In this document: in pieces, positions 1 through 64,000 of the stretch | Layout: every line of letters starts with the position of its first letter | Position numbering within the stretch: the stretch's first letter is position 1 | IMG/VR virus record: IMGVR_UViG_3300034082_001676 | Span: 1-64,000 of that record | Origin: a virus | DNA: 64,000 nt | Reading direction: 5' to 3' (one strand) | The notes under the pieces: generated by a model | Database searches by the model: none | Told to the model about the DNA's origin: nothing | The model's input: the letters and a program-made list of their open reading frames with translations, nothing else | Position numbers and translations under genes: made by a program

Positions 1-346
1 CACGTTCTTTATACATACGTACACGCTCAGCCATCATTTGTTCCCAAACATCACTATTACCACTATATATCAACAGTTCTTTGAGTTGTTTTTCTGCGTC
101 TCGCAAGGCTTTACTCTGCATGGCAATTTCTATTGACATGGCTCTGATCTGTCCGTCTGTGAGAATCTTTTTGCTGGTTTGTGCGGCTGCATTAGCACTG
201 TGAATTTTATCGCTGTTTTCAAAGAACTTGGCAAACTGTCCGTAAAGGCTGTTGACATCCTTGCCTAAGGCAATGGCCTTTTTAATATAACCAACTGATT
301 GTTGTGCGGCTGTAAAAGCAATGCCAAGGGTAATAGGATCAATCAT
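1..346 (-). CDS. Hypothetical phage protein, cut by the left window edge
   Basis: An open frame starts at an ATG (344-346) and runs off the left edge without a stop (115 codons seen). The product begins MIDPITLGIAFTAAQQ, has an Ala-rich first third, and is then helical and rich in Lys, Glu and Gln. There is no signal peptide. Its ATG overlaps the stop of the preceding small gene (ATGA), so it is translationally coupled to the end of the curli-like operon. I recall similar MIDPITLG proteins in aquatic T4-like phages, but no function is known to me. Confidence 0.7.
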   Translation of the reverse strand, partial: MIDPITLGIAFTAAQQSVGYIKKAIALGKDVNSLYGQFAKFFENSDKIHSANAAAQTSKKILTDGQIRAMSIEIAMQSKALRDAEKQLKELLIYSGNSDVWEQMMAERVRMYKER

Positions 347-501
347 GTTTTCTTAGGATCCTTATCTTTGGGTGGCGGCTTAGTCCATTCTAAGCATACA
401 ACTCGACGATTATAAACATCCCCGGTCCAAGTCCATTTTACACAACGAGGCTCCTGGGCTAGCATGCCTGCCAACATCAATGAGCCTATGGCGTTGAACA
501 T
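343..501 (-). CDS. Small 52-residue protein at the end of the curli-like operon
   Basis: The ATG at 499-501 lies one base after the stop of the large curlin-repeat gene, and the stop overlaps the next ATG. The product has a short hydrophobic N-terminus (MFNAIGSLMLAGMLA) that may be a signal or anchor, two Cys, and a Pro/Lys/Asp-rich tail ending KDPKKT. Position in the operon suggests a secretion or envelope role. It does not resemble CsgE or CsgC in anything I can see. Function unknown. Confidence 0.6.
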   Translation of the reverse strand: MFNAIGSLMLAGMLAQEPRCVKWTWTGDVYNRRVVCLEWTKPPPKDKDPKKT

Positions 502-502
502 A

Positions 503-2386
503 CTATGGTCCCGTGCCTTGTGTTACTGAAACACTACATCCAGATAATGTAGCACACTGTTGTGTAATATTAATGTTTTGTGCTGTGGTGCCTTGTTGTA
601 TTAGATTAACTGTGCTAGAGCCACCAGCATTGGTCAAGTTGATAGTGGCTTTGTGACTGCCTGCGTCCTTTTGACTGGCAGTAACATTGTGCCCGTTGCC
701 TGTTAGGCTTAGATCAAAGTAACTGCCTGATCCTTGTTGTGTAACATCAAATACATTAGTATTACCGTTGACAACGCCAAAGAATGTTTTCTCACCGTTG
801 CCCATTTGCTTCAGTGTTCCTTGATTGCTATTACCAGTGACATCAACATAGGCAAAGTGCCCACTTGCAGTTCCGCCGTCATTGCTTTGTTTTAGACTCA
901 ACGTGTTTGTGCTGCCGTTGATATTTAGACCCATATAGTGTCCACCACTCTCTTGTCCGTCTTGTAAGCCAGTTGTAGGATTACGTGCTTGCCATAAGGT
1001 AATGTTATTTGTGTTGCCTGTGACGCTGAATTCAAACAAGTTCTTACCCAGGGTATCACCTTGTTTGATGTTTAAGGTATTGTTGTCACCGTCTATGACA
1101 GCGTAGTCAGTGCCACCTAGGCCTGAGATCTTATTATAGTTGCCTGTTTGTTCAATGGTTATTGCATTACCGCTACTGCCAATCTTTTGATCAAGATATA
1201 AACTGTTGCCCAATGTAATGTTACTAACACGACTCTTAGCAGAATTCTTCTGCGCTGTTTGATTTACAGTTATGTCGCTAGTAGAAGGCCAAGTAGGAGC
1301 ACAGTCGGCGCAAACGCTGCCTGCTTGACCTGGATTAGCAGGAGTTCCGCCTGAACCAGTATCAGTACTAGTAACGCCATCATTTAAATCATAGTAGTAG
1401 GTAACTTCAGCAATTTGCATACTGTCGCAGTTTAACCCACAGAATTCCCCTGCTTTAGTTGTTGGAAACAATATGAAGTAGTAGATATAGGCAGTAGTAT
1501 TGCCTGTCGCTATTTCGGGACTAGTCCAAAATCTCGACTCGCTTAAACTTAAACTATCTTGTTTAATCAGTGTCCAGTTGGCACCGTTATTACTACCATA
1601 CAGTTTATAGCTAGTAGGATCACGGCCACTAAAATCATTAGCAGTTGTAATAGTAAATTTCTGAACCACTCGACCTTGACTTAGTTTGACAGTTACACCT
1701 GCATTCTTTTTGTCAAAATTTAGATATTTGGTATTAACATTGCCGTCAAAGGCCTGTGTTGCACCTTCTCCAAACGGACTGTTATTGCTAGTGGGAAATA
1801 TAGTGCTGATAACCACAGGTGTGCTATTAGTTCTAATCAATTTCCAGTCAGCCGGGGCACTACTCGGTGTAGTTGTAGCAGTTTGTCCTGCGGTCAACGG
1901 TACAGTAGAATAGTTAGCGTTGGCATAAGTGTTGGCCTGTGCTACTGTGGGGTTAAGTGTGCCAGTCCATGAAACACCGTTAGTGTTATTCATACCACTT
2001 GATCCACTGAATAACTGTCCTGTGTTATTGTCACTGCCCACAAAGAAGAAATAGTCAGGACCCATGTTGACAATCTTACCGGTGCCAATAGTACCTGCTA
2101 GTGTGCCATTGCTATTGTAAACTTTACCTTCGTAAGGGTAACTACCATTACCAGTTGCTGCAAATTGAACATATTGTCCTGCTTGCCAACTCCAGGTTCC
2201 GTTAAACCAAGGAATCTTATACATAGTACCCGGTTGTTTACTGTAGATTTGGCAGGTAGTAGTATTGAGACAGGCATTGACATTCCACTGACTGTCGGCA
2301 ATTTGGCTTTGTCCAAACTTGATATCAGTTAGGTCAGCAAATGCATTAGAGCATACGAACAGTAAAGCTAATAATATCTTTTTCAT
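503..2386 (-). CDS. Large secreted curlin-repeat protein with a discoidin-like domain
   Basis: 627 residues with a clear signal peptide (MKKILLALLFVCSNAFA). The middle (about 180-330) looks like an F5/8 type C (discoidin) fold: FDGNVNTKYLNF, then a SYKLYGSNNGANW-type strand, which usually binds glycans. The C-terminal third (about 380-620) carries degenerate curlin repeats of the N-x5-Q type (GNTNNITLWQ, STNTLSLKQ, GNSNQGTLKQ, NTNVFDVTQQ). This suggests an amyloid-forming adhesin exported through the CsgG pore encoded upstream. It overlaps the FecR gene by ATGA. It is far longer than typical CsgA or CsgB (about 150 residues). It could be a secreted fibre or a virion adhesin; the signal peptide favours secretion. 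Confidence 0.75.
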   Translation of the reverse strand: MKKILLALLFVCSNAFADLTDIKFGQSQIADSQWNVNACLNTTTCQIYSKQPGTMYKIPWFNGTWSWQAGQYVQFAATGNGSYPYEGKVYNSNGTLAGTIGTGKIVNMGPDYFFFVGSDNNTGQLFSGSSGMNNTNGVSWTGTLNPTVAQANTYANANYSTVPLTAGQTATTTPSSAPADWKLIRTNSTPVVISTIFPTSNNSPFGEGATQAFDGNVNTKYLNFDKKNAGVTVKLSQGRVVQKFTITTANDFSGRDPTSYKLYGSNNGANWTLIKQDSLSLSESRFWTSPEIATGNTTAYIYYFILFPTTKAGEFCGLNCDSMQIAEVTYYYDLNDGVTSTDTGSGGTPANPGQAGSVCADCAPTWPSTSDITVNQTAQKNSAKSRVSNITLGNSLYLDQKIGSSGNAITIEQTGNYNKISGLGGTDYAVIDGDNNTLNIKQGDTLGKNLFEFSVTGNTNNITLWQARNPTTGLQDGQESGGHYMGLNINGSTNTLSLKQSNDGGTASGHFAYVDVTGNSNQGTLKQMGNGEKTFFGVVNGNTNVFDVTQQGSGSYFDLSLTGNGHNVTASQKDAGSHKATINLTNAGGSSTVNLIQQGTTAQNINITQQCATLSGCSVSVTQGTGP

Positions 2387-3561
2387 CTAAAGTTCTGATT
2401 GATAACAATCTGTCCCACGGCTTTACCACTGCTGAAGTTCCAACTGTTGGTCTGCATGTCCTGTGTAACAATCACCTGCACTTTGGTATCTAAAGGCATA
2501 ACAACATTAGCATAGTTGCGACTGTTAGGGCTTAGGCTTTCAAACATCCAACCTATTTGTTGTGTTTCGCTTTTATCTTTAAACAATTTCTTAACGTAGG
2601 GATTTTCAGTTTCGCTTACTGCGGCCACTTCAGTGACTAAGGCATCTTTGTTAGCGGCAGTATCTAATCCTACCTTAGTAGCAGTGTCTAAATTCTCATC
2701 GCCTTCATTGGCACTACGTCCTTGCTTATAAGACTTGTTGCTTCCACCTTTTTCACCTTTACTAGCCACTTGTTGTTTTTCGCCATCTTTAGCATCATCT
2801 TTGTCATCTTTGTCTTTGTCGTCTTTTTTGCCGTCTTTCTTCGCATCGCCTGTCTTTTCAGCAGCAGCACGAGCAGCAGCGATCACGCTGACTCCAGTAG
2901 TAGTTCTTGGAGGATTAACCATTAGGTTGTTGCCAATGGCCATGCCGTTGAGAGCAACAATAACAGCAGGACTAGGAATACCATTTAATGTTTCAACTAA
3001 GGTAGCTTGATAAGGACGATTAAGTTTAACTATGCCTGCCGGTGTCTCTACATCAATAGCGCCACTGCCGCAGGTAAGTCCTTTTAAGTTTACGTTTTGT
3101 TCTATTTCACAGGTTGGCATCAACATGATCATACTAGCGCCTGTTTCACTAACAGCCATGACAAAGTCTGTGCCACGAACAGCAATGGCCGCAGTAGGTG
3201 TGTTGATTTTTACATTCTTGGGGTCTTTGGCAATACTGCCTGATACATAGCGCACAGTACCTGCGGCAGCTTTAAGTCCTAGTTTTCCGGCACCGCTTTT
3301 AGGATCATATACAAAATCGTCAATAATAAGGCTACTCGACTCAGTAACAGTAACGTTCGTATCGTCTTTAAAAACGATCTTGACTTTTCCATTCTTAGTT
3401 TCAATCTTGTCATTGGTTTTGATTTCTGTGCCTTTGACAATTTGAATTGTATCTTTACCACGCTTGATAATAGCAGTACCGGACGATTCAGTAACCGATC
3501 CGATATCTGCCCATGCCGACACGGCTGTGATCAAGCCTATGATAAGAGCAGCAACTCTCAT
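2383..3561 (-). CDS. Secreted FecR-domain protein
   Basis: 392 residues with an N-terminal signal peptide ending near AWA. Residues about 18-150 match a FecR domain: alternating strands with GTEIKTNDKIET, then the hallmark TPTAAIAVRGTDF. A low-complexity Lys/Asp stretch (about 235-265) links to an unrelated C-terminal domain. In bacteria, periplasmic FecR domains occur in sigma regulators but also beside secreted fibre genes. There is no transmembrane helix, so signalling through an anti-sigma anchor is unlikely. It lies between two curlin-repeat genes, 9 bases downstream of the first and overlapping the second, so I infer a role in fibre assembly or anchoring. Confidence 0.8.
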   Translation of the reverse strand: MRVAALIIGLITAVSAWADIGSVTESSGTAIIKRGKDTIQIVKGTEIKTNDKIETKNGKVKIVFKDDTNVTVTESSSLIIDDFVYDPKSGAGKLGLKAAAGTVRYVSGSIAKDPKNVKINTPTAAIAVRGTDFVMAVSETGASMIMLMPTCEIEQNVNLKGLTCGSGAIDVETPAGIVKLNRPYQATLVETLNGIPSPAVIVALNGMAIGNNLMVNPPRTTTGVSVIAAARAAAEKTGDAKKDGKKDDKDKDDKDDAKDGEKQQVASKGEKGGSNKSYKQGRSANEGDENLDTATKVGLDTAANKDALVTEVAAVSETENPYVKKLFKDKSETQQIGWMFESLSPNSRNYANVVMPLDTKVQVIVTQDMQTNSWNFSSGKAVGQIVINQNFR

Positions 3562-3570
3562 TGCCGTTCC

Positions 3571-4359
3571 TTAGTTCTTCTGTGTTATATTGAATATACC
3601 GCTGTTGGATATACTTTTGATATTAACCACGTTGTCAATAGTTCCAGTTTGGCTGATAGTAAACTTGTTGCTGTTACCAGCCAAGTCAACCCAAACACTA
3701 CTACCAGCTGCACCAGTTGAACGCTGACTGATGTTAAACTCGTTAGTATCACCTACCACTTTGATTGTGTCAGTGTGCTTGCCACCAATAGCATCAATGA
3801 AGAACTTGTTGGTGTTGCCCGTTACATCAATAGCAGCTTTCAAGTCGTCGCCTGTGCCACGATATTGAATTTCATTGCTGTTGCCTGTGAACTTCATGTT
3901 TAGGTCAGCTGCTTTACATCCCGTTAGTGCTGTAGTTCCATCGCTGGCATTGCCATAACCGCAGGCCACGTCAGCTTTGTTAGTGTTACCCAACTGCTGA
4001 ATAGTCACGGTTGCGCCAACACCTGTGCCTGTGGTGTCGTTCTTTACTTCTAGGTTGATTTCGTTGCTGGCACCAACTTGGTTAGTAACAATCTTCTGAT
4101 CAATGCCACGTAGGTATACTGGACGAGCAGCTGATCCTGCTTTGTTACCTGATCCATTTTGTGTCATATTGACATTAGGATTGTCACCGCTTTGATCGAT
4201 AAAGATGCGGTTAGTTGTGGCAATGGCTAGTGAGGCTGTTGCGTTAGGGCTAACAGTTACCATTGTTGGGATTGTGGCTGCACTTGGTGCAGTTACAGCA
4301 GTCTGGGCCATTACTGGAAATGCTGCTGCTAATAATATTGTTATAATTGTTTGTTTCAT
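3571..4359 (-). CDS. Curlin-repeat (CsgA/CsgB-like) secreted protein
   Basis: 262 residues with a signal peptide (cleavage probably after MAQ). The mature part has six or seven repeats built as N-x-N-x3-I/F-x-x, such as GNSNEIQYRGTG, GNTNKFFIDAIG, GDTNEFNISQRSTG and GNSNKFTISQTG, ending in FNITQKN. These match the amyloid repeat of curli subunits, although the Gln is not kept in every repeat. It sits directly downstream of csgG. Good Shine-Dalgarno AGGAG lies before the ATG. I infer it is the main substrate of the phage-encoded pore. Confidence 0.8.
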   Translation of the reverse strand: MKQTIITILLAAAFPVMAQTAVTAPSAATIPTMVTVSPNATASLAIATTNRIFIDQSGDNPNVNMTQNGSGNKAGSAARPVYLRGIDQKIVTNQVGASNEINLEVKNDTTGTGVGATVTIQQLGNTNKADVACGYGNASDGTTALTGCKAADLNMKFTGNSNEIQYRGTGDDLKAAIDVTGNTNKFFIDAIGGKHTDTIKVVGDTNEFNISQRSTGAAGSSVWVDLAGNSNKFTISQTGTIDNVVNIKSISNSGIFNITQKN

Positions 4360-4387
4360 TTTTTGCTCCTAACCTTGTGGGTTATTT

Positions 4388-5326
4388 TTACTTCCAGAAC
4401 TGGATTCGTGTCCAGATACTCTTCTCTTTGCTTCCTTCAACACTTTTTCCGCTATCGGACTGCTGTGGTGAGGATGCAGTTTTGGCTGCGTCTTTGGTCT
4501 TGGTTTGTGCTTGAACCAACTCATTGGACTTCTCCTTGAATTGCCACAGGCCACCACGCTCTCCCTTTTTAATCAACTCAATAACCGCTGTTTCGATTGC
4601 TGAACGTAGGGCATAGTTACCTGGCTCGTTAAATGTTTGGCTTGAATCAAATTCAAATGCCTGTGTTGCTTGGTTGAAAAACTTCAACGCAGTGGCACCG
4701 TCGGCGGTGCTGAGCAAGTTCTTTTCCACTGTAACAGTGGTTAGTACTTCTCCAGTTTGAACACTGACCAAACGTAGGCTGATCACAACCACGTCTTGAG
4801 TATAGGCGGTAGATGTTCCAATACCTAACCAACGAGCACCTGTGCCGCCTGTTAGTGTATTGCTGTTATAATCAATAATGCCACCTTCTAGAATAACACC
4901 AGCCATTTGCAATGGTGGTAACGGTTTGGCATTAGCGCCTTCGTAGATCTCACGTGTCTGTTTGATCATCTGACGCTCTTTTAACAAGTTGTCCAAGCCA
5001 ACACGCTCAACAACTGTGAACCATTGACGATTACCAACTTCTTGTAAACTCTTCATTAGGTATGCTTCAGCACCCTGGGTGACTGCTGTTGAAAACAAGC
5101 TGAGTGTTGAACTTGGCTTTCGCTGTCCTGTTAGGTCTTTGAAACCATACACTGCCACTGTCACTGCCGGACCTGCTGGTGCAGGAACATTGGCAAAACT
5201 CTTGTTGATTGTGTCTGTAACTGTAGCTTCTTCTTTGATTTGTGTACTGCCCCATGGACGTACGGTTGAACATCCAGCTAGGGCTACTACGGCTAATGTG
5301 ATTAAGGATAATTTAATTGCTTTCAT
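4388..5326 (-). CDS. csgG: CsgG curli secretion pore lipoprotein
   Basis: 312 residues. N-terminal lipobox LAGC with the acylated Cys at 19. The CsgG family pattern is clear: VAVYGFKDLTGQRKP, TAVTQGAEAYLMKSL, WFTVVERVGLDNLLKER, GARWLGIG, RLVSVQTGEVL, and a C-terminal RGLWQF. In E. coli, nine copies form an outer-membrane channel whose eyelet uses Tyr51, Asn55 and Phe56. Here the eyelet segment reads SSTLSLF, so Phe is kept but Tyr and Asn are replaced. A Lys/Ser-rich tail of about 40 residues follows the core. It lies 10 bases from csgF. CsgG in T4-like pelagiphages has been reported (from memory). Confidence 0.95.
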   Translation of the reverse strand: MKAIKLSLITLAVVALAGCSTVRPWGSTQIKEEATVTDTINKSFANVPAPAGPAVTVAVYGFKDLTGQRKPSSTLSLFSTAVTQGAEAYLMKSLQEVGNRQWFTVVERVGLDNLLKERQMIKQTREIYEGANAKPLPPLQMAGVILEGGIIDYNSNTLTGGTGARWLGIGTSTAYTQDVVVISLRLVSVQTGEVLTTVTVEKNLLSTADGATALKFFNQATQAFEFDSSQTFNEPGNYALRSAIETAVIELIKKGERGGLWQFKEKSNELVQAQTKTKDAAKTASSPQQSDSGKSVEGSKEKSIWTRIQFWK

Positions 5327-5335
5327 ATTTTCTCC

Positions 5336-5818
5336 TTAAAAACTAAAACTAGCAATTGGAACTATAACTCGAGTAACAGTACCTTTGGCATCTACTACTG
5401 TCAGTGTAACTTTGTCGTTGGCCTTGGCCCAGGTAACTGTATTACCATCTAGAGCAAAGTTACCTGTTGTTGGATTCACGCAACCTGGAATCGCCGTGCC
5501 ATCTGCGGCAGCGCATTTGTTTGTGAATAGGTTGTTGCTTAACTGTGTTGCAAGTTGAGCATATACTTGACTTTGAAATAGACTCATGAATCTATTCAAC
5601 GGGGTGTTTAGCAGTTCAGCCTCAGCTTTGGCAATGGCTGCTTTTTTGTCTGCTTCGATAGCATCACGTCGTGACTTTTCAATGCTGTCAATGGTCAACA
5701 CATGACTGCTAAATCCAATGCCACTAAAGGCTGGATTTTTAAATTGTTGTACTAACTCTGCTTGTGCAGTCGTGGATAATGCCAGCATCATCCCTAGTGT
5801 CACTAAGGTTTTCTTCAT
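5336..5818 (-). CDS. csgF: CsgF curli assembly factor
   Basis: 160 residues with a signal peptide (cleavage near AQA). The mature N-terminus reads ELVQQFKNPAFSG, matching the E. coli CsgF start (TFQFRNPNFGG), which inserts into the CsgG channel. The QSQVYAQLATQLSN helix and the C-terminal VIVPIASFSF strand also fit. It is the first gene of the curli-like operon, preceded by a hairpin leader containing a late-type promoter box (5826-5855). No csgE is seen in this window. An unusual Ala/Lys/Glu-rich helical insert lies at about 50-75. Confidence 0.9.
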   Translation of the reverse strand: MKKTLVTLGMMLALSTTAQAELVQQFKNPAFSGIGFSSHVLTIDSIEKSRRDAIEADKKAAIAKAEAELLNTPLNRFMSLFQSQVYAQLATQLSNNLFTNKCAAADGTAIPGCVNPTTGNFALDGNTVTWAKANDKVTLTVVDAKGTVTRVIVPIASFSF

Positions 5819-5825
5819 CGGTTCG

Positions 5826-5855
5826 CTCCCGGGTTTGTAATGTATTTACCGGGAG
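5826..5855 (-). promoter_or_regulatory. csgF leader: hairpin enclosing a late-type promoter box
   Basis: A 7-bp inverted repeat (CTCCCGG / CCGGGAG) flanks a loop that contains GGTAAATA on the minus strand (5843-5850). The 3' arm carries GGGAG, the likely Shine-Dalgarno of csgF, which ends 8 bases before the ATG. A full-length transcript could hide the ribosome site; a transcript started at the late box would lack the 5' arm and expose it. Confidence 0.5.
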
Positions 5856-5881
5856 TTGTGCTAGAATAAACTATGAGTTAT

Positions 5882-6250
5882 CTAAAGACAGATGACAGCC
5901 GCAATGGCCAAGTAAGATGCTTGATGCGCTAGTTGATCTAGGCCGAATTGATTCCAAAATAAGGGTTTAGTATTGTCTTTGCAACCGTATTTTACCTTGG
6001 TGTAATCTATTACATAATGATATACGCCTTCAATAACTGCTACAGATATCATTGTAACAGCACTGATTGGATGAAAGAAACTAAAAATCAACAATAATAC
6101 TAATGTTCCCCAGACATGATCTAGCGTATGACTTATGCCAACAGGATCTAGCCACACACCTTTTTTAACGGTCTGCATATAGGTCTGTATCTTAAAATCA
6201 GCATACCAGTGCTTGATTTGAAACAGTAGTAAAAGTGCAAGAATTTCCAT
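5882..6250 (-). CDS. DUF3307-family membrane protein
   Basis: 122 residues with about three hydrophobic segments. It matches DUF3307: an early LLFQIKHWYADFKIQT, a central HTLDHVWGTL helix, YHYVIDYTKVKY, and the C-terminal FGLDQLAHQASYL. It acts in the inner membrane; its function is unknown. A perfect TATAAATA box ends 6 bases upstream of the ATG, so the late transcript would be nearly leaderless. Confidence 0.75.
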   Translation of the reverse strand: MEILALLLLFQIKHWYADFKIQTYMQTVKKGVWLDPVGISHTLDHVWGTLVLLLIFSFFHPISAVTMISVAVIEGVYHYVIDYTKVKYGCKDNTKPLFWNQFGLDQLAHQASYLAIAAVICL

Positions 6251-6256
6251 GTTAGC

Positions 6257-6264
6257 TATTTATA
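6257..6264 (-). promoter_or_regulatory. T4-type late promoter box TATAAATA
   Basis: Exact TATAAATA on the minus strand, 6 bases before the ATG at 6250. T4 late transcription starts about 6 bases after this box, so the start would fall at or next to the ATG. Confidence 0.65.
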
Positions 6265-6273
6265 TAGCTGAAT

Positions 6274-6954
6274 TTATTTCAATTCAGGAAAAAGACAGTC
6301 CTGGATAAACATTTGGACATCTTCCTCGCTTAAACCTAAACTGACCATTACTTTAGGAGTATGTGGGTTTTGCTTTTGGTTTTGAGCATAGTAATTCTGC
6401 TGATCTTTGGTGCTTTCTGCAGTATTATTAGTTTCTCCCACACATTCTGTGTAGTGATTAACTAGTATATGTGCTAGACTTGCAATCTGTGCTAATTCGC
6501 TTTCGTCGCTGACATTGCCCGCAGCAATCATATGCGGACTAAAAATACGCTCTGCCCATTCGGGAAGTTTACGTGGTTTATTCCAGTCGTATCGGCCAAC
6601 TTCTTCAGCAAAGTATTCAATCATAGGATGATCAAAATCACCTGTAGGACTATAATCAATAAAGCAACCTGTGATCTTATTCTTACCTGCTATTACGTCA
6701 AAGCCAAAAATAGGAGCAGGGTTGTGTGTATGTGGAAACACACAGCAGTGCATCATCCATAACCCTTTACTTTCTCGAGCATCTACAACATCAATGTGAG
6801 CACGACGATAACGATCGCTAGTCCAGATGCGATTAACCCAACCTGGCTGATTAAATCTTTCCATCCCAGATTCATTAACCTCTTGACCCGTGCGGCTGAA
6901 GTTATCTTCCAATAGATGTTGGATCTCAACTAACTTTTCCCAAACTTGACTCAT
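6274..6954 (-). CDS. pcyX: Phage ferredoxin-dependent bilin reductase, PcyX type
   Basis: 226 residues. It shows the PcyA/PcyX core: RRAHIDVV, MHCCVFP, PIFGFDVIAG, ITGCFIDYSP. Compared with Synechocystis PcyA, His88 is kept as His69 and Asp105 as Asp86, but Glu76 is replaced by Asp55. Loss of that Glu separates PcyX, which reduces biliverdin by four electrons to phycoerythrobilin, from PcyA, which makes phycocyanobilin. It needs ferredoxin, which I do not see here and the host must supply. Its ATG overlaps the heme oxygenase stop, so substrate supply and reductase are co-translated. Confidence 0.88.
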   Translation of the reverse strand: MSQVWEKLVEIQHLLEDNFSRTGQEVNESGMERFNQPGWVNRIWTSDRYRRAHIDVVDARESKGLWMMHCCVFPHTHNPAPIFGFDVIAGKNKITGCFIDYSPTGDFDHPMIEYFAEEVGRYDWNKPRKLPEWAERIFSPHMIAAGNVSDESELAQIASLAHILVNHYTECVGETNNTAESTKDQQNYYAQNQKQNPHTPKVMVSLGLSEEDVQMFIQDCLFPELK

Positions 6955-7499
6955 CAGTGCCTTTCATTGTTTAGAGCCTTCATTATCTTGATAGCCCATT
7001 CAAAGGCTATTCGAGCTTCGGGTCCTAGGTCATCAGTGAGTTCAGCACGGATGGCTGCTTTTAAATTATGTGCATCGTCAAAGTCATAGAATCTTCCTTG
7101 ACCCGGCGCTTTCTTTTTAATAATTTGTCCGCCAAACAAGTCTCCCATATGACGACAATACATATGAGCTTTTATCAAATGTTTTCTTTCAGGATTCATA
7201 TTGAGTTCTAAAAGATATTGATAGTACTCAATGGTAACCGGCAACCAAAACAAGTTGTGATGTGGACCAACTAGTTCTATACAATCTTGATAGATCTTGT
7301 GTGTTCGTTCAATATCTTTTAGATTGGTCAACATTCCTTGACTTTTACAGGCAGTTTCGATACCGTTATAGACCAGCACCATTTGCCAAAGATAATTAGC
7401 ATATTCTTCTGCGGTAAAAGACCCGCTGACCAATTTCGTTGCGAAGATTGTTTTTTCTGCTTCTTCGTGCAGATCGTGTGTGATTTCTCGTAGACTCAT
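6954..7499 (-). CDS. ho1: Heme oxygenase
   Basis: 181 residues, short but complete. It has the proximal heme ligand in HDLHEEAE (His11), the distal-helix signature GDLFGGQIIKKK, and a C-terminal FEWAIKIMKAL helix. It would open heme to biliverdin IX-alpha with release of iron and CO, using reduced ferredoxin. It is the first gene of the bilin pair with pcyX. Heme oxygenase next to a bilin reductase is known in cyanophages and in uncultured marine phages with PcyX. Confidence 0.92.
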   Translation of the reverse strand: MSLREITHDLHEEAEKTIFATKLVSGSFTAEEYANYLWQMVLVYNGIETACKSQGMLTNLKDIERTHKIYQDCIELVGPHHNLFWLPVTIEYYQYLLELNMNPERKHLIKAHMYCRHMGDLFGGQIIKKKAPGQGRFYDFDDAHNLKAAIRAELTDDLGPEARIAFEWAIKIMKALNNERH

Positions 7500-7510
7500 A
7501 ATATGTATAT

Positions 7511-7780
7511 TTAATTCTTTAATTTGAACTTCAAAAGAAAAATCAGGAGGTCTTTCTCCTGATCTAATTTAACAGTATATATCTGTTCATTTTGCCTTTG
7601 AAAATGCCATCTTTGGCCTAATGGGCCAAACAAACTTTCTAGATATGCTATCAAGGTTCTTTTTCCTTTTTTCCCAGAAGTTTGATTGCCGCTTCTACAA
7701 TCAAAAAGAGTTAGCCAATATTGAAATCTCTTTGTGCCAAGATCAGTGTATTTTATAACTCTGATATCTTCTTGATTCAT
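7511..7780 (-). CDS. Hypothetical protein downstream of clpS
   Basis: 89 residues, basic, with no signal peptide or membrane helix. Its ATG overlaps the clpS stop (ATGA), so the two are coupled. It contains aromatic-rich strands (FQYWLTLFD, QRWHFQRQNEQIY) and ends KLKN. I do not recognise a family. Confidence 0.65.
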   Translation of the reverse strand: MNQEDIRVIKYTDLGTKRFQYWLTLFDCRSGNQTSGKKGKRTLIAYLESLFGPLGQRWHFQRQNEQIYTVKLDQEKDLLIFLLKFKLKN

Positions 7781-8079
7781 GCATCTGGTTCAATGGTTAC
7801 CACTAAAGGAAATCCATTTTGTCTTGCAGCCTGAGTAGAATCGATGCCTTTTTGTTCGGCGATTTCGTGTGTATAGATTCCTGCTACCGCACTACCCGTG
7901 TTGTGTATTTCCAAGGTAATGTCTTTGGCTCGATCCTGTGCGTGTTTGAATATTTCAGTTAACACTTCGATGACAAATTCCATAGGAGTTTTATCATCGT
8001 TCAGCAATACAACTTTCCATAGCTTTGGTGGCTGTAAGGAAACTGTTATTTTTTCATCAATTTTTAAATCAGTGGACAT
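7777..8079 (-). CDS. clpS: ClpS adaptor of the N-degron pathway
   Basis: 100 residues, full length. The N-degron pocket residues are present: the NDD of VVLLNDDKTPMEFVIEVL and the Met that gates the pocket. The central His equivalent to E. coli His66 is in LEIHNTGSAVAG, and THEIAE completes the ClpA-binding face. ClpS hands proteins with bulky N-terminal residues to ClpAP. The phage also encodes ClpP (46166-46750), but no ClpA or ClpX is visible. GGAG lies upstream of the ATG. Confidence 0.93.
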   Translation of the reverse strand: MSTDLKIDEKITVSLQPPKLWKVVLLNDDKTPMEFVIEVLTEIFKHAQDRAKDITLEIHNTGSAVAGIYTHEIAEQKGIDSTQAARQNGFPLVVTIEPDA

Positions 8080-8097
8080 ATTTTTATTTGCTCCAAA

Positions 8098-8120
8098 TTA
8101 GGGGAGTAAGTCTCCCCTAA
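8098..8120 (-). terminator. Hairpin between hsp20 and clpS
   Basis: A 9-bp perfect stem (TTAGGGGAG / CTCCCCTAA) with a 5-base loop lies just after the hsp20 stop. It lacks a clear U-run, so it may be an RNA stability or processing element rather than a strong terminator. Confidence 0.5.
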
Positions 8121-8124
8121 TTAA

Positions 8125-8562
8125 TTACTTAATTTCCACAATATCAATGATACGTGGTTTTTCGGATTCCGGAACGTTACGGAAAAGTTGAATTCTCAAC
8201 ATACCGTTTCTAATCTCGGCTACCTTAACTTCCATGTGCTCTGCTAAAGTAAAAGTTTTTTCAAAGTCTCGTGTAGCAAGTCCACGATGAAGGTACATGG
8301 CATCTCCTAAAGACATTTCTTTAGATTCGCCAAATACGCTCAATTGATTGCGCTCGACTTCTACTCGAATTTCTTCCTTCTCAAATCCAGTAATTGCAAT
8401 TTGAATTTCGTATTGGTCTTCATTCCATTTGAGGATATTAAATGGAGGATAGTTGGTAGACACTTGGTTGGCAAATCTGCGTTCCATTTGGTCAAACATT
8501 GTGTCAAATCCCACAAGTGCTCTGCTCAGTGTGTCTAATCTCGATAGTTGATTGTTGTTCAT
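8125..8562 (-). CDS. Small heat-shock protein (Hsp20 / alpha-crystallin)
   Basis: 145 residues from the ATG at 8562, which has a perfect AAGGAG 8 bases upstream; an upstream in-frame start lacks this. The alpha-crystallin domain spans about 35-135: PPFNILKWNEDQYEIQIAITGF, then LSVFGESKE, LHRGLATRDFEKTFTL and VAEIRNGMLRIQL. It holds unfolded proteins for refolding by the DnaK encoded just upstream. Hsp20 genes are common in T4-like cyanophages. Confidence 0.92.
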   Translation of the reverse strand: MNNNQLSRLDTLSRALVGFDTMFDQMERRFANQVSTNYPPFNILKWNEDQYEIQIAITGFEKEEIRVEVERNQLSVFGESKEMSLGDAMYLHRGLATRDFEKTFTLAEHMEVKVAEIRNGMLRIQLFRNVPESEKPRIIDIVEIK

Positions 8563-8568
8563 AATAGT

Positions 8569-8585
8569 CTCCTTATAAAGTAAGA
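8569..8585 (-). repeat. Leader element shared by hsp20 and dnaK, copy 1
   Basis: The 17 bases CTCCTTATAAAGTAAGA (plus strand) are identical to 10529-10545 upstream of dnaK. On the mRNA this reads UCUUACUUUAUAAGGAG and includes the Shine-Dalgarno. It may be a shared translational control element. Confidence 0.6.
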
Positions 8586-8590
8586 ACAAT

Positions 8591-8611
8591 GGGGGCCTCG
8601 AAAGTACCCCC
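8591..8611 (-). terminator. G/C hairpin between dnaK and hsp20
   Basis: GGGGG and CCCCC arms separated by 11 bases lie 11 bases after the dnaK stop. There is no U-run, so it is probably a processing or stability hairpin. Confidence 0.35.
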
Positions 8612-8621
8612 TATTTGACAA

Positions 8622-10523
8622 TTAGCTAAACTTAGTTTCAGTAAACGTAGCGTCTACCACATTGTCATCTGCTTTGGCTTCTGGTTGAGGCGCCTGAGCT
8701 GCCTGTTCCTTGGCCTGCTTTTTATCCAATAATGTTTTCATTGCCGGATAAACCTTGTTGAGTTCTTCAGTGATCTTTTCAGGGTCTGTGCCTTTGGTAG
8801 CTTCTTCTACTGCTTTGATCACTGTTTCTAACTCAGTGATTTCTGTTTCAGAAAGTTCTGAACGGAACTCTTCTAGATCTTTACGTACTTCGTGCATCTG
8901 TGCTTCAGCACCATTACGTGTTTCAATCAGTGTACGTGCTTTCTTATCTGCTTCTGCATTGACTTCAGCATCTTGAACCATACGCTCGATTTCTTCTTTG
9001 CTCAATCCACTATCTGATTTAATAGTGATTTTGTTTTCTTTGCCGGTGTTTTTGTCTTTGGCGCTGACGTGCATGATACCGTTGGCGTCAATGTCAAAAC
9101 TCACTTCAATCTGAGGTTGTCCTCTGCGTCCTGGTGCAATACCTTCTAGGTTAAACTCGCCTAGTAACTTGTTATGTTGTACGAGTTCGCGTTCACCTTG
9201 AAACGCTTTGATGGTCACAGCAGGCTGGTTGTCTTCTGCTGTAGAGAATGTTTGACTAGCTTTAGTTGGGATAGTTGTATTCTTTTGCACCAGCTTGGTC
9301 ATAATGCCACCCATGGTCTCAATGCCTAGACTCAACGGTGTAACATCCAACAACAAAACGTCATTGCGATCACCACCTAGAACAGCACCTTGAATGGCGG
9401 CGCCTGCGGCCACAGCTTCGTCGGGGTTAACATCTTTACGGGGTGCTTTGCCAAACAGTTGCTCAACAGCTTCTTGTACTTTAGGCATACGTGTTTGACC
9501 ACCAACAAGAATAACTTCGTCGATGTCAGTGGCGGTAATGCCTGCATCTTTCATAGCTGTGCGGCAAGGTGCTAGACTACGTTCGATTAGATCAGCTACA
9601 AGACTTTCTAGTTTTGCACGGGTGATCTTTACCACTAGATGTTTAGGACCACTAGCATCAGCTGTAACGTATGGAAGATTGACTTCTGTTTGTGCAGAAC
9701 TCGATAATTCAATCTTGGCTTTTTCAGCAGCATCTTTTAAACGCTGTAGGGCAAGCATATCTTTCTTGAGATCGATTCCGGAATCTTTCTTGAATTCATC
9801 AACTAGGAATTCCATAATGCGTTGGTCAAAATCTTCACCACCTAGAAAGGTGTCACCATTGGTGCTTAGTACTTCGATTTGTTTGTCGCCTTCCACGTTC
9901 GCGATCTCAATGATCGATACGTCGAAAGTACCGCCACCAAGATCATAAACAGCAATCTTCCTGTCAGCTTTATCAGACTTATCAACGCCATAACTAAGAG
10001 CTGCCGCAGTAGGCTCGTTAATAATACGCAGTACCTCCAAGCCGGCAATCTGTCCAGCATCCTTGGTAGCTTGTCTTTGGCTGTCGTTAAAGTACGCAGG
10101 AACTGTGATAACTGCTTGAGTAACTTCATGACCTAAATAATCCTCCGCTGTCTTTTTCATTTTACGCAGAACTTCTGCTGAAATCTGCGGAGGAGCAAGA
10201 CGTTGTTCTCCTGCCTTGACCCAAGCATCACCATTACCGTTTTGGATAATTTCATAAGGCATCAGGTCGATGTCCTTTTGAACTGCATCCTCAGTGAATT
10301 TACGACCAATCAAACGCTTGGCAGCATAGATGGTGTTTTTGGGATTTGTTACTGCCTGGCGTTTTGCGCTGGCACCAACTAGAATTTCATTGTTGGTGTA
10401 GGCAACCACGCTGGGTGTAGTTCTAGCACCTTCTGAATTCTCAATAACTTTGGGAATTCCATTTTCGACGATAGCCACGCAAGAATTCGTGGTGCCGAGG
10501 TCAATACCGATGATCTTAGACAT
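8622..10523 (-). CDS. dnaK: DnaK (Hsp70) chaperone
   Basis: 633 residues, full length. The ATPase domain has [36 protein letters not shown] and [13 protein letters not shown]. The interdomain linker is [18 protein letters not shown], followed by the substrate domain with [19 protein letters not shown]. The acidic tail reads [11 protein letters not shown]. No DnaJ or GrpE is visible, so it would rely on the host's. A full Hsp70 in a phage is unusual. Its leader shares 17 bases with that of hsp20 and has two inverted repeats further upstream. Confidence 0.97.
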
Positions 10524-10528
10524 AATAT

Positions 10529-10545
10529 CTCCTTATAAAGTAAGA
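10529..10545 (-). repeat. Leader element shared by hsp20 and dnaK, copy 2
   Basis: Same 17 bases as 8569-8585, placed at the same distance from the start codon (within one base). Confidence 0.6.
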
Positions 10546-10555
10546 TCTAAATTGT

Positions 10556-10596
10556 GAGCACTATGCTCTGTAAATTGCCCTATTGGTACAATTTAC
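10556..10596 (-). promoter_or_regulatory. Two inverted repeats in the dnaK upstream region
   Basis: GAGCA-cta-TGCTC (10556-10568) is followed by GTAAATTG and CAATTTAC separated by 11 bases (10570-10596). The second has the size of a repressor operator; it does not match the CIRCE consensus. A GATAAATA box lies just upstream on the minus strand (10601-10608). Confidence 0.4.
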
Positions 10597-10604
10597 GATT
10601 TTAT

Positions 10605-11186
10605 TTATCTTTGATGTGCCAACGGTTGAAAAAGTTCACCGTTGATACTACTAGCAGTTCGTAATTTTTTATAAACATTCTGAACACCTACTGCTTGATT
10701 CCAAGCATCTTCAAGGGCATGATGTTTTAGTACAGGAGGCCGGTTAGGATTGATTCCAATGTCAAATATAGTGCGAGTATCGCGTACTTCCCAGAAACTC
10801 CAAGGAATAGCTTTGCCTATCTTGCGAAAATAATGTTCTAAAATAATAACATCAAATCCTGCACCATGACTCCATACTCGCTTGCCGCCCCAACAAAACT
10901 TATACAGTTGTGTCATTGCTTCTTCGATAGAAATTCTATTTGCAGGATCAAATGCTTCGTCCTGAGCAGCTTGGCTTTGATTGGACCACCAGTCTAAGGT
11001 AGCCTGACTAACCGTAGCACCAATCCGATCACAACTATCAACATCAACACGGACATAAAATTTCTCACATTTTGGGTCATTAACATCGTCACCAAACGGA
11101 TCAAATTTAACTGCTCCGATAGTAAGGATAGTTGCGGTGGGGAGTACGTCTAGCGTCTCCAAGTCAATCATAATATCTGTGTTCAT
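10605..11186 (-). CDS. DEDDh 3'-5' exoribonuclease (Rv2179c-like)
   Basis: 193 residues. It keeps the DEDDh residues: MIDLETLDVLPTATILTIGA (Asp, Glu), WSHGAGFDVIILEHYF (Asp) and HHALEDAWNQA (His, Asp). The short loop pattern and the WW near residue 80 fit the Rv2179c/exonuclease X-like family that trims single-stranded RNA or DNA. It has its own sigma70-like promoter, with the ATG at the expected start site, so the early mRNA is probably leaderless. Confidence 0.88.
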   Translation of the reverse strand: MNTDIMIDLETLDVLPTATILTIGAVKFDPFGDDVNDPKCEKFYVRVDVDSCDRIGATVSQATLDWWSNQSQAAQDEAFDPANRISIEEAMTQLYKFCWGGKRVWSHGAGFDVIILEHYFRKIGKAIPWSFWEVRDTRTIFDIGINPNRPPVLKHHALEDAWNQAVGVQNVYKKLRTASSINGELFQPLAHQR

Positions 11187-11192
11187 ACAGCT

Positions 11193-11221
11193 ATTATACT
11201 ACCTTTCTGACCAATGGTCAA
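11193..11221 (-). promoter_or_regulatory. Sigma70-like promoter for the exoribonuclease
   Basis: TTGACC, 17-base spacer, TATAAT on the minus strand. The ATG begins 7 bases after the -10 box, so the transcript should start at the start codon. The palindrome TGACCATTGGTCA covers the -35 box and could be an operator. Confidence 0.75.
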
Positions 11222-11225
11222 TAGA

Positions 11226-11468
11226 TTAAAACATTTTTTTAGGAAGTTGTTGTTCTCTGAGCTTTTTATTCCAACGTGCTTTGGCTGCGCCAGCTTTGCG
11301 TTTGCGCTCAGTTGTGGGTTTTTCATAAAATTCACGGGCACGTAGTTCTTCCAAAAGTCCACTGTCGTCTATTTTCTTTTTGAATCTTCTTAGAGCTTGA
11401 TTGATATTTTCGTTTTCTTTGACAAAAACGGTATTACCAGTTAGTCTAATTGTATTATTGTTGTTCAT
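11226..11468 (-). CDS. rpsU: Ribosomal protein bS21
   Basis: 80 residues. It matches bS21: [20 protein letters not shown], then [18 protein letters not shown] and a basic tail with [11 protein letters not shown]. bS21 sits on the 30S head near the anti-Shine-Dalgarno. Phage copies are known from pelagiphage and huge phages and may bias initiation towards phage mRNAs. This fits the many short genes here with strong Shine-Dalgarno coupling. It overlaps the preceding gene by 14 bases. Confidence 0.93.
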
Positions 11469-11841
11469 AAGTTCCTATTACGGTTTCTAATAATTTGATG
11501 CAGTCATCAATACTATATATAGCCTTTGTATTGACCTTAGCTAGGTTTTTTAGTATCCCAAAATAAGATGAATTACGTTGTGCAGCCATATAACCAGTTA
11601 TTAACTGATTTTCGTGTTCCGCATTAAAGATTATATGGTGACTCTTGTGTTTTTTATCAAACAACCAATCTGGACTACTGTTGTTCCAGATATAAAGAAC
11701 CACCATTGGTAAATTATTGATTTTCGACAATGCTGTAGATAATAATTGTGTTTGGTCAGCGGTAAGATTGACCAGCAACAATCTCACACCATCGTAGGCT
11801 ACGTCATCGGGATCGGTGACCAAAATCACTTTACTGTTCAT
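11455..11841 (-). CDS. Hypothetical protein
   Basis: 128 residues, mixed alpha/beta by composition: [22 protein letters not shown] at the start, then [15 protein letters not shown]. No catalytic motif or membrane segment is seen. Its 3' end overlaps rpsU and its 5' end overlaps the upstream membrane-protein gene, so the three form one translational unit. Confidence 0.65.
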
Positions 11842-13288
11842 CTTTTTTTGCTTTCACACGTTGCCAAAGAGTGGACTTAGTCTGTTCTGCATTTTGAACG
11901 TATTCTACACTTCCTTGGTTTTCTTGATCTGCTGTGTCCCTTGTTTCTCCAACCAGGTCACTGTCTTTTTTTTTAGATTCGTCTGCGAGAACACGTTGTT
12001 CTTCTATCCATTTGGCAGCTTCGCCAGCAGCATCATCGTGATCAGGCTGCGGCCTTAGATAAGATTGCCAGGGTAGTTCTTTGATAACATTACGTTCAAA
12101 AAGTTTTCTCTGAAGTTTCAAACTGCTGTCAGGATGATCTGCTTTCCAACGGGTCATTGCAGATGCTTCACTTTCAGATGCTTGCGCCAATTCATCTTCA
12201 TCAGTGTGCTCTTCTTCTGTCGGTTCCTCAGTTTTATGGACCTGTGGACCCACTCGAAATTCTTCCGGTACTTGACTTACCCACGGTTTTAAAAGATAAG
12301 GATGTTTTTCAAAAATACCCAATTCTCTGTCTTCGACTGATAGTGTTGGTCCTTGAACCGGGAATGGCCATAATGGGCTGCCGGCCGGAATAAAAGGTTC
12401 TGCTTTTATTTTGACATCTTGCTCTGCGGCTTCTTGATCTAATTGACGAGCACGTTCTTTGCCTTGTTCGAACCATTCTTTTACTGCTAACTCGTCGTCT
12501 TCTTCTCGAGCAGTTCGGAACCATTGAAAACTGTATTGACTGGCCAACAACAAGATCACTGCCAGAGGATCAAATACCGCAACAATAATAATGATTACCC
12601 AGGTGACAGCTTTTTCTAATAGATTGGCATCTGGATTGCTTCCGTAAATAAAAGAAGCTATGTATTTTATTGGTCCAACCTCGGCCTCCACTTTTCGAAC
12701 CTCTGCCGCAATAGGTGCTCTCTCACTGTTAAGTGTAGAGATGGTCTTTTGCGATTGAGCAATTTCTTGAGTAATACGGCCGCGATCTTTTTGCTGGGCT
12801 TTACGAATTGCGACTGCTTTTTCGGCACCCTTTTCATCTGTTGAGCGACCCATAACTTGGTCCACTGCCTCATCAAGTTGTTTGAGAACTTTACGATTTG
12901 CATCTATATTTTCTTTTTCTGTTTTGATTTTCTCATCATAGACGGCAATCCTACTTTGTACGTCACCGCTTACAAGACTTTGATCACTATGTGCTTTTGA
13001 TAGGAATCCAAAGATACCCATTGATGTTATCACCATTAGGATAGCAATGGCCGCAATTAGATACGACCTAATAAAAATAGGAGCACGGGCCCAATTTATC
13101 TTGAGCCATACGGTGGCAATTAATTTGCTGACCTCTAACACAACACCCATTACAATAATAGGTATAACTGCGGCCGCAAAGATTGAAACAAGGCCAGCCA
13201 CGCTGTACCAAATTGCCACAGCAGATATAGTTAGTCCGCTTAGAAGAGCCAACCAGGCTATGATTTTATCACTTAGATTTATTTTCAT
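11831..13288 (-). CDS. Multi-pass membrane protein with a coiled coil
   Basis: 485 residues. Three hydrophobic segments lie at about 10-28, 32-55 and 72-95, followed by a charged coiled coil (about 105-195) and a fourth segment at about 228-255 (WVIIIIVAVFDPLAVILLL). The rest is an acidic cytoplasmic tail rich in Glu, Asp and Ser. I have seen similar proteins in T4-like aquatic phages annotated only as membrane protein. A role in host membrane takeover or lysis timing is possible given the lysin next door. Confidence 0.7.
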   Translation of the reverse strand: MKINLSDKIIAWLALLSGLTISAVAIWYSVAGLVSIFAAAVIPIIVMGVVLEVSKLIATVWLKINWARAPIFIRSYLIAAIAILMVITSMGIFGFLSKAHSDQSLVSGDVQSRIAVYDEKIKTEKENIDANRKVLKQLDEAVDQVMGRSTDEKGAEKAVAIRKAQQKDRGRITQEIAQSQKTISTLNSERAPIAAEVRKVEAEVGPIKYIASFIYGSNPDANLLEKAVTWVIIIIVAVFDPLAVILLLASQYSFQWFRTAREEDDELAVKEWFEQGKERARQLDQEAAEQDVKIKAEPFIPAGSPLWPFPVQGPTLSVEDRELGIFEKHPYLLKPWVSQVPEEFRVGPQVHKTEEPTEEEHTDEDELAQASESEASAMTRWKADHPDSSLKLQRKLFERNVIKELPWQSYLRPQPDHDDAAGEAAKWIEEQRVLADESKKKDSDLVGETRDTADQENQGSVEYVQNAEQTKSTLWQRVKAKKDEQ

Positions 13289-13296
13289 TGAGCTAG

Positions 13297-13303
13297 TATT
13301 TAC
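13297..13303 (-). promoter_or_regulatory. Late-type promoter box upstream of the 485-residue membrane protein
   Basis: GTAAATA on the minus strand, 8 bases before the ATG at 13288. It is a variant of TATAAATA. Confidence 0.4.
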
Positions 13304-13336
13304 CGGCCTTTAATAAAGTTAAAAACTATACTAAAT

Positions 13337-13672
13337 TTATTTAAAAAATATCAGCGCCATCATTACTGCTTGGACAATAAACCCCAATCCGATAGTAACT
13401 ACATTGAGCATATCTTTTTGCACCGTGGCTTTAACAAACAACAAGGTCAGGCCGCCCCAACATAACAGCACAAGATCCACTGCGGGCATCTTGTCAGTTA
13501 GGCCGCTCATTACTGCAAACAGACTAGGAACAGTAGCAGCGTGTAAGACAATAACTGCCAACCAACCAAATGTTTCTGCTGAAATATGACTGACCTTAGC
13601 CGTAGCCCAAGTTTTAAATTCTTGAAGATTTTCAAATTGGGGTAACGGATTAAATTTATTTAGATTAGCCAT
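13337..13672 (-). CDS. Small multi-pass membrane protein next to the lysin
   Basis: 111 residues from the ATG at 13672, which has AAAGGAAAG upstream; the longer frame would run deep into the lysin gene. About 35 cytoplasmic residues are followed by three hydrophobic segments (WLAVIVLHAATVPSLFAVM, AVDLVLLCWGGLTLLFV, VVTIGLGFIVQAVMMALIFF). It overlaps the lysin stop by 8 bases. The size, topology and position suit a holin, but similar proteins in aquatic phages are uncharacterised. Confidence 0.65.
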   Translation of the reverse strand: MANLNKFNPLPQFENLQEFKTWATAKVSHISAETFGWLAVIVLHAATVPSLFAVMSGLTDKMPAVDLVLLCWGGLTLLFVKATVQKDMLNVVTIGLGFIVQAVMMALIFFK

Positions 13673-14219
13673 TTGTTTTCTTTCCTTTGTAAAAGATATG
13701 ATTACCGATTGATCCAATTTTTTCTAAAGGCCAACGAGGATTGACATAGTTAGCATGATAATACAATGCTTCTTTCATTACGTCAAGTCGAAAGCCTTCC
13801 AATAACACTTTCTTGGCCACAGCCATACTTTCATTATAAGCTGATTGGTTAACAGGTCTAGCTTTGTGAGCAGTGTCACAGTACCATGAGAATTGGCAAA
13901 TGACTCTGTCTATCACTACTGACTTTTGAAAAACAACTGCACAGACATCTTTTGGGAACGAAGGATGAGCCGCCCTGTTCATAGTGACCTGTGCTACTGC
14001 TACTTTGCCTTCAAAGTTTTCGTGGCCTGCTTCGCGATAGATATTCATCGCTAGACATTCTAGTTGTCGTTCTCTAGTTTTGATTGACACAATATCAGGC
14101 GATGATAACATCTGACCCTCACGTAGCTTTGCCATTTTGGTCTGAGTAATACTTTGCACCAACATGGCTACTACAACTAAGCCCATAACATAGGCTGTAA
14201 ATCTAAATAACTTTTCCAT
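13665..14219 (-). CDS. SleB-type cell wall hydrolase (probable endolysin)
   Basis: 184 residues. An N-terminal hydrophobic segment (about 8-24) could act as a signal anchor. Residues 50-180 match the Hydrolase_2/SleB family: LAMNIYREAGHENFEGKVAV with the likely catalytic Glu, AVAQVTMNRAAHPSFPKDVC, CQFSWYCD, ALYYHANYVNPRW and IGNHIFYK. This family cleaves peptidoglycan glycan strands. A very strong AAGGAGG precedes the ATG. The anchor would allow holin-independent export with delayed release. Confidence 0.88.
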   Translation of the reverse strand: MEKLFRFTAYVMGLVVVAMLVQSITQTKMAKLREGQMLSSPDIVSIKTRERQLECLAMNIYREAGHENFEGKVAVAQVTMNRAAHPSFPKDVCAVVFQKSVVIDRVICQFSWYCDTAHKARPVNQSAYNESMAVAKKVLLEGFRLDVMKEALYYHANYVNPRWPLEKIGSIGNHIFYKGKKTNG

Positions 14220-14259
14220 AAGTCCTCCTTTGACTTGGTGTTGTAAAACTTCTACAACA

Positions 14260-14430
14260 TTACATAAAGGGAGTTAACTTCACGAGGCTCTGACAGAACC
14301 CTACTTTCGTGTAGTTGTCTCCATTAGCCACCACAACTTGTGGTACCTTTGGCGACCCTTGGCATCCCGAAAATACGGGTTTCTCATTGGCCAAGACCCG
14401 CGGACATGATTTTGATGGTATCTCTGTCAT
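14260..14430 (-). CDS. Candidate small protein (56 residues) in an otherwise gene-free gap
   Basis: ATG at 14430, stop at 14260. The product has three Cys (9, 23, 47), a Val-rich central strand (KVPQVVVANGDNY) and no membrane segment. It fills most of the 14220-14505 gap. The same DNA has several short inverted repeats (14331-14343, 14366-14379 nested in 14358-14395, 14403-14433), so a structured RNA is an alternative reading. The Shine-Dalgarno is weak (GAGAT). Codon-level conservation would decide. Confidence 0.45.
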   Translation of the reverse strand: MTEIPSKSCPRVLANEKPVFSGCQGSPKVPQVVVANGDNYTKVGFCQSLVKLTPFM

Positions 14431-14505
14431 GTCAACTATCTCAGTTTCTTTGCGAAACGTTTAATATATACCCCATAGATTCGAAATCTCCCGAGAAACT
14501 GGTGA

Positions 14506-14898
14506 TTATCGACGCATTTTGGAGATATCTTGTGCTTCTTCGTCCGAAAACACAGGCACCGCATTTGACTTGTGCATAGTGGCAATGCCTTTGACCTTGG
14601 TTCCTGTGTAGACTGGATTAGGTCGCAATACTGCATTGCCACCTGTGTTCACGCTCTTGATGTGAGCAGTACTACGGTCTGCCGGAATGGCAAGACTGTA
14701 ATTTCCCTTGAGTGGTTCTGCAGACAATGCTCGTTTACGCTTCTTGTCTTCAATTTCTACAGCCCATTTCTTCTGTAGTTCTTTCCAACTTTCGTCCAAT
14801 TCTCTAGCCTTTCTAGCGTGTTCAGCTGATGCAAACTTTTGCTTGCCTTTGCGTTTACCTGTGGTACTAAGCCACGGGCCTTCTAAATGCATTGTCAA
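14506..14898 (-). CDS. Conserved hypothetical phage protein with TTG start
   Basis: 130 residues, very basic, probably helical in the middle (ARKARELDESWKELQKKWAVE). The start GPWLSTTGKRKGKQKF is one I associate with a conserved aquatic-phage family of unknown role. GGAGG lies 6 bases before the TTG at 14898 but 12 before the next ATG, so TTG is favoured. It has its own strong promoter. Confidence 0.75.
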   Translation of the reverse strand: MTMHLEGPWLSTTGKRKGKQKFASAEHARKARELDESWKELQKKWAVEIEDKKRKRALSAEPLKGNYSLAIPADRSTAHIKSVNTGGNAVLRPNPVYTGTKVKGIATMHKSNAVPVFSDEEAQDISKMRR

Positions 14899-14902
14899 AA
14901 GA

Positions 14903-14955
14903 AACCTCCAAACTTGTTAAACTATGTTAGTAGTATAACATTTAGTTTGGAGGTT
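14903..14955 (-). repeat. 12-bp inverted repeat flanking a promoter start
   Basis: AACCTCCAAACT (14903-14914) and AGTTTGGAGGTT (14944-14955) are perfect inverted copies. One copy holds the Shine-Dalgarno of the downstream gene; the other fills most of the promoter spacer. A protein binding both arms would bracket the transcription start. Confidence 0.55.
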
Positions 14956-14960
14956 GTCAA
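14932..14960 (-). promoter_or_regulatory. Sigma70-like promoter TTGACA-17-TATACT
   Basis: Perfect -35, 17-base spacer and TATACT on the minus strand, driving the TTG-start gene. The DNA ligase promoter has the same -35, spacer and -10. Confidence 0.8.
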
Positions 14961-14969
14961 GACCCAATA

Positions 14970-15614
14970 TTACAAATCTATAGTTTCGGGATCTACCAAT
15001 GCCAATTCTTCAAATCCCCAACTCCTTTCCTCGCAAGAATAACATAAATTGCATTTTCCTCTGAGCTGCCGAGAACAAGAATGTGTATATGGTATTATAA
15101 AGTCAGTTCCTAGTTTGTACAATATATCAGTCATGTGTGGTTTAAGTAGATCCAAAAAAGGTTGCTGATACAATGGAGTTTGTTTGTAGACAAAACCTAG
15201 GCTGCCTTTGAATATTTTAATATCCGGCGATGGCATATTGTTTCCGCTCAGATAAATTTGTCCGTTAAACTGTTTGCATGTTTCAGCAACAACATTAGAG
15301 TCCATTCTTCCCTGGCGAATTGCCTCTTCAGTATTAGGAATATTATTCACGTGCAATATGCCAACTTGAAAATGGTCTTCAAACTGCTTTAAAATACGAG
15401 TTGCATACCTTGTCTCGCCTGTTGGTTTTTCTATAGTGAAAGCAGTCAATGATACTGTTTTTAATCGATCAGTCTGATATAGTTCTGTTAAAATTAAAGA
15501 TAACATTGCAGACGAGTCTAAACCGCCCGACATAAAAATTCCAATATTATCTACTTCCGGAATAGTAAAAGTAAACTCGCGTTCTAGGTGTTTAGGTCCA
15601 ATTGTTATTTTCAT
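14970..15614 (-). CDS. PP-loop ATPase with a QueC-like zinc motif
   Basis: 214 residues from the ATG at 15614; a longer frame would overlap the divergent gene. The ATP PP-loop is FMSGGLDSSAML. The C-terminus has C-x7-C-x2-C-x2-C (HSCSRQLRGKCNLCYSC) followed by EERSWGFEELALVDPETI, the arrangement in QueC, which makes preQ0. Other preQ0 genes (queD, queE, folE) are absent here, so it may act on another carboxylate or depend on the host. Asparagine-synthetase-like PP-loop enzymes are the main alternative. Confidence 0.7.
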   Translation of the reverse strand: MKITIGPKHLEREFTFTIPEVDNIGIFMSGGLDSSAMLSLILTELYQTDRLKTVSLTAFTIEKPTGETRYATRILKQFEDHFQVGILHVNNIPNTEEAIRQGRMDSNVVAETCKQFNGQIYLSGNNMPSPDIKIFKGSLGFVYKQTPLYQQPFLDLLKPHMTDILYKLGTDFIIPYTHSCSRQLRGKCNLCYSCEERSWGFEELALVDPETIDL

Positions 15615-15622
15615 ACTGTGGT

Positions 15623-15635
15623 TATTTATTAAATA
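15623..15635. promoter_or_regulatory. Overlapping divergent late-type promoter boxes
   Basis: AATAAATA on the minus strand (15623-15630) and TTAAATA on the plus strand (15629-15635) overlap by two bases. They end 8 bases and 4 bases before the two divergent ATGs, so both late mRNAs would be leaderless or nearly so. Confidence 0.55.
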
Positions 15636-15639
15636 CAGA

Positions 15640-16344
15640 ATGACCACTGATCCTAAATTTGCTTTTCCTACTAAACCAAACGACTTTTCATCGTCTTTAA
15701 ATATCGATGTATCAACCGAACATTTAATGTGCGAAATGCAATTAAGTGCAATAGGTTGCTGGGAGCCTTTAGATTTTTTAATTGATCAGTCAATTTGGGA
15801 AGACGACAAGGGTAGGCTTAAAGACCTATGGCGACCGTTCCAGCCAAAAGAAGGAATAACCAACGATAGAGATTCAATTTTATTGTTTGGGTTGAACGGT
15901 GACACTGCAATCAGTCCAACGGGATTGTCGCACGTTCACGCAAAAATAGGTCGTTTTCCAAAAGAAACTGAATTTACCTATCCAACTGATGCTGTTCCTC
16001 TACTACATTCTTGTCAGGAAATTATGGAATTCTTCTCCCCTATGTGTCGTAGTTTTATCATAAGATTAAATGCCGGCGGCTTTTACCCAAGACACAGAGA
16101 TCACTTTTTACTTAATCGTGATACATTTAGGCTTGTTACTTTTTTAGGTAACTCGAGCGATAATTTGGAATGGGAAGTAGAAGGTAATATTAAAACATTT
16201 TTACCAAATACTACCTACTATATCGATACTAGAAAAATGCATAGACTATCGTCGTGGAATCACGGCTCAACTATGATAGTATGGAATGTTCGAAAAACAT
16301 GGGTCAACGTTCTAAAAGTTTTAACACGATTAAAACATAAATGA
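15640..16344 (+). CDS. 2OG-Fe(II) oxygenase (aspartyl/asparaginyl hydroxylase-like)
   Basis: 234 residues. The jelly-roll core shows an iron site of His152-x-Asp154 (FYPRHRDHF) and His201 (RKMHRLSSWN), with Arg219 as a likely 2-oxoglutarate anchor. NAGGFYPRHRD fits the aspartyl/asparaginyl beta-hydroxylase-like group. The substrate is unknown. It is the only plus-strand gene in the first 36 kb and pairs with the PP-loop gene across a 25-base divergent promoter. Confidence 0.8.
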   Translation: MTTDPKFAFPTKPNDFSSSLNIDVSTEHLMCEMQLSAIGCWEPLDFLIDQSIWEDDKGRLKDLWRPFQPKEGITNDRDSILLFGLNGDTAISPTGLSHVHAKIGRFPKETEFTYPTDAVPLLHSCQEIMEFFSPMCRSFIIRLNAGGFYPRHRDHFLLNRDTFRLVTFLGNSSDNLEWEVEGNIKTFLPNTTYYIDTRKMHRLSSWNHGSTMIVWNVRKTWVNVLKVLTRLKHK

Positions 16345-16350
16345 ACAGTA

Positions 16351-16857
16351 TCAGCTGTTCAACACCTTAGCAACTGAATTCATAACTGCCGCGATTCTAC
16401 CAATGTCACGCAGTTGCTCTACACTATAGCCTTCTGTTTTTAGTGTTTCATAATGTGCTTTCACACAGAAGTGACACTTGCCCACAATACTAGCTGCCAA
16501 AGAGAATGCTTCAAAATTTGCCTTAGTAGTTCCGCCGTGACTAGCAATAGCGTTCATGCGTAACTGTGCTGGCAATCCTTTTAGACTAGGATCATCTGCC
16601 ATTTCAACGTAAGGGTACCATACATTGTTCTGTGCCATAATACTAGCGGCTGTCATTGCAGAGTCAGCATGTACTGGAGCATCTGCTAACAACACCGCAA
16701 GCACCTTGCCGTTGCCAGTTGCGGCCAATGCAGCCACAGCACACCCCATAGCCACATCTGCATCTAGTGTACTACGCAAAAGGACAGCGTCCAAGTTTAA
16801 CTTAGTGTCCTTTGCGTATTCTGGTAATACGCCTTTTACTGATTCAATAAAACTCAT
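16351..16857 (-). CDS. ahpD: AhpD-type alkylhydroperoxidase
   Basis: 168 residues, full length. The CxxC-x2-H active site is in GKCHFCVKAHYETL (about 130), preceded by the helix NFEAFSLAASIV. AhpD reduces peroxiredoxin AhpC or peroxides directly. It is the third gene of an ahpC-psiE-ahpD unit, with the psiE stop one base from its start region. It faces the 2OG oxygenase gene tail to tail with a 6-base gap. Confidence 0.9.
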   Translation of the reverse strand: MSFIESVKGVLPEYAKDTKLNLDAVLLRSTLDADVAMGCAVAALAATGNGKVLAVLLADAPVHADSAMTAASIMAQNNVWYPYVEMADDPSLKGLPAQLRMNAIASHGGTTKANFEAFSLAASIVGKCHFCVKAHYETLKTEGYSVEQLRDIGRIAAVMNSVAKVLNS

Positions 16858-16858
16858 T

Positions 16859-17275
16859 TTATGCTACCTCATCTTTCTTATCGCTAGGGAATTTTGCACT
16901 AGTGTATCGAATAACCAATACGCTGATGGCAATAATAAATGTGGAACCAGCCACTGACAGCATCTCAACAATGTTGATGGGCTGGTGACTCATGATGTCT
17001 ACCATGTGCCGGGTCAATGCAGTTATTGCTATGTAAAGTAGAAACCTAACAGGCATATGATTGGTTCTAAAGTAAATCCCAACCATGGCCCCAATTTCCA
17101 AATAGATAAACATTAGCAACAAGTCGGCAACTCCGGCATGGTGCTTCTGGAACATTTCAAAAAACGTCCAGCCAGCGGCCCATACCGTTGCGGCGCCTAT
17201 TCCAAAAAGTGCCAATCGGTGAAAAATATCAACTAAAGTATTTCCAACACGATCAACATTTTTTGTGTTTAACAT
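16859..17275 (-). CDS. psiE: PsiE-family membrane protein
   Basis: 138 residues with four hydrophobic segments. It matches the phosphate-starvation-inducible PsiE family: LLLMFIYLEIGAMVGIYF, PVRFLLYIAITALTRHMV. The biochemical role is unknown. It is embedded between ahpC and ahpD and shares one base with the ahpC stop. Phage acquisition of psiE together with peroxide genes is unusual. Confidence 0.85.
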   Translation of the reverse strand: MLNTKNVDRVGNTLVDIFHRLALFGIGAATVWAAGWTFFEMFQKHHAGVADLLLMFIYLEIGAMVGIYFRTNHMPVRFLLYIAITALTRHMVDIMSHQPINIVEMLSVAGSTFIIAISVLVIRYTSAKFPSDKKDEVA

Positions 17276-17814
17276 TATAGAGTCTCTCCGCCCACTGTAC
17301 GATTACAAGCACAGAGTTCACCTGTTTGTAGCGCATCCAACACACGAAGTGTTTCTTCTGGGCTACGACCAACATTTAAGTTATTGACTGTAACATGCTG
17401 AATCTCGTTGCTTGGATCAACAATGAATGTGGCACGTAATGCCGCACCAGCTGGAGCATAGAACACACCCAGTTGTTCAATCAAGCTCAACTCACCACGC
17501 TGTGTATCAGCAAACTGGTGATGTGTGATTTTCTTCAAATCAGCGTGTGCAGTCTGCCATGCTACTTTACAGAACTCATTATCTGTTGAACCTGTTAGCA
17601 GGACTGCATCACGGTCAGCAAAGTCTTGTGTCAACTTGTCGTAGGCCACAATCTCTGTTGGGCAAACAAATGTAAAGTCTTTTGGATAGTAAACGATTAC
17701 TTTCCACTTGCCTTCGAAACTATTTTCTGTAATAGTGTAGAACGCATCTTCTGGTTGTCCTGGCTTGACACCTGTAATTGCGAATGGGGCTAATTTATCT
17801 CCAACTGTTTTCAT
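17275..17814 (-). CDS. ahpC: AhpC-type 2-Cys peroxiredoxin
   Basis: 179 residues from the ATG at 17814, which has AAGGAG upstream. Peroxidatic Cys lies in FTFVCPTEIVAYDKL; the resolving region is TGELCACNRTVGG. It reduces hydrogen peroxide and organic peroxides. A well-formed promoter with a 14-base palindrome over its -10 box lies upstream. It heads the ahpC-psiE-ahpD unit. Phage-borne catabolism of heme releases iron, so peroxide defence may be linked, but that is inference. Confidence 0.93.
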   Translation of the reverse strand: MKTVGDKLAPFAITGVKPGQPEDAFYTITENSFEGKWKVIVYYPKDFTFVCPTEIVAYDKLTQDFADRDAVLLTGSTDNEFCKVAWQTAHADLKKITHHQFADTQRGELSLIEQLGVFYAPAGAALRATFIVDPSNEIQHVTVNNLNVGRSPEETLRVLDALQTGELCACNRTVGGETL

Positions 17815-17841
17815 GCTTATATCTCCTTGTGTGTGAATGAA

Positions 17842-17879
17842 ACAATAATTATTGTACATTTATTTACGCTATAAATCAA
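17842..17879 (-). promoter_or_regulatory. ahpC promoter with operator-like palindrome
   Basis: TTGATT (17874-17879), 17-base spacer, TACAAT (17851-17856) on the minus strand. ACAATAATTATTGT (17842-17855) is a perfect 14-base palindrome covering the -10 box and start site, a repressor-type position. Confidence 0.7.
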
Positions 17880-17939
17880 TGGTTTTCCATTAGTTTTGAC
17901 TAATATTTTTTAATGGCACTAATAGGAAGAACTAATAAT

Positions 17940-17962
17940 AGAAAAGGCTCCGAAGAGCCTTT
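17940..17962 (-). terminator. Rho-independent terminator of the DUF4214 gene
   Basis: AAAGGCTC and GAGCCTTT arms with a tetraloop (17943-17962), followed on the minus strand by TTTTC. It lies 17 bases after the stop. Confidence 0.85.
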
Positions 17963-17979
17963 GGTAAATTGTAAAGTGT

Positions 17980-18876
17980 TTACACTACCGGAGTATACTC
18001 AATACCTGTAGTTGCTAGACCAACTAACCCAATAGTAGTTTCAAAAGCTGCCAACTCGCTGGCAGCAACTAAGACGTCAGCCTGACTCAACTTGTTGTTG
18101 GTCATCCATGCTGTGTAGTCTGTAACCTGTGTCAATGTAGCATCAGTGCCGTAGACATTTTTGTAAACGTGCTTGATAAATGTTTCATTGCTAACACCAC
18201 CTGCATCTGTTTTGTAAACATCTGTGGCTAACAATGCTGTGGCTAATTCCTTGTTGGTCCAACCTGAATCAGCAAGTCGAATGCCAACACCTGTATAGGC
18301 TTTGGTAACATCAGCTGTACCAAGTGCGGCAGCTAACAATGCGTAAACATCACCTGCACGACCTGCGGCATCATAGGCAACAGCCTTGTCCGTGAACACC
18401 ACACGCTCGTGGTTGGCAAGATTGAATTCCATGTTGCTGACCAATGTGCTGGCTAACTTTACATTGTCAGCAGTTTTAGTAACTGTGAACTCTGTGCTCT
18501 TGCCACCCATTGCATAAGTGTCAACTCCGGTAGTACCAGTAACGTCAACTGTGATATCCACTGTGCCATCACCTGCGCGACCTGTACCCACTACACCAAA
18601 GGTGGCAATCTTACCTGCGGTGCCAACTGTGGCCACTGTGACGATCAAGTTGTTAGCCACTGCGCCGCCTAATGCTGTACCAGCAAGGGTGATTGTGTCG
18701 CCGGCAAGGTAACCTGTACCTGCACTGGCTGCTAGACTGTCTAGAACAACAGAGTATACTCCGTCTGTTTTAGTAACATCAAACGCAGCACCGGTTCCGG
18801 TTCCGCCTGTTAGGCCTGTGACATTTTGATAAGTTGCGTTAATTGGTTTGTCTTTGATCGTGATTGTTGTTGTCAT
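17980..18876 (-). CDS. Gly/Thr-rich protein with a C-terminal DUF4214-like domain
   Basis: 298 residues, no Cys and no signal peptide. The N-terminal half is beta-rich and full of Gly, Thr and Val. The C-terminal 130 residues resemble DUF4214: AGRAGDVYALLAAAL, FIKHVYKNVYG, ASELAAFE and the typical ending GIEYTP. In bacteria this domain occurs in large secreted or S-layer proteins. A strong Shine-Dalgarno and a private terminator suggest high expression, so I infer a virion surface or decoration protein. A secreted adhesin is possible but no secretion signal is seen. Confidence 0.7.
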   Translation of the reverse strand: MTTTITIKDKPINATYQNVTGLTGGTGTGAAFDVTKTDGVYSVVLDSLAASAGTGYLAGDTITLAGTALGGAVANNLIVTVATVGTAGKIATFGVVGTGRAGDGTVDITVDVTGTTGVDTYAMGGKSTEFTVTKTADNVKLASTLVSNMEFNLANHERVVFTDKAVAYDAAGRAGDVYALLAAALGTADVTKAYTGVGIRLADSGWTNKELATALLATDVYKTDAGGVSNETFIKHVYKNVYGTDATLTQVTDYTAWMTNNKLSQADVLVAASELAAFETTIGLVGLATTGIEYTPVV

Positions 18877-18956
18877 AATTTTCCTTTTTAATAATATGAG
18901 TCATAAACTTAATTAGTGGTTTATACTACCATTATACGCAAAATATCAAACAAAAC

Positions 18957-18974
18957 TTGTGCGTACACGCACAA
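18957..18974. promoter_or_regulatory. 18-base palindrome TTGTGCG-tаca-CGCACAA upstream of the DUF4214 gene
   Basis: Perfect 7-bp arms around a 4-base centre, next to a TATAAT on the minus strand (about 18930-18935). The half-site TGTGCG recurs in the palindrome at 36876-36889, which suggests a common regulator. Confidence 0.5.
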
Positions 18975-19002
18975 CTTCGATGTGATAATTGATTAACTTT
19001 AC

Positions 19003-19029
19003 CAAAAAACCCGCCGAAGCGGGTTTTTT
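19003..19029. terminator. Terminator after the methyltransferase gene
   Basis: AAAAACCCGC and GCGGGTTTTT arms with loop CGAA (19005-19028) and U-runs in both directions. The core stem-loop is identical to the tmRNA terminator at 21437-21454. Confidence 0.85.
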
Positions 19030-19042
19030 GATTGTATTTAAT

Positions 19043-20626
19043 TTACTCGACAATGAATAAATTGTTAAATCTATCTTCTGCTTCTTGATCTGTGATATCG
19101 TCGATAACCTCTGGCTCTTCTATATGTAGAGCTAGGAATCCTGCCATAGTTATTGTTTCTGCTTCAGCATCTAATGAGCTAATCCACTCTTTCATAAACT
19201 GTTTTGGTAGACAGAAGTAAAAACGTTTTCTTATTTGCTTTTGTTGCTTGTACCAGGGTTGAGCAGAAACATACTTTATATAACTAAACACAAATTCGTA
19301 CGGAAGGGAAATGCCCTCTTCGTTCTCAGTTGCGGTATTCCAATATACCTTAAATTTGTCTGTTAGGTTGTCAGCCATATTTTTTAAAGGAACAGTCCTA
19401 CAGCACCCCGGACTACTATTTCTAGTAATGTCATATTCACAATACCCAAAGTAATCAGTACTTCCGCTAGACGGATTAGATGTAAAGTAAAAACTAGGTT
19501 GCGGATTTGGATTTAGTTCGTATACAAAACTACATTTTTTTAATGCTATATTTCTAAAATAGAATCGTGTTACTTTACGTTGCTGAATTGGTTTATAATT
19601 TTTGTCATCTGCAAAAATTGATAAATCTTTGACTACTGTTTTAACTTCGTTTATATAATCTGCAATTTGTTCTAATTTAGACTGTACTTTAACAGGGTCT
19701 TTACTGCTAAGAATTTTCAAATGGAATTTTTTATTGTGCGTTAAATCTGTAGCCAATGACGCCGCAGTAACGGGATTACTAAAAATCCTAACCAATCTAT
19801 TCTTAAATTCTGTTTGAGATTCACCAGGCGAACTAATTAGAAAACTTTCTGCAGGAACTGACCCTAAGTAAGTTTTTTTAAAAATTTGCTGAAATGGGAT
19901 ATCTGGTGATAATAGTTGTAATACTTCATCCACTGGCTCTTCTACTCCATTATGTAGAGTATTGTAGTTAGTAGTGTCGCCACCAATCTGCATACTAAGT
20001 ACAATCAGTCCTTGTGCTACATTATCAAACTTGGATGGATCTACGTCGAACACTGCTACAATTTTAAAATACTTTTTTAAGAAGTTTTTAAATTGTAGAT
20101 AAAATTTAGAATCGTTAGTAACTAGACTTTTTGGAATAACATAATGGATCCCGCCAGTATAGTTATTGGTAATCATAATGTCTGCCGTTTTTATAATAAA
20201 GAAAACAGCTTCTTCTCTAATACCAGTAACTTCATACTTGTGTGCTAGTGCTTTTACATATTTTTTATGTGTAGTTAAACTGTATGCAGGGCTTCTAAAA
20301 GGAACATTGCCAATAAAAGATACACTCTTATTTTCAAAAACTAATTCTTTATCAATGTCATAAAAATTAGAATGGTACAGATCCAAATTAGGAAATCGGT
20401 CAACTCCCTTGTCGTACCATTCTTGATCAAGCTCAACTCCCACAATTTTTTTGTCAGGATACATTTCGATCATAGGTTCAATGAACCCGCAGCCCCCGAA
20501 ACTAGGTTCAATTACAATATCAGAGTCAACTTTTATATTACCCAGAATTTCTTTAACAAGATCCACGGGTGTAAAAAATTGTCCTAACTGATATTTTTTT
20601 GATTGTATATTTTTTTCTTCTAGCAT
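19043..20626 (-). CDS. N6-adenine DNA methyltransferase-like protein
   Basis: 527 residues. Motif X-like GQFFTP (15-20), SAM motif I EPSFGGCGF (40-48), motif II GVELD (about 63-67) and the catalytic motif IV as NVPF (107-110) in place of NPPY. Order and spacing fit gamma-class N6-adenine methyltransferases; NVPF is a rare form also close to the NIPY of Erm enzymes. The C-terminal 250 residues would hold target recognition. It follows the putative endonuclease by 7 bases. The pair is AT-rich compared with its neighbours, consistent with transfer. Confidence 0.75.
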   Translation of the reverse strand: MLEEKNIQSKKYQLGQFFTPVDLVKEILGNIKVDSDIVIEPSFGGCGFIEPMIEMYPDKKIVGVELDQEWYDKGVDRFPNLDLYHSNFYDIDKELVFENKSVSFIGNVPFRSPAYSLTTHKKYVKALAHKYEVTGIREEAVFFIIKTADIMITNNYTGGIHYVIPKSLVTNDSKFYLQFKNFLKKYFKIVAVFDVDPSKFDNVAQGLIVLSMQIGGDTTNYNTLHNGVEEPVDEVLQLLSPDIPFQQIFKKTYLGSVPAESFLISSPGESQTEFKNRLVRIFSNPVTAASLATDLTHNKKFHLKILSSKDPVKVQSKLEQIADYINEVKTVVKDLSIFADDKNYKPIQQRKVTRFYFRNIALKKCSFVYELNPNPQPSFYFTSNPSSGSTDYFGYCEYDITRNSSPGCCRTVPLKNMADNLTDKFKVYWNTATENEEGISLPYEFVFSYIKYVSAQPWYKQQKQIRKRFYFCLPKQFMKEWISSLDAEAETITMAGFLALHIEEPEVIDDITDQEAEDRFNNLFIVE

Positions 20627-20633
20627 TTTATAT

Positions 20634-21347
20634 TTAGTACACCAAGTTTTCGTATTTAGATAAATCGTATTTAGATAAATCTGTAAGGAATGGAGTTTCC
20701 CATGTGATGTCTAATAAGAACAAATCATGGAATTTTTCCGGTCTACTAATTTGTCCTTCTGTAGTGTGTCCTCGGTGTTGTGATTGTAACGGTATCATAC
20801 CTTTAGTGAAATTATCAGCACCCGCGGTGGTTGAGATTAGGTGATAAGGAACCCAGTAATGCACAGCACCGTTGCCGAACACCGCAGAAAACAATCCGTA
20901 GTCAGCTTTGTCTGGATGTATCTGTTGAAAAGTGCCGCCACCGATATAATTATAACCTTTAGTAGCAAGCGGATTCTTTACAAGTTTCTTAGTACGTGCG
21001 CCTGCTTCTAGAGCATATCCTCTTTTTTCAATTGCTTTTGTAGAGTCACCTTTGGCTATTACAGTATATTTGATTTCCACACGGGCTCCCCGTAAATTTT
21101 GCAATTTAACAACAGCAGAGTCTAAAGTGGCATCATGGGTTTCGTCTTGCTTTTCTAATAGCCCAGATGATGCACGTATTTTATCTTCCCATATATCACC
21201 TTTACGTTTAGATGAAATGGGAGCTTGTACAGGATAATACATTGCGTCAGGTAATCCATAAAACTCAGTCCACCGTGTTCGGTCTTGTGTTGACTGCAAC
21301 AATCTGTATTCTTCAGTAGTTAAGTTTTTGATGTTATCGGAAATCAT
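20634..21347 (-). CDS. Putative PD-(D/E)XK restriction endonuclease
   Basis: 237 residues from the ATG at 21347; the longer frame runs back through a promoter. A candidate nuclease core is Asp76 (or Asp72) with Glu91-x-Lys93 in RGARVEIKYT. The rest has no clear family signature. The call rests on this motif and on the adjacent methyltransferase. It is the first gene of the pair and has a consensus promoter. Alternatives: a solitary nuclease against competitor DNA, or an unrelated partner. Confidence 0.5.
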   Translation of the reverse strand: MISDNIKNLTTEEYRLLQSTQDRTRWTEFYGLPDAMYYPVQAPISSKRKGDIWEDKIRASSGLLEKQDETHDATLDSAVVKLQNLRGARVEIKYTVIAKGDSTKAIEKRGYALEAGARTKKLVKNPLATKGYNYIGGGTFQQIHPDKADYGLFSAVFGNGAVHYWVPYHLISTTAGADNFTKGMIPLQSQHRGHTTEGQISRPEKFHDLFLLDITWETPFLTDLSKYDLSKYENLVY

Positions 21348-21390
21348 TTTAGTCTTTCTAGATGTGGCCGCTTGTTTAGCGTATGTGTTT

Positions 21391-21419
21391 ATTATACCGT
21401 CAATAGTGCCAAATGTCAA
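21391..21419 (-). promoter_or_regulatory. Consensus sigma70 promoter of the endonuclease-methyltransferase pair
   Basis: TTGACA, 17-base spacer, TATAAT on the minus strand; a perfect consensus. It is oriented away from the tmRNA. Confidence 0.85.
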
Positions 21420-21420
21420 G

Positions 21421-21454
21421 TACAAAACAAAAAGAAAACCCGCCGAAGCGGGTT
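21421..21454 (-). terminator. Terminator of the tmRNA gene
   Basis: AACCCGC and GCGGGTT arms with a CGAA/TTCG loop (21437-21454), followed on the minus strand by TTTTCTTTTTG. Confidence 0.88.
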
Positions 21455-21459
21455 CCGAG

Positions 21460-21813
21460 TTTCTGTTACGAGGTATGTCTTACCCTAAGCTGAGTTTAGG
21501 CAGCTAATGCGAACTTTGAGTCGTTTGCGGTTACTTTTTTGTGTCTTCGACCGGGAGACCCCAATCCTAACGGCTTCTACATTGCCGAGCTGTCCACTCT
21601 GTTACTCTTTGCCCAATCGATCCTGTGTCAGGCCCATCAGAAAAACACTTATGTCTTGTTAAACCTTTACCTGGTGCCCAACTAAATCTATTAAAACAAC
21701 TTGGGCACAATGCGGTGTACTTCATAAATATCCTTTTGGTGGACCTGGCGGGCACTGCCCCCGCGTCTTGAACTTATTTCTCATCGCTTCATACAGCAAT
21801 AACTTATATTTAA
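21460..21813 (-). ncRNA. ssrA: Circularly permuted two-piece tmRNA
   Basis: Acceptor piece first: its 3' end is GCGGG-GGCAGTG-CCCGC then CAGGTCC, A, CCA (ends 21737). An intervening loop of about 100 bases with an 8-bp hairpin (21674-21708) follows. The coding piece begins GGGCCTG at 21635, which pairs with CAGGTCC; the third pair is G-U, the alanyl-tRNA synthetase identity element. The tag frame (21528-21496) encodes ANDSKFALAA and TAA, preceded by AAAAAAG as in E. coli (ANDENYALAA). tmRNA frees stalled ribosomes and tags proteins for ClpXP/ClpAP. The 5' limit of the acceptor piece and the exact 3' limit of the coding piece are estimates. Permutation is typical of Alphaproteobacteria. Confidence 0.93.
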
Positions 21814-22122
21814 CTACATTTTAACAGTTAAGTCAATGTCTTCTTGTTGCTTTTGGACTTCTTTCATAGGACGAATAGGTTCTAACCAGGAATCTGGAAT
21901 GTAGGCCTTTGGAGTATCTCCGTACATATTACTCAATCCAAATTCTGTGGCTATCCACCAAAAGTGATCTGTAATAGCAGCCTTGCAGGCAATTCCCTTA
22001 AACTGAAATTCCTCACCTTGCGTAAAATGTCCCACATACTCATCCACCAACACAGTTTTGCCTATGTTGGTAGGCCGTATGCTCATGATAATTTTGGCAA
22101 GATCGCCTTGTTCACATTTCAT
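21814..22122 (-). CDS. Conserved hypothetical protein upstream of the tmRNA
   Basis: 102 residues, mixed strands, Trp-rich C-terminal half (DHFWWIATEF, DSWLEPIRP). No motif recognised. Its stop lies at the estimated 5' limit of the tmRNA precursor, so the tmRNA may be cut from this gene's transcript. It overlaps the next upstream gene by 11 bases. Confidence 0.65.
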   Translation of the reverse strand: MKCEQGDLAKIIMSIRPTNIGKTVLVDEYVGHFTQGEEFQFKGIACKAAITDHFWWIATEFGLSNMYGDTPKAYIPDSWLEPIRPMKEVQKQQEDIDLTVKM

Positions 22123-22363
22123 TTTGTTTCATCAATCTAGTGTGTAAGATCATATTCTCAGTGACCAGTTTAGTGATAGTGGCCAGCATGATTAATCTAT
22201 CCGCATCTGTAATTGTTTCTTTGTCAAACTGTTCTAGAATACTAGAGCCTATCATTCGCATGGTCTGCTCTTGGCCTTTGGAAAATACTCCCCAGTCAAA
22301 CGGGTCGCCTTCTTCGTGTGCAAAAGCAATATCCACAAGTTCATCAAGAGTTATTTTAGCCAT
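22112..22363 (-). CDS. Small helical hypothetical protein
   Basis: 83 residues, acidic, predicted mostly helical (LDELVDIAFAHEEGDPFDWG, then QTMRMIGSSILEQF). Overlaps genes on both sides by 11-13 bases, so it is a coupled member of the DUF454 operon. Function unknown. Confidence 0.65.
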   Translation of the reverse strand: MAKITLDELVDIAFAHEEGDPFDWGVFSKGQEQTMRMIGSSILEQFDKETITDADRLIMLATITKLVTENMILHTRLMKQNEM

Positions 22364-22770
22364 GCTATTTTTTCTCCTGTTTCTTTTCTTCGATCATATT
22401 CTTCTGGGGTACTGGGATATCTCCAGGCCCATACAGCTACGAGAGCCATAAAGATACCTGTATAGATAACACCACGCAATGGCACTGTCCCAATACTCAT
22501 TAAGATCAAACTCAACGACATCATGCCAATCATAAGATATTTCATCTTTTGTGGAAATACACGTTTCTCTGACCAATTGCGTAGGAAAGGTCCAAACAGC
22601 TTGTGATTCATAATCCAGTTATGCATACGTTCTGAACTTCTTGCAAAACAAAAAGCACTTGCAACCACAAAGGGACTATAAGGAATACCCGGAGTTATAA
22701 CTCCAATGTATGCCATTACTAGGCAAAGACAGCCTAGAACAAAAAAGAACGCTTTTTTTAATTTAATCAT
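22351..22770 (-). CDS. DUF454 (YbaN-like) membrane protein
   Basis: 139 residues. The family pattern is clear: GVITPGIPYSPFVVASAFCFARSSERMHNW, then GPFLRNW and several TM segments. YbaN proteins lie in the inner membrane and are uncharacterised. It is odd in a phage and looks host-derived. TTAAATA lies 2 bases before its ATG, too near for a normal late start. Confidence 0.82.
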   Translation of the reverse strand: MIKLKKAFFFVLGCLCLVMAYIGVITPGIPYSPFVVASAFCFARSSERMHNWIMNHKLFGPFLRNWSEKRVFPQKMKYLMIGMMSLSLILMSIGTVPLRGVIYTGIFMALVAVWAWRYPSTPEEYDRRKETGEKIAWLK

Positions 22771-22775
22771 ATTAT

Positions 22776-23039
22776 TTAATTAGCAAAGACATTTGACGAC
22801 CCAGTCAATGGGTCGCCACAGGTGCAGGCATCTCCCTGACGGTTAACTGGTTTGTTCCCAGCAAACACATTCCCACTTGCAGCCTGTGTTTTAGGACCAC
22901 CATGTTCACCACTGCCATGACCTTCTACTGATGCAGCAGTTACGGATATAGGAGCATTATTGACTATTACCGAAGGAACCAGTGCTTCAATAACTAGCCC
23001 CCCACAGTTGTCTACATTGACTCTTGCTACGCCTGGCAT
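22776..23039 (-). CDS. PAAR-motif tail spike tip
   Basis: 87 residues from the ATG at 23039, next to the upstream stop. The start MPGVARVNVDNCGG and repeated Pro/Ala/Gly strand motifs match PAAR proteins, which cap the gp5 spike of contractile tails and pierce the outer membrane. Cys and His near the C-terminus (HGSGEHGG, CTCGDP) fit the zinc site. This marks the phage as a myovirus. Confidence 0.85.
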   Translation of the reverse strand: MPGVARVNVDNCGGLVIEALVPSVIVNNAPISVTAASVEGHGSGEHGGPKTQAASGNVFAGNKPVNRQGDACTCGDPLTGSSNVFAN

Positions 23040-23043
23040 ACTA

Positions 23044-23334
23044 TTAGGCCAACGCAATGCCAGTAGTTGATTCAAGAAATTGTTTGGCAAACTGTGAATC
23101 TGTTGCTTCGGCTACAGTAACAGTTGATTTTTGTAGTTTAACTTCAGTATCCGGATTGACTGTAAACAGGTAAGGCATTAAACCTGGACCTTTTGGCCCC
23201 ATACCAATTACTTGCGGATTTTTTAGTTTATAATAAACTGCACCGTCTTCTACTAACTTGGCAACAATTTCTTCACCACTTGTGAGTTTAAGAGTGATTA
23301 CTTCGCCTGCTGATACGCCTTTATTAATTAACAT
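23044..23334 (-). CDS. Small beta-rich hypothetical phage protein
   Basis: 96 residues. GEVITLKLTSGEEIVAKLVED has the look of an Sm/OB-like barrel, and a C-terminal helix follows. Found between the PAAR and glutaredoxin genes. I have met similar short proteins in T4-like aquatic phages with no assigned role. Confidence 0.65.
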   Translation of the reverse strand: MLINKGVSAGEVITLKLTSGEEIVAKLVEDGAVYYKLKNPQVIGMGPKGPGLMPYLFTVNPDTEVKLQKSTVTVAEATDSQFAKQFLESTTGIALA

Positions 23335-23335
23335 T

Positions 23336-23563
23336 TTATACCTTTTCTAAATGTGCTTTAAGTTCTGTAAATCCACCAATCAGTTCTTCGCCGATAAAAA
23401 TCTGCGGAACTGTTCGTGCTGTTGGAACAGCTTCCAATAGTTCTTCTCGAGTATATCCGTCTCCAATTTTCTTTTCTTCGAACGGAATACCTCGTTGTTT
23501 TAACAAGGCCTTGGCCTGGTCACAATAGGGGCAATGGTACTTTGACCATACTGTTGCTTTCAT
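23336..23563 (-). CDS. Glutaredoxin
   Basis: 75 residues, full length. Active site CPYC (YHCPYCDQAKALL), cis-Pro motif TVPQIF and the GG of LIGGFTEL. It would re-reduce the phage ribonucleotide reductase encoded upstream in the same operon. Its ATG overlaps the preceding stop. Confidence 0.93.
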   Translation of the reverse strand: MKATVWSKYHCPYCDQAKALLKQRGIPFEEKKIGDGYTREELLEAVPTARTVPQIFIGEELIGGFTELKAHLEKV

Positions 23564-24012
23564 TTTATTTCCTTTGTGTCATATGTCTGTTGGAAGATGT
23601 CTTTTTTCACAGCACCATAGTCTCCTTCGCCGTGACGCACAATAACATCATTGCCTGCGGTATATTCCAAGTTGCCCCACGTGGCTTTAATAACGCCATC
23701 GTGATCAGCCAACTTAGCTATTTTGATTACACCACCCTTAGGGGTTCCTGTACCGTCATGATTGTCGTCGTATTTGTCATGAAAATTTTCAGGATCCAAA
23801 GGCCAAAATTCTTTCTTAGGACCCGGACCCATGATATAATGTCCTGCCTTATGCTCTACTGGACCTTCCAATGTTTGTGTAACTCCATCACTGTCGGCAA
23901 TGGTATACGGCACTGGAATTGGCTTCTTAAAAGTTTTAAATGCCCCATCTTTAAACCAGCTATCGTCAATTTTACCTTCAATGAGGTTAATGTATTCTCT
24001 TAGTGTTTTCAT
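23560..24012 (-). CDS. Hypothetical protein with capsid-targeting-like N-terminus
   Basis: 150 residues. The N-terminus MKTLREYINLIEG looks like the T4 capsid-targeting sequence MKTYQEFIAE, and LIE-G is a prohead-protease (L/I-x-E) site. The rest is beta-rich with many Gly, Asp and Lys (YIMGPGPKKEFWPLD, GEGDYGAVKKDIF). I infer an internal head protein; function unknown. Confidence 0.65.
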   Translation of the reverse strand: MKTLREYINLIEGKIDDSWFKDGAFKTFKKPIPVPYTIADSDGVTQTLEGPVEHKAGHYIMGPGPKKEFWPLDPENFHDKYDDNHDGTGTPKGGVIKIAKLADHDGVIKATWGNLEYTAGNDVIVRHGEGDYGAVKKDIFQQTYDTKEIK

Positions 24013-24014
24013 AA

Positions 24015-24182
24015 TTAACTTGAATATATAACTCTGCCTTTTTTATCAAGGACTCTAACCAGTATAGCACCTTTAGCTTTTTTGGCCAGGGCCATAGAAA
24101 TGGCCTGAGATTCGGTGCCAGCACCGCCTATAGAATTCCAAGATTCAAAAGGACTTTTACTTTTAAATTGTACCTTGTACAT
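24015..24182 (-). CDS. Small basic protein (55 residues) between nrdB and the next gene
   Basis: ATG at 24182, AGGA upstream, stop at 24015. The product starts MYKVQFKSKSPFESW, has an Ala/Lys helix (ESQAISMALAKKAKG) and ends with a strand ILVRVLDKKGRVIYSS. It has the shape of small phage nucleic-acid-binding or adaptor proteins. It fills a gap that would otherwise be empty. Confidence 0.7.
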   Translation of the reverse strand: MYKVQFKSKSPFESWNSIGGAGTESQAISMALAKKAKGAILVRVLDKKGRVIYSS

Positions 24183-24190
24183 ATATATTC

Positions 24191-25291
24191 CTAGATGGCC
24201 GGTAGCTCATCGTAATCTAGGCTTTCTCCCATTATGCCAATGACATAATTTGTGCTTTCACTTTCTTGTAGTGCTGTTTGTTTCTTGCTAGTATCAGTGT
24301 GCTTGTTAAACCAAGGGATCGGAGTTGACTTAGGCGCTGTCGCCTGGTACTTGATACCAATTTGTTTTAGTGCATCTACTGCTGTGTAGTCCACAAAATC
24401 ACGTAGGATATTAGCGTTGAGTCCAATAACTGGTCCCATCTTAAACAGGTATGTGGCCCAATCTTTTTCTTCACGTATCACATCCATGTACAGTTGATAC
24501 ACTTCTGCTTCGCATTCTTGTTTGGCTTCAACAAACCGTGTGTCCTCTTTGACCACTTGGTTGATCAAATAGGCAGTCCATCCCTTGTGTAACAACTCGT
24601 CTTGTAGAATTAATTGAATAATATTACCATTGCCCATAAAGATTTTATTCTCTACCATTGCTAAACTAGTAGCAAAACTAACCATAAAACGGAATGCCTC
24701 AAGAGCATAACTTGCGTGTAAGGCCATCCATATTGCTCGGATGTGTTCTTTCTCTGTAACTGTCTCGCCTAGCTGTTTACGACAATTGATAACGTGAAGT
24801 GCTTCATAGTAGTTGCCCACACTTGATGCCATGTCTACAATTTCTTTAGTGTCATGTATGGTGTTAAACACATCTTTGGGTACATTGTAGATGTTGCGAA
24901 TGATGTGGCTATAACTCTTGCTATGTATGTTGGTTTCAAAAAATGTCCAGTTGTATACTAGTGCTTCTAGTTCTGGCAAAGATATTACAGGCATAAAGAT
25001 TTGACTTGGGCCACGTCCTTGTAAACTGTCTAAGGCTGTTTGGCGTAACAAGTTGCTGGTAAAGATATGCTTGACAGCATCGCTGGCGTCTTTGAAGTCG
25101 TTTGAATCTTTGGTAAGACTGATCTCTTCTGGTTGCCAAAAGAAGCCACGTGCTGTTGCTTCAAAGTCGGCAATTTTTTTGTATTTGACTTCTTCAAATC
25201 TCTGTATGGTCACAGGCCCAGCTGGATCCAAAAACATCTTGCGATTAAGGTAGTCTGTCTTTGTGTTTAGGTTGTATTGTTGTTTACTCAT
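24191..25291 (-). CDS. nrdB: Class I ribonucleotide reductase, beta subunit
   Basis: 366 residues. The di-iron and radical region is seen in ETNIHSKSYSHIIRNIY, where the Tyr aligns with the radical Tyr122 of E. coli, and in further Glu/His helices (EALHVI, DELLHKGWTAYL). It makes the radical used by NrdA to reduce ribonucleotides. Linked to nrdA through a 62-residue overlapping gene. Confidence 0.95.
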   Translation of the reverse strand: MSKQQYNLNTKTDYLNRKMFLDPAGPVTIQRFEEVKYKKIADFEATARGFFWQPEEISLTKDSNDFKDASDAVKHIFTSNLLRQTALDSLQGRGPSQIFMPVISLPELEALVYNWTFFETNIHSKSYSHIIRNIYNVPKDVFNTIHDTKEIVDMASSVGNYYEALHVINCRKQLGETVTEKEHIRAIWMALHASYALEAFRFMVSFATSLAMVENKIFMGNGNIIQLILQDELLHKGWTAYLINQVVKEDTRFVEAKQECEAEVYQLYMDVIREEKDWATYLFKMGPVIGLNANILRDFVDYTAVDALKQIGIKYQATAPKSTPIPWFNKHTDTSKKQTALQESESTNYVIGIMGESLDYDELPAI

Positions 25292-25476
25292 TTTAAGTAA
25301 TCCACGTGTGCTACAGCCCTCCAGAGATCTAGTCTTGGAGGTTCTCCATTATCGGGTTCTTTGTATACGATTCTTATCTCAACATTGTTGGGATGAAGTT
25401 CAGCCATTAAAGAATTTATTGTTTCCAACGCTGCTTTAATGTTTTCTATTTGTTGTCCAATATTTTGTGTTGTCAT
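25288..25476 (-). CDS. 62-residue protein between nrdA and nrdB
   Basis: It overlaps nrdA at its start and nrdB at its stop by ATGA on both sides, so all three are coupled. The first half is helical (QQIENIKAALETINSLMAEL) and the second a beta-hairpin with an aromatic/Pro turn (VEIRIVYKEPDNGEPPRL). Unknown; a regulator or assembly helper of the reductase is possible. Confidence 0.7.
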   Translation of the reverse strand: MTTQNIGQQIENIKAALETINSLMAELHPNNVEIRIVYKEPDNGEPPRLDLWRAVAHVDYLK

Positions 25477-27806
25477 AATTTACAGGCCTCGCAGTCCTCT
25501 TCTATTTCATATCCATTTACAGAATTTGTGTGTCCGTTTACTTGCACCACTAATTGTTCTTCTTGCATTTTGCTTCCTGCTTTGTTAATCAAGCTATAGT
25601 AGAATGTTTTTAATCCCCACATATGTGCCTGCATCAAATTCTTAGCAATCAGGGTTGTTGGAACTTTGCGTTCTGGAAAATGTGCAGGATTATAGAATGT
25701 GTTAGTTGAAATTGATTGATCAACATAAGCAGCAATAACAGCCGCTGTTTTCAAATAACCATCGCAGTCTTTTTGTTCCCACATCAATTGATATTTGTTT
25801 TTTAATCTATTATATTCTGGAACAACCTGCGTAAACGATCCTGCCTTTGATTCTTTAGTGCTGATCAAGCTCATTGGCATTTCAATGCCGTTAGTTGAAT
25901 CAATTACCACTGAGCTTGATTCAACAGGTGCTACCGCCATCAAGGTGGCATTACGAACACCGTGTTCTTTCATATTCGTACGTAGTGCTTCCCAATCAAG
26001 TTCAGGCGTAAAGTCTGCTAGTTCGTTGACTCCCTTAGCCCGCAGTTCCCAGGGAAACACACCTTGTCCGTAACGTGTTTTGGCACTCTCTAAACAAGGT
26101 CCACGTTCCTTGGCCAGTTCAACTGTGGCTTCTGTGAGATAGTAGGCCTGATGCTCCATCCAGGTTTTGACTTCTGCCAATGCATCCTGTTCCCCGTACT
26201 TCAATGAACGCTTGGCGTGCCAATAGGCTAGATTAGTAATGCCAATGCCTAGGGGCTGTATCTCATCATTACTTAATTTACTTTGTATTGATAAGAAGTC
26301 TTGATAGTCAAGAATGTTACACAGGCTACGCTGTAGAATCCTGCAGGCTCTACGCATATCCTCCGGGTTCCGGAACGCTCCCCAGTTGATAGATCCCAGT
26401 GTACATAACGCTATGCGGCCATCCTCGTCGTCTAATCTCTTAAATGAACGGGTGGGTAATAGGATCTCACAACACAAGTTACTTTGATAAATCGTATGAT
26501 ACTCAGGATCAAATGGTCCTTGATTCATTACATTATCAATGAATACAAGATATATTCGACCTGTGTCTGTGCGTTCTTTCAGTATACCACTCTTGAAAAC
26601 TTCTTCGGCACTCATGGTCTTGGTACGCAGGTCTTTGCGTTTTTCGTACTTTACGTAGAGCTCTTCGAAGCGTTCTGTGTTTTGATAAAACGCTTCGTAT
26701 AAGTCTGGTACTTGGTTGGGATCAAAGAACGTTATTTGTTCTTTGTTTTTAAATCGTCTCCAGAAGAAAGCACTAAGCACAACCCCATAATCCATATGAC
26801 GGACTCGGGTTTCTTCTGTTCCTTGGTTGTTTTTAAGCACAATAAGATCATCAAACTGATGATGCCAAATAGGATAAAAAACAGTAGCACTTGCATTACG
26901 AATACCTCCTTGACTGCAACTTCTTAGGTCGCCGAACCATTTTTTCAGGAAAGGTATCATACCTGTGTGCATAATCTCACCACCACGGATGGGACTGCCT
27001 AGTGGACGCAATCGTCCTATCTCCAAACCAATGCCTGCTCGCTTGCTGGCATACTTGGCCATCATTTCACCTGAAGCAAATATACTGTCCAGATCATCGT
27101 CACTCCTGATAAGTACGCAACTACTAAACTGTTTAGTAGGAGTCCCAAGACCAGCGAGCACAGGAGTAGCAAGAGTAAACAAGCCGTCACTAGCTGCTGT
27201 GTAATATTCTTTGATGTAGCGCATTCTCGATGCATTCTGTTCTTCTCGGTGAAATACAGTAGCGGCCGCGACCATGTATCTAATTTGTGGAGTTTCATAA
27301 GTTTCCTTTGTGGCACGATTCTTGACCAAATATTTTTCAATCAACTGCTCGATGGCAGCATACCCATATTCTTCATCTTTAGAATGATCCAGCATGTCAT
27401 TCATCTTGTTCCAATCTTCTTCGTTGTACCAAGTCAATAATTCAGCTGTGTACAAACCAGTGGCCACATTGGTTTTTACAATCTCGTAGAGGTGGGGAGG
27501 CTCGTAGGAGCCATAAACATCCTTACGCAACATACTTAAACGTTGCTTGCCTGCTACATATTGATAGTTAACATGTCCAACATCTGGATTTGATTCTACA
27601 TCAATCAAATCCACAATAGCTCTCAGCGTGATGCCATCTATTTCTTGTGTGGTGATTCCATCGTAAAAATGTGGCTGGGCTTTGATTTCAATCATGCTCT
27701 GACTGACATCGGCTATTCCTCTACATACTTTTGCAATCTGTGTCTGCCATTTTTCCAGTGTCAACTGTTCTCTTTGCCCATTGCGTTTAATCACCGTTAT
27801 TGTCAT
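25473..27806 (-). CDS. nrdA: Class I ribonucleotide reductase, alpha subunit
   Basis: 777 residues from the ATG at 27806, where a standard ATP-cone begins (TITVIKRNGQREQL). Active-site cysteines are seen in FSSCVLIRSDDDLD, SNLCCEILLP and IALCTLGSIN, and the tail ends with CEACKL, the CxxC that passes electrons from glutaredoxin. It supplies dNTPs for phage replication. A CAAATAAATA box lies 32 bases upstream. Confidence 0.96.
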   Translation of the reverse strand: MTITVIKRNGQREQLTLEKWQTQIAKVCRGIADVSQSMIEIKAQPHFYDGITTQEIDGITLRAIVDLIDVESNPDVGHVNYQYVAGKQRLSMLRKDVYGSYEPPHLYEIVKTNVATGLYTAELLTWYNEEDWNKMNDMLDHSKDEEYGYAAIEQLIEKYLVKNRATKETYETPQIRYMVAAATVFHREEQNASRMRYIKEYYTAASDGLFTLATPVLAGLGTPTKQFSSCVLIRSDDDLDSIFASGEMMAKYASKRAGIGLEIGRLRPLGSPIRGGEIMHTGMIPFLKKWFGDLRSCSQGGIRNASATVFYPIWHHQFDDLIVLKNNQGTEETRVRHMDYGVVLSAFFWRRFKNKEQITFFDPNQVPDLYEAFYQNTERFEELYVKYEKRKDLRTKTMSAEEVFKSGILKERTDTGRIYLVFIDNVMNQGPFDPEYHTIYQSNLCCEILLPTRSFKRLDDEDGRIALCTLGSINWGAFRNPEDMRRACRILQRSLCNILDYQDFLSIQSKLSNDEIQPLGIGITNLAYWHAKRSLKYGEQDALAEVKTWMEHQAYYLTEATVELAKERGPCLESAKTRYGQGVFPWELRAKGVNELADFTPELDWEALRTNMKEHGVRNATLMAVAPVESSSVVIDSTNGIEMPMSLISTKESKAGSFTQVVPEYNRLKNKYQLMWEQKDCDGYLKTAAVIAAYVDQSISTNTFYNPAHFPERKVPTTLIAKNLMQAHMWGLKTFYYSLINKAGSKMQEEQLVVQVNGHTNSVNGYEIEEDCEACKL

Positions 27807-27837
27807 TGTTTTCTCTACGTTATTCTTTGCGATCTGA

Positions 27838-27845
27838 TATTTATT
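27838..27845 (-). promoter_or_regulatory. Late-type box upstream of nrdA
   Basis: AATAAATA on the minus strand, 31 bases before the nrdA ATG. Late control of a dNTP gene would be unexpected, so this may be a chance match. Confidence 0.3.
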
Positions 27846-28299
27846 TGTTACTGTTATTTGTCCAGATGATGCTGGTTTCAACTCCGCTTAATTCAACAGT
27901 TGACAAAACACACCCATATTCCAGGTTTAAAACGTGATTGTCTACTACCAAAAAATATTTACTGTACCTACTGGCTTCCATTGTAGACATATGTATCTCA
28001 AATCGACTTGCTATAAACCGCTGTGTTAACTTTAAAGTATACAGCATTCCAAGAACAATAGCAAGCTCATCTAGTTTAGAATTTAAAACTAGATGCCAAG
28101 GATCCGGCCACTTGTCCGGAGTAAGGGGGTTGAGATAATGACTAACAAATGGTGCTCGACTCCAAAGATGTGCAACATCCTCTAGTGGAGTTTGGCTAGT
28201 TTCTATGCTATCACGAAATTGTTTCCATTTTATTAATCTATCATTGTTGTATAGATCAAACACCGTAGGTAATATTATATTCGATTGAACCAATAGCAC
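27841..28299 (-). CDS. Hypothetical protein downstream of the tail fibre
   Basis: 152 residues, mixed helix and strand, rich in aromatic residues (YLNPLTPDKWPDPWHLVLN). Its start overlaps the tail-fibre gene by 44 bases. PDPWHLVLNSKLDE is a motif I recall from conserved aquatic T4-like phage proteins next to structural genes. Function unknown. Confidence 0.65.
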   Translation of the reverse strand: MLLVQSNIILPTVFDLYNNDRLIKWKQFRDSIETSQTPLEDVAHLWSRAPFVSHYLNPLTPDKWPDPWHLVLNSKLDELAIVLGMLYTLKLTQRFIASRFEIHMSTMEASRYSKYFLVVDNHVLNLEYGCVLSTVELSGVETSIIWTNNSNK

Positions 28300-30127
28300 C
28301 AGAAATTAATGGGTTTTGATATTTAAGAAGTAGGGTGTCATTATTTGGTCCAGCTGAATCATCATAGTTGCTGTTGTTTTTTAGTTCTGCAAAAAATTCG
28401 AATCCTGTCATAACAATTCCTCCTCCCGAATAGGTATATGTATCTGAAATTTCTATGTCAGTGTTAAATGTGTTAATCACTATGACAACTTGTCCGGTCC
28501 TTACGTGCTGACCTAATCTCAAAGTGTAATCAACATAAATGTAGTTGTTGTATGCACTGAACACAGCCAATGGTCTTGGTGCATCACTGAGATATAGTTC
28601 GCTGTAGTTTCTATCCACTAGGCTGGCTGAGCTAGCATTTTCAAATTCCACTCTAGTATCTGCAGTAGTCACACTGACAATTCCAGATTCTTGATGTCGA
28701 TTGCTGGAACAGTTTACCAATGTGTTGCCGAAGGATTCACCAAATGACACTATACTAGTATATGGTGAAGACGCACTGTTGGTGTTGTTGCCACAGTTGG
28801 TGAATCTAGATCTTTGAAACTGTGTTCCTCTTCCTTGAGTACTAATGAATGCTTGATTGGCCACTTCTTCAAAGTGACAGTCGTCAATGTGCCAAAGATT
28901 TCCCTGACCAACAACACCGCCAATATATATTCCTGTATCACAGACAAAAAATTCACAGTGTTCAAAATCCACTACTGAATCAAATGACACAGTCTGTTGG
29001 CATTCCACTGCCAATGGTGTTGAATGCCATTTGCAATCTTCAAACACCAGTTTGTTGACTCTGGTGCCAAACAAGTTATTTTCCCAAAATACTGATGCAG
29101 TTACATTGGCAGACCCATCTGTGAATTCTGCCAGCACTGGAGTAATAGTGCTGGTACTGCCGCTGCCCGAAGACAAGCTGGTCACTGTGAAATTAGATTG
29201 CACTGTTGCGGCCAATGTTGCATCTGACTTGGAACTAATTTTAATACTACCGCCTACCACAACAGCTTCAAAGTTTGCACTAAATGTGGCATCAGCATTT
29301 AATGTTCCTACTGCTATGCCTAGGGTGTTGGCAAAAGTACTGGTAAAGGCAGTGTTGATAGTTGAACTCACTCCGCTGCCCGATACTATGACGTTACCAC
29401 CTATACTCATTGTGGGTATGTTGTACAAACAACTGGCATTTTCCGGCACAAACACAGCATCACCTAACACATATCCAGATTGCCATTTAACACTTTTGAA
29501 TTTACATTCCTGTGAACCGGTTATGACTGTTTGACCATCGTTATGATTAATGGTTAAATTTTCTATCACAATGCCTTGCGGTCTACCGGAGATGTCTTGG
29601 AAGATAATATTGTTATCTCCTATTTCTAGAACTGTTTCTTGTGAATTTTCTCCCTTGATCAACACATTGCTAGGTATAATTAGATCATCAAGAAAAAGAT
29701 ACACACCATTTGGCACAGCCAATATTTTTTTAAATTTATCGTTGGAATTTTTAAACAGTTCATCAATGGCCGTGGTAAATGCTAGAGTGCTGTCAGTTGA
29801 TCCGTCTGGTATTGCACCAAAATCTACCACACTGACCTGTATCTCATCTATTTTAGACTGCAATCCACGAGCAATACTGAGAGTAATTGAATTATCATCG
29901 GCAGCAAATCTATAGCTGGCGGCCAATTCTAAAATATTATCGTGTTCAGTAAGGACTTTGGTGTTGCCCACTGCCGGGGCACCTTCAGCAACACTGCCGT
30001 TGCCTATGAATAGTTCTTGACTGTCAACAGCCCAGGCAAATTCTGCTGAACTCAGTTGTGGAACACCTATGCCTGAATTTTTTTGGCCTCTTCTGACCTG
30101 GATTTTCGAGATTTGAATTACAGCCAC
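28256..30127 (-). CDS. Tail fibre / spike protein with pectate-lyase fold
   Basis: 623 residues, GTG start with AGAGG upstream. The N-terminus (MAVIQISKIQVRRG, AEFAWAVDSQELFIGNG) is the virion-attachment module common in marine phage fibres. Residues about 95-200 open a right-handed beta-helix (VVDFGAIPDGSTDSTLAFT), followed by long parallel strands and a separate C-terminal domain. It probably binds or degrades a host surface glycan. A short hairpin (CTCTAT/ATAGAG) precedes the start. Confidence 0.85.
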   Translation of the reverse strand: MAVIQISKIQVRRGQKNSGIGVPQLSSAEFAWAVDSQELFIGNGSVAEGAPAVGNTKVLTEHDNILELAASYRFAADDNSITLSIARGLQSKIDEIQVSVVDFGAIPDGSTDSTLAFTTAIDELFKNSNDKFKKILAVPNGVYLFLDDLIIPSNVLIKGENSQETVLEIGDNNIIFQDISGRPQGIVIENLTINHNDGQTVITGSQECKFKSVKWQSGYVLGDAVFVPENASCLYNIPTMSIGGNVIVSGSGVSSTINTAFTSTFANTLGIAVGTLNADATFSANFEAVVVGGSIKISSKSDATLAATVQSNFTVTSLSSGSGSTSTITPVLAEFTDGSANVTASVFWENNLFGTRVNKLVFEDCKWHSTPLAVECQQTVSFDSVVDFEHCEFFVCDTGIYIGGVVGQGNLWHIDDCHFEEVANQAFISTQGRGTQFQRSRFTNCGNNTNSASSPYTSIVSFGESFGNTLVNCSSNRHQESGIVSVTTADTRVEFENASSASLVDRNYSELYLSDAPRPLAVFSAYNNYIYVDYTLRLGQHVRTGQVVIVINTFNTDIEISDTYTYSGGGIVMTGFEFFAELKNNSNYDDSAGPNNDTLLLKYQNPLISGAIGSIEYNITYGV

Positions 30128-30153
30128 TTTGATATCCTCTATGCGTTATAGAG

Positions 30154-30161
30154 TATTTATC
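30154..30161 (-). promoter_or_regulatory. Late-type promoter box of the tail fibre gene
   Basis: GATAAATA on the minus strand, 26 bases before the GTG, with a hairpin CTCTAT-aacgc-ATAGAG directly after it in the leader. Confidence 0.5.
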
Positions 30162-30852
30162 TACCTAGCTTGTAGTATTCCTCTACCTTTGTGAGCCAGG
30201 CATCCTGCCACTTGTTGAAGTCTGTAGGTTCTAGTGTGAACTGCTGATATTGAAAGTCTCGTGAACACATAAAGATAACACCTTTCTTGATGTCTGTGCC
30301 ATAGACTTCATTATGTGCTAATATATAGGCCATCAGCTGTAGGTAGTAATCTTCTACCCATTCCGCTTTCTTGGGCTTGTTGGTCTGTTTGTAATCGCAT
30401 ACTGCGGGCTCTCCATCGTGTACTGCAACTAGATCAGTTGTACCTGAAAACAATCCCGGATAGTATAGACTCTGTTCCATAGCCCATACTTCGGATACTT
30501 TTGATAATCCATTTTCAATAATAACATCAGCCATTTTGTTAGCCTGTACGTGAACAGGATTGTTACCAGGCTGTCGTTGTATACCAGCAATGAATCTTTC
30601 TAGATTGCTGTGCATGGCTGTGCCTACGCCTGCAGCTTCAGTGGTAATCTGTTGTGCTTTTTCAACTCCTACTCGTTTCTTCCATTCGTTCAAATGAGTC
30701 ATGTCTTTGGTGGCACTCAATATAGTAGTCACTGAGGGTAGACTTTCGCCGTCGGGAGTTTGGTAAACACGTTTACGTGTTACGGGGTCGTTGATTTGAA
30801 CACAATTTTTATATTGGAAACGTTCAACAAAGGGTGGTGGGTTGATAATCAT
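30157..30852 (-). CDS. PD-(D/E)XK exonuclease (RecB/Cas4-like)
   Basis: 231 residues. The nuclease core is seen as GVGTAMHSNLERF (His), YYPGLFSGTTDLVAV (Asp), AVCDYKQ (Asp-x-Lys) and QLMAYI. This fits the RecB-like family used by T4-like aquatic phages in DNA metabolism. It has a promoter with a palindrome over its -10. Confidence 0.88.
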   Translation of the reverse strand: MIINPPPFVERFQYKNCVQINDPVTRKRVYQTPDGESLPSVTTILSATKDMTHLNEWKKRVGVEKAQQITTEAAGVGTAMHSNLERFIAGIQRQPGNNPVHVQANKMADVIIENGLSKVSEVWAMEQSLYYPGLFSGTTDLVAVHDGEPAVCDYKQTNKPKKAEWVEDYYLQLMAYILAHNEVYGTDIKKGVIFMCSRDFQYQQFTLEPTDFNKWQDAWLTKVEEYYKLGR

Positions 30853-30854
30853 AT

Positions 30855-30890
30855 ACTGTATATATTACAGTAAAGATATTATGTTGTCAA
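30855..30890 (-). promoter_or_regulatory. Promoter with palindrome upstream of the exonuclease
   Basis: TTGACA (30885-30890), 17-base spacer, TAATAT (30862-30867) on the minus strand. ACTGTA-atata-TACAGT (30855-30871) covers the -10 box and ends 3 bases before the ATG. The -10 is a weak match, so activation or repression at the palindrome is likely. Confidence 0.6.
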
Positions 30891-31255
30891 GCCTGGGTGG
30901 CTAATTGTTGTGGGGCAGCACTGGCTGCAATTTTATCTACTTCCGCTTGACTGTCTTTGGTGCCGTCTGGTTTTTGTTTTTCGCTGCCGGCGCCTGGCAC
31001 TTTGAGCTCAATGCCGTCATCATTGAAATTTGAAATCATTGCCTGTACTGCCGGACTTGAATCGTACATGGCTTTGAAAGTTTCATAATCAGCGGTAAGC
31101 TCAAATCCGTTGATTGCTAAAACTTTGTTGAGTCCGTTCCAATTTAATTTCGAAGGGGCTTTTTGACTGGCAGCACGACCTATATAGTTTCTAAGAACCA
31201 TTATGAATCGATCAATTTCTATTCCGGAGTTTCCGCCAAATTCAAAAAATCTCAT
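30887..31255 (-). CDS. Hypothetical internal-protein-like gene
   Basis: 122 residues. It starts MRFFEFGGNSG, an aromatic start like that of other capsid-targeted proteins here, but without a clear L/I-x-E site. The middle is a folded helical part (LNWNGLNKVLAINGFELT) and the C-terminus is Ala/Gln-rich and disordered. It overlaps the next gene by 4 bases. Unknown. Confidence 0.6.
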   Translation of the reverse strand: MRFFEFGGNSGIEIDRFIMVLRNYIGRAASQKAPSKLNWNGLNKVLAINGFELTADYETFKAMYDSSPAVQAMISNFNDDGIELKVPGAGSEKQKPDGTKDSQAEVDKIAASAAPQQLATQA

Positions 31256-31554
31256 TTTAGTGTGCTCAATTCTTTAGTAAGTTCTTGAATCTGCTTTTGC
31301 ATTTCTTTAATCTGCTCTTGAATGGCTTTCTTTCGTTCGGCCATCTGTTTGACCTGAGCTGCCTGCTGTTTGGCCATTGCTTGAGGATCCATTGCTGGGG
31401 CCGGTGGCTGACCGGCAGCTGGAGGTTTTGATCCTGCAGCACCAGCTGCAAATGTTCCCAACGGAGACGGTTTAGCACCCGGAGCCGCTGCACCAGGCAT
31501 AGGAGGTGTTAACTCTCTTAGTCGTAACCCACTGGTGAATTCTTCGAGTTTCAT
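31252..31554 (-). CDS. Pro/Ala-rich protein with C-terminal coiled coil
   Basis: 100 residues: start MKLEEFTSGLRLRELTPP (L-R-E site at 12-14), a Pro/Ala/Gly linker (about 18-55), then a Lys/Gln/Glu coiled coil with heptads (QIKEMQKQIQELTKEL). Probably a prohead-core or internal protein by start motif and position next to a core-like gene. Confidence 0.6.
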   Translation of the reverse strand: MKLEEFTSGLRLRELTPPMPGAAAPGAKPSPLGTFAAGAAGSKPPAAGQPPAPAMDPQAMAKQQAAQVKQMAERKKAIQEQIKEMQKQIQELTKELSTLK

Positions 31555-32762
31555 CCTGCTAATGCTCTCATCAAACGATTCTGATGGTTGATACTTTCGC
31601 GCATCTCACGACCTGCTTCTTCTGCACCACCTGCAGCTGGCTCAGCAGCGGCAAATTCGTCTCCACCTAATTCAGCATCTGCGTTCATGGCATCGGGTTC
31701 AGCAGCCATGTCAGCTGCCGGCTCGCCGCCTAACATATTGACAGGCTGTTCTTCACCTGTTAGTGTACGTACTCCAGTGGCCAATGCTTCACGTGTGGTC
31801 TTGAGATTTTCCAAGGCTGATTGAATTGCCGGAGCCACTGCTTCAATAAATCCCTTTGCCTGTTCTTGTCCCATTTCGTCACGGATGCTATCACCTAACT
31901 GCAATAGAGTATCATTCTCCATACCGCTTAGTTCTTCAATCCAACGGCCCACTCTGTCAACCATGGTCTTTGCTGTGACGATCGCACTTGCTTGCTGGAT
32001 CTCACCTTCTCTTAAATTATTCATACTTTCTCCTGTTTGTTCTATGCTTTCATTCTCTTTTTTGTAAATCTTATTGTCAGCTTTTTCACTGCCTCTCATA
32101 CGATTCATAACTTTCTTTGCACTCTTGTCTGTGGTCATATAGTCGCCGGAAGTCATTGTGTTTACAATGTCTTTGCCTGCTTTGTCTTGATAAGATTTTA
32201 GAGTGTTTGTACTTAATTCTGTTTGAATGTTTTCGCTTCCAACCATATCTTTGAACTGATCTTCTAGATCTTCTAGGTAGTCGGCCATGTCAATTTCGCC
32301 ACCGTCTTGATCACTATAGGCATAATATACTTCTTCCACAGCAGATTCAACATCACCTTGATTGAGAGCTGCTAGTACTTTATTATAATCAGGATCACCG
32401 TAGCCACCACGTTCGTTCATGTTTTCATCAAAGTTTTTGAGGATCATCATCAATGCTTGTTTGTCGATGTCTGCACCTTCTTGTACTGTGTTGTCTACAA
32501 TAGGTTCATCACGCTCTGATAATTCAGCTACTATGGCATCGTGCATGAACTGTGCCTGTGACAGTGCATCATTTTCCACAGTTTCATTGAAGCCAGAACT
32601 GCTACGTGCTGTGTAGATCTGTGTGCGCAGTTTGTTTCTAGCATCTTCCAGCTGTTCAACATTGAATGTTTCTAGATTCAGTTTGCGACCAAAAGTCTTA
32701 AACATACTTTCGTTCAGTCTTTTACTGGTTCTATTAATTTTGAAGAGATCTGTGGTTTTCAT
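31551..32762 (-). CDS. Probable prohead-core / internal structural protein
   Basis: 403 residues, strongly acidic and helical, with an Ala/Glu/Gly/Pro-rich tail. The N-terminus holds the site LNE-S (16-18). Composition (acidic, no Cys, helical) and context (between two other core-like genes) suit scaffold or core proteins cleaved by the T4-type prohead protease. No sequence similarity to T4 gp22 can be claimed by eye. Confidence 0.6.
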   Translation of the reverse strand: MKTTDLFKINRTSKRLNESMFKTFGRKLNLETFNVEQLEDARNKLRTQIYTARSSSGFNETVENDALSQAQFMHDAIVAELSERDEPIVDNTVQEGADIDKQALMMILKNFDENMNERGGYGDPDYNKVLAALNQGDVESAVEEVYYAYSDQDGGEIDMADYLEDLEDQFKDMVGSENIQTELSTNTLKSYQDKAGKDIVNTMTSGDYMTTDKSAKKVMNRMRGSEKADNKIYKKENESIEQTGESMNNLREGEIQQASAIVTAKTMVDRVGRWIEELSGMENDTLLQLGDSIRDEMGQEQAKGFIEAVAPAIQSALENLKTTREALATGVRTLTGEEQPVNMLGGEPAADMAAEPDAMNADAELGGDEFAAAEPAAGGAEEAGREMRESINHQNRLMRALAG

Positions 32763-32786
32763 ATTGGTTGATCCATAGTGATGTAT

Positions 32787-32794
32787 TATTTATT
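32787..32794 (-). promoter_or_regulatory. Late-type promoter box of the prohead-core-like operon
   Basis: AATAAATA on the minus strand, 24 bases before the ATG at 32762. Confidence 0.45.
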
Positions 32795-33234
32795 CAGAAA
32801 TAAGTCAAAGCGGTTACAGTTTCTTTGGCAGCTAGAGTTTTATCTCTGCTTTCGCAGTACCTTGCCCAAAGAGTATCCGCTTTTTCATAGTTTTTAGTTA
32901 TGACAGCTTTTTGATACTGTGTTCTTAGAATCTGACTATCTGTGAACCATTTGCCGTACTCTTGGTCTAATCTGTAAATTTTATCTACGGTTGCAGAATT
33001 GGTATTTTTTGTCACTAGATTGGCCATTCTGATTGCTGTGGCATTGAGATTAATGTTGCTGTAGATAAGACTGTTGTGCCTATAAAGATGTTTTGTAGTT
33101 TCTTCACTGACGATTAACACATCACCTACAAGAATACCTTCAGCAACCTTCAGTGGCAGAATGTGGTTGTCAGCTATGAGTTTATGCTGTGCGTTAGCTA
33201 CTAAGTGCTCTAACCGCCGCTGTATGTTTGTCAT
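32794..33234 (-). CDS. Hypothetical structural-region protein
   Basis: 146 residues; strand-rich first half (ILPLKVAEGILVGDVLIVSEE) and helical second half with YEKADTLWARYCESRDKTL. No motif recognised. Its ATG directly follows the U-run of the hairpin at 33233-33256. Confidence 0.6.
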   Translation of the reverse strand: MTNIQRRLEHLVANAQHKLIADNHILPLKVAEGILVGDVLIVSEETTKHLYRHNSLIYSNINLNATAIRMANLVTKNTNSATVDKIYRLDQEYGKWFTDSQILRTQYQKAVITKNYEKADTLWARYCESRDKTLAAKETVTALTYF

Positions 33235-33256
33235 AAAAAAAGGACCTATGGCCCTT
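33233..33256 (-). terminator. Terminator abutting a start codon
   Basis: AAGGGCC and GGTCCTT arms (one G-U pair, loop ATA) then seven U on the minus strand; the last U leads straight into the ATG at 33234. A TTAAATA box (33256-33262) overlaps its 5' arm. It may end the upstream gene's mRNA while the late promoter restarts transcription. Confidence 0.6.
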
Positions 33257-33276
33257 ATTTAAGTGGGTGATTGATA

Positions 33277-33582
33277 TTAGCTAAACATCTTGGCAACTAG
33301 ATCCATATGCCCTGATACCCAGCCTAATACCGCTACGCCACCAGCAGTCATATAGATCCATTTTTGTCTAAATTTTTCTAATTCTGTAATTTTACTGGCC
33401 AATTGACTATGTTGTTCACAGCTTGCACCATACATGTCTTCTAGTTTGGCCATGACACTTTCTCTAGTTTTATCTAGACAGTCGTGCATGTCTTTAACAT
33501 CAACCTTGATCTCATCTAATTTTTCGTCTAGGTTCGCTACCTTGGTTTCTACTACACCAAGTCGTTCTACGGTTGTGGCCAT
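33277..33582 (-). CDS. Coiled-coil protein with C-terminal TM helix (XhlA/holin-like)
   Basis: 101 residues: long N-terminal coiled coil (VVETKVANLDEKLDEIKVDV), then a single C-terminal membrane helix (WIYMTAGGVAVLGWVSGHM). This topology matches the hemolysin XhlA / holin-associated family. A holin or lysis-timing role is plausible but not shown. Confidence 0.7.
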   Translation of the reverse strand: MATTVERLGVVETKVANLDEKLDEIKVDVKDMHDCLDKTRESVMAKLEDMYGASCEQHSQLASKITELEKFRQKWIYMTAGGVAVLGWVSGHMDLVAKMFS

Positions 33583-33675
33583 GTAGGCTGTTTCCTTTTA
33601 TGTTAAGTCAAGTGCTCGCTCCGAGCCATGTGCCTAAGTGTTCCGAAATGCCTAATTGTTTTGCCTGTTAAATTA

Positions 33676-33683
33676 TATTTATC
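33676..33683 (-). promoter_or_regulatory. Late-type box near the 134-residue protein
   Basis: GATAAATA on the minus strand at the 3' end of the upstream gene, 93 bases before the XhlA-like ATG. A hairpin GCTCG-ctc-CGAGC lies in between. Confidence 0.35.
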
Positions 33684-34083
33684 CCGCTTGTGAGATTTCG
33701 TATATCCAAATATTTGCACGATCACCTTTGGTTTGAAATATTGAAGGTGTAATATCTACTGAATTATTTAACTGATTTATCACAGGAACACCTTCAAGGT
33801 CATCCAACAGCAGACCCACTGGATCGTCACCAAGTCGAAAAACAAAATCTCTTTCAACTGAAAATTCCCAAATCCAATGAGTGGCAGCACCTTCTATAGC
33901 ATCGGGTAGTCTACCTGTGTGGCATTCTGGGTCTCGATCCCATTCCACATTTGACCTAATGCCAATGGCCTGTATGAGGCTGTTGAAATTGGCCTGTTGC
34001 CCCAATTTCAAATGATCTGTTTCTGATCTAGATGGACGAGAACGTGTGATATCAACCACACTGACAAGTTTGAACAGTTGCAT
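33679..34083 (-). CDS. Conserved hypothetical structural-region protein
   Basis: 134 residues, beta-rich, Trp-containing core (NVEWDRDPECHTGRLPDAIEG, THWIWEF). I recall similar proteins in T4-like cyanophages near head or tail genes. Function unknown. Confidence 0.65.
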   Translation of the reverse strand: MQLFKLVSVVDITRSRPSRSETDHLKLGQQANFNSLIQAIGIRSNVEWDRDPECHTGRLPDAIEGAATHWIWEFSVERDFVFRLGDDPVGLLLDDLEGVPVINQLNNSVDITPSIFQTKGDRANIWIYEISQAG

Positions 34084-34096
34084 AATTATATGCTAC

Positions 34097-34104
34097 TATT
34101 TAAC
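34097..34104 (-). promoter_or_regulatory. Late-type promoter box
   Basis: GTTAAATA on the minus strand, 13 bases before the ATG at 34083. Confidence 0.45.
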
Positions 34105-34121
34105 TCTACAAAATTGTAGTC

Positions 34122-34147
34122 GTAAAAAAGCCCGGCGAACCGGGCTT
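34122..34147 (-). terminator. Strong terminator after the 122-residue structural gene
   Basis: AAGCCCGG and CCGGGCTT arms with a tetraloop (34128-34147), then TTTTTT on the minus strand. Confidence 0.88.
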
Positions 34148-34174
34148 AGTCTTCCCATCCCTGAGAATTTAAAA

Positions 34175-34543
34175 TTACATACCTTCTAGGTCTGTCGGAA
34201 CAGTTACTGTAATTGTGTTGGAATCAGACAATGTAGCAACACCGCTGCCGGCTGTATTAGTAAATGTACCTGTATCTAGAACTTGAGCAATTAGTCTAGC
34301 AACAGCGTCGATGCTGGTGCTGTGACGATCTGCTACCATAAAAATTTCAAGACCGTTGCTTTTGAATTGAAACAAACGAGCTATAGAACCTAGTGCATCG
34401 GAAATCTTTGCTGCGGCTGCGTCTGAAGCTGCTACTGCTAGTCCTGATCCATTTAGAACTACTTTGTAGAATGTTAATTCGGATGTGTATTGAATTGTAC
34501 CGCGAGCTACTGCTGTTGGATTTGTTCTTGTGAATGTTGCCAT
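34175..34543 (-). CDS. Probable highly expressed virion protein
   Basis: 122 residues, no Cys, Ala/Ser/Thr-rich, beta-sandwich-like, ending TVTVPTDLEGM. It has a strong AAGGAGA, a late box, a stable 5' leader hairpin and its own terminator. Such an isolated, strongly controlled unit is typical of abundant structural proteins. I infer a decoration or tail protein. Confidence 0.65.
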   Translation of the reverse strand: MATFTRTNPTAVARGTIQYTSELTFYKVVLNGSGLAVAASDAAAAKISDALGSIARLFQFKSNGLEIFMVADRHSTSIDAVARLIAQVLDTGTFTNTAGSGVATLSDSNTITVTVPTDLEGM

Positions 34544-34564
34544 GATATGTTCTCCTTAAATCAA

Positions 34565-34596
34565 TAGTCCCGCTCCGGGACTGGCATATTATTTAG
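34565..34596 (-). promoter_or_regulatory. Late promoter box and leader hairpin of the 122-residue gene
   Basis: CTAAATA (34590-34596) on the minus strand, followed in the leader by AGTCCCG-gag-CGGGACT (34565-34581). A 5' hairpin of this kind can stabilise an abundant mRNA. Confidence 0.55.
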
Positions 34597-34628
34597 TCAG
34601 ATTGGAAAAAACCGTGGTCTTAGACCTG

Positions 34629-35729
34629 TTAATCGGCTCGAAACGGAGTCCAGCGATCACGTGGCACTAATTTTGAACCGCCTGCAACATAGCCTTCACC
34701 ACCGGGCTTACCACCTGTAGTTTGTTCTATGTCGCCGCCTGATGCATCTAGCTCACGAATTACTTCGTCTTTGGCCGCCATGATCTCACGCACTAGTTCA
34801 AACATCACATCCATGACTCCGGGGTGCAGTTCGCTGTGTGCCGCTATCTTGGCAGCTTTGGCAGGAGTCTTTTGCTCAAAGGCCATAAAAGCTTCTGTGT
34901 TGATATTGTCCAGTTGTTTTGTTTTCGATTGGTTATTTACAAAAGTGTAAATTTCACTCTGCAGATAGCCCATACCAGCAACAGGAGCTAACAATTTATC
35001 AATGGCCTGTTGATTTTTAGCCAGTGCTTCAATAGCAGCAATATTGTCTGCACCAACTGCTGGTCTATAGCTAACACTGGTCAAGCCAAATACCTTTAGG
35101 TCTGGATTGCCACTAAACTGATCAGGATCGTCAAAGTCCGCACCTGTCTTGTCTCCAAAGTAACCAAACACCTTGTGTGCCGCCACTGCTACCTTGGCCT
35201 TGGCCAATGCTCGACCAATTTCACTAGTGCCAGCAACAGAGTAAGTGGTTTGATTGGGAGTAAATGTAATTTTGCCGTTAGCGCCGGCATATGGTTTGCC
35301 TGGATGGAATAGGATGTCTCCGTAGACATAACCTCGAAACTCTGCAGGAGTTGCACGTTCAAATATGGGCCATAATGCTGCCATATCTCCGGCAAACTTC
35401 TCACGCCAATCTTCGCCTTTGCCACGACTCATGATAAACTGTTTGAGTTCGTCTGGGCTAGAACTTTTGCCTTCCTCACGTCCCCAGTTGTTTTTGCCTA
35501 CCAGTCGGAAACTGCCATCATCCTCACGTCCCCAGTACACTGTGGGATTGCCGTCCCACTTGATCGTGATACTGGTTTCGGGACTGGCTAGATCTTTTAG
35601 TATTTTAATGGCCTTGTTTGCACCATTGGCTTCTGTGAATACAAGATCTTCTAGGTGGTTGAACTCACGGCCCACTTTCTTGGGTGCAGGGGCTGCTTCA
35701 GCTTCACGTAAAAATTCAAATGCTCTCAT
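34629..35729 (-). CDS. Ligase/nucleotidyltransferase-like protein with capsid-targeting N-terminus
   Basis: 366 residues. The start MRAFEFLREAE fits a T4 capsid-targeting sequence with the cleavage site LRE-A. Residues 54-68 (ITIKWDGNPTVYWGR) hold K57-x-D-G, the nucleotide-binding motif of ATP-dependent ligases; GYVYGDILF and VFG follow as further core strands. I recall this as a DUF6267-like family of aquatic phages. Substrate unknown: DNA or RNA end repair on injection is an inference. Confidence 0.7.
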   Translation of the reverse strand: MRAFEFLREAEAAPAPKKVGREFNHLEDLVFTEANGANKAIKILKDLASPETSITIKWDGNPTVYWGREDDGSFRLVGKNNWGREEGKSSSPDELKQFIMSRGKGEDWREKFAGDMAALWPIFERATPAEFRGYVYGDILFHPGKPYAGANGKITFTPNQTTYSVAGTSEIGRALAKAKVAVAAHKVFGYFGDKTGADFDDPDQFSGNPDLKVFGLTSVSYRPAVGADNIAAIEALAKNQQAIDKLLAPVAGMGYLQSEIYTFVNNQSKTKQLDNINTEAFMAFEQKTPAKAAKIAAHSELHPGVMDVMFELVREIMAAKDEVIRELDASGGDIEQTTGGKPGGEGYVAGGSKLVPRDRWTPFRAD

Positions 35730-36550
35730 TTAACTCGTTCCATCATTTTGCGAAACCAAGAGGGTGTTCCAGTTTGCGCACTTTCAAACGAGATTACGTT
35801 TTCCGGCAAGGTAATACCTTGCTTGCCCAATGTTTCTCTTGCGCCTGCAACTAGTTCTTCGTAGTTAGGCAATTTTTTAATAAAATCTAAAATGTTGTCC
35901 ACTGATTTGATATCTTTAACTGTGGCTGTTTGTCCCAGCAACACCTTGGCAATTTGATTCCAGTCGTTGCCATTGGGTAGTAGTTCGTCTGTGGTAGCAT
36001 TTAGTATTCCGTGCTTTGGACTGTACTTGATGCCGCGAGCACGAGCAATTGAACTCAATAGGATATGTCGATGTTCACCGCGATACTCGCCCTGTCCACC
36101 AATCATTGAGCCTTGTTGAAATTTAGGATTAGCTGAAAACATAAAGTCTGCTTGTACAAATCCATTGTCCGGACTGCCTTTGATTGGCACCTTCCAGTGT
36201 ACATTGTCTCCGCTGAGTTTGATGTTTTCTTTGCCAAATTGTGCAATGAGTTTTTCAGCGAATGATTTTTTATCCACTTCGTTGGCATCAACTGACAGGT
36301 CTAGATCACCTGAACTGTTCTTTTCAAAGGTGCCATCTGGATCTTCTTTGCGGCCTGTGGTACCTAGCCATTTAACCGGCTTCTTGTCATCAAGATGCTT
36401 TTCTTTGGTAAAGTCAAGACCTGTGATTTTTTCAATGTAGAGAATGGTTTCCTCTACGTCTCCTGTGGCAATACGCTGTGTTAGTGGTTGTTTTTCCGGG
36501 CCTTTGAATACGTTGCCGCCTTCTGACAGTTTACTGATCATTGCTTTCAT
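35726..36550 (-). CDS. Pol-beta-like nucleotidyltransferase with prohead-protease site
   Basis: 274 residues. Start MKAMISKLSEGG holds the site LSE-G. NSSGDLDLSVDANEVD and the later FVQADFMF give the Gly-Ser/Asp-x-Asp...Asp pattern of minimal nucleotidyltransferases. It overlaps the ligase-like gene by ATGA, so the two are probably partners. It could add nucleotides to RNA or DNA ends; the target is unknown. Confidence 0.65.
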   Translation of the reverse strand: MKAMISKLSEGGNVFKGPEKQPLTQRIATGDVEETILYIEKITGLDFTKEKHLDDKKPVKWLGTTGRKEDPDGTFEKNSSGDLDLSVDANEVDKKSFAEKLIAQFGKENIKLSGDNVHWKVPIKGSPDNGFVQADFMFSANPKFQQGSMIGGQGEYRGEHRHILLSSIARARGIKYSPKHGILNATTDELLPNGNDWNQIAKVLLGQTATVKDIKSVDNILDFIKKLPNYEELVAGARETLGKQGITLPENVISFESAQTGTPSWFRKMMERVK

Positions 36551-36815
36551 CCAATTTTTTCTTGAGTTTACGTGCTTCTGCTATTCTGCGAACACCACGT
36601 GTGAATTTTGCAGGATCTTGACCCTTGATTGCATTGATAAGTCTACGCTCAAGTTCGTCTGCTGAAGCAGAATCATAATTTTTATGAATACTTTCCAAGA
36701 GGTTAATAGCCGAATTGATGATGTTGGCAGCACGACTTTCTATCAACGAATCAGTGCTGCGCACATCGGCAATAGAATTTAGTTCCTGCAAAATCGATCT
36801 GGTTTGAAGCTTCAT
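36531..36815 (-). CDS. Small helical protein, first gene of the ligase-like operon
   Basis: 94 residues, helical, basic C-terminus (RRIAEARKLKKKLDE). The N-terminus MKLQTRSILQELNSI holds L-Q-E at 9-11. AGGA precedes the ATG. Likely an internal or core protein; no family recognised. Confidence 0.6.
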   Translation of the reverse strand: MKLQTRSILQELNSIADVRSTDSLIESRAANIINSAINLLESIHKNYDSASADELERRLINAIKGQDPAKFTRGVRRIAEARKLKKKLDESNDQ

Positions 36816-36833
36816 TGAAATATTCCTATTGTG

Positions 36834-36841
36834 TATTTAAC
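36834..36841 (-). promoter_or_regulatory. Late promoter box of the ligase-like operon
   Basis: GTTAAATA on the minus strand, 18 bases before the ATG at 36815. Confidence 0.5.
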
Positions 36842-36875
36842 TCATTTTAAACAATAATAACATTGTACTGAAAAA

Positions 36876-36904
36876 TGTGCGATCGCACAAGAGCCGGATA
36901 AATA
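36876..36904. promoter_or_regulatory. Perfect 14-base palindrome and late box between divergent units
   Basis: TGTGCGATCGCACA (36876-36889) is a perfect palindrome; GATAAATA (36897-36904, plus) follows. It shares TGTGCG/CGCACA arms with 18957-18974. A hairpin CTCAG-tagaaaca-CTGAG lies just after the late box in the plus-strand leader. Confidence 0.5.
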
Positions 36905-36948
36905 ACTCAGTAGAAACACTGAGTCTACACTAACACACAGGAAACACA

Positions 36949-37125
36949 ATGAAATTTTTATCAGATCGAATGTTAGCTATTATGGAACGTCTATCCGAAA
37001 TGTTCCCTGGATCCAGCTATCAAAGCCGCTTAGATCAATATCTAAGCACCAAAGGCATTACCGATGCCGCACAACTCGAAAATTATATTCGACAATTCAA
37101 CTCCCAAAAGGAATCTTATCTATGA
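36949..37125 (+). CDS. Small DUF3563-like protein (58 residues)
   Basis: ATG at 36949 with AGGAAAC upstream. The pattern RLDQYLSTKGITDAAQLENY resembles DUF3563 proteins, small proteins of Proteobacteria with a helix that ends in an LE-x-x-(I/L)R segment. Its stop overlaps the next ATG. Role unknown; host-derived look. Confidence 0.65.
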   Translation: MKFLSDRMLAIMERLSEMFPGSSYQSRLDQYLSTKGITDAAQLENYIRQFNSQKESYL

Positions 37126-37241
37126 AAACAATCTTAAACTCAATCTGGTCATTTTTAGAATCATTTGCACAGGCCCGTGCTGCCGCAAGTCTTGCTCGTC
37201 AAGGTCGCATTGAAGAAGCCAAAGCCGTATACACAAACTAA
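37122..37241 (+). CDS. Tiny Ala-rich helical protein (39 residues)
   Basis: Overlaps the preceding stop by ATGA, with AAAGGA upstream. Composition: hydrophobic N-terminal helix (ILNSIWSFLESFAQA), Ala/Arg middle and EEAKAVYTN end. Similar tiny proteins occur in proteobacteria beside DUF3563 genes. Unknown. Confidence 0.55.
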   Translation: MKTILNSIWSFLESFAQARAAASLARQGRIEEAKAVYTN

Positions 37242-37337
37242 ATGAACTACTTAGACACCGTAATAATGCTGTTACGCTGGAAACAACAAGGGTGGGAAGT
37301 ACATCCTATAGTTGACGAATTTCACGGCTGGTTCTAA
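37242..37337 (+). CDS. Tiny protein (31 residues)
   Basis: ATG directly follows the previous stop (TAAATG). Trp-rich: LLRWKQQGWEVHPIV, ends FHGWF. Short, but part of a tight chain of three genes, which supports it. Function unknown. Confidence 0.45.
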   Translation: MNYLDTVIMLLRWKQQGWEVHPIVDEFHGWF

Positions 37338-37339
37338 GC

Positions 37340-37348
37340 TAATAAATA
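37340..37348 (+). promoter_or_regulatory. Late promoter box of the hydrolase gene
   Basis: TAATAAATA, 5 bases before the ATG at 37354. The mRNA would begin at the start codon. Confidence 0.55.
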
Positions 37349-37353
37349 CTGGC

Positions 37354-37929
37354 ATGAAATTAGTGTATATACACGGTGCCAATGCCACCAGCGAGAGCTT
37401 CAATTACATCAAGAGTAAACTAGGCGACGGACTAGATATAAACTACGACAGTCGCAATGGGTTTGAAAACAACCTAAAAGATATGCAGTCTACGTTAGAC
37501 GGGAATACTGATCTAGTGTTTGTTGCACATAGTCTAGGCGGTATCTATAGCCTGCATTTGGCCAATAGTATGCCCGATGCTGTTAAAGGTGCTGTTACTC
37601 TAAGCACACCATATGGTGGCGCCGAAGTGGCAGACTATGCCCAATACTTCTTGCCGTTCAGCAGACTGATGCGTGACATTGGTCCTAGTAGTTGGGTTAT
37701 GAAACAGGCAAGAAACATCAAGATACAGCATCCTTGGACTAACATTGTAACAGTCAAAGGACAAAGTGCATTCATGCATGAGCCCAATGATGGTGTTGTG
37801 ACTATTGCTAGTCAGAAGCATCATGAGGATATGGAACTAGTAGAAGTAGATTATAACCACTATGAGGTTGTGCTCAGTGACGTAGTGGTTAAACTTATTA
37901 AAGAACGAGTAAACAAGTTCAAGAAATAA
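37354..37929 (+). CDS. Alpha/beta hydrolase (lipase-like)
   Basis: 191 residues from the ATG at 37354, where the fold begins (MKLVYIHGANATSESF). Nucleophile elbow AHSLGG, oxyanion HG, then TLSTPYGG and a late His near the C-terminus (DYNHYEVV). It fits the PGAP1/lipase class-2-like group. It could act on lipid or polyester substrates in the host; no signal peptide. Confidence 0.82.
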   Translation: MKLVYIHGANATSESFNYIKSKLGDGLDINYDSRNGFENNLKDMQSTLDGNTDLVFVAHSLGGIYSLHLANSMPDAVKGAVTLSTPYGGAEVADYAQYFLPFSRLMRDIGPSSWVMKQARNIKIQHPWTNIVTVKGQSAFMHEPNDGVVTIASQKHHEDMELVEVDYNHYEVVLSDVVVKLIKERVNKFKK

Positions 37930-37930
37930 G

Positions 37931-37959
37931 TTGCTTTTAGATCATAGAGCATATATAAT
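37931..37959 (+). promoter_or_regulatory. Sigma70-like promoter TTGCTT-17-TATAAT
   Basis: Drives the 91-residue gene at 38017. The -35 TTGCTT is the same as in the HNH promoter at 46803. A leader hairpin ACATAGA/TCTATGT follows. Confidence 0.75.
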
Positions 37960-38016
37960 AGTACATAGAGAAAAAGAAGTATCTATGTAAACAGACATTA
38001 CACACAGGAGATTATT

Positions 38017-38292
38017 ATGTCAGAAATTTTTACAGCACCAAAGCTACCAGAAGTTAAATTCAACAAGAACGGATACGAAATTCGTACAGACATCTTGGGC
38101 ATGGCCAAGAGCCTAGTACAAGACGACTTCCAAGCCAAGTTCCAAGGTTGGGAAATGACTGCTACTCGCGATGAGAAGACTGGTCAGATCGTTACTAAGG
38201 TAGACATGCCAACTTTCCCAGGACTTGATAAAGTTCTAGAAACAGCAGAGAAAATGTACGCATTTGTCAATGCTGGCGCTACCAAGAAGTAA
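38017..38292 (+). CDS. Conserved small phage protein, highly expressed unit
   Basis: 91 residues, no Cys. Has own promoter, CAGGAG Shine-Dalgarno and strong terminator. The sequence (GYEIRTDILGMAKSLVQDDFQAKF, GWEMTATRDEKTG) is one I associate with a conserved protein of aquatic T4-like phages. The isolated, strong unit suggests abundance. Function unknown. Confidence 0.75.
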   Translation: MSEIFTAPKLPEVKFNKNGYEIRTDILGMAKSLVQDDFQAKFQGWEMTATRDEKTGQIVTKVDMPTFPGLDKVLETAEKMYAFVNAGATKK

Positions 38293-38332
38293 ATTATTAG
38301 CCGCATAGCGGTATATTATAATATAGTAAATG

Positions 38333-38356
38333 AAAAAGGACCTTCGGGTCCTTTTT
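38333..38356. terminator. Bidirectional terminator between convergent genes
   Basis: 10-bp perfect stem (AAAAAGGACC / GGTCCTTTTT) with a TTCG loop, between the 91-residue gene and the desaturase stop. Confidence 0.9.
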
Positions 38357-39061
38357 CTATGTGCGTAACTTGGCCAGTCTTAAAAATTTAAATAGACTAA
38401 ACCACATCCAACCTATGTCAAACTCAAACCAACGACGACTCAGCTTAGGATTAGCAGGATCTAAGTGATGATTGTTGTGTAGTTCTTCACCGCCAATTAG
38501 TATGCCCCAAGGCACTATATTACGGCTGTGGTCTTTGGTTTCGCCATTGCGATAGCCCCACCAGTGTCCGATGCCGTTGATAAATCCAGCGGCCCAGAAC
38601 GGAATCCATAACATTTGTACACCCCACACCATAAACCCCCAAAGCCCAAATAACAATAAGTCTATGACTAGCATTAAGAGAATGCCTAGTTTGTGATGTG
38701 GGGTATACAACTTGCGTTCAATCCAGTCTTTGGGAGTGCCCATTCCGTATTTCATGATCATGTCAGCATCTTTGCCAGCACGATTATAAAACTTGACTCC
38801 ACCAAATACCAATGGCCAAATACCAAATACGTGTGGACTATGTGGATCACCTTCTACATCAGTATTTTGATGATGTTTACGGTGAATTGCTACCCATTGC
38901 TTAGTAGTCATGCCTGTGGTCATCCACAACCAAAAACGCATAAAATGGCTCAGGATTGGGTGAAATTCAATTCCTCTATGTGCTTGGTTTCTGTGTAGAT
39001 ATAGTGTGACACAGACTATTGTGATGTGCGTCATTACTAGGGTTGCGATTATTATAGTCAT
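38357..39061 (-). CDS. Membrane fatty-acid desaturase
   Basis: 234 residues. Three His boxes: HRNQAHR, HRKHH and HNNHH, with four hydrophobic segments; the pattern fits acyl-CoA/acyl-lipid delta-9 desaturases. It would insert a double bond into host membrane lipids using a di-iron centre. It is shorter than bacterial versions because the N-terminus before the first box is short. Desaturases are known auxiliary genes in marine phages. Confidence 0.92.
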   Translation of the reverse strand: MTIIIATLVMTHITIVCVTLYLHRNQAHRGIEFHPILSHFMRFWLWMTTGMTTKQWVAIHRKHHQNTDVEGDPHSPHVFGIWPLVFGGVKFYNRAGKDADMIMKYGMGTPKDWIERKLYTPHHKLGILLMLVIDLLLFGLWGFMVWGVQMLWIPFWAAGFINGIGHWWGYRNGETKDHSRNIVPWGILIGGEELHNNHHLDPANPKLSRRWFEFDIGWMWFSLFKFLRLAKLRT

Positions 39062-39076
39062 CTTTTACTTAGCCCG

Positions 39077-39105
39077 TTGACATAAGGGTTAAATTATGCT
39101 ATAAT
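39077..39105 (+). promoter_or_regulatory. Consensus sigma70 promoter with leaderless start
   Basis: TTGACA, 17 bases, TATAAT: full consensus. The ATG of the HAD gene begins 6 bases after the -10, at the expected start site. Confidence 0.85.
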
Positions 39106-39110
39106 ATAGT

Positions 39111-39710
39111 ATGAAAAATAAACTTATACTCACAGACGCAGATGGAGTTTTGCTAGATTGGGAATGGGCATTCTCAGTTTGGATGCAAGAACGCGGTTAC
39201 ACTCTAACAGCAGACAACAAGAAAAGCTATTATCTGCATGATCACTACAATGAGCTAGAGGAACGGGATTCAAAGAAAGTTGTTAAAACTTTCAACGAGT
39301 CAGCAGCCATTGGCTTTCTTCCTGCTCTACGTGATTCAGCTCACTATGTTAAAAGACTGCACGAAGAACACGGTTATGAATTCCGGGTGATCACAAGTCT
39401 AAGTCTAGACAAGAACGCAGGCAAACTGCGTGAAATGAATCTTCGTAAACTGTTTGGCAATGCCATTGAAAGTGTTATTTGCCTGGACACAGGTGCAGAC
39501 AAAGATTCAGCATTGGCTCCTTACAAGGCGAGTGGCATGTGGTGGATTGAAGACAAGCCTGCCAATGCCGATGTTGGCCACAGTCTAGGACTGCGCTCTA
39601 TCCTTATTGAACACGGGCACAATATGCATCATGAATGTTCATACCCTGTGGTCAAGAACTGGCGCGAACTCTACGAACTAGTTTTAACTCCAGTATCTGG
39701 TGCTGTCTAA
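39111..39710 (+). CDS. HAD-family phosphatase
   Basis: 199 residues. HAD motif I LTDADGVLLDWE, motif II VITSLS, motif IV WWIEDKPANAD. A cap region lies between I and II. It may be a 5'-nucleotidase or a 3'-phosphatase; no kinase domain is present. The promoter and leaderless start suggest early expression. The 3' end overlaps the convergent GT2 gene by 27 bases. Confidence 0.82.
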   Translation: MKNKLILTDADGVLLDWEWAFSVWMQERGYTLTADNKKSYYLHDHYNELEERDSKKVVKTFNESAAIGFLPALRDSAHYVKRLHEEHGYEFRVITSLSLDKNAGKLREMNLRKLFGNAIESVICLDTGADKDSALAPYKASGMWWIEDKPANADVGHSLGLRSILIEHGHNMHHECSYPVVKNWRELYELVLTPVSGAV

Positions 39711-40400
39711 ACTGTCCCAATAGGCTTTGTTGTTGCGATTGACAAAGTTTTTGACTAGATACTTGGCCATGCCCATATAGCCCATCTTCTTGAATCTACG
39801 ACTGTCCTGACCAAAGTGATGTCGTATGATTCTAAACTTCTTAGGGCTGTACTTACGGCTCAAGAAGAAGTCTTCTGATGTTGCAAACTGCTCCGGAAAG
39901 CCGCCGTACTGTTCAAAGCGATCCCTGCGTGTTAGCATAAAAGCACCAACAGCAAAAGGACTAACATATTTTAATACATGATTGATTAGGTTAAATGCTG
40001 TAAACCCAATCTTTGCTCGTAGGTCTCGATCATAGCATTTGATATTCAATCCTATGAGGTCTAGGTTCTTACGCTCTATCATGTCAACAGCATCTTGTAT
40101 TACATTATCTTTAAAGAATCGCACATCAGCATCAATAAACAAGATATAGGGAGTAGTGACCAGTTGTGCTCCATTGTTCTTGGCCAGCGAAACAGGCCCA
40201 CCTTCAATGATTTCTACATTTAACTTGCCCTTTGCGGCTTGAATAACTTCACGAGTATTGTCTGTAGAACAATCAGCAATGATGATTCTAGTATCACCAA
40301 TGTTTTGGCTGCGTAGAGAGTCTAGCAAATGGTGTATGTAGTTCTCCTCATTCTTGCAGGGAACCACAATGGTAATTTTATCGCTTATTGTCGTTTGCAT
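39684..40400 (-). CDS. Family 2 glycosyltransferase
   Basis: 238 residues. GT-A start TIVVPCKNEENYIHHLLDSL, DCSTDN, and the metal site FIDADVRF; a later TSEDFFLSRK. It would transfer a sugar from a nucleotide donor to a surface glycan or lipid. No membrane helix beyond a short hydrophobic patch. AAGGTGG precedes the ATG. Confidence 0.9.
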   Translation of the reverse strand: MQTTISDKITIVVPCKNEENYIHHLLDSLRSQNIGDTRIIIADCSTDNTREVIQAAKGKLNVEIIEGGPVSLAKNNGAQLVTTPYILFIDADVRFFKDNVIQDAVDMIERKNLDLIGLNIKCYDRDLRAKIGFTAFNLINHVLKYVSPFAVGAFMLTRRDRFEQYGGFPEQFATSEDFFLSRKYSPKKFRIIRHHFGQDSRRFKKMGYMGMAKYLVKNFVNRNNKAYWDSLDSTRYWS

Positions 40401-40421
40401 TGGCCTACCACCTTAAAATTT

Positions 40422-41306
40422 TTAAACTTCAGCTGCCACTTGAGGCTGCTTAGGACTTGCTCGCAGGTCTTTTGATCTTGGAACTGGAGTTCTACTCTGC
40501 CTGGTTGATCCTGGGGATCGTTTATATGTATCGCTGTCAGTATCAATAGCCACATCATCTCGCTCCTTGGTCCAAGTTATAATTTCCCAACGGCCGTTGT
40601 GGTGTTCTACAAGTGCAGTACACGATTCAACCCAGTCACCGTCATTCATATAAGTTACACCGTTGATCTCTTTGATCTCTGCATGGTGTATGTGTCCGCA
40701 TATGATTCCATCAAAGCCACGTTTCTTGCAATAGCCTGCTAGATTCTCTTCAAACTTGAATATAAAGTCTACTGCTTTTTTAACCTTGTGCTTAAGAAAT
40801 TTGCTAAGGCTAAAGTACCCAAAACCCATACGACGACGAATCCAATTAAATTTATTGTTGAGGCTAAGAATAAAGTCATAGGCCTTGTCTCCCAAGAACG
40901 CAATCCACGGTGCCAGTCTAGTAATGCCATCAAATAGGTCACCATGTGTAACTAGATAGTGTTTGCCGTCTGCACCTATATGTTCTATTTGATTGTGTAT
41001 TTCTACTAGTCCAAATGAAAAGCCATACGGTATCATGGGTCTTAGAAACTCATCGTGATTGCCTGCTATGAATACCACACGAGTTCCACGCTTGGCGTGA
41101 CCTAGTATTCTGCGTACCACATTAGTGTGGCTCTGCTTCCACCGCCATTTGTTCTGTTGTATCTTCCAGGCGTCGATTATATCTCCCACAAGGTATAGTG
41201 TGTCACAACTATTATGCTTGAGGAAATTATTTAGTTGTCCAGCCTTGCAGTCTTTGGTACCTAAGTGGACATCGCTTACAAAAATACTACGATAAGTCTT
41301 TTGCAT
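40422..41306 (-). CDS. LpxH-like metallophosphoesterase
   Basis: 294 residues from the ATG at 41306. Di-metal motifs in order: SDVHLG, VGDIIDAW, AGNHDE, VTHGD, CGHIHH. The domain layout matches UDP-2,3-diacylglucosamine pyrophosphatases of the LpxH2 type in lipid A synthesis. A disordered basic tail of about 40 residues follows. Together with the GT2 and desaturase it points to envelope lipid change. Confidence 0.88.
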   Translation of the reverse strand: MQKTYRSIFVSDVHLGTKDCKAGQLNNFLKHNSCDTLYLVGDIIDAWKIQQNKWRWKQSHTNVVRRILGHAKRGTRVVFIAGNHDEFLRPMIPYGFSFGLVEIHNQIEHIGADGKHYLVTHGDLFDGITRLAPWIAFLGDKAYDFILSLNNKFNWIRRRMGFGYFSLSKFLKHKVKKAVDFIFKFEENLAGYCKKRGFDGIICGHIHHAEIKEINGVTYMNDGDWVESCTALVEHHNGRWEIITWTKERDDVAIDTDSDTYKRSPGSTRQSRTPVPRSKDLRASPKQPQVAAEV

Positions 41307-41310
41307 CAAA

Positions 41311-41317
41311 TATTTAA
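41311..41317 (-). promoter_or_regulatory. Late promoter box of the LpxH-like gene
   Basis: TTAAATA on the minus strand, 4 bases before the ATG: leaderless late transcript expected. Confidence 0.5.
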
Positions 41318-41339
41318 CGAATATTCGATTACACTAAGA

Positions 41340-41984
41340 TTACAAAGTCATCAATTCGTCAACAAAGTCTAATAACAATGTGTGGTGGTGACCATTATGG
41401 TACAGACCCTGCATCCATGAATAGCCTTCATACCAATGAGGTTGACTTTCGGGATGACAGCCCATGATGCCTACATTGCCCTGTATAACAGCCATTGGAT
41501 CACCGTTGGGATACAGACTCCATATCTTGGCTGTGTCAATGCCTGCACCTACTAGAGCACAGCCATCATAGAAGAACATAGATTCTTCTTCACCCTGCCA
41601 CAACACTCGTTGATTCTTGGCGTGTGGTCTGCGTGTGTCAGCACCTGGACGGGTAATGTATTGTTCTGCACGAATGTCTTTGAGTAGATCAAGATAGTAA
41701 TGTTCGGCCCAATAGGCTCCCATACAGATGCCTAGGTACCGGCCACCACCACGAACAAATCTTTTGACTGCATCTCCATTCTCGCTGAATAGATAATCAA
41801 AACTACTGGCATCCCCTATGCCTCCGGGAATACAGATACAGTCTACATCGTCAAAGAAATCCCGCTCAACTTCGTGGCGGGTGAATATTTTAAAACTGTA
41901 ATGTGAGCCCAGGGCTTGCATAATCCCATTGCCGCTTTGCACACTGCACTTGGGTTGATGTAAGAATAACGCAATCTTTTTCAT
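41340..41984 (-). CDS. Class I glutamine amidotransferase-like protein
   Basis: 214 residues. Nucleophile elbow YLGICMGAYWA and His-Pro-Glu in GCHPESQPH. The N-terminus (IALFLHQPKCS, CICIPGG) fits the BPL_N group, which resembles the N-terminal domain of biotin-protein ligase. No synthetase partner is adjacent. Function unknown. Confidence 0.8.
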   Translation of the reverse strand: MKKIALFLHQPKCSVQSGNGIMQALGSHYSFKIFTRHEVERDFFDDVDCICIPGGIGDASSFDYLFSENGDAVKRFVRGGGRYLGICMGAYWAEHYYLDLLKDIRAEQYITRPGADTRRPHAKNQRVLWQGEEESMFFYDGCALVGAGIDTAKIWSLYPNGDPMAVIQGNVGIMGCHPESQPHWYEGYSWMQGLYHNGHHHTLLLDFVDELMTL

Positions 41985-42005
41985 CACAGCTCTTTATGTT
42001 AGTGC

Positions 42006-42104
42006 TCACTTAGAACGCCATTCCCGGGCACGACTCCGATAACGTTCTGCCCAGCAGCCGGGCACACCAAGTAACGCAAGCGTTCCTAAGGTAGGTGTTC
42101 TATT
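42006..42104 (-). other. Possible tiny coding remnant (about 32 codons)
   Basis: An open frame with no ATG ends at TGA 42006. Its end CWAERYRSRAREWRSK is Arg-rich and protein-like, and the frame begins just after a stop near 42105. No normal start or Shine-Dalgarno is seen, so this may be a decayed or non-canonically started gene. Short inverted repeats (TGCCC/GGGCA, AACGC/GCGTT) are in the same stretch. Confidence 0.3.
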
Positions 42105-42110
42105 CTAAAA

Positions 42111-42551
42111 TTAATTGCACCAGCTTTGTTTAGCGTCACCGTAGTATTCACGAGCGTGACCGTTGCTAATAAGTCCCTGTCTAATGCTCTGTCCGTTTAC
42201 CAAGATATCTCCCAATATACGGCCACCAAACTTATCCCATCCATAGATAATAACTTGGTGCTTTGGGTGGGATTGTAGGGCTTGAGTTGTAAATTTACTC
42301 GCCAGTTGCGCTCGCTGGTCTTCTTGTGGACATTGAGCTCTGTGTCCTTTTTCCGGGGTGTCGACTCCGTAGATTCTAACAGCAAGTTCAGGTTTGAGCG
42401 GTAGTGGTAGAAAGGGAGCGGCGATTACAATAGTATCGCCATCACTCACTCTAATAACTTGTGCGTCATAAGTCGCTGACTTGGCAGGCATCTTGCCCTG
42501 TGCAAATGCTAGTACCGGGACTAACAATAATACGGCTAAAAATCTTTTCAT
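42111..42551 (-). CDS. Secreted thermonuclease (SNase family)
   Basis: 146 residues with a signal peptide (cleavage near FAQG). Core motifs: VIRVSDGDTIVI, RIYGVDTPEKG (Arg and Asp of the calcium site), FGGRILGDI and HAREYYG. It cuts DNA and RNA in the periplasm or outside. It could degrade host or competing phage DNA. TGGAG precedes the ATG. Confidence 0.9.
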   Translation of the reverse strand: MKRFLAVLLLVPVLAFAQGKMPAKSATYDAQVIRVSDGDTIVIAAPFLPLPLKPELAVRIYGVDTPEKGHRAQCPQEDQRAQLASKFTTQALQSHPKHQVIIYGWDKFGGRILGDILVNGQSIRQGLISNGHAREYYGDAKQSWCN

Positions 42552-42572
42552 ATAAACTCCAATAAGTGCTAG

Positions 42573-42580
42573 TATTTATT
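42573..42580 (-). promoter_or_regulatory. Late promoter box of the nuclease gene
   Basis: AATAAATA on the minus strand, 21 bases before the ATG at 42551; it overlaps the stop of the upstream gene. Confidence 0.5.
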
Positions 42581-43211
42581 CGTATGTAACAGTGTCTGAG
42601 TCACCTAGACGCCATTTAGGGTTCTGTTCAACCACCCACTTCTTAGTGGCCACTTTGAAGTCTGGGTGCAGCATTTCTTTGGGATTGCTGGCGGCATCAA
42701 AGAATCTGCAGCGATTGTTGGGCTGTGCGGCATACTGTCCGTTGTCTAGTTCGATAAAGTTAAAGCTCTTGTGATCTTCAGGCCATTCTGAATATGTGGT
42801 GTCTATGATGTTCATGTCAGGTGCGGCATTGTCCACTGTGAACAAGTATTTGCCCTTGTGTAGCTGACGATCCTTGGCATAGAACTCACAGCTGAGATTG
42901 CGTAGAAATGCTTTCTGGATCACAGCTATGTCATAGCTGAAACAATCCCAAATCTGTAAGGTGTCCAATGATAGGAACTTGTCCGACTCTAAGTCAGTGT
43001 TTCTACTCACATAGGCATGTAGGGGCAGCTTGTCATAGAGAGCACCGTATCTGGGCAAATAGCTTTCTATGCGGAATGCTTGACTGCGTAGGCTCTTGAT
43101 ACTAACCCAGATGCAGGGTTCATACTCTCCGTATCCTGATTTAAAATCGTAGAGAAATTCTCGTCTTACAAAACAATGTACAGGTGGCAGATTAGCCACT
43201 AAGAAACTCAT
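42576..43211 (-). CDS. Conserved hypothetical phage protein
   Basis: 211 residues from the ATG at 43211, which overlaps the stop of the Cys-rich gene (TAATG). Start MSFLVANLPPVHCFVRREFLYDF. Trp, Tyr and Phe are frequent. I recall a conserved protein of this kind in T4-like cyanophages with no known role. Confidence 0.7.
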   Translation of the reverse strand: MSFLVANLPPVHCFVRREFLYDFKSGYGEYEPCIWVSIKSLRSQAFRIESYLPRYGALYDKLPLHAYVSRNTDLESDKFLSLDTLQIWDCFSYDIAVIQKAFLRNLSCEFYAKDRQLHKGKYLFTVDNAAPDMNIIDTTYSEWPEDHKSFNFIELDNGQYAAQPNNRCRFFDAASNPKEMLHPDFKVATKKWVVEQNPKWRLGDSDTVTYE

Positions 43212-43369
43212 TAGTTGTAGCCTCGTTGAATACCTTTGTCTACACAATCACTACATTCACAGTCCGGGCAATCGCAGCCGTCTGTCATACAGCTGAATCC
43301 GCAGTGTGCGGTACACCAGCAGGTGCATTTGGGTTTTAGTCGTTGATATGTTTCTGTTTCTTCAGTCAT
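43211..43369 (-). CDS. Cys-rich 52-residue protein (metallothionein-like)
   Basis: ATG at 43369, one base after the upstream stop; TAATG overlap with the next gene. Ten Cys fall in residues 15-42 in C-x-C, C-x2-C and C-x3-C steps (CTCWCTAHC, GCDCPDCECSDC). This density fits a metal-binding peptide. There is no signal peptide. It could hold zinc, copper or iron, or be a disulfide-rich structural peptide. Confidence 0.7.
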   Translation of the reverse strand: MTEETETYQRLKPKCTCWCTAHCGFSCMTDGCDCPDCECSDCVDKGIQRGYN

Positions 43370-43370
43370 A

Positions 43371-44339
43371 TTAGAATCCGTTAGTGGCTGAGTTGTAGAA
43401 CAGTTTACCTGTCCAAGTCGATGTTTTAGCCTGTGTACTAGATGCCCAACTAACTGTCATTGTTCCTGGGCCTGTTAGGTTACCAAACATAACACGGAAA
43501 GGATAATAGATGTTTGCGGTCATTGCAACGGTTCCGCTCACTTCTACAGGACCGTGAAGGCCGCCATTCTGTACAATAGCATTGGTATGAGTATATCCAG
43601 TGATGGCATTCGGGCCTATCCACATATAACTAGCATCGTCGGTGTTGGTGTAGAATGTATAGGTATCTGTAGTAGGTGCTAAGAAGTATCCTGTTAGCAT
43701 AATACTACTATACTCTGGTAGGCTGGATAAGTTTAAACTTGTATAGACACCTTGAGACGTTGCGGCATAGGTGTCAAAAAATGTTAGATCATCGTTAGCC
43801 GGAGTAAAATCAGTACCAAAGTAGCCATTAGCATTCGTTGTGCCGGTTACTGTGCGATGATAAACTCCAGATGTAAATGTAATAGCTGCAACGTTGATCC
43901 ACGGACGTCCTTGTAGCAATCCTCCAGTATTAGGATTATCATCTGCGTCAGTGGCATAGGTGTCCGGTAATAGAGTGATATCAAAAGTGTTGTTCACCCG
44001 ATAGTAAGGTTTAGTTGTGTCGCCAAATGCTTGCTTTTTTGCCTGAGCAATATATAATTTTCTCAGCTGCCGTTCTTGTTTACTTTCATTTTGTTGTGGA
44101 GTACATAACACAGTATCACCGTCTACCAGCCCCATTGCTGATAACTTTGTAGAACTATCACCAAAGGTAATGCTATTTTTGCTAGGATCACTTAAGAGAC
44201 TCCAGTGATAATAATCTGCTGGTAGTCCTTCGTCTGTGGCAATGGCTGTGATTAGTGTGTCAACGGTGGCAGTGGCCAATGTTATTCCGGTAACGCTACG
44301 TTTTGTTCCGGTTAGTCCCCAATAGTTTATATCGGCCAT
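43371..44339 (-). CDS. Virion adhesin with GLEYA/PA14-like domain
   Basis: 322 residues. The N-terminal 100 contain a ubiquitin-like fold by pattern (ATVDTLITAI, GLVDGDTVLCTPQQ). The C-terminal half shows the GLEYA/PA14 lectin signature: LTGYFLAPTTDTYTFYTNTDDASYMWIG and a later VMFGNLTGPGTM. It probably binds a glycan on the host. No signal peptide, so a virion component is likely. Confidence 0.75.
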   Translation of the reverse strand: MADINYWGLTGTKRSVTGITLATATVDTLITAIATDEGLPADYYHWSLLSDPSKNSITFGDSSTKLSAMGLVDGDTVLCTPQQNESKQERQLRKLYIAQAKKQAFGDTTKPYYRVNNTFDITLLPDTYATDADDNPNTGGLLQGRPWINVAAITFTSGVYHRTVTGTTNANGYFGTDFTPANDDLTFFDTYAATSQGVYTSLNLSSLPEYSSIMLTGYFLAPTTDTYTFYTNTDDASYMWIGPNAITGYTHTNAIVQNGGLHGPVEVSGTVAMTANIYYPFRVMFGNLTGPGTMTVSWASSTQAKTSTWTGKLFYNSATNGF

Positions 44340-44341
44340 TA

Positions 44342-44572
44342 TTACATACCACCTAGTTGTCTAATACGTGCAATTTCTTCTTTTGCAGGATCACCTTGCT
44401 TTTGCATAAAACCTACGATTTGATCATAGTCAGCCATAGTAACAACACCCTCTTGTGATAATTTGATCACAGCTTCTGCAACATCATGCAGGTCAGCATC
44501 TTGTTTGACATCTTCGCGAGCCAGCTCTAGCAGGCGTATAAACAAGGGTACATCTAATTTAACTATATCCAT
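44342..44572 (-). CDS. Small helical protein upstream of the adhesin
   Basis: 76 residues, helical, acidic ([24 protein letters not shown]). 2 bases from the adhesin gene, so cotranslated. Similar small proteins occur in T4-like aquatic phages. Function unknown; tail chaperone-like role possible. Confidence 0.6.
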
Positions 44573-44591
44573 TTCAAAATCCTCAGTCTAA

Positions 44592-44609
44592 TATTTAGCA
44601 GGTTAAATA
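44592..44609. promoter_or_regulatory. Divergent late promoter boxes between adhesin and ALA synthase units
   Basis: CTAAATA on the minus strand (44592-44598) and TTAAATA on the plus strand (44603-44609). They suggest ALA synthase is expressed late, 8 bases before its ATG. Confidence 0.55.
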
Positions 44610-44617
44610 CACTTACT

Positions 44618-45829
44618 ATGATAAACAAAGCTCCCTTTAATGCTCTACTAAAAAATCTTAAAGACACTGGCAAATATCGTGTGTTTAACGATATCATCCG
44701 CGAAAAGGGCAAGTTCCCTTCAGCTATGTGGTACGGTCCCTATAATATCAAAACTATCACAAACTGGTGTAGCAATGATTATCTAGGTATGGGCCAGCAT
44801 AAAGTTGTACTAGATGCCATGCATACTGCACTAGATCACACAGGAGCAGGCAGCGGAGGCACTCGCAATATTGCAGGCACCAGTCACTATCACGTGGCTC
44901 TAGAACACGAACTAGCCACCTTGCACAACAAAGCTAAGGCCTTGCTGTTTAGTTCAGCCTATGTGGCCAACGAGTGGACATTAATTGCTTTAAGCAAGAT
45001 CATACCCAACATACATTTTGTATCAGACAGTGAGAACCACAACAGCCTAGTCATAGGTATGGTACACAGTCGTGCTCCAAAGACTGTGTTTCGTCACAAC
45101 GATCTCAATCACCTAGAAGATATATTAACCAGCATACAGCTCACAGGCAATACACCCTGTATAGTATTTGAATCAGTTTACTCAATGGATGGCGATGTTG
45201 GACACATCAAAGAAATCTGCGATCTAGCAGATCGTTATGGTGCTATAACATATATCGATGAAGTTCATGCGGTAGGACTCTATGGTCCCCACGGTGGTGG
45301 GAAAGTTGAAGAGCTTGGGCTACAATCCCGTATTGACATAGTCAATGGTACATTAGGGAAAGCCTATGGAGTCCAAGGTGGTTATATAGCTGCCGATGTA
45401 GAAGTCATTGACGCCATCCGTTCAGTAGCTGCGGGCTTTATCTTTACCACAAGTATGAGTCCTGTAAGTTGTGCTGGTGCCCTGGCTGCGGTCAAGTACC
45501 TAAAGGATCACAATGAATTGCGTGACAAACATCAAGAACGGGCTCGTAAGCTCAAGCATAGATTATCTGTGGCCGGTATGCCTGCAATGGAATGTACTAC
45601 CACTCACATTGTACCTATCCTAGTAGGAGAAGCTGTTCGCTGTAAAGCCATCAGTGATGAACTGCTCAACGAACACAACATCTACATACAGCCTATCAAC
45701 AATCCCACAGTTGCCGTAGGAACGGAGCGGTTGCGTATTGCTCCCACTCCGTTTCACGATGATGGTATGATTGAAGATCTGATTACGGCGCTGACTGCTT
45801 CATTTGCGTGTCACCCGGCGCAAGTCTAA
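44618..45829 (+). CDS. hemA: 5-aminolevulinate synthase
   Basis: 403 residues, full length. Hallmarks: [36 protein letters not shown], the Asp of [12 protein letters not shown], and the PLP Lys in [15 protein letters not shown]. It joins glycine and succinyl-CoA to ALA, the first step of tetrapyrrole synthesis in Alphaproteobacteria. With the phage heme oxygenase and PcyX it could feed bilin production. Related enzymes (KBL, BioF) are less likely because of the [13 protein letters not shown] stretch typical of ALAS. Phage ALAS has been reported from aquatic viromes (from memory). Confidence 0.93.
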
Positions 45830-46166
45830 AACGATCTTCTGCATAGTCTCCAGTACCAACTTCAAATATCACACTGTTGGCCACTAGAGATTCTACTTGA
45901 TGTGGTCCTAGCTGCCCAAAGTCAGCAGTCTGTCCTTCTTCTAGCACAGCTTCTTTTACTTCTCCGGTGGCAACATCGATAAATTTAACTTTGAACTTGC
46001 CTGCATTCACAAACCAACTCTTGGCTTTTTCTTTGTGAAACACCAAACTGGTCTTGGCCCCTGCACGTTCAAATACCAATAGTTTGCCGCAGTATTTGTC
46101 GTTGTTGGCAAACACCAATTCAAATCCCCAACCCTTGTCTATTTTACCCAATGTCTGTAAGTTCAT
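45783..46166 (-). CDS. Small cupin protein
   Basis: 127 residues. Cupin pattern like mannose-6-phosphate isomerase C-domains: [45 protein letters not shown]. Its 3' end overlaps the ALAS gene by 47 bases tail to tail. Its ATG overlaps the clpP stop. Substrate unknown. Confidence 0.82.
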
Positions 46167-46750
46167 TATCTCTCCGTTATAATTTTGTCGATGAGTCCGT
46201 AGGCCAATGCTTCATCAGCACTCATAAATTTGTCTCGTTCCATATCAGCAGTCATCTGTGCAAAAGTTTTGCCCTGGCTGTTGTGTTTGACATAGATTTC
46301 AGTCAATGTCTTTTTCATTTTAATAATCTCTTCAACTTGAATCTGCATATCTGTGGCCTGTCCGCGAGCACCGCCACTGGGTTGATGAATCATGTGTCGA
46401 GCATTGGGCAACATAAAACGTTTGCCTTTGGCTCCGGCAGTGGCCAACAATGATCCCATTGAACAGGCCTGTCCCATAACATAGGTTGATACATCGGGTT
46501 TGATAAATTGCATGGTGTCATAGATGCTCATACCCGATGTGACAACTCCACCGGGACTGTTGATAAACAGGCTGATGTCTTTGTCTGGATTTTCACTTTC
46601 TAGAAATAGTAATTGGGCTACAATAACATTGGCCATTTGATCCTCTACAGGACCATTCAGCATGATAATTCTTTCTTTGAGCAGTCGGCTGTAAATGTCG
46701 TAGGCTCGTTCGCCTTTACTAGATGATTCAATTACCATTGGTACTAACAT
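46166..46750 (-). CDS. clpP: ClpP serine protease
   Basis: 194 residues, full length. Catalytic triad Ser97 ([14 protein letters not shown]), His122 (MIHQPSGG) and Asp173 ([14 protein letters not shown]). LFINSPGG and the N-terminal axial region are intact. Needs a Clp ATPase (ClpX or ClpA) from the host. With phage tmRNA and ClpS it could redirect host proteolysis. Confidence 0.95.
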
Positions 46751-46802
46751 TCGCTAATCCTTTTATAAATTTGTTGTATCATATATTTTATACAAATTTG
46801 TC

Positions 46803-46831
46803 TTGCTTTGCAAGTAATCTGAGTGTATAAT
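46803..46831 (+). promoter_or_regulatory. Sigma70-like promoter of the HNH gene
   Basis: TTGCTT, 17 bases, TATAAT. A TTAAATA box (46843-46849) lies between it and the ATG at 46879. Confidence 0.75.
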
Positions 46832-46878
46832 GATGCTATATGTTAAATACTTGTCCGATAGATGATTAGTAAATCAAA

Positions 46879-47394
46879 ATGAGCAGTACACTTTTATTAA
46901 ACGCAGATATGCAACCCGTGAGCCTACTTCCACTGAGTGTGGTCGAATGGCAGGAAGCCATCAGATATATGGTCCTAGACAAGGTCAAGGTGCTTGAATG
47001 GCACGAAGATTGGATAGTACACAGTGCTAGATGGCAGACTCGTGTGCCTGCGGTGATCATGTTGAATCAATATCAAAAACCCAAGCACACTATGAGATTA
47101 AGCAAACGCAACATATTTCTGCGTGATGCCTACACCTGCCAATATTGTGGCATCGCAGTCACAGAAGTCACTGCCACGTTGGATCACGTACTGCCTGTGA
47201 GCAAAGGTGGCAAGACCACTTGGGAAAACTCCGCCACTGCCTGCAAGAGCTGCAACTACAAGAAAGCAGCTCACGTGGGCAAGATGAAGCCAAAGATCAC
47301 ACCCTACAAGCCTACATTTTGGGATCTAGTGGCTAAACGCCGAGATAGAGGCTATCATTTTCATCACCCCAGCTGGTCCAACTATTTAGGCTAA
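46879..47394 (+). CDS. HNH endonuclease
   Basis: 171 residues. C-terminal HNH_5-type core: YTCQYCGIA, TLDHVLPVSKGG, WENSATACKSCN. The N-terminus SSTLLLNADMQPVSLLPLSVVEWQEA is conserved in alphaproteobacterial homologues. It could act in DNA packaging, recombination or host DNA breakdown. Not an intron homing gene here, since no split gene is near. Confidence 0.9.
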   Translation: MSSTLLLNADMQPVSLLPLSVVEWQEAIRYMVLDKVKVLEWHEDWIVHSARWQTRVPAVIMLNQYQKPKHTMRLSKRNIFLRDAYTCQYCGIAVTEVTATLDHVLPVSKGGKTTWENSATACKSCNYKKAAHVGKMKPKITPYKPTFWDLVAKRRDRGYHFHHPSWSNYLG

Positions 47395-47397
47395 ATA
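47391..47397 (+). promoter_or_regulatory. Late promoter box CTAAATA
   Basis: It overlaps the HNH stop and ends 5 bases before the next ATG at 47403. Confidence 0.55.
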
Positions 47398-47402
47398 TTA
47401 CT

Positions 47403-48920
47403 ATGAGATTTTTTGAATTCCTATTAGTTGAAGCCCAAGGCGGAATGTGGGACCGCATGTTAGAGAAAAAATCTGGTGCAAATATCCAGTTTCTCAACGG
47501 TAATCAAACCTACGAACTTGTTGATGTTGCAGTGTTCCCGCAAGATCAACGATTAAAATACGAACCTGATCCAGAAAACCCAGAAACTCCAGCCACTGAC
47601 TCTATGAAGTTAGATATAGATCAATACCTTCAAGAACAAGGAGCGGCTGTACAAAAATACATAGGGGCCAAGAACAACTCCGGTGCTGCAATGGTGGTAA
47701 TTATTGGTGATCAGAATAAGAAAATAGCATTTGTTAAATTTGTCAAAGAAAAGAAATCAGTTCATCCTCCAATATATTGGCAGACCAGCGTGTTTACTCA
47801 AGATACAGGATGGAGTCAGACTGGCAAGGGCAAGTCGGCTACAGCCAAGGCCGCTGAAGTAAAAATCAGTCCGTATGATTTTGTTAGACCTGGACGATAT
47901 CAGATAACAGCTCTCCCTGGACTAATCGCTCAAAATCTAAATGCTCGCCCGGATACCTATCCGCAAAATCTCAAAGTAGGATTGCCTGCTCTCATAGACG
48001 ATTTAATCAACAACACAGGGCCTGTGCCTAATCTAGAACAATATGCTGATCAAGTTGAAGTGGTATTTGGTGAGTCAGCCGCGCCCATAGCGTTGGCCTT
48101 AAACAAACGAGTCAGCGGATCGTATAGTGATGCTGAACAGAATCTACTGGGTCCATTAGGACTAACTTGGGGTGATTTTACCGAAGTTTCTTTTGGAGCT
48201 TTTGGCGAGAAGATTGGTGATTCTTTTTTGTATGCCGGTGACACCAAAATAATTATCAGCAGCAAGAATAAAACAGGTGGAGCACCGGCCAGCCTTACTG
48301 GTGCCATGGAAACCATAGACAAGTATCCGGAAGAGTTTGGTCCAGGCACCAAGTTTTATAAAAAATATTCGCCAATATTATCTACCTTTGAAGTGCTGCA
48401 TAAAAATCAAGCAATTCCCGGAGTATTGGCTGCATGTGTACTGCAACAGATTATCACTGAAGAAGAAAAAGATTTTATTGTCAGCATCTATGGCAAAGGC
48501 ACAGGCACTGAACAAGACCTACAAAACTATCCTAATTTGCCAACTGTCTACAAGGCCAAGGCATTTTTAGGAGCACCTATCACAAACAAAGCAGGCAAGT
48601 CGGTGATTTCAAACATAGGTGTAGATCTCAGCAATGCCAAATTTCAAATGGGCTACCATTTGTTAGGCAATTGCGCTAAACTGTTAAAATTTAAACTCAA
48701 TGAAAATTCATCGCTGATGACTGATTTTTTCAAGGCTGTTCTCAACAAGTCGCAAATGGTACAGGTCTATACTGACACTGAACGATCTTCAAAGGGTATC
48801 AAGTTTAACGATTTCAATGTGGTATGGCCTCCCACATTTGCTGGCAAAATAGCTATCGAGTCAGATCATTACACATCTAACGCTAAACCCTCCAAAAAAA
48901 TTAGTTTTGTGTTCAAATAA
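47403..48920 (+). CDS. Large internal-head-like protein with capsid-targeting N-terminus
   Basis: 505 residues. Start MRFFEFLLVEAQ has the form of a T4 capsid-targeting sequence with site LVE-A. The rest has a mixed fold with no known motif; GDTKIIISSKNKTGG could be a nuclease-like D/E-x-K strand, but this is weak. Late leaderless promoter supports a virion role. I infer an injected protein. Confidence 0.65.
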   Translation: MRFFEFLLVEAQGGMWDRMLEKKSGANIQFLNGNQTYELVDVAVFPQDQRLKYEPDPENPETPATDSMKLDIDQYLQEQGAAVQKYIGAKNNSGAAMVVIIGDQNKKIAFVKFVKEKKSVHPPIYWQTSVFTQDTGWSQTGKGKSATAKAAEVKISPYDFVRPGRYQITALPGLIAQNLNARPDTYPQNLKVGLPALIDDLINNTGPVPNLEQYADQVEVVFGESAAPIALALNKRVSGSYSDAEQNLLGPLGLTWGDFTEVSFGAFGEKIGDSFLYAGDTKIIISSKNKTGGAPASLTGAMETIDKYPEEFGPGTKFYKKYSPILSTFEVLHKNQAIPGVLAACVLQQIITEEEKDFIVSIYGKGTGTEQDLQNYPNLPTVYKAKAFLGAPITNKAGKSVISNIGVDLSNAKFQMGYHLLGNCAKLLKFKLNENSSLMTDFFKAVLNKSQMVQVYTDTERSSKGIKFNDFNVVWPPTFAGKIAIESDHYTSNAKPSKKISFVFK

Positions 48921-48950
48921 CCACAATCCAATCATCCACTCACAAACTGG

Positions 48951-48979
48951 TTGACAACCAACCCCTAATGTAGTATACT
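48951..48979 (+). promoter_or_regulatory. Sigma70-like promoter TTGACA-17-TATACT of the DNA ligase
   Basis: Same three elements as the promoter at 14932-14960. Confidence 0.8.
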
Positions 48980-49009
48980 AGTAGCATAGTAAACGATTAG
49001 GAGTTGATT

Positions 49010-50323
49010 TTGCGAACACAACCAGAATTCATTATTCGGCAATTGGAAATCCACAATAGCCGTATTAATAAAGAACAGATACTCGAAGCTGCCGTTGAAG
49101 AAGGTCTAGACGAATTCTTCGAAGGACTTAGAATGTGTTTGGATAACTTGTACACCTTTGGTGTTAAACAGGTTCCCACAAAAGATAAAGCTGAAGGACA
49201 AGGTCTTAGCTGGACTAACTTTGTTGAGCTCGCGGACAGTCTTTATCGCCGTAAACTTACAGGGCACGATGCCCGTGATGCTATTCAACTGGCCATGGAT
49301 GTGGCTACGCAAGGGCAGTGGAACGATTGGTATCGTCGTATACTGATCAAGGATTTGCGCTGTGGTGTCAGCGAGAAAACAGTCAACAAGGTACTCAAGG
49401 GCAAAACTATTGCATCTGTACCTGTGTTTGAATGTATGCTGGCACACGACGGTGCCAATCACGAAAAGAAGATCACAGGTAAGAAACTGCTTGAGCCTAA
49501 GTTGGATGGTGTTCGTGCTATCACTGTAGTAGACTACGAATCCAAAACTGTTACCATGTACACACGCAATGGTAAAGTTCTTGAAAACTTTGCACACATC
49601 ACTAGTTACCTAGAAGGCTATATCGAAGAGATTGGTCGCAGTATGGTATTTGACGGTGAAGTTGTTAGTCATTCATTCCAGGACCTCATGAAACAGGTTC
49701 ATCGTAAGAGTAATGTGCAGGCACAGGATGCTCGTTTATGTTTGTTCGATGCTGTTCCACTTGTAGAGTTTAAAGCTGGCAAGAGTGTGATGGGACAACG
49801 TCGACGTTCCAATCTACTAAAGAATTGGGCTAACATCTTTGCAGACAGCGGGTGCGTTGAGATCATTCCGCAGATTGAAGTCAACCTAGATGAGTTTGTA
49901 GGTGACATTGAATATCGAGACTACAACAAGAAAATGGTTGCTGAAGGTTTCGAAGGCATTATGATTAAGGATCCAGAGGCCAAATATGAATGTAAAAGAT
50001 CTGTTTCGTGGCTTAAACAAAAACCCTTTATCGAAGTTAGCCTTTCGATCACATCCGTGGAAGAAGGTACCGGAAGAAATGTTGGACGCCTTGGTGCTTT
50101 GGTCTGCGAGGGCGTCGATGATGATAAGACAATTTGCGTCAATGTGGGCAGTGGTTTTAGTGACGGGGATCGTGATTCTTATTGGCAAGAACGTGATACA
50201 GTGGTTGGACAGGTAGTGGAAGTACGTGCCGATGCTGTTACACAGAATCAAGACGGAACCTACAGTCTACGCTTTCCACGCTTCCTACGATTCCGTGGCT
50301 TTAAAGCTGGAGAAAAAATCTAA
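49010..50323 (+). CDS. ATP-dependent DNA ligase (T4 gp30-like)
   Basis: 437 residues from a TTG at 49010, spaced 6 bases from AGGAG; an upstream TTG abuts the Shine-Dalgarno. The active-site Lys is in EPKLDGVRAI (about 163). Later nucleotidyltransferase motifs: TRNGK, VFDGEVV, EGFEGIMIKD and WLKQKP. An OB domain ends the protein. It seals nicks in phage DNA replication. Its stop overlaps the next ATG. Confidence 0.93.
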   Translation: MRTQPEFIIRQLEIHNSRINKEQILEAAVEEGLDEFFEGLRMCLDNLYTFGVKQVPTKDKAEGQGLSWTNFVELADSLYRRKLTGHDARDAIQLAMDVATQGQWNDWYRRILIKDLRCGVSEKTVNKVLKGKTIASVPVFECMLAHDGANHEKKITGKKLLEPKLDGVRAITVVDYESKTVTMYTRNGKVLENFAHITSYLEGYIEEIGRSMVFDGEVVSHSFQDLMKQVHRKSNVQAQDARLCLFDAVPLVEFKAGKSVMGQRRRSNLLKNWANIFADSGCVEIIPQIEVNLDEFVGDIEYRDYNKKMVAEGFEGIMIKDPEAKYECKRSVSWLKQKPFIEVSLSITSVEEGTGRNVGRLGALVCEGVDDDKTICVNVGSGFSDGDRDSYWQERDTVVGQVVEVRADAVTQNQDGTYSLRFPRFLRFRGFKAGEKI

Positions 50324-50589
50324 TGAAAGAACAAATTGGATTTATCCGTTGGTGGTTCTCAAAGTTGGAAATATGGCAATGGATCTTGTTGGCTAGCCTA
50401 GTTTTTAATGTAGGCAGTCTGTTCGCTATAGGCACAGAAATATCGTCTGGTATGAATTTAGTTGGAATGATTCTACTGCTGATAGTATTTTTTAAATGGT
50501 TTGTTTTGGATTCTTTAAAGACCAGTTGGACTCGTTATAAAGAACAGCGAAATACTTTACTAACCACTATCAAAGACAGCGACAAATAA
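50323..50589 (+). CDS. Small two-helix membrane protein
   Basis: 88 residues with hydrophobic helices at about 20-37 and 45-65, and a charged C-terminal tail. Coupled to the ligase gene by a one-base overlap. Unknown. Confidence 0.65.
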   Translation: MKEQIGFIRWWFSKLEIWQWILLASLVFNVGSLFAIGTEISSGMNLVGMILLLIVFFKWFVLDSLKTSWTRYKEQRNTLLTTIKDSDK

Positions 50590-50590
50590 A

Positions 50591-50842
50591 ATGGCATACG
50601 ATTTCACAGAATTAAACAAAGTGGTTGCCAATTGGACCACTGACGATACCACAAGATTCAGACTTCCTAAATCTAAACCAAACAATATTATTCTGAACAA
50701 CAAGGGAGTTGAGATGCTTCGTGTTGCTGAAGATGGATTCTATGTTCGCGGCACAAAGGTTCCTGTAGATGACAAGGAAGCTGCCACAGTTTATACAGCC
50801 TTTAAAGAGTTCCTTGTTTGGAGCAGATTGAGCAGAGAATGA
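50591..50842 (+). CDS. Conserved small phage protein
   Basis: 83 residues, no Cys. IILNNKGVEMLRVAEDGFYVRGTKVPVDDKEA is a repeated-strand pattern I associate with small conserved phage proteins. Overlaps the next ATG by 4 bases. Function unknown. Confidence 0.65.
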   Translation: MAYDFTELNKVVANWTTDDTTRFRLPKSKPNNIILNNKGVEMLRVAEDGFYVRGTKVPVDDKEAATVYTAFKEFLVWSRLSRE

Positions 50843-51117
50843 AACCACTATTACTTGTTCTACTATTATCTGGCTGTGCAACTGCACAGCACAACAGTGC
50901 TAGTCCAAATCACCCAATTCAACCACTTCAGGTTGATTGTAGATATGGAAACATGATGTCAGCAGATCTAGAAACAATAATTTCTAATCCGCAAATTGAA
51001 AATCCCACTTGGCAGGGGACCTTTGCTACGATATCTGGTAACCAAACTGCCATACAACGAACACAATCAGCAAAGGTAGTCTTATGGACAATAAGAACAC
51101 AATGTCAAGGCTTCTAA
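50839..51117 (+). CDS. Small lipoprotein
   Basis: 92 residues from the ATG at 50839. Lipobox LLSGCA. The mature part has two more Cys and no recognised domain. Two more lipoprotein genes follow within 1.1 kb. It could be an outer spanin component or an envelope modifier. Confidence 0.7.
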   Translation: MKPLLLVLLLSGCATAQHNSASPNHPIQPLQVDCRYGNMMSADLETIISNPQIENPTWQGTFATISGNQTAIQRTQSAKVVLWTIRTQCQGF

Positions 51118-51668
51118 TTGGTTTGGTGTTGCTGTCAGCCGCAACTGCGCAGGCAGAGTGTTATACTCGCTCGTCTACCGTGAGCAAACTGACTTCATCA
51201 ATTGAACAGATTGCAGATGTAGAACGAAAGGTGTTACCAGAAGGCAACGGTAAGAACTTGTGCCGAATTACATTTCGAGCCTATATCAATAACAAATGGC
51301 ATACTGCTCAAGGTGAGGAAATTGGCAGTGTCAATGACAGTTTGGATACTATCTGTGCCAAGGCGTTGAATTCCGGGCGTGTGAGTATTTTGGAATCTGT
51401 AAGTGGTACTAAAATTACCGGCAGTCAAGAATTGATTTGCACAGATGAACCCAAACCTAAACACAAGGCCACAGTATCTGTAGGTGATTTGATTTGGGAA
51501 AGTGAAGTTCAAGTGCATCCTGCCTACAAAGATATATTTAGATACAGAGGCAGTTTCTGTAAATGGTTTATTGAATCCAAACCCGATATTGGAAAAGTTG
51601 ATATGCAACAAGGAATTATTTGTCGAAGTCCCGATCAAAAGGTTTGGCGAGTGGTTGACAAGTGGTAA
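51102..51668 (+). CDS. Secreted hypothetical protein
   Basis: 188 residues from the ATG at 51102, with a signal peptide (cleavage near AQA). The mature part has several Cys (periplasmic disulfides) and charged strands. Overlaps the lipoprotein gene by 16 bases. Unknown. Confidence 0.65.
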   Translation: MSRLLIGLVLLSAATAQAECYTRSSTVSKLTSSIEQIADVERKVLPEGNGKNLCRITFRAYINNKWHTAQGEEIGSVNDSLDTICAKALNSGRVSILESVSGTKITGSQELICTDEPKPKHKATVSVGDLIWESEVQVHPAYKDIFRYRGSFCKWFIESKPDIGKVDMQQGIICRSPDQKVWRVVDKW

Positions 51669-51683
51669 TTTTCACAGTATAAT
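51655..51683 (+). promoter_or_regulatory. Consensus sigma70 promoter
   Basis: TTGACA, 17 bases, TATAAT: full consensus. Overlaps the end of the secreted protein gene and drives the small membrane and lipoprotein genes. Confidence 0.85.
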
Positions 51684-51710
51684 ATATACTTCACACACAG
51701 AAAGGTAGAT

Positions 51711-51839
51711 ATGAGAAACTTTATTATAGGCACAGTCTTTGGACTTATCCTAGCAACTGTTGGATTCTCCGGCATTGCTCGGATGTTGGACAATGGAGTA
51801 GACACAGTTAAAACACACAGTAAGGAGATGGCAAAATGA
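51711..51839 (+). CDS. Small membrane-anchored protein (42 residues)
   Basis: One N-terminal hydrophobic helix (FIIGTVFGLILATVGFSGIA) and a short charged tail. AAAGGTAG precedes the ATG. The sequence style (MRNFIIGTVFG) is common in T4-like aquatic phages. Overlaps the next ATG. Possibly a lysis-inhibition or regulator peptide; unknown. Confidence 0.7.
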   Translation: MRNFIIGTVFGLILATVGFSGIARMLDNGVDTVKTHSKEMAK

Positions 51840-51964
51840 AAACAGTAATTTTAAGTTTAGTACTAATGACACTTACTGCTTGTGGTACAATTGGTGGCGC
51901 TGTTTCGGGGGCAGGTGAAGATTTAAACAAGGCTGGCAATTACATTAAGAAAGTAGGAATCTAA
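51836..51964 (+). CDS. Entericidin-like lipoprotein (42 residues)
   Basis: Lipobox LTAC followed by GTIGGAVSGAGEDLNKAGNYIKK, the pattern of EcnA/EcnB entericidins (Gly-rich start, amphipathic helix). Entericidin B is a bacteriolytic lipoprotein; EcnA is its antidote. Only one copy is seen. AAGGAG upstream. It may affect lysis or envelope stability. Confidence 0.7.
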   Translation: MKTVILSLVLMTLTACGTIGGAVSGAGEDLNKAGNYIKKVGI

Positions 51965-51965
51965 G

Positions 51966-52739
51966 ATGAAAAAGACACTAATAACATTATGCGTGTTGGC
52001 GGTACTGAGCGGTTGTAGTAGTACAAAACTTTCGCCTAATTCTCCTATTGCTAGTCCTACTCCAGCAGTAACTAAAGATCAAACTGTACCTGCGCAAGGT
52101 AGAGCAGAAGCACCGTTGACTATTGATCTACCTAGTTGGTATGTCAAGGCTCCGGCAAGTACAGAAGAATATGTATTTGTCACAGGCACAGCAGTTAGTT
52201 CAGACTTGTCAATGAGTCGAGCTAAGGCCATGCTCGATGCGCAACATCAATTAGCAGACAAGATCAACGGAGTTATTGATTCTGTGTTCCGTCAAAGTCG
52301 AAAGGACAGTGCTGGTACAGTGACCAACGACTACTCAAGTCTCATGATCCGCAAGACTATTACCGATACAGCATTGACTGGTCATCATTTAGAGGACAGC
52401 CGGGTTATATCCGAGAATCGTGCGTATCGTACATTTGTATTAATTCGCTATCCAATGGGCGATACTAATCGTTTGCTCAAAGACAAACTGCAACGTGAAA
52501 CAATAAAGCAGGATAGTGACGAGGCAATTGATCGTGAGATTAATAAAAATACTAAAAAGCAGGTATCTGAGACACAGATTACACCTGTGGTATTGCCACA
52601 GATTACACCTGTGGCAGTTAGCAGGGTTCAACCACAGGATTTAAATCTGTTGCAGGTCGACAACGAAGAATATAAAAAGCGTCGAGACGAAGCACTACAG
52701 AAGCCAGGTGCTGTTGTAGGTAATATTACACTGCGTTGA
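51966..52739 (+). CDS. LPP20-family lipoprotein
   Basis: 257 residues. Lipobox LSGC at about 17. The LPP20 core is seen in LPSWYVKAP, VFVTGTAVSSDLSMSRAKAMLDAQ and YRTFVLIRYP. The C-terminal tail has a doubled segment (QITPVVL/QITPVAV). An outer-membrane location is expected. Third of three lipoproteins. Confidence 0.78.
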   Translation: MKKTLITLCVLAVLSGCSSTKLSPNSPIASPTPAVTKDQTVPAQGRAEAPLTIDLPSWYVKAPASTEEYVFVTGTAVSSDLSMSRAKAMLDAQHQLADKINGVIDSVFRQSRKDSAGTVTNDYSSLMIRKTITDTALTGHHLEDSRVISENRAYRTFVLIRYPMGDTNRLLKDKLQRETIKQDSDEAIDREINKNTKKQVSETQITPVVLPQITPVAVSRVQPQDLNLLQVDNEEYKKRRDEALQKPGAVVGNITLR

Positions 52740-52755
52740 TTGTTAGGTATTAAAA

Positions 52756-53106
52756 ATGCGTTATTACATCGTCAGTTGGGATCAGCAGGGTGTAGAGTTT
52801 TTTGAAGAGATCACAGAACATCATCCTGACAATTGGGCCAAGGATCATTTGTTTGACACCATCAAACAAAACAAGCGGGTAGAAAAGCCCATGAGCTTTA
52901 GTATTCAATCATTGAAACTTCGTGCCCAATTCAACAGTCATCGCCACTATGAAATCTACGTATTCACCAGCAATGACGACATTACAAAAACAGATATTCA
53001 AGATTGGTTCACTACAGATGCTCAGAGCTTTGCCAATTGGGTACGCAAGAATTACAGCTACAAGATCTGGGATGAACGAGCCACAGAGCAAGCAGTAATT
53101 GTATGA
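52756..53106 (+). CDS. Conserved small phage protein
   Basis: 116 residues, aromatic and charged (RYYIVSWDQQGVEFFEEI, DWFTTDAQSFANWVRKNYSY). First gene of the tandem array of tiny genes. Unknown. Confidence 0.65.
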   Translation: MRYYIVSWDQQGVEFFEEITEHHPDNWAKDHLFDTIKQNKRVEKPMSFSIQSLKLRAQFNSHRHYEIYVFTSNDDITKTDIQDWFTTDAQSFANWVRKNYSYKIWDERATEQAVIV

Positions 53107-53321
53107 ACCTACGAATTGATAAACTAATTGATGATGCTAGGTTGACTGCTGTGGCGGAGATGTTTGAGGTTGAATTGACCAAGTTTGCCGAGTTGATTGT
53201 GGCAGAATGTATTCAGACTATTCAGATGGGTATCACTCGTGATGGCCACAATACTGAAAAGTATCAAAGGTCAATTAAACACATTAAACAGATTAAAGAA
53301 CATTTCGGAGTTGAAGAATGA
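53103..53321 (+). CDS. Member 1 of the FAELIV-ECA / FGVEE family
   Basis: 72 residues. The paralogue pattern is clear: MNLRIDKLIDDARLT, a central KFAELIVAECIQ, and C-terminal HFGVEE. The last five codons carry the Shine-Dalgarno of the next gene. Family function unknown; I recall such proteins in many T4-like aquatic phages. Confidence 0.75.
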   Translation: MNLRIDKLIDDARLTAVAEMFEVELTKFAELIVAECIQTIQMGITRDGHNTEKYQRSIKHIKQIKEHFGVEE

Positions 53322-53554
53322 ACGACAGAATTCGTGAACTATACCAACAAGCCCATAGCATACGACACCATGACGGTGATCCTATGCGGGACGGTAATCC
53401 ACCTACTGTTTATTGGCAAGGTGAAAAGAGTGCTAAAAAGTTCGCCCAGTTGATTGTTCAGGAATGTGCAAGTATGGTAGATCTTCATGGTCGATGGATT
53501 TTGTATGATAAACTTGCTGTAAAAATTAAACGAGAGTTCGGAGTTGAAGAATGA
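53318..53554 (+). CDS. Member 2 of the FAELIV / FGVEE family
   Basis: 78 residues: MNDRIRELYQQAHSI, KKFAQLIVQECASMV, REFGVEE. Overlaps the genes on both sides by ATGA. Confidence 0.75.
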   Translation: MNDRIRELYQQAHSIRHHDGDPMRDGNPPTVYWQGEKSAKKFAQLIVQECASMVDLHGRWILYDKLAVKIKREFGVEE

Positions 53555-53748
53555 ACAATGATGAAGATCCTCAGCGAGAAAAAATCTTTGAACTTCTCCA
53601 AGAGATTATATATTTAAAAGGACAGATAACTTATCTGCAGGAACAATTAAGCAGCGTAGAAGATGACCGGGATAATAGAATTGATCGGTATGAAAAACAA
53701 GTTGCTGACCTTGAACAACAATTGGGCAATGCCCTATTTCGGAGTTGA
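53551..53748 (+). CDS. Coiled-coil protein ending in a shifted cassette
   Basis: 65 residues, heptad-rich (LLQEIIYLKGQITYLQEQLSSVEDD). Not a member of the FAELIV family. It stops inside the shared 3' cassette in a different reading frame. Confidence 0.7.
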   Translation: MNNDEDPQREKIFELLQEIIYLKGQITYLQEQLSSVEDDRDNRIDRYEKQVADLEQQLGNALFRS

Positions 53749-53751
53749 AGA

Positions 53752-54045
53752 ATGATTGTTCCAGATTTAATCAAAGCCGTTGAATCAGGTTGGGAGAAAT
53801 CCAGACTTGAAGGACTTAAAATTCAAGGAAAACATCGTATGAACGAACGAATTAAAGAACTTGCTAGACAGGCAGGACTAATTGCACCCTATGGTAGTGA
53901 TCGTGAAGAGTTGAGTGATTTTGATTACAGAGAATTCGCCGAGTTGATTGTGAAAGAATGCGCCGGAAAAGTTGATTGGATCCTTGCCGAAGGTGGTAAG
54001 ACACAGGGTGATTTGATTCGGGAACATTTCGGAGTTGAAGAATGA
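53752..54045 (+). CDS. Member 3 of the FAELIV / FGVEE family, extended N-terminus
   Basis: 97 residues. A 29-residue extension precedes the family start MNERIKELARQAGL; AAGGA also precedes that internal ATG (53839), so a shorter 68-residue form may be made. Then REFAELIVKECAGKV and HFGVEE. Confidence 0.72.
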   Translation: MIVPDLIKAVESGWEKSRLEGLKIQGKHRMNERIKELARQAGLIAPYGSDREELSDFDYREFAELIVKECAGKVDWILAEGGKTQGDLIREHFGVEE

Positions 54046-54119
54046 GTTTTATTTTAGGATTCATTGCAGGTTACATAGTAGCAGCTATCATATATGCATA
54101 CCGTTCAAATGAAGATTAA
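54042..54119 (+). CDS. Tiny membrane peptide (25 residues)
   Basis: One hydrophobic helix (FILGFIAGYIVAAIIYAY) and a short acidic tail. The ATG overlaps the preceding stop and is served by the shared cassette. Likely a membrane microprotein. Confidence 0.55.
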   Translation: MSFILGFIAGYIVAAIIYAYRSNED

Positions 54120-54133
54120 AGGACAACGACAGA

Positions 54134-54367
54134 ATGAATGAACGAATTCGACAACTTGCTGAACAGGCTGGGCTAACCACGGTTGCTGATGTCTACCTTA
54201 TGAAGAAATATATGCCTAACGAAGTAAAGTTCGCCGAGTTGATTGTGCAGGAATGCGCTAATATTGCACGTAATGTGGGAAACATTTCTGAACCCGATGA
54301 CTGGGCGCTGGATAGATGCTATGAGATTGAACAAAGAATTCAAGACCGTTTTGGAGTTGAAGAATGA
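54134..54367 (+). CDS. Member 4 of the FAELIV / FGVEE family
   Basis: 77 residues: MNERIRQLAEQAGLTT, KFAELIVQECANIA, DRFGVEE. Confidence 0.75.
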   Translation: MNERIRQLAEQAGLTTVADVYLMKKYMPNEVKFAELIVQECANIARNVGNISEPDDWALDRCYEIEQRIQDRFGVEE

Positions 54368-54555
54368 AAAAAGATTGGGACACCCAAGAACAATCAGATA
54401 TGTTTGACAAGTTTCTTGACGACACATCGGATTCAAGGTCGCAAACTTGGAAAGGTTGGCACGGCCGCCGTGCGCACGGTTACGATGAACTAGAATGGGA
54501 AGCATTTCAGTATGGATGGAATGCCGCAAAGGTATGTTTTGGAGTTAAAGAATGA
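54364..54555 (+). CDS. Small Trp-rich protein with FGVKE tail
   Basis: 63 residues. It has the C-terminal cassette but not the FAELIV core. ELEWEAFQYGWNAAK is a helix pattern common in small phage proteins. Different fold joined to the same tail. Confidence 0.68.
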   Translation: MKKDWDTQEQSDMFDKFLDDTSDSRSQTWKGWHGRRAHGYDELEWEAFQYGWNAAKVCFGVKE

Positions 54556-54785
54556 ACATAGATCACGGTGCGATATTTCAACAATGTGTATACGATGCAG
54601 ATAATCGGTTTGTTGATTTAACACTCAGACCGGTTGCTGTGAATTCCCGTACATTTATGCTTACTATGACAGACACATCCAACGATGCAGAAATGGACAT
54701 GATGATTGAACTTTATCTCACAGAAGAAAATTTGAAAAAAGTGATTTACCGTTTGATAAATGTATTAGAAGGTATTGGAAAATGA
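54552..54785 (+). CDS. Hypothetical small protein in the array
   Basis: 77 residues, strand-rich first half (RFVDLTLRPVAVNSRTFMLTM) and an acidic helix. No cassette at its end; the next ATG overlaps its stop. Confidence 0.62.
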   Translation: MNIDHGAIFQQCVYDADNRFVDLTLRPVAVNSRTFMLTMTDTSNDAEMDMMIELYLTEENLKKVIYRLINVLEGIGK

Positions 54786-55021
54786 ACGAACGAATCATAG
54801 AACTGGCTGACCACGCAAAAGAATATGCCAATCAGTGTACAAAGGATCTTGACGGTGACATTTCTTGGCACTGGATGGACTATTACACTGAAAAGTTCGC
54901 CGAGTTGATTGTTGAGGAATGTCTCTACATTGTCGAAGGTGAAGATGATGGTAGTGCTGATACTAAAAGTGTTCGATTGGCAATGATAAGAATGAAACAA
55001 CATTTCGGAGTTATAGAATGA
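54782..55021 (+). CDS. Member 5 of the FAELIV / FGVEE family
   Basis: 79 residues: MNERIIELADHAKEY, EKFAELIVEECLYIV, HFGVIE. Confidence 0.75.
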   Translation: MNERIIELADHAKEYANQCTKDLDGDISWHWMDYYTEKFAELIVEECLYIVEGEDDGSADTKSVRLAMIRMKQHFGVIE

Positions 55022-55263
55022 ATCAAGTCCCGCTCAAAGCACACGAAGAATGGGCCCAGCAGAGAGTAGAAATTGCCCGGCGTGACACCGATCAGGCCTT
55101 GCATTTGGTTGCAATGGCGCATTTGAATTTGATGCAACATCTCAAGTACGGATTTGACCCAAAGACTGCACACAGCACCTTGATCAGCGTGGGACAAATA
55201 TATCCTAAACTAAAAGCAAAGATGAATGACTTGACTCGAGAGTTAGAGAATAAAAACGGTTGA
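55018..55263 (+). CDS. Helical hypothetical protein ending the array
   Basis: 81 residues, helical (AHEEWAQQRVEIARRDTDQAL). The next gene has its own promoter, so the array transcript may end here. Confidence 0.62.
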   Translation: MNQVPLKAHEEWAQQRVEIARRDTDQALHLVAMAHLNLMQHLKYGFDPKTAHSTLISVGQIYPKLKAKMNDLTRELENKNG

Positions 55264-55288
55264 CATTAAATGATATTGAGTGTATAAT
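55260..55288 (+). promoter_or_regulatory. Consensus sigma70 promoter of the RNA ligase
   Basis: TTGACA, 17 bases, TATAAT: full consensus, overlapping the preceding stop. Confidence 0.85.
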
Positions 55289-55320
55289 ATACACTTAGAC
55301 AGTTAATCAAAGGACTTGAT

Positions 55321-56346
55321 ATGAGGAAGTTAGCAACCATTAGGAAGATTGATGCACTGCGTCCTATCCCGGATGCTGATGCTATCGAATGTGCAGTCGT
55401 AGGTGGATGGACGGCTGTGGTTAAGAAGGGTGAATATGCCGCAGGTGATCTTGCTGTGTACTGCGAAATCGATTCTTGGATTCCTCACGCACTGGCACCA
55501 TTTTTGAGCAAGGGCAAGGAGCCCAGAGTGTTTGATGGTATTCAAGGCGAACGTCTGCGTACAATGAAGCTTCGAGGACAGTTGAGCCAGGGGCTGTTGT
55601 TGCCATTGTCTACATTGACTATGATAGATTCGGAACTATTTGAAGGACTCGATGTATCATTTCCACTAGGCATTGTGAAATACGAAGCCCCCATCCCAGC
55701 ACAATTGGCAGGAGAAGTCAAGGGCATGTTCCCAGGTTGGATTCAAAAGACTGACCAAGAACGTGTTCAAAACTTGAAAGAAGAATTGGACTACTGGCTT
55801 AGAGAACAACACGTTTGGGAAGTTACTGAAAAGCTGGATGGCAGCTCAATGACTGTGTATCTGCGTGATGGAGAGTTTGGTGTGTGTTCACGTAATCTTG
55901 AACTCAAGCCCAGCGAAACCAACAGCCTGTGGAAGGTTGCAGTACGCAATGATTTGGAGTTGAAGCTTCGTCGTGCCGATCGTAATCTTGCACTGCAAGG
56001 TGAGTTGATTGGAGAAGGTATCCAAGGTAATCCATACAAGCAAAAAGGACAGGAATTTTTCTTGTTTGATATCTACGACATCGATACCAGCAAGTACTTT
56101 ACTCCTGCCGAACGCAAGGCATTTGTTCAAGAACACGACATCAAACACGTGCCTGTGCTGGCATTTGGGGCTGAACTGTCAGATACCCTAGGAGTCAACA
56201 GCATTGACGGAATTCTGCGTTTTGCAGAAGGTAAATCAGTTATGGGAATGATAGGTTGTGAACGTGAAGGCGTTGTGTTTAAAAGCAAGGCCATGCAATG
56301 TTCGTTCAAGGCGATCTCTAATAAATTTTTGTTAAAAAGTGAATAA
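55321..56346 (+). CDS. RNA ligase (DraRnl / Rnl5-like)
   Basis: 341 residues. An N-terminal OB-like domain (about 1-110: RKLATIRKIDALRPIPDADA, YCEIDSWIP) precedes the nucleotidyltransferase domain with the active-site Lys in TEKLDGSSMTVY. LQGELIGEGIQGN, FLFDIYDI and EGVVFKSK are motifs III, IIIa and IV. This order fits the Rnl5 group, which seals nicked RNA or DNA-RNA. Possible role: repair of tRNA cut by host defence. Confidence 0.88.
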   Translation: MRKLATIRKIDALRPIPDADAIECAVVGGWTAVVKKGEYAAGDLAVYCEIDSWIPHALAPFLSKGKEPRVFDGIQGERLRTMKLRGQLSQGLLLPLSTLTMIDSELFEGLDVSFPLGIVKYEAPIPAQLAGEVKGMFPGWIQKTDQERVQNLKEELDYWLREQHVWEVTEKLDGSSMTVYLRDGEFGVCSRNLELKPSETNSLWKVAVRNDLELKLRRADRNLALQGELIGEGIQGNPYKQKGQEFFLFDIYDIDTSKYFTPAERKAFVQEHDIKHVPVLAFGAELSDTLGVNSIDGILRFAEGKSVMGMIGCEREGVVFKSKAMQCSFKAISNKFLLKSE

Positions 56347-56352
56347 GATATT

Positions 56353-56595
56353 ATGAAAACGAGCGGAACACCCTCAAGCTCTAGCCCGGGCATAACGGGC
56401 TTTATCGAAATATTCGAAGGTCGACTGAATAAGATGAAGTTGCATCTTAAAGAAGAATTGAGCAAAGCCAAACACGAACGAAATCGTAAGCTGATCAAAA
56501 GTCAGTTGGCTGAGGCCCGCAAACTTAACCGGACACTGAAAGACATGCGTAATGCCAATACCCGACTGTGTCCACATTGCGGAGAGAAGCTATGA
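56353..56595 (+). CDS. Helical protein with C-terminal CPHCG
   Basis: 80 residues, Lys/Arg-rich helices (MKLHLKEELSKAKHERNRKLI) and a half zinc ribbon CPHCGEKL at the end. The N-terminal 15 residues are Ser/Pro-rich. Could bind nucleic acid. Unknown. Confidence 0.62.
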   Translation: MKTSGTPSSSSPGITGFIEIFEGRLNKMKLHLKEELSKAKHERNRKLIKSQLAEARKLNRTLKDMRNANTRLCPHCGEKL

Positions 56596-56711
56596 CAGAA
56601 GGAGAACGAGCAGGACGCTGGGCTATGCTGTATATCTATACGGTGTTGTTTGCTTTATGGTTTAATATTGTCGCCATTGCGGTCTGGCATATCAAGGAGT
56701 GGTTTTTATGA
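56592..56711 (+). CDS. Small membrane protein (39 residues)
   Basis: Central hydrophobic helix (WAMLYIYTVLFALWFNIVAI). Overlaps both neighbours by ATGA. Microprotein of unknown role. Confidence 0.6.
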   Translation: MTEGERAGRWAMLYIYTVLFALWFNIVAIAVWHIKEWFL

Positions 56712-57040
56712 ACGAAAGAATTAGAGAACTTGCTAAACAGGCTGGTGATTATGTAAATGAAGTATATACACCGCCTGTAAGATCCAAGACTCCGGGTAAG
56801 ATTTGGGAAGATGGTCACATTGATTGGCATACACAGTTTAACGAAAAATTCGCCCGGTTGATTGTGACAGAATGTTGTCAAGCATTAAATCCCATGTTGC
56901 GTGACATGATTAGTCGCGGACAGGGAGTAGACATGGTTAAACAACATTTTGAAATGAATCTCAACGAAATCACAACGGCCATGCTGGACCGTACGATTAA
57001 CCAATGTGAACAACAATTAGCGGAGAAGAAGAATGACTGA
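56708..57040 (+). CDS. Divergent member of the FAELIV family
   Basis: 110 residues from the ATG at 56708 with AAGGAG upstream. MNERIRELAKQAGDY and EKFARLIVTECCQA are kept, but the tail runs on (VKQHFEMNLNEITTAML) and lacks the cassette. Confidence 0.72.
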   Translation: MNERIRELAKQAGDYVNEVYTPPVRSKTPGKIWEDGHIDWHTQFNEKFARLIVTECCQALNPMLRDMISRGQGVDMVKQHFEMNLNEITTAMLDRTINQCEQQLAEKKND

Positions 57041-57230
57041 TAGATTTGATTTAGAACAACAAATTATGGACTGCTGGAAGATCACTGATGACATTCCCAT
57101 GATGGAAGCTCAAGGTGCCAATACCGCAGACATGACCTCATTGGCCTGTGTTTATGAATACAAGTTCAAACAACTGTGGGCTACCTTTGAAACTATGATT
57201 GCCGAACGGCAGTTCAAGGACACACAATGA
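57033..57230 (+). CDS. Small conserved acidic protein
   Basis: 65 residues. Start MTDRFDLEQQIMDCWKITDD and a later VYEYKFKQLWATFE helix; I recall this pair in T4-like aquatic phages. Unknown. Confidence 0.68.
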   Translation: MTDRFDLEQQIMDCWKITDDIPMMEAQGANTADMTSLACVYEYKFKQLWATFETMIAERQFKDTQ

Positions 57231-57403
57231 CACTTAGCGAAATATATATCAGCGTATGGTTTATGTCGTTGATATTTTTTACTATAACAACAGGTCTATC
57301 TATGTATGAGACCGAGGGAGTATTGGCAACAACTATATTCACTTCTATGATGAGTGTGGTATTTGTTATTTCTTTGTTTGCAACTGTGTTTTTAATTACC
57401 TAA
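57227..57403 (+). CDS. Small two-helix membrane protein (58 residues)
   Basis: Two hydrophobic helices (about 8-24 and 32-57). Its ATG overlaps the preceding stop. Unknown. Confidence 0.62.
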   Translation: MTLSEIYISVWFMSLIFFTITTGLSMYETEGVLATTIFTSMMSVVFVISLFATVFLIT

Positions 57404-57413
57404 AGGATATAAA

Positions 57414-57929
57414 ATGATTAATATGAAAGAATGGATGGAATTGGTTGGTTATCGAATTACAGAGGGTAGTGCATACGGCTGGCAATGCTATGGTTCTGAT
57501 GCATATGCATTAGATTCGTGGAATGGTGATCACGACGGGCATAGTTTCACAGTCATCTTTGATACCAAAGACCAAACAGTTTACGAAGTGCAGGTACACG
57601 ACTATGTGCATAATCGTGCATACCGTATGATCAATCCAGACTTCCAAAAGAAAAATAAAAAAGAAGCTCGTCGTCGAGACGTCAACAAAGACGAAGCCTG
57701 GGACGATGTCAATTATATTGATCTAGAAGTAGATGACGACTTTATCCAAAAGTGTTTGGCTATTCAAGCAGGTGAAGATTATGATACAAAAGTGTCAGTT
57801 CCGTTGGAACTAGAAGATGATAAAATGTTTGAACTTATGCGTATGGCACACGAACAGGACATTACTCTAAACCAGCTGGTAGAAAATATACTGCGTAATA
57901 TGATTGCCGAAAAAGAAATTACTGTTTAG
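57414..57929 (+). CDS. Conserved acidic phage protein
   Basis: 171 residues with AAAGGATAT upstream. Strand-rich first half (HSFTVIFDTKDQTVYEVQVHD), acidic middle and a C-terminal helix pair (DKMFELMRMAHEQDITLNQL) of a type seen in ribbon-helix-helix-like proteins. Overlaps the convergent radical-SAM gene by 11 bases. Function unknown. Confidence 0.65.
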   Translation: MINMKEWMELVGYRITEGSAYGWQCYGSDAYALDSWNGDHDGHSFTVIFDTKDQTVYEVQVHDYVHNRAYRMINPDFQKKNKKEARRRDVNKDEAWDDVNYIDLEVDDDFIQKCLAIQAGEDYDTKVSVPLELEDDKMFELMRMAHEQDITLNQLVENILRNMIAEKEITV

Positions 57930-58806
57930 TAGCTTGGATGTCAAAGCCGTTGCGACAGGCATCGGCTTTGCAAATTATAGAGTTTTGAACCCCTGTAAAT
58001 TCTATTCCTAGTTTTCCAACAAGGCCACCTTGACCACAGTGGCCTCGTTTTATACGGCCCCAGGCATCAACGATTAGTTGTTCAACGCCGGCCATACACT
58101 GTTGTCCGGGAAACGTATTCTTTTTCTCAAGCATAAGAGTTTGAAAGTCTGAAAATTCTTCTTCTCCTGTGTCATTAACGTAAATCAAATCTCCGTGTTG
58201 GCGTTTTAATTTTACAGCGTGTTCAAGTTTGTATTCCATCGGCTGTTTGTTAATAGCGGGATCTTCAAACAGCATCTTTCTATGAACGAGTTGATCGGGC
58301 CACATTTTTTTTATTTTAGTAATAGTATCTTCTAATTCTTGCCATCGGTCCGGCAACATACTCACTGTTATACTTACGTTTACATTTTTCTTTTTAGCAG
58401 CATATAAGCATAGCATAAAATGACTGATCGGAGTGTGTTCTGAATGTACTTCTAGATTTATACTGTCAACTGTATCTAACAGGGTTTTCCATTCTGCAAT
58501 AGGCATACTGGCATTGGTTCGTATGCATACGTTACTGTTTTTTGTCTTGATGTGTTTTATCAAATCCACAAGCCAGGGCCACTGAGTAACTTCCCCTCCT
58601 GTAAAATAATAATTACAGGTTTTGCCTAGGGTTTTGGCAAAGTCACTAACTTGATCAACAAATTTCAAACAGTGTTCGATGTTTGGCAAGTCAATACTGC
58701 CACTTTTTATAATATCAGGACAATAACTGCAATTGTAATTGCAGTGATTCATCAACCACCAGTCGATATAGAAATATCGATTGTCTCTAATACTGCGAAG
58801 TTGCAT
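57919..58806 (-). CDS. Radical-SAM enzyme 1
   Basis: 295 residues. The 4Fe-4S loop CNYNCSYCP lies near residue 22; SAM-binding YFTGGEVTQW follows. The C-terminal Cys cluster (CMAG, HCGQGG, CKADACRNG) suggests an extra iron-sulfur centre (SPASM-like). One base from the YqgE gene. Substrate unknown. Confidence 0.85.
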   Translation of the reverse strand: MQLRSIRDNRYFYIDWWLMNHCNYNCSYCPDIIKSGSIDLPNIEHCLKFVDQVSDFAKTLGKTCNYYFTGGEVTQWPWLVDLIKHIKTKNSNVCIRTNASMPIAEWKTLLDTVDSINLEVHSEHTPISHFMLCLYAAKKKNVNVSITVSMLPDRWQELEDTITKIKKMWPDQLVHRKMLFEDPAINKQPMEYKLEHAVKLKRQHGDLIYVNDTGEEEFSDFQTLMLEKKNTFPGQQCMAGVEQLIVDAWGRIKRGHCGQGGLVGKLGIEFTGVQNSIICKADACRNGFDIQATKQ

Positions 58807-59364
58807 CTAGGCCATCCAACTGTCAGTGGCCTGTTCTCCGCATAACTGCGTGGATTCTATCCACATCTCTTTGGTATTCGTTTCTAAAAGCCAAACTGGA
58901 TCAGGTGTTTTTAAAGTCAGCCAGCTTTGTTGTCTGCTCCACGGCGGATCGCCTAGTAGCTCGCCTTCAAGTTGTCCTGGGCCCCAGCTGCTTTGTCCAA
59001 AAAATATTCTAAAACGCTCTGGATAATCGTTGTCGGCTAGATGATGAAACATACCAACATTGCTGGTCATTGACCAATCGGCATTGATCCTATGTGTTGA
59101 ATCCATCTTCCAATCACTGTGATGTAACATCCATACTGTGTTGAGTCCCACTGGACCACCCCAATAGAGATTGAAATCTTGAGCCAGCTCTATGTTTATT
59201 TCTTTGAGGACGCTGTTTATTGAATGGCTTGTTGGGCGATTTACACAGAGTGCCAGAGAACCTCGATTTGTACTATGAGTGACCAGTAACACTGTTTTGT
59301 CAAATCTTGAATCGCTCATGTTAGGAGGAGATATTAATAAATCTCCTTTTTCGATTCTATGCAT
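58807..59364 (-). CDS. yqgE: YqgE/AlgH-family protein
   Basis: 185 residues. Family signature: GDLLISPPNMSDSRFDKTVLL, GSLALCVNRPT, YWGGPVG, FFGQSSWGPGQLEGEL. UPF0301 proteins are widespread in Proteobacteria; a regulatory role is reported for AlgH but no enzyme activity is known. It lies within the radical-SAM cluster, which is unusual. Confidence 0.9.
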   Translation of the reverse strand: MHRIEKGDLLISPPNMSDSRFDKTVLLVTHSTNRGSLALCVNRPTSHSINSVLKEINIELAQDFNLYWGGPVGLNTVWMLHHSDWKMDSTHRINADWSMTSNVGMFHHLADNDYPERFRIFFGQSSWGPGQLEGELLGDPPWSRQQSWLTLKTPDPVWLLETNTKEMWIESTQLCGEQATDSWMA

Positions 59365-59370
59365 TCTAGA

Positions 59371-59613
59371 TCAACTCCAGTCTGGAAGTGGGCCGCCATA
59401 TTTCTTGCCCTTGATTCTTTTGCCTTTTACTGTGGTGCGCTCATTGCCAATCTTGTGTGATTTATTGCCGTGTCGACCACGATAGCCTTGGCTCTTGCAG
59501 CTGGCCAGTTGACTGGCACCTAGTGCAGCATTGGGTTTGCCGCTCGTGCAAAGAGCTCGGCTCGCGGGCTCTTCGTCTAATTCTTTGTTTTGGATAACTT
59601 CAAATATTCGCAT
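59371..59613 (-). CDS. Conserved basic small protein in the radical-SAM cluster
   Basis: 80 residues from the ATG at 59613. Start MRIFEVIQNKELDEEPA resembles the capsid-targeting starts (L-D-E at 12-14). Then ASRALCTSGKPNAALGASQL, and a strongly basic Gly-rich tail KRIKGKKYGGPLPDWS. I recall this as conserved in cyanophages. It could be an internal DNA-binding protein, or a substrate of the adjacent radical-SAM enzymes. Confidence 0.7.
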   Translation of the reverse strand: MRIFEVIQNKELDEEPASRALCTSGKPNAALGASQLASCKSQGYRGRHGNKSHKIGNERTTVKGKRIKGKKYGGPLPDWS

Positions 59614-59617
59614 CAAG

Positions 59618-59626
59618 TATTTATTA
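59618..59626 (-). promoter_or_regulatory. Late promoter box TAATAAATA
   Basis: 4 bases before the ATG at 59613, on the minus strand, overlapping the end of the upstream radical-SAM gene. Leaderless late start expected. Confidence 0.6.
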
Positions 59627-60793
59627 GGATTCAAAAGTTTTGTCGCCGGGCCAAAGAGGCAGTTTGGTACCTGGCGCTCTTTTAGGTATTTTACTGTCTG
59701 CACTGCTTACACAGCTAGGACTAATACAAGGTTTAGGGCCGTCAAAAAGCTGAAATCCTGTTTCTATATTACCTAACGGTGCATCGTGGCAACTATAGCT
59801 ACGTTTAATGCTGCCGTCTGGTTCACGTATAATAATGCCTCTGTAGCCGCTTGAGCATTCCCAATCTGTAAACTTGTTAAAATTAAAAGCATTGAACCGT
59901 TCAGCTTGATCCATGTACCAAATCTTCTGTTCTTTATCTACGAACTCTACTTGAAAATGCTGTGGTATTTTACTGTGTTCTTGCTTGTAAATAGGATCTG
60001 GTGTTTTAAAGAATTTGGGTTCAGGACGTTTAACTAACTTGGTCTTGGTTGCTTTATCTTCAGTGAAGGCACGTTGCGGCATACCGTTGTGTAGACGTTT
60101 TAACATGTCAGGAGTATATCCATCAACTACACGACTAGCAGTGGGATCACTCTGAGGCTTTAGTGTAACATTGATGCCTTGATTGTGAAAGAACAGAGCA
60201 TTTTCAAAATCACGTTCAAACCATTCAGGAACCATAACCTGATTAATAGTTATTTGAACATCGTGTTGCTGGCATAGTATTAGTTTGTCGGCAAACTCCT
60301 GCATCTTCTCGGGTGTGTCTACGTGTTCTGTATGTAAACTAGCAGTGATACTAGCACGATGAAATTTACTAACAGCAGGACAATACTTTTCTTCAAACCA
60401 TTTAAGTGGTCTACTCATATTGCTAGTCATGTGTACGCTAGTATAGTTTGTGTTTGCTACATCATCATTTAGATAATTAAGGATATCAATATAACCAGGA
60501 TGGAAGGTAGGCTCGCCGCCACTAAGACTAAAATGAAAACTGTTAAAATTGCGTTCTCTAGCTTGTCGTTTGATTTCATCTATTGTGCGTAAACACAGTT
60601 CGGTTGGTCTGTGGTCTTTTGTATCACTGCGGGCATAGGGCCAGCAATAGCTACAACGGTAATTACAATAACGTCCTAACAGCCAACTGACTGTAAAGAG
60701 ATCTTTGTACAACATTGTACGTTGTCCTACACGAACAATATCGTTGTAGGGTATTTGGGTAAAGTCGTAGGCCGACCAACTTAAATCATTCAT
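59624..60793 (-). CDS. Radical-SAM enzyme 2
   Basis: 389 residues. CNYRCSYCWP near residue 43, SLSGGEPTFHPGY, and a C-terminal Cys cluster (WECSSGYRG, SYSCHD, CISPSC). It fits radical-SAM/SPASM-type enzymes. Overlaps the SDR-like gene by 8 bases. Confidence 0.85.
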   Translation of the reverse strand: MNDLSWSAYDFTQIPYNDIVRVGQRTMLYKDLFTVSWLLGRYCNYRCSYCWPYARSDTKDHRPTELCLRTIDEIKRQARERNFNSFHFSLSGGEPTFHPGYIDILNYLNDDVANTNYTSVHMTSNMSRPLKWFEEKYCPAVSKFHRASITASLHTEHVDTPEKMQEFADKLILCQQHDVQITINQVMVPEWFERDFENALFFHNQGINVTLKPQSDPTASRVVDGYTPDMLKRLHNGMPQRAFTEDKATKTKLVKRPEPKFFKTPDPIYKQEHSKIPQHFQVEFVDKEQKIWYMDQAERFNAFNFNKFTDWECSSGYRGIIIREPDGSIKRSYSCHDAPLGNIETGFQLFDGPKPCISPSCVSSADSKIPKRAPGTKLPLWPGDKTFES

Positions 60794-61340
60794 AAGGTTG
60801 TTGTAACGGATCTATACTAATTTCATTTACACAAATATCTTTTGGTTGTTCTACAATCCATTTAATATATAGTGCGGCTTGAACAATGTCTAAACATTTT
60901 CTTGTAGGATGTTTAGATTGTACATTTGTTAAACTTCCAAAACTAACTAAGGTAATTTTAGGACCGTTATCCCAAACACCATTCATACCTAGTGTATTGC
61001 AGTAGTCTCTCAATGCTTTCTTTTCTGCGTTATACAACCAAGCGCCGCCTTTCTTCACACGGTCAGTGGTAGATCCTATGCAAATGATTTGAAGTCTATG
61101 ATTATTCTCTGTACATTTTTTGTAAACTGCATCTAATAAAATAGTTTGATTAAATTTATGTAAAGCACTACAGTTTATAAAGATATCATAATCTAATGTG
61201 AGATCCGCTAGTTTTTTCTGATCATCATTTTTTGTTAGATCAAAGCCTGTAGTACGGCTAGCAAAAAAAACATCTGGGTACAATTTAAATAATTCGGCAG
61301 CAAGGCCGTAATTTTTATTTCCTGCTACTAGTATTTTCAT
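60786..61340 (-). CDS. Short SDR-like Rossmann protein
   Basis: 184 residues. Dinucleotide-type start KILVAGNKNYGLAAEL, DYDIFINCSALHKF, CIGSTTD and the Tyr-x3-Lys of LYNAEKKAL. This is the SDR order (Gly-rich loop, Asn, Ser, Tyr-x3-Lys). It could oxidise or reduce a product of the neighbouring radical-SAM enzymes. Confidence 0.75.
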   Translation of the reverse strand: MKILVAGNKNYGLAAELFKLYPDVFFASRTTGFDLTKNDDQKKLADLTLDYDIFINCSALHKFNQTILLDAVYKKCTENNHRLQIICIGSTTDRVKKGGAWLYNAEKKALRDYCNTLGMNGVWDNGPKITLVSFGSLTNVQSKHPTRKCLDIVQAALYIKWIVEQPKDICVNEISIDPLQQPYE

Positions 61341-62496
61341 ATGATAATTCTGGTATTAAAGTTGCTAGATCTTGGTTGCGAGACTTGTCTAGTGCGTTTG
61401 TATAATGATAAAACTTAGGAAGTTTATGACTCCAGTCTTCTGCATTCATATAATCAATAATTCCTTTGACTTTATCTATATGCAGATAAGGTTCTAATAA
61501 TTTAACCACTTGTTCTTTTAGATGCTGTGGCAAGACCCGGATGTTTAATTCTTCCGGGTGATTTAAAATATTAAAATAAATTCTATGTCCGTAGGGAACT
61601 GCCCAATCTATTAATTCGTTGAGGCGAAGTATATTATACATCTGTACTGTGCAATGGATCTCTATTGAACAATTTTTTAATGTTCTTATCTTTTCAAAGT
61701 TTTCTTGGATATGCTGCCAACTGCTGGGAAATCTAATATAACGATCAAGTTCTCCTGTTGCATCAATAGAACAATTCAATTGTACACGTTTAAAATGCGT
61801 CCACCGATCTAATAAATGTTTTGGAACATTAGTAAGATTTGTGTTGTATTTCAATCTAATATTTTTAGCAGTACCCCTATCTATAAAATAATCCAAGAGT
61901 TTGTGCTGTGCTTTAATAATTGTTGGCTCGCCGCCTGTTAGATATATTTCTTCTACAGTGTCAGCAATAAGATATAAATTTTCCCAAGTTTTTTCTCTTT
62001 CAGGCCAATCCATGTTGTTTAATCTATTGTATTCGCTTTGACTAAGAACTTCTCCTATCAAGGGCCATTCTGCTGTCCACATATTACTAGCATAAGGATT
62101 ACACATACGACATTTTAGATTACACAAATTACTTAATCGAATGTCAACATATCTAATATTAAATGTCGCCTGGATCGGATACTCTCGGTCCGTCCCCCAT
62201 TTATCGTTGGCTGCTTGTCTTGCACTTTTAATACCTGCATCTTCTTCTCGAAAACATCTAACGCACATGTCAGGTCGTTCTCCATCTAAAAACTGCTGTC
62301 TTATTTTTGTATATGTAGGACTATTCCAAGCTTCTAACATATCATCACGTTGTATTTGATATGACGAGCCAGGACTTTTTAAAATGTTATTGTTTTTGGG
62401 ATCGCTGTTGCAACAAACACGTAAATTTCCGCTGGCATTTGTAGCCAAATGCATCCATGGCAATACACAGAATGTTTTAGAAGTTATTTCATCCAT
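61315..62496 (-). CDS. Radical-SAM enzyme 3 with N-terminal twitch domain
   Basis: 393 residues. The N-terminal part has FCVLPWMHLATNASGNLRVCC and CVRCFREEDAG (auxiliary cluster), then the core CNLKCRMCNP near 135 and YLTGGEPTII. The N-terminal position of the twitch region marks a separate radical-SAM subfamily found in aquatic phages. Start and end overlap both neighbours. Confidence 0.85.
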   Translation of the reverse strand: MDEITSKTFCVLPWMHLATNASGNLRVCCNSDPKNNNILKSPGSSYQIQRDDMLEAWNSPTYTKIRQQFLDGERPDMCVRCFREEDAGIKSARQAANDKWGTDREYPIQATFNIRYVDIRLSNLCNLKCRMCNPYASNMWTAEWPLIGEVLSQSEYNRLNNMDWPEREKTWENLYLIADTVEEIYLTGGEPTIIKAQHKLLDYFIDRGTAKNIRLKYNTNLTNVPKHLLDRWTHFKRVQLNCSIDATGELDRYIRFPSSWQHIQENFEKIRTLKNCSIEIHCTVQMYNILRLNELIDWAVPYGHRIYFNILNHPEELNIRVLPQHLKEQVVKLLEPYLHIDKVKGIIDYMNAEDWSHKLPKFYHYTNALDKSRNQDLATLIPELSYENTSSRK

Positions 62497-63719
62497 TTTT
62501 TTAAAAACTCAAATTTTTCAAACGTTTCATCTCTTGCGCCGTCAAGTGTTTTATTATACTCTAAAAACTTATTCCATTTAGTGTTATCATATTGTTCAGA
62601 TCCATTAAAAAATCTAACAACATCTCTAATACTATTGCCTACATTTAATTGTAAACCGTTCAAGTTGTCTTGATGTTTTAGATAAGATTCTAGTTTTACT
62701 TTAATTTCTTGCCGGGCTTCACCGGTCCAGATTCTACTGTCTAAGAACTTTGGCCAAGTGACAAAATGAACTCCTGTGAACACCTTCATATTTTTGAACC
62801 ATTCGAACGTTTCGGGGACATAGTAAATGTTCAGCGCCTGTACTGTTATTTTTCCCTGTATAAAAACATTAGGTAATTCTTTCTGCAATAGTCTTATGTT
62901 ATCTTCGATTACTTTGCTATCTGCTCCTGATCTAATATATTCATTAAGATCTGGAGGCCCATCTAAACTCACTGCTGCAATAACTTTTTTAAATTTTTTC
63001 CAGTAATCAACTACATTGTATTTTTTATTAGATAGCATACTTAAATTAGTTGCATAATTTAAAGTAATCTTATCAGCGCGATGCATTACACTTTCAAGAA
63101 TTCTATAATGATCATTGTCGTATAAAGGTTCGCCGCCCGCAAACCAAATTTCATCTACATTACTCATCAACTCTGGTAAGTTTTCAAAAAATTCTTCCGG
63201 ATAACTCTTTAACAATGATTTTTTAGTTAGATTAAGATCTATCATTTCTTGTTGCCAACTATCTTCGTGTAGGTGTGATATTTTTTTATAATCTTCAAAC
63301 CAACGTGTACTATCCATAGGGTGGCACATACGACATTTAAAATTGCAAAGATTGCTAAGTTTAAATTCTATCCAAGTAGGCTTATTGTTTAAACTATAAT
63401 CTTCGTTAATAGATTTTAAATTTGTTTCTGCATTAATTACCTGTCTGCCCACTGAAGAGCTGTTGTACTTCATACGAAGACTTTGGGCGCCAACATCTTC
63501 CAGTTTCCAGCAGACATCACAGCGTTCGTTTCTAACGCCGTTTATAAGGTCGTTGCGAAGCTGTTTCATTTCTTCGTTGTTCCAGGCCTGAAGCAAAGTT
63601 TCTTTTTTAATATTTGATAATGCTGGCAAACTTCTGCAGCAGGCCTTTATACTACCGTCAGTTTTAGTAGATAGGTGTGTAAACGGAGCAATACAAAAAG
63701 TTTCTTTTTTTACATCCAT
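62484..63719 (-). CDS. Radical-SAM enzyme 4 with N-terminal twitch domain
   Basis: 411 residues. FCIAPFTHLSTKTDGSIKACC, CDVCWKLEDVG, then CNFKCRMCHP and WFAGGEPLYDND. It is clearly paralogous to enzyme 3, about the same length and order, and directly upstream of it. It overlaps the 2OG oxygenase gene by 10 bases. Confidence 0.85.
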   Translation of the reverse strand: MDVKKETFCIAPFTHLSTKTDGSIKACCRSLPALSNIKKETLLQAWNNEEMKQLRNDLINGVRNERCDVCWKLEDVGAQSLRMKYNSSSVGRQVINAETNLKSINEDYSLNNKPTWIEFKLSNLCNFKCRMCHPMDSTRWFEDYKKISHLHEDSWQQEMIDLNLTKKSLLKSYPEEFFENLPELMSNVDEIWFAGGEPLYDNDHYRILESVMHRADKITLNYATNLSMLSNKKYNVVDYWKKFKKVIAAVSLDGPPDLNEYIRSGADSKVIEDNIRLLQKELPNVFIQGKITVQALNIYYVPETFEWFKNMKVFTGVHFVTWPKFLDSRIWTGEARQEIKVKLESYLKHQDNLNGLQLNVGNSIRDVVRFFNGSEQYDNTKWNKFLEYNKTLDGARDETFEKFEFLKKWMK

Positions 63720-64000
63720 CCGCCTTCTCCGTGTATAATCATATGGTATCTTGTCTCGTTGCTTTTATTAATTACAATATGGAAATAGCCAATTCTTATT
63801 CTATTGGTATCACCAGCCTCCCAAGGAACCTGTCCTAAGTATTCCCAATTCTTGTTCCAAAAATGCATTTCGCAGCCTTCTGGATTGATTATAGCCATGT
63901 TGGTTGCCCAGGTATTTGGATCAGGATTATCAGAATGCAGTCCTATCATTCCGCCTGGATCTAGCTTCATTATTCGAAGTCTATGGTATCTGTCTTTAAA
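63710..64000 (-). CDS. 2OG-Fe(II) oxygenase, cut by the right window edge
   Basis: The frame is open from the right edge (FKDRYHRLRIMKLDPGG) to the stop at 63710. HSD in MIGLHSDNPDP is the His-x-Asp iron site; HIVINKSNETRYHMIIHG holds the second His and a possible anchor. A protein hydroxylase-type fold is likely. It is the first visible gene of the radical-SAM operon, and its N-terminus lies outside the window. Confidence 0.78.
   Translation of the reverse strand, partial: FKDRYHRLRIMKLDPGGMIGLHSDNPDPNTWATNMAIINPEGCEMHFWNKNWEYLGQVPWEAGDTNRIRIGYFHIVINKSNETRYHMIIHGEGGWM

Follow-up and report, generated by a model that had tools for sequence, protein, structure and literature searches.

A putative protein-gene slot in the intervening segment of permuted phage tmRNA genes

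The tmRNA locus

The window considered here is a stretch of 64,000 nt from an IMG/VR virus record of 72,577 bases, and its minus strand carries a complete gene for a permuted, two-piece tmRNA. Read along that strand, the parts follow in the order T-arm, CAGGTCC, ACCA, a 101-nt intervening segment (IVS), GGGCCTG, tag frame and terminator (Table 1), with an alanyl acceptor stem (GGGCCTG/CAGGTCC) that has the G3·U70 pair and with an encoded CCA. A scan of the window against all of Rfam gave two matches in total, both at this locus and on this strand, namely RF04321 (102.1 bits, cut-off 47, E 9e-19, model positions 1-213) and alpha_tmRNA, RF01849 (72.6 bits, cut-off 50); ARAGORN missed the gene, which the covariance models detect. 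A preliminary description of this DNA had proposed a phage-encoded permuted tmRNA with the tag ANDSKFALAA, had listed the G3-U acceptor pair, T-arm, encoded CCA, tag frame and terminator as visible, and had suggested the alpha-model search. The RF04321 match bears out the proposal, the alpha model scores above its cut-off, and all of these parts were located on the minus strand. The intervening hairpin that was also listed is only half the picture, as it does appear in the predicted fold but the same stretch is also an open reading frame, which the description lacked.

Table 1. Features of the tmRNA locus and neighbouring genes in the window
Feature	Position	Strand	Basis or remark
Permuted tmRNA gene	21496..21798	-	RF04321; alpha_tmRNA at 21451-21840
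Acceptor piece: T-arm 21764-21748; CAGGTCC, discriminator and CCA (ACCA) 21747-21737	21737..21764	-	
IVS, 101 nt, from CCA to 5' acceptor strand; putative protein-gene slot	21636..21736	-	
Acceptor 5' strand GGGCCTG, start of coding piece; G3 faces U70	21629..21635	-	
Tag frame ANDSKFALAA*	21496..21528	-	
Terminator: hairpin AACCCGC-TTCG-GCGGGTT and T-rich run	21434..21454	-	seen in sequence
AAAGGA Shine-Dalgarno and ATG, predicted 5' strand of helix extending the acceptor stem	21723..21736	-	fold; matched-end pairing in relatives
Predicted 3' strand of helix sequestering Shine-Dalgarno and ATG	21639..21653	-	predicted fold
Putative nested ORF, 52 codons, MKYTALCPSCFNRFSWAPGKGLTRHKCFSDG..., CPxC-x14-HxC	21567..21725	-	
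The 30 IVS-internal codons of the ORF, the part conserved as protein	21636..21725	-	alignment; in-frame pN/pS 0.37
FecR-domain protein	2383-3561	-	
CsgG curli-secretion protein	4388-5326	-	
DnaK-like protein, 633 aa	8622-10523	-	phrog_22485, nearly full length
Fatty-acid desaturase	38357-39061	-	
Glycosyltransferase	39684-40400	-	
GLEYA/PA14 protein	43371-44339	-	
ClpP protease	46166-46750	-	PF00574, 275.9 bits, at 46172-46717
RNA ligase	55321-56346	+	phrog_968

The tag frame, which the preliminary description had expected to be conserved in related phages, is present throughout the set examined. Among 173 distinct IVS/body combinations with enough sequence (the window included, 11 short ones excluded), a permissive script detected a tag in 171, a part of which are misframed upstream readings, and 144 of the 171 end in LAA; the two that it missed were read by eye as ANDEVYALAA and ANEENFALAA. 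An unusually long tag of 28 residues, ANADTFDFSAMSFTGNTVSGKSKVALAA, occurs in L019 and its relatives, while four loci (L048, L054, L061 and L076) have a very short IVS of 23 nt and encode ACCT, not ACCA.

Lineage and genome context

The preliminary description took the permutation to link the phage to Alphaproteobacteria. That link is unsupported, because permuted tmRNA genes are also found in Betaproteobacteria and Cyanobacteria (PMC11915505, in its accessible part), because beta_tmRNA (RF01850) scores higher on the window than the alpha model (76.8 versus 72.6 bits, the former below its own cut-off of 84), and because five of the ten relatives scanned pass the beta cut-off (L210, 127.2 bits; L171, 110.4; L120, 107.9; L215, 104.7; L255, 94.9). 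Of the other five, L133, L119 and L151 match the alpha model instead and L087 and L196 the general model only.

The genes of the window include those for ribonucleotide reductase subunits, DNA ligase, RNA ligase, a DnaK-like protein, CsgG and ClpP, the last of these being the phage ClpP to which the preliminary description had suggested that tagged proteins might be steered; it does lie on the same contig (Table 1). Another role suggested there is that a phage tmRNA may keep ribosomes free while host mRNA is broken down. CsgG is also carried by the phages Melnitz and HTVC008M, a pelagiphage. The DnaK-like protein shows 63.8-69.6% identity to its counterparts in the five top-ranking phage records, of which three carry the annotation DnaK, and the RNA ligase might in principle rejoin tRNA or tmRNA that has been cleaved. 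For the stretches of the window that were tried, no DNA similarity to named phages was found. Among related records, the T4-type major capsid protein was detected in 7 of 21, including all seven over 100 kb (one barely above cut-off), and in a second set in 11 of 19, including 9 of 13 over 100 kb, which brings the gene to 16 of the 20 tested records over 100 kb. A search of 22 phage records, a good many of them fragmentary, found no SmpB, and the phage tmRNA would therefore probably need SmpB from the host. When a 26-base pattern from the coding piece was run against a genome collection, it hit one contig, 3 kb long, in a gammaproteobacterial metagenome bin; this contig is perhaps misbinned phage. 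In one relative, a 286-kb phage record, a GOLLD RNA (L133:10928-11336) lies about 4 kb from the tmRNA.

Intervening segments with and without a nested frame

The IVS of the window opens with AAAGGATATTTATG, so placed that a Shine-Dalgarno sequence abuts the CCA and a start codon stands 11 nt in. The frame that begins there, MKYTALCPSCFNRFSWAPGKGLTRHKCFSD, covers 30 codons inside the IVS and then crosses into the tmRNA body, with 52 codons in total. The set of loci was enlarged by pattern scans of the tmRNA body and of the T-arm side, neither of which touches the IVS. Among the matches listed, this gave at least 267 sequences (the window appearing twice, as itself and as L001), 245 of which were parsed, with one false parse (L140) dropped, and at least 161 unique IVSs in 114 clusters.

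Two classes can be told apart. In the gene class, [A/T]AAGGA or a similar string stands next to the CCA, an ATG or GTG follows at offset 9-14 (19-20 nt in the Melnitz family), and the frame fills the IVS; in the other, there is no such frame, and the IVSs are mostly shorter than 100 nt and hairpin-like by eye. The frames of the gene class, referred to below as cargo, run from about 22 to 133 codons and frequently end in the UGA of ...TTTATGAT|GGG, the final codon ahead of the acceptor 5' strand. This class makes up 51 of the 161 unique IVSs, including two that hold two genes and one whose frame stops 25 nt early, and in the IVS-unbiased sample it makes up 34 of 129 unique IVSs among the matches listed, the remaining 95 being without such a frame. 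A tRNA within the IVS was considered and rejected, since the strong ARAGORN case among the matches listed (L140) arose from a tRNA cluster that had been parsed wrongly; a weak call, again by ARAGORN and among the matches listed, is left in L144.

Bacterial loci served as controls. Of 93, 78 were parsed and 76 kept after two parse errors (L361 and L270) were dropped, and their IVSs have a median of 30 nt and a maximum of 115 in this sample of alpha-model matches from one phylum. A Shine-Dalgarno-like string with a start occurs in 4 of the 76, in IVSs of 30-55 nt.

Open frames and selection on the encoded protein

The excess of open frames was assessed in clusters of at least 60 nt with a Shine-Dalgarno sequence and a start within the first 24 nt, a frame being counted as open if it ran to within 16 nt of the IVS end, and the null was drawn from 200,000 dinucleotide shuffles that retained the start. 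Of 38 such clusters, 33 are open, as against 4.67 expected and a shuffle maximum of 15; the five exceptions comprise the two two-gene IVSs (L133 and L167), the IVS that stops 25 nt early (L056) and two without a real frame (L113 and L187). Scans with leaders taken from this first set provided follow-up sets of new clusters unlike the old ones, which, being chosen by leader, are informative on the frame and not on prevalence. With the leader TCCACCATAAGGAAGTTT, 22 of 23 new clusters are open (0.56 expected). With a second leader, CTCCACCAWAAGGARATT, and among the matches listed, two of the 23 clusters have no start, and of the remaining 21, 11 are open (1.15 expected); five of the ten failures have a second frame ending at the terminal UGA, and another, L616, stops 15 nt before the end, just past the limit.

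Substitution patterns likewise single out the proposed frame, in which selection is purifying. In the 159-nt IVSs with the second leader (31 unique sequences among the matches listed, each of which ends in TGA at -1 after 29 open codons), pN/pS is 0.25 in the proposed frame versus 0.94 and 3.37 in the shifted ones; 47 of their relatives, selected by a protein motif, give 0.27 versus 1.12 and 2.71, and eight sequences of a 382-nt IVS give 0.18 versus 1.31 and 2.04. Pairwise values of pS/pN are 0.68/0.13 for L133/L167, 0.78/0.30 for L170/L196 and 0.72/0.09 for L121/L102, the very close pairs L036/L037 and L119/L211 being uninformative on selection. Insertions and deletions also keep the frame, with 6 nt between L210 and L017 and 24 nt within L405-L407. 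As a class, the nested-gene slot is in our judgement well supported by these comparisons.

Support for the 30-codon cargo of the window itself is somewhat weaker than for the class. A protein-level scan of viral contigs with the window frame yielded 95 relatives, 80 of which were kept; nine of these are identical, 17 retain the IVS-encoded part, with 62-91% identity over the matched segment, and most of the rest match solely where the tmRNA body is conserved. Within the window family (12 sequences, 30 codons), pN/pS is 0.37 in frame versus 2.76 and 0.76 shifted, and the family's own probability of being open by chance is 0.198; the pair L001 (the window)/L014, with pS 0.13 and pN 0.12, is uninformative either way. 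C7, C10, H25 and C27 are invariant in all 12 sequences, and the product seems to be a small, zinc-finger-like protein with the pattern CPxC...HKC, its predicted structure being poor (pLDDT 56). It has no match in Pfam, a best PHROG match of E 0.0062, and no free-standing homologue among 50,697 phage records.

Known families among the cargo, and their exchange

Several cargo frames encode recognizable proteins. The clearest case is L428, a record of 4335 bases in which an 84-aa thioredoxin gene with the WCGPC motif (PF00085, 75.4 bits, cut-off 23.5, E 4.1e-21) lies inside a permuted tmRNA scoring 136 bits with RF04321. The cargo of L091 has a CxxCxxCC domain (29.4 bits, cut-off 23), and that of L263 matches phrog_13558 (E 9.8e-13). 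Relatives that match over at least 80% of the L263 cargo occur in 68 phage records, most of them from cyanophages and Stenotrophomonas phages; 15 of the best 20 of these 68 matches are annotated as hypothetical proteins. Most other cargo queries found no family in PHROGs or Pfam, and the 84-aa cargo of L196 found, in a direct scan, its own record only, that of L170 being related to it by alignment. The surrounding tmRNA is intact, as RF04321 exceeds its cut-off in 25 of 26 records tested and in all nine further loci; the exception, L164, with a 382-nt IVS, shows two split RF04321 matches under the cut-off.

The contents of the slot differ between otherwise similar tmRNA genes. Of 243 locus pairs whose flanks are nearly identical (the pairs being non-independent), 70 have dissimilar IVSs, and in 54 of these 70 one member has a gene and the other none. 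Dissimilar IVSs between near-identical flanks indicate that the IVS is exchanged as a cassette. The cargo is also modular, as L167 shares its first gene with L133, and the second gene of L167 stands alone in L122. Two loci have unusual arrangements: in L174 (IVS 1177-1413) there is an apparent second CCA-like boundary, as if IVS cassettes stood in tandem, and the 376-nt IVS of L468 holds a cargo beginning VKSKSK..., as in L119 and L211, followed by about 176 nt more, which may be a second gene or the result of a cassette fusion.

Melnitz and other cultured phages

A two-piece tmRNA in phages has already been published for the methylophage Melnitz and for pelagimyophages (PMC9004378, as far as accessible). 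In the record of Melnitz, a Methylophilales phage (MZ577097), SsrA is the sole annotation at 45984-46436 (L388:2985-3437), and its 142-nt IVS contains GGAG, an ATG at offset 19 and an unannotated conserved frame, MFKWLSKTRLVVITRDYFRERNRKADAKIPKYLSGTRSVYD..., with the peptide sequence MFKWLSKTRLVVITR.... A scan seeded with this IVS protein gave 21 contigs, 18 of which retain it; of the other three, L413 carries a different frame there, and the IVSs of L414 and L415 are short and have none. Seven of eight pairs within the family have pS of 0.18-0.73 and pN of 0.04-0.20, the eighth, very close, having 0.05 and 0.01. In a single case among the 18 contigs, L408, a one-base deletion breaks the frame, so cargo can be lost. 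Since the Melnitz lineage matches the alpha model (106.7 bits), unlike most scanned relatives of the window, two or more tmRNA lineages appear, on covariance scores, to use the slot. Two further cultured phages with permuted tmRNAs have candidate frames that open from a start near the CCA, in IVSs without a clear Shine-Dalgarno sequence. In Xanthomonas phage Rb1 (L389; IVS of 107 nt) the frame starts with GTG at offset 17 and stops 9 nt short of the IVS end, and in Achromobacter phage JWDelta (L392; IVS of 207 nt) it starts with ATG at offset 12 and reaches 30 nt into the body.

A helix over the ribosome-binding site and a proposed mechanism

The two ends of gene-bearing IVSs are matched to each other. 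In 35 of them, the first 14 nt pair with their own end at a mean of -7.69 kcal/mol, versus -5.13 for mismatched ends; pairing with the own end is better in 32 of the 35, and none of 20,000 permutations was as good, some of these IVSs being related and therefore not fully independent. In the predicted fold of the window (z -2.94), a 13-bp helix that includes AAGGA and AUG is stacked on the acceptor stem. Because the ribosome-binding site would lie within a helix that extends the acceptor stem, it would be shut once that stem forms.

The reading that we prefer, and consider likely, is that of a two-piece tmRNA gene whose IVS is a nested protein gene; its architecture, the coding selection, the helix and the cassette exchange are demonstrated at the level of sequence, and from these we infer translation, timing and processing. 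The phage would transcribe a single pre-tmRNA. The ribosome-binding site would emerge ahead of its pairing partner, which would make it possible for ribosomes to translate the cargo during transcription. Once the ribosomes had gone, helix and acceptor stem would close, shutting the site, and host RNase P and 3' processing enzymes would cut out the IVS to give the two tmRNA pieces, the IVS being discarded. In bacteria, two-piece tmRNAs are known to be cut by tRNA-processing enzymes (PMC11915505, accessible part), and the same is assumed here for the phage. In the non-stop variants, as in the window and Melnitz, the frame runs into the body, and the excised IVS would therefore lack a stop and might in turn serve as a tmRNA substrate; a precedent of a kind is arfA mRNA, which has no stop codon and is repressed by trans-translation (PMC10107115, accessible part). 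A wider proposal, which we put forward tentatively and with the balance leaning slightly against it, is that large T4-type phages have turned the spacer into a protein slot in which translation and maturation would be mutually exclusive, the ribosome-binding site being one strand of the acceptor-stem extension, and in which non-stop cargo could form a self-tagging feedback loop.

Alternative explanations

The genes might be real but expressed only after processing, with the IVS, once cut out, and not the precursor serving as a mini-mRNA. Among 48 unique IVSs with a single frame, 25 stop at -1 and 8 slightly earlier, so that in this UGA-terminal class everything from Shine-Dalgarno to stop lies inside the IVS and the piece cut out would form an entire minimal mRNA; the other 15 frames, however, extend into the tmRNA body and could not be encoded by an excised IVS, and only a few nucleotides of leader precede the Shine-Dalgarno sequence. 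We regard translation from the excised piece as unlikely, if still a serious contender.

That the cargo consists of selfish passengers at a neutral site, comparable to homing-endonuclease genes in introns, would account for different cassettes in near-identical tmRNAs and for the many cargo proteins without any family match. Endonuclease-like matches were nevertheless absent from 30 cargo queries against PHROGs and from 20 against Pfam, and thioredoxin and short hydrophobic peptides resemble ordinary phage genes; a selfish origin is thus improbable.

We think it very unlikely that the IVS is kept for its RNA structure, as a processing helix or hairpin, with the protein frame a by-product. The matched ends of frame-bearing IVSs and the z of -2.94 for the window fold are what such a role would leave behind, but interior codons vary synonymously in a way that shifted frames do not, the indels of 6 and 24 nt preserve the frame, a thioredoxin domain is hardly a by-product, and helix and protein constraints may coexist at the IVS ends.

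Least credible of all is that the IVS is the non-coding spacer of an ordinary phage permuted tmRNA and that the frames are chance openings in AT-rich RNA, an idea in keeping with the 95 of 129 IVS-unbiased unique IVSs without such a frame (among the matches listed), with the short bacterial IVSs (median 30 nt, 76 parsed) and with how common short chance frames are, yet refuted for the gene class, on these sequences, by the open-frame excess in two sets, by purifying selection specific to the proposed frame and by known protein domains within the IVS.

Significance and comparison with known systems

tmRNA is near-universal, and the permuted type is the commonest of its rearranged forms; to our knowledge its IVS has hitherto been regarded as waste or spacer. 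A coding slot in the IVS of many large phages would amount to a class of small genes hidden from annotation that masks RNA genes, would mean that the precursor of a structured RNA can double as an mRNA, and would offer a testable reason why phages keep permuted tmRNAs, with Melnitz as a cultured member. In the accessible parts of the open-access literature we found no account of proteins encoded in the IVS of a permuted tmRNA gene, though an earlier mention may exist elsewhere; there is likewise none in the accessible parts of PMC4131195, PMC5746245 and PMC8541194. Permuted phage tmRNA being already known, the new element seems to be the protein-gene slot in the IVS.

With bacterial permuted tmRNAs (RF04321, RF01849, RF01850 and RF01851), the phage gene shares the gene order, G3·U70 and the ALAA end of the tag; it differs from the sampled bacterial IVSs (median 30 nt, one phylum) in that the phage IVS is a putative protein gene. 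As in Melnitz and the pelagimyophages (PMC9004378, accessible part), a permuted tmRNA is found in a T4-like phage, and CsgG and NrdAB are also present in the window; the accessible part of that paper reports no gene in the IVS, yet the 142-nt IVS holds a conserved frame. Another parallel is with the self-splicing group I introns that carry homing-endonuclease genes in the T-loop of tmRNA (PMC11915505, accessible part), for there too a protein gene is nested in a stretch removed from the tmRNA precursor. Unlike those introns, the phage cargo consists of diverse small proteins in the permutation spacer, and no intron family matched the window at the gathering threshold across all of Rfam. Contents of the IVS known from single cases are a tRNA-Ala gene and a repeat element, the accessible part of the same source (PMC11915505) mentioning no protein genes. 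Such IVSs resemble the phage ones in having extra content, and differ in that theirs is an RNA gene or a repeat and that of the phages protein genes. In SgrS/SgrT, a single transcript is both RNA and mRNA, and the functional RNA itself is translated. In the phage slot, by comparison, it would be the discarded spacer, and not the functional RNA, that is translated.
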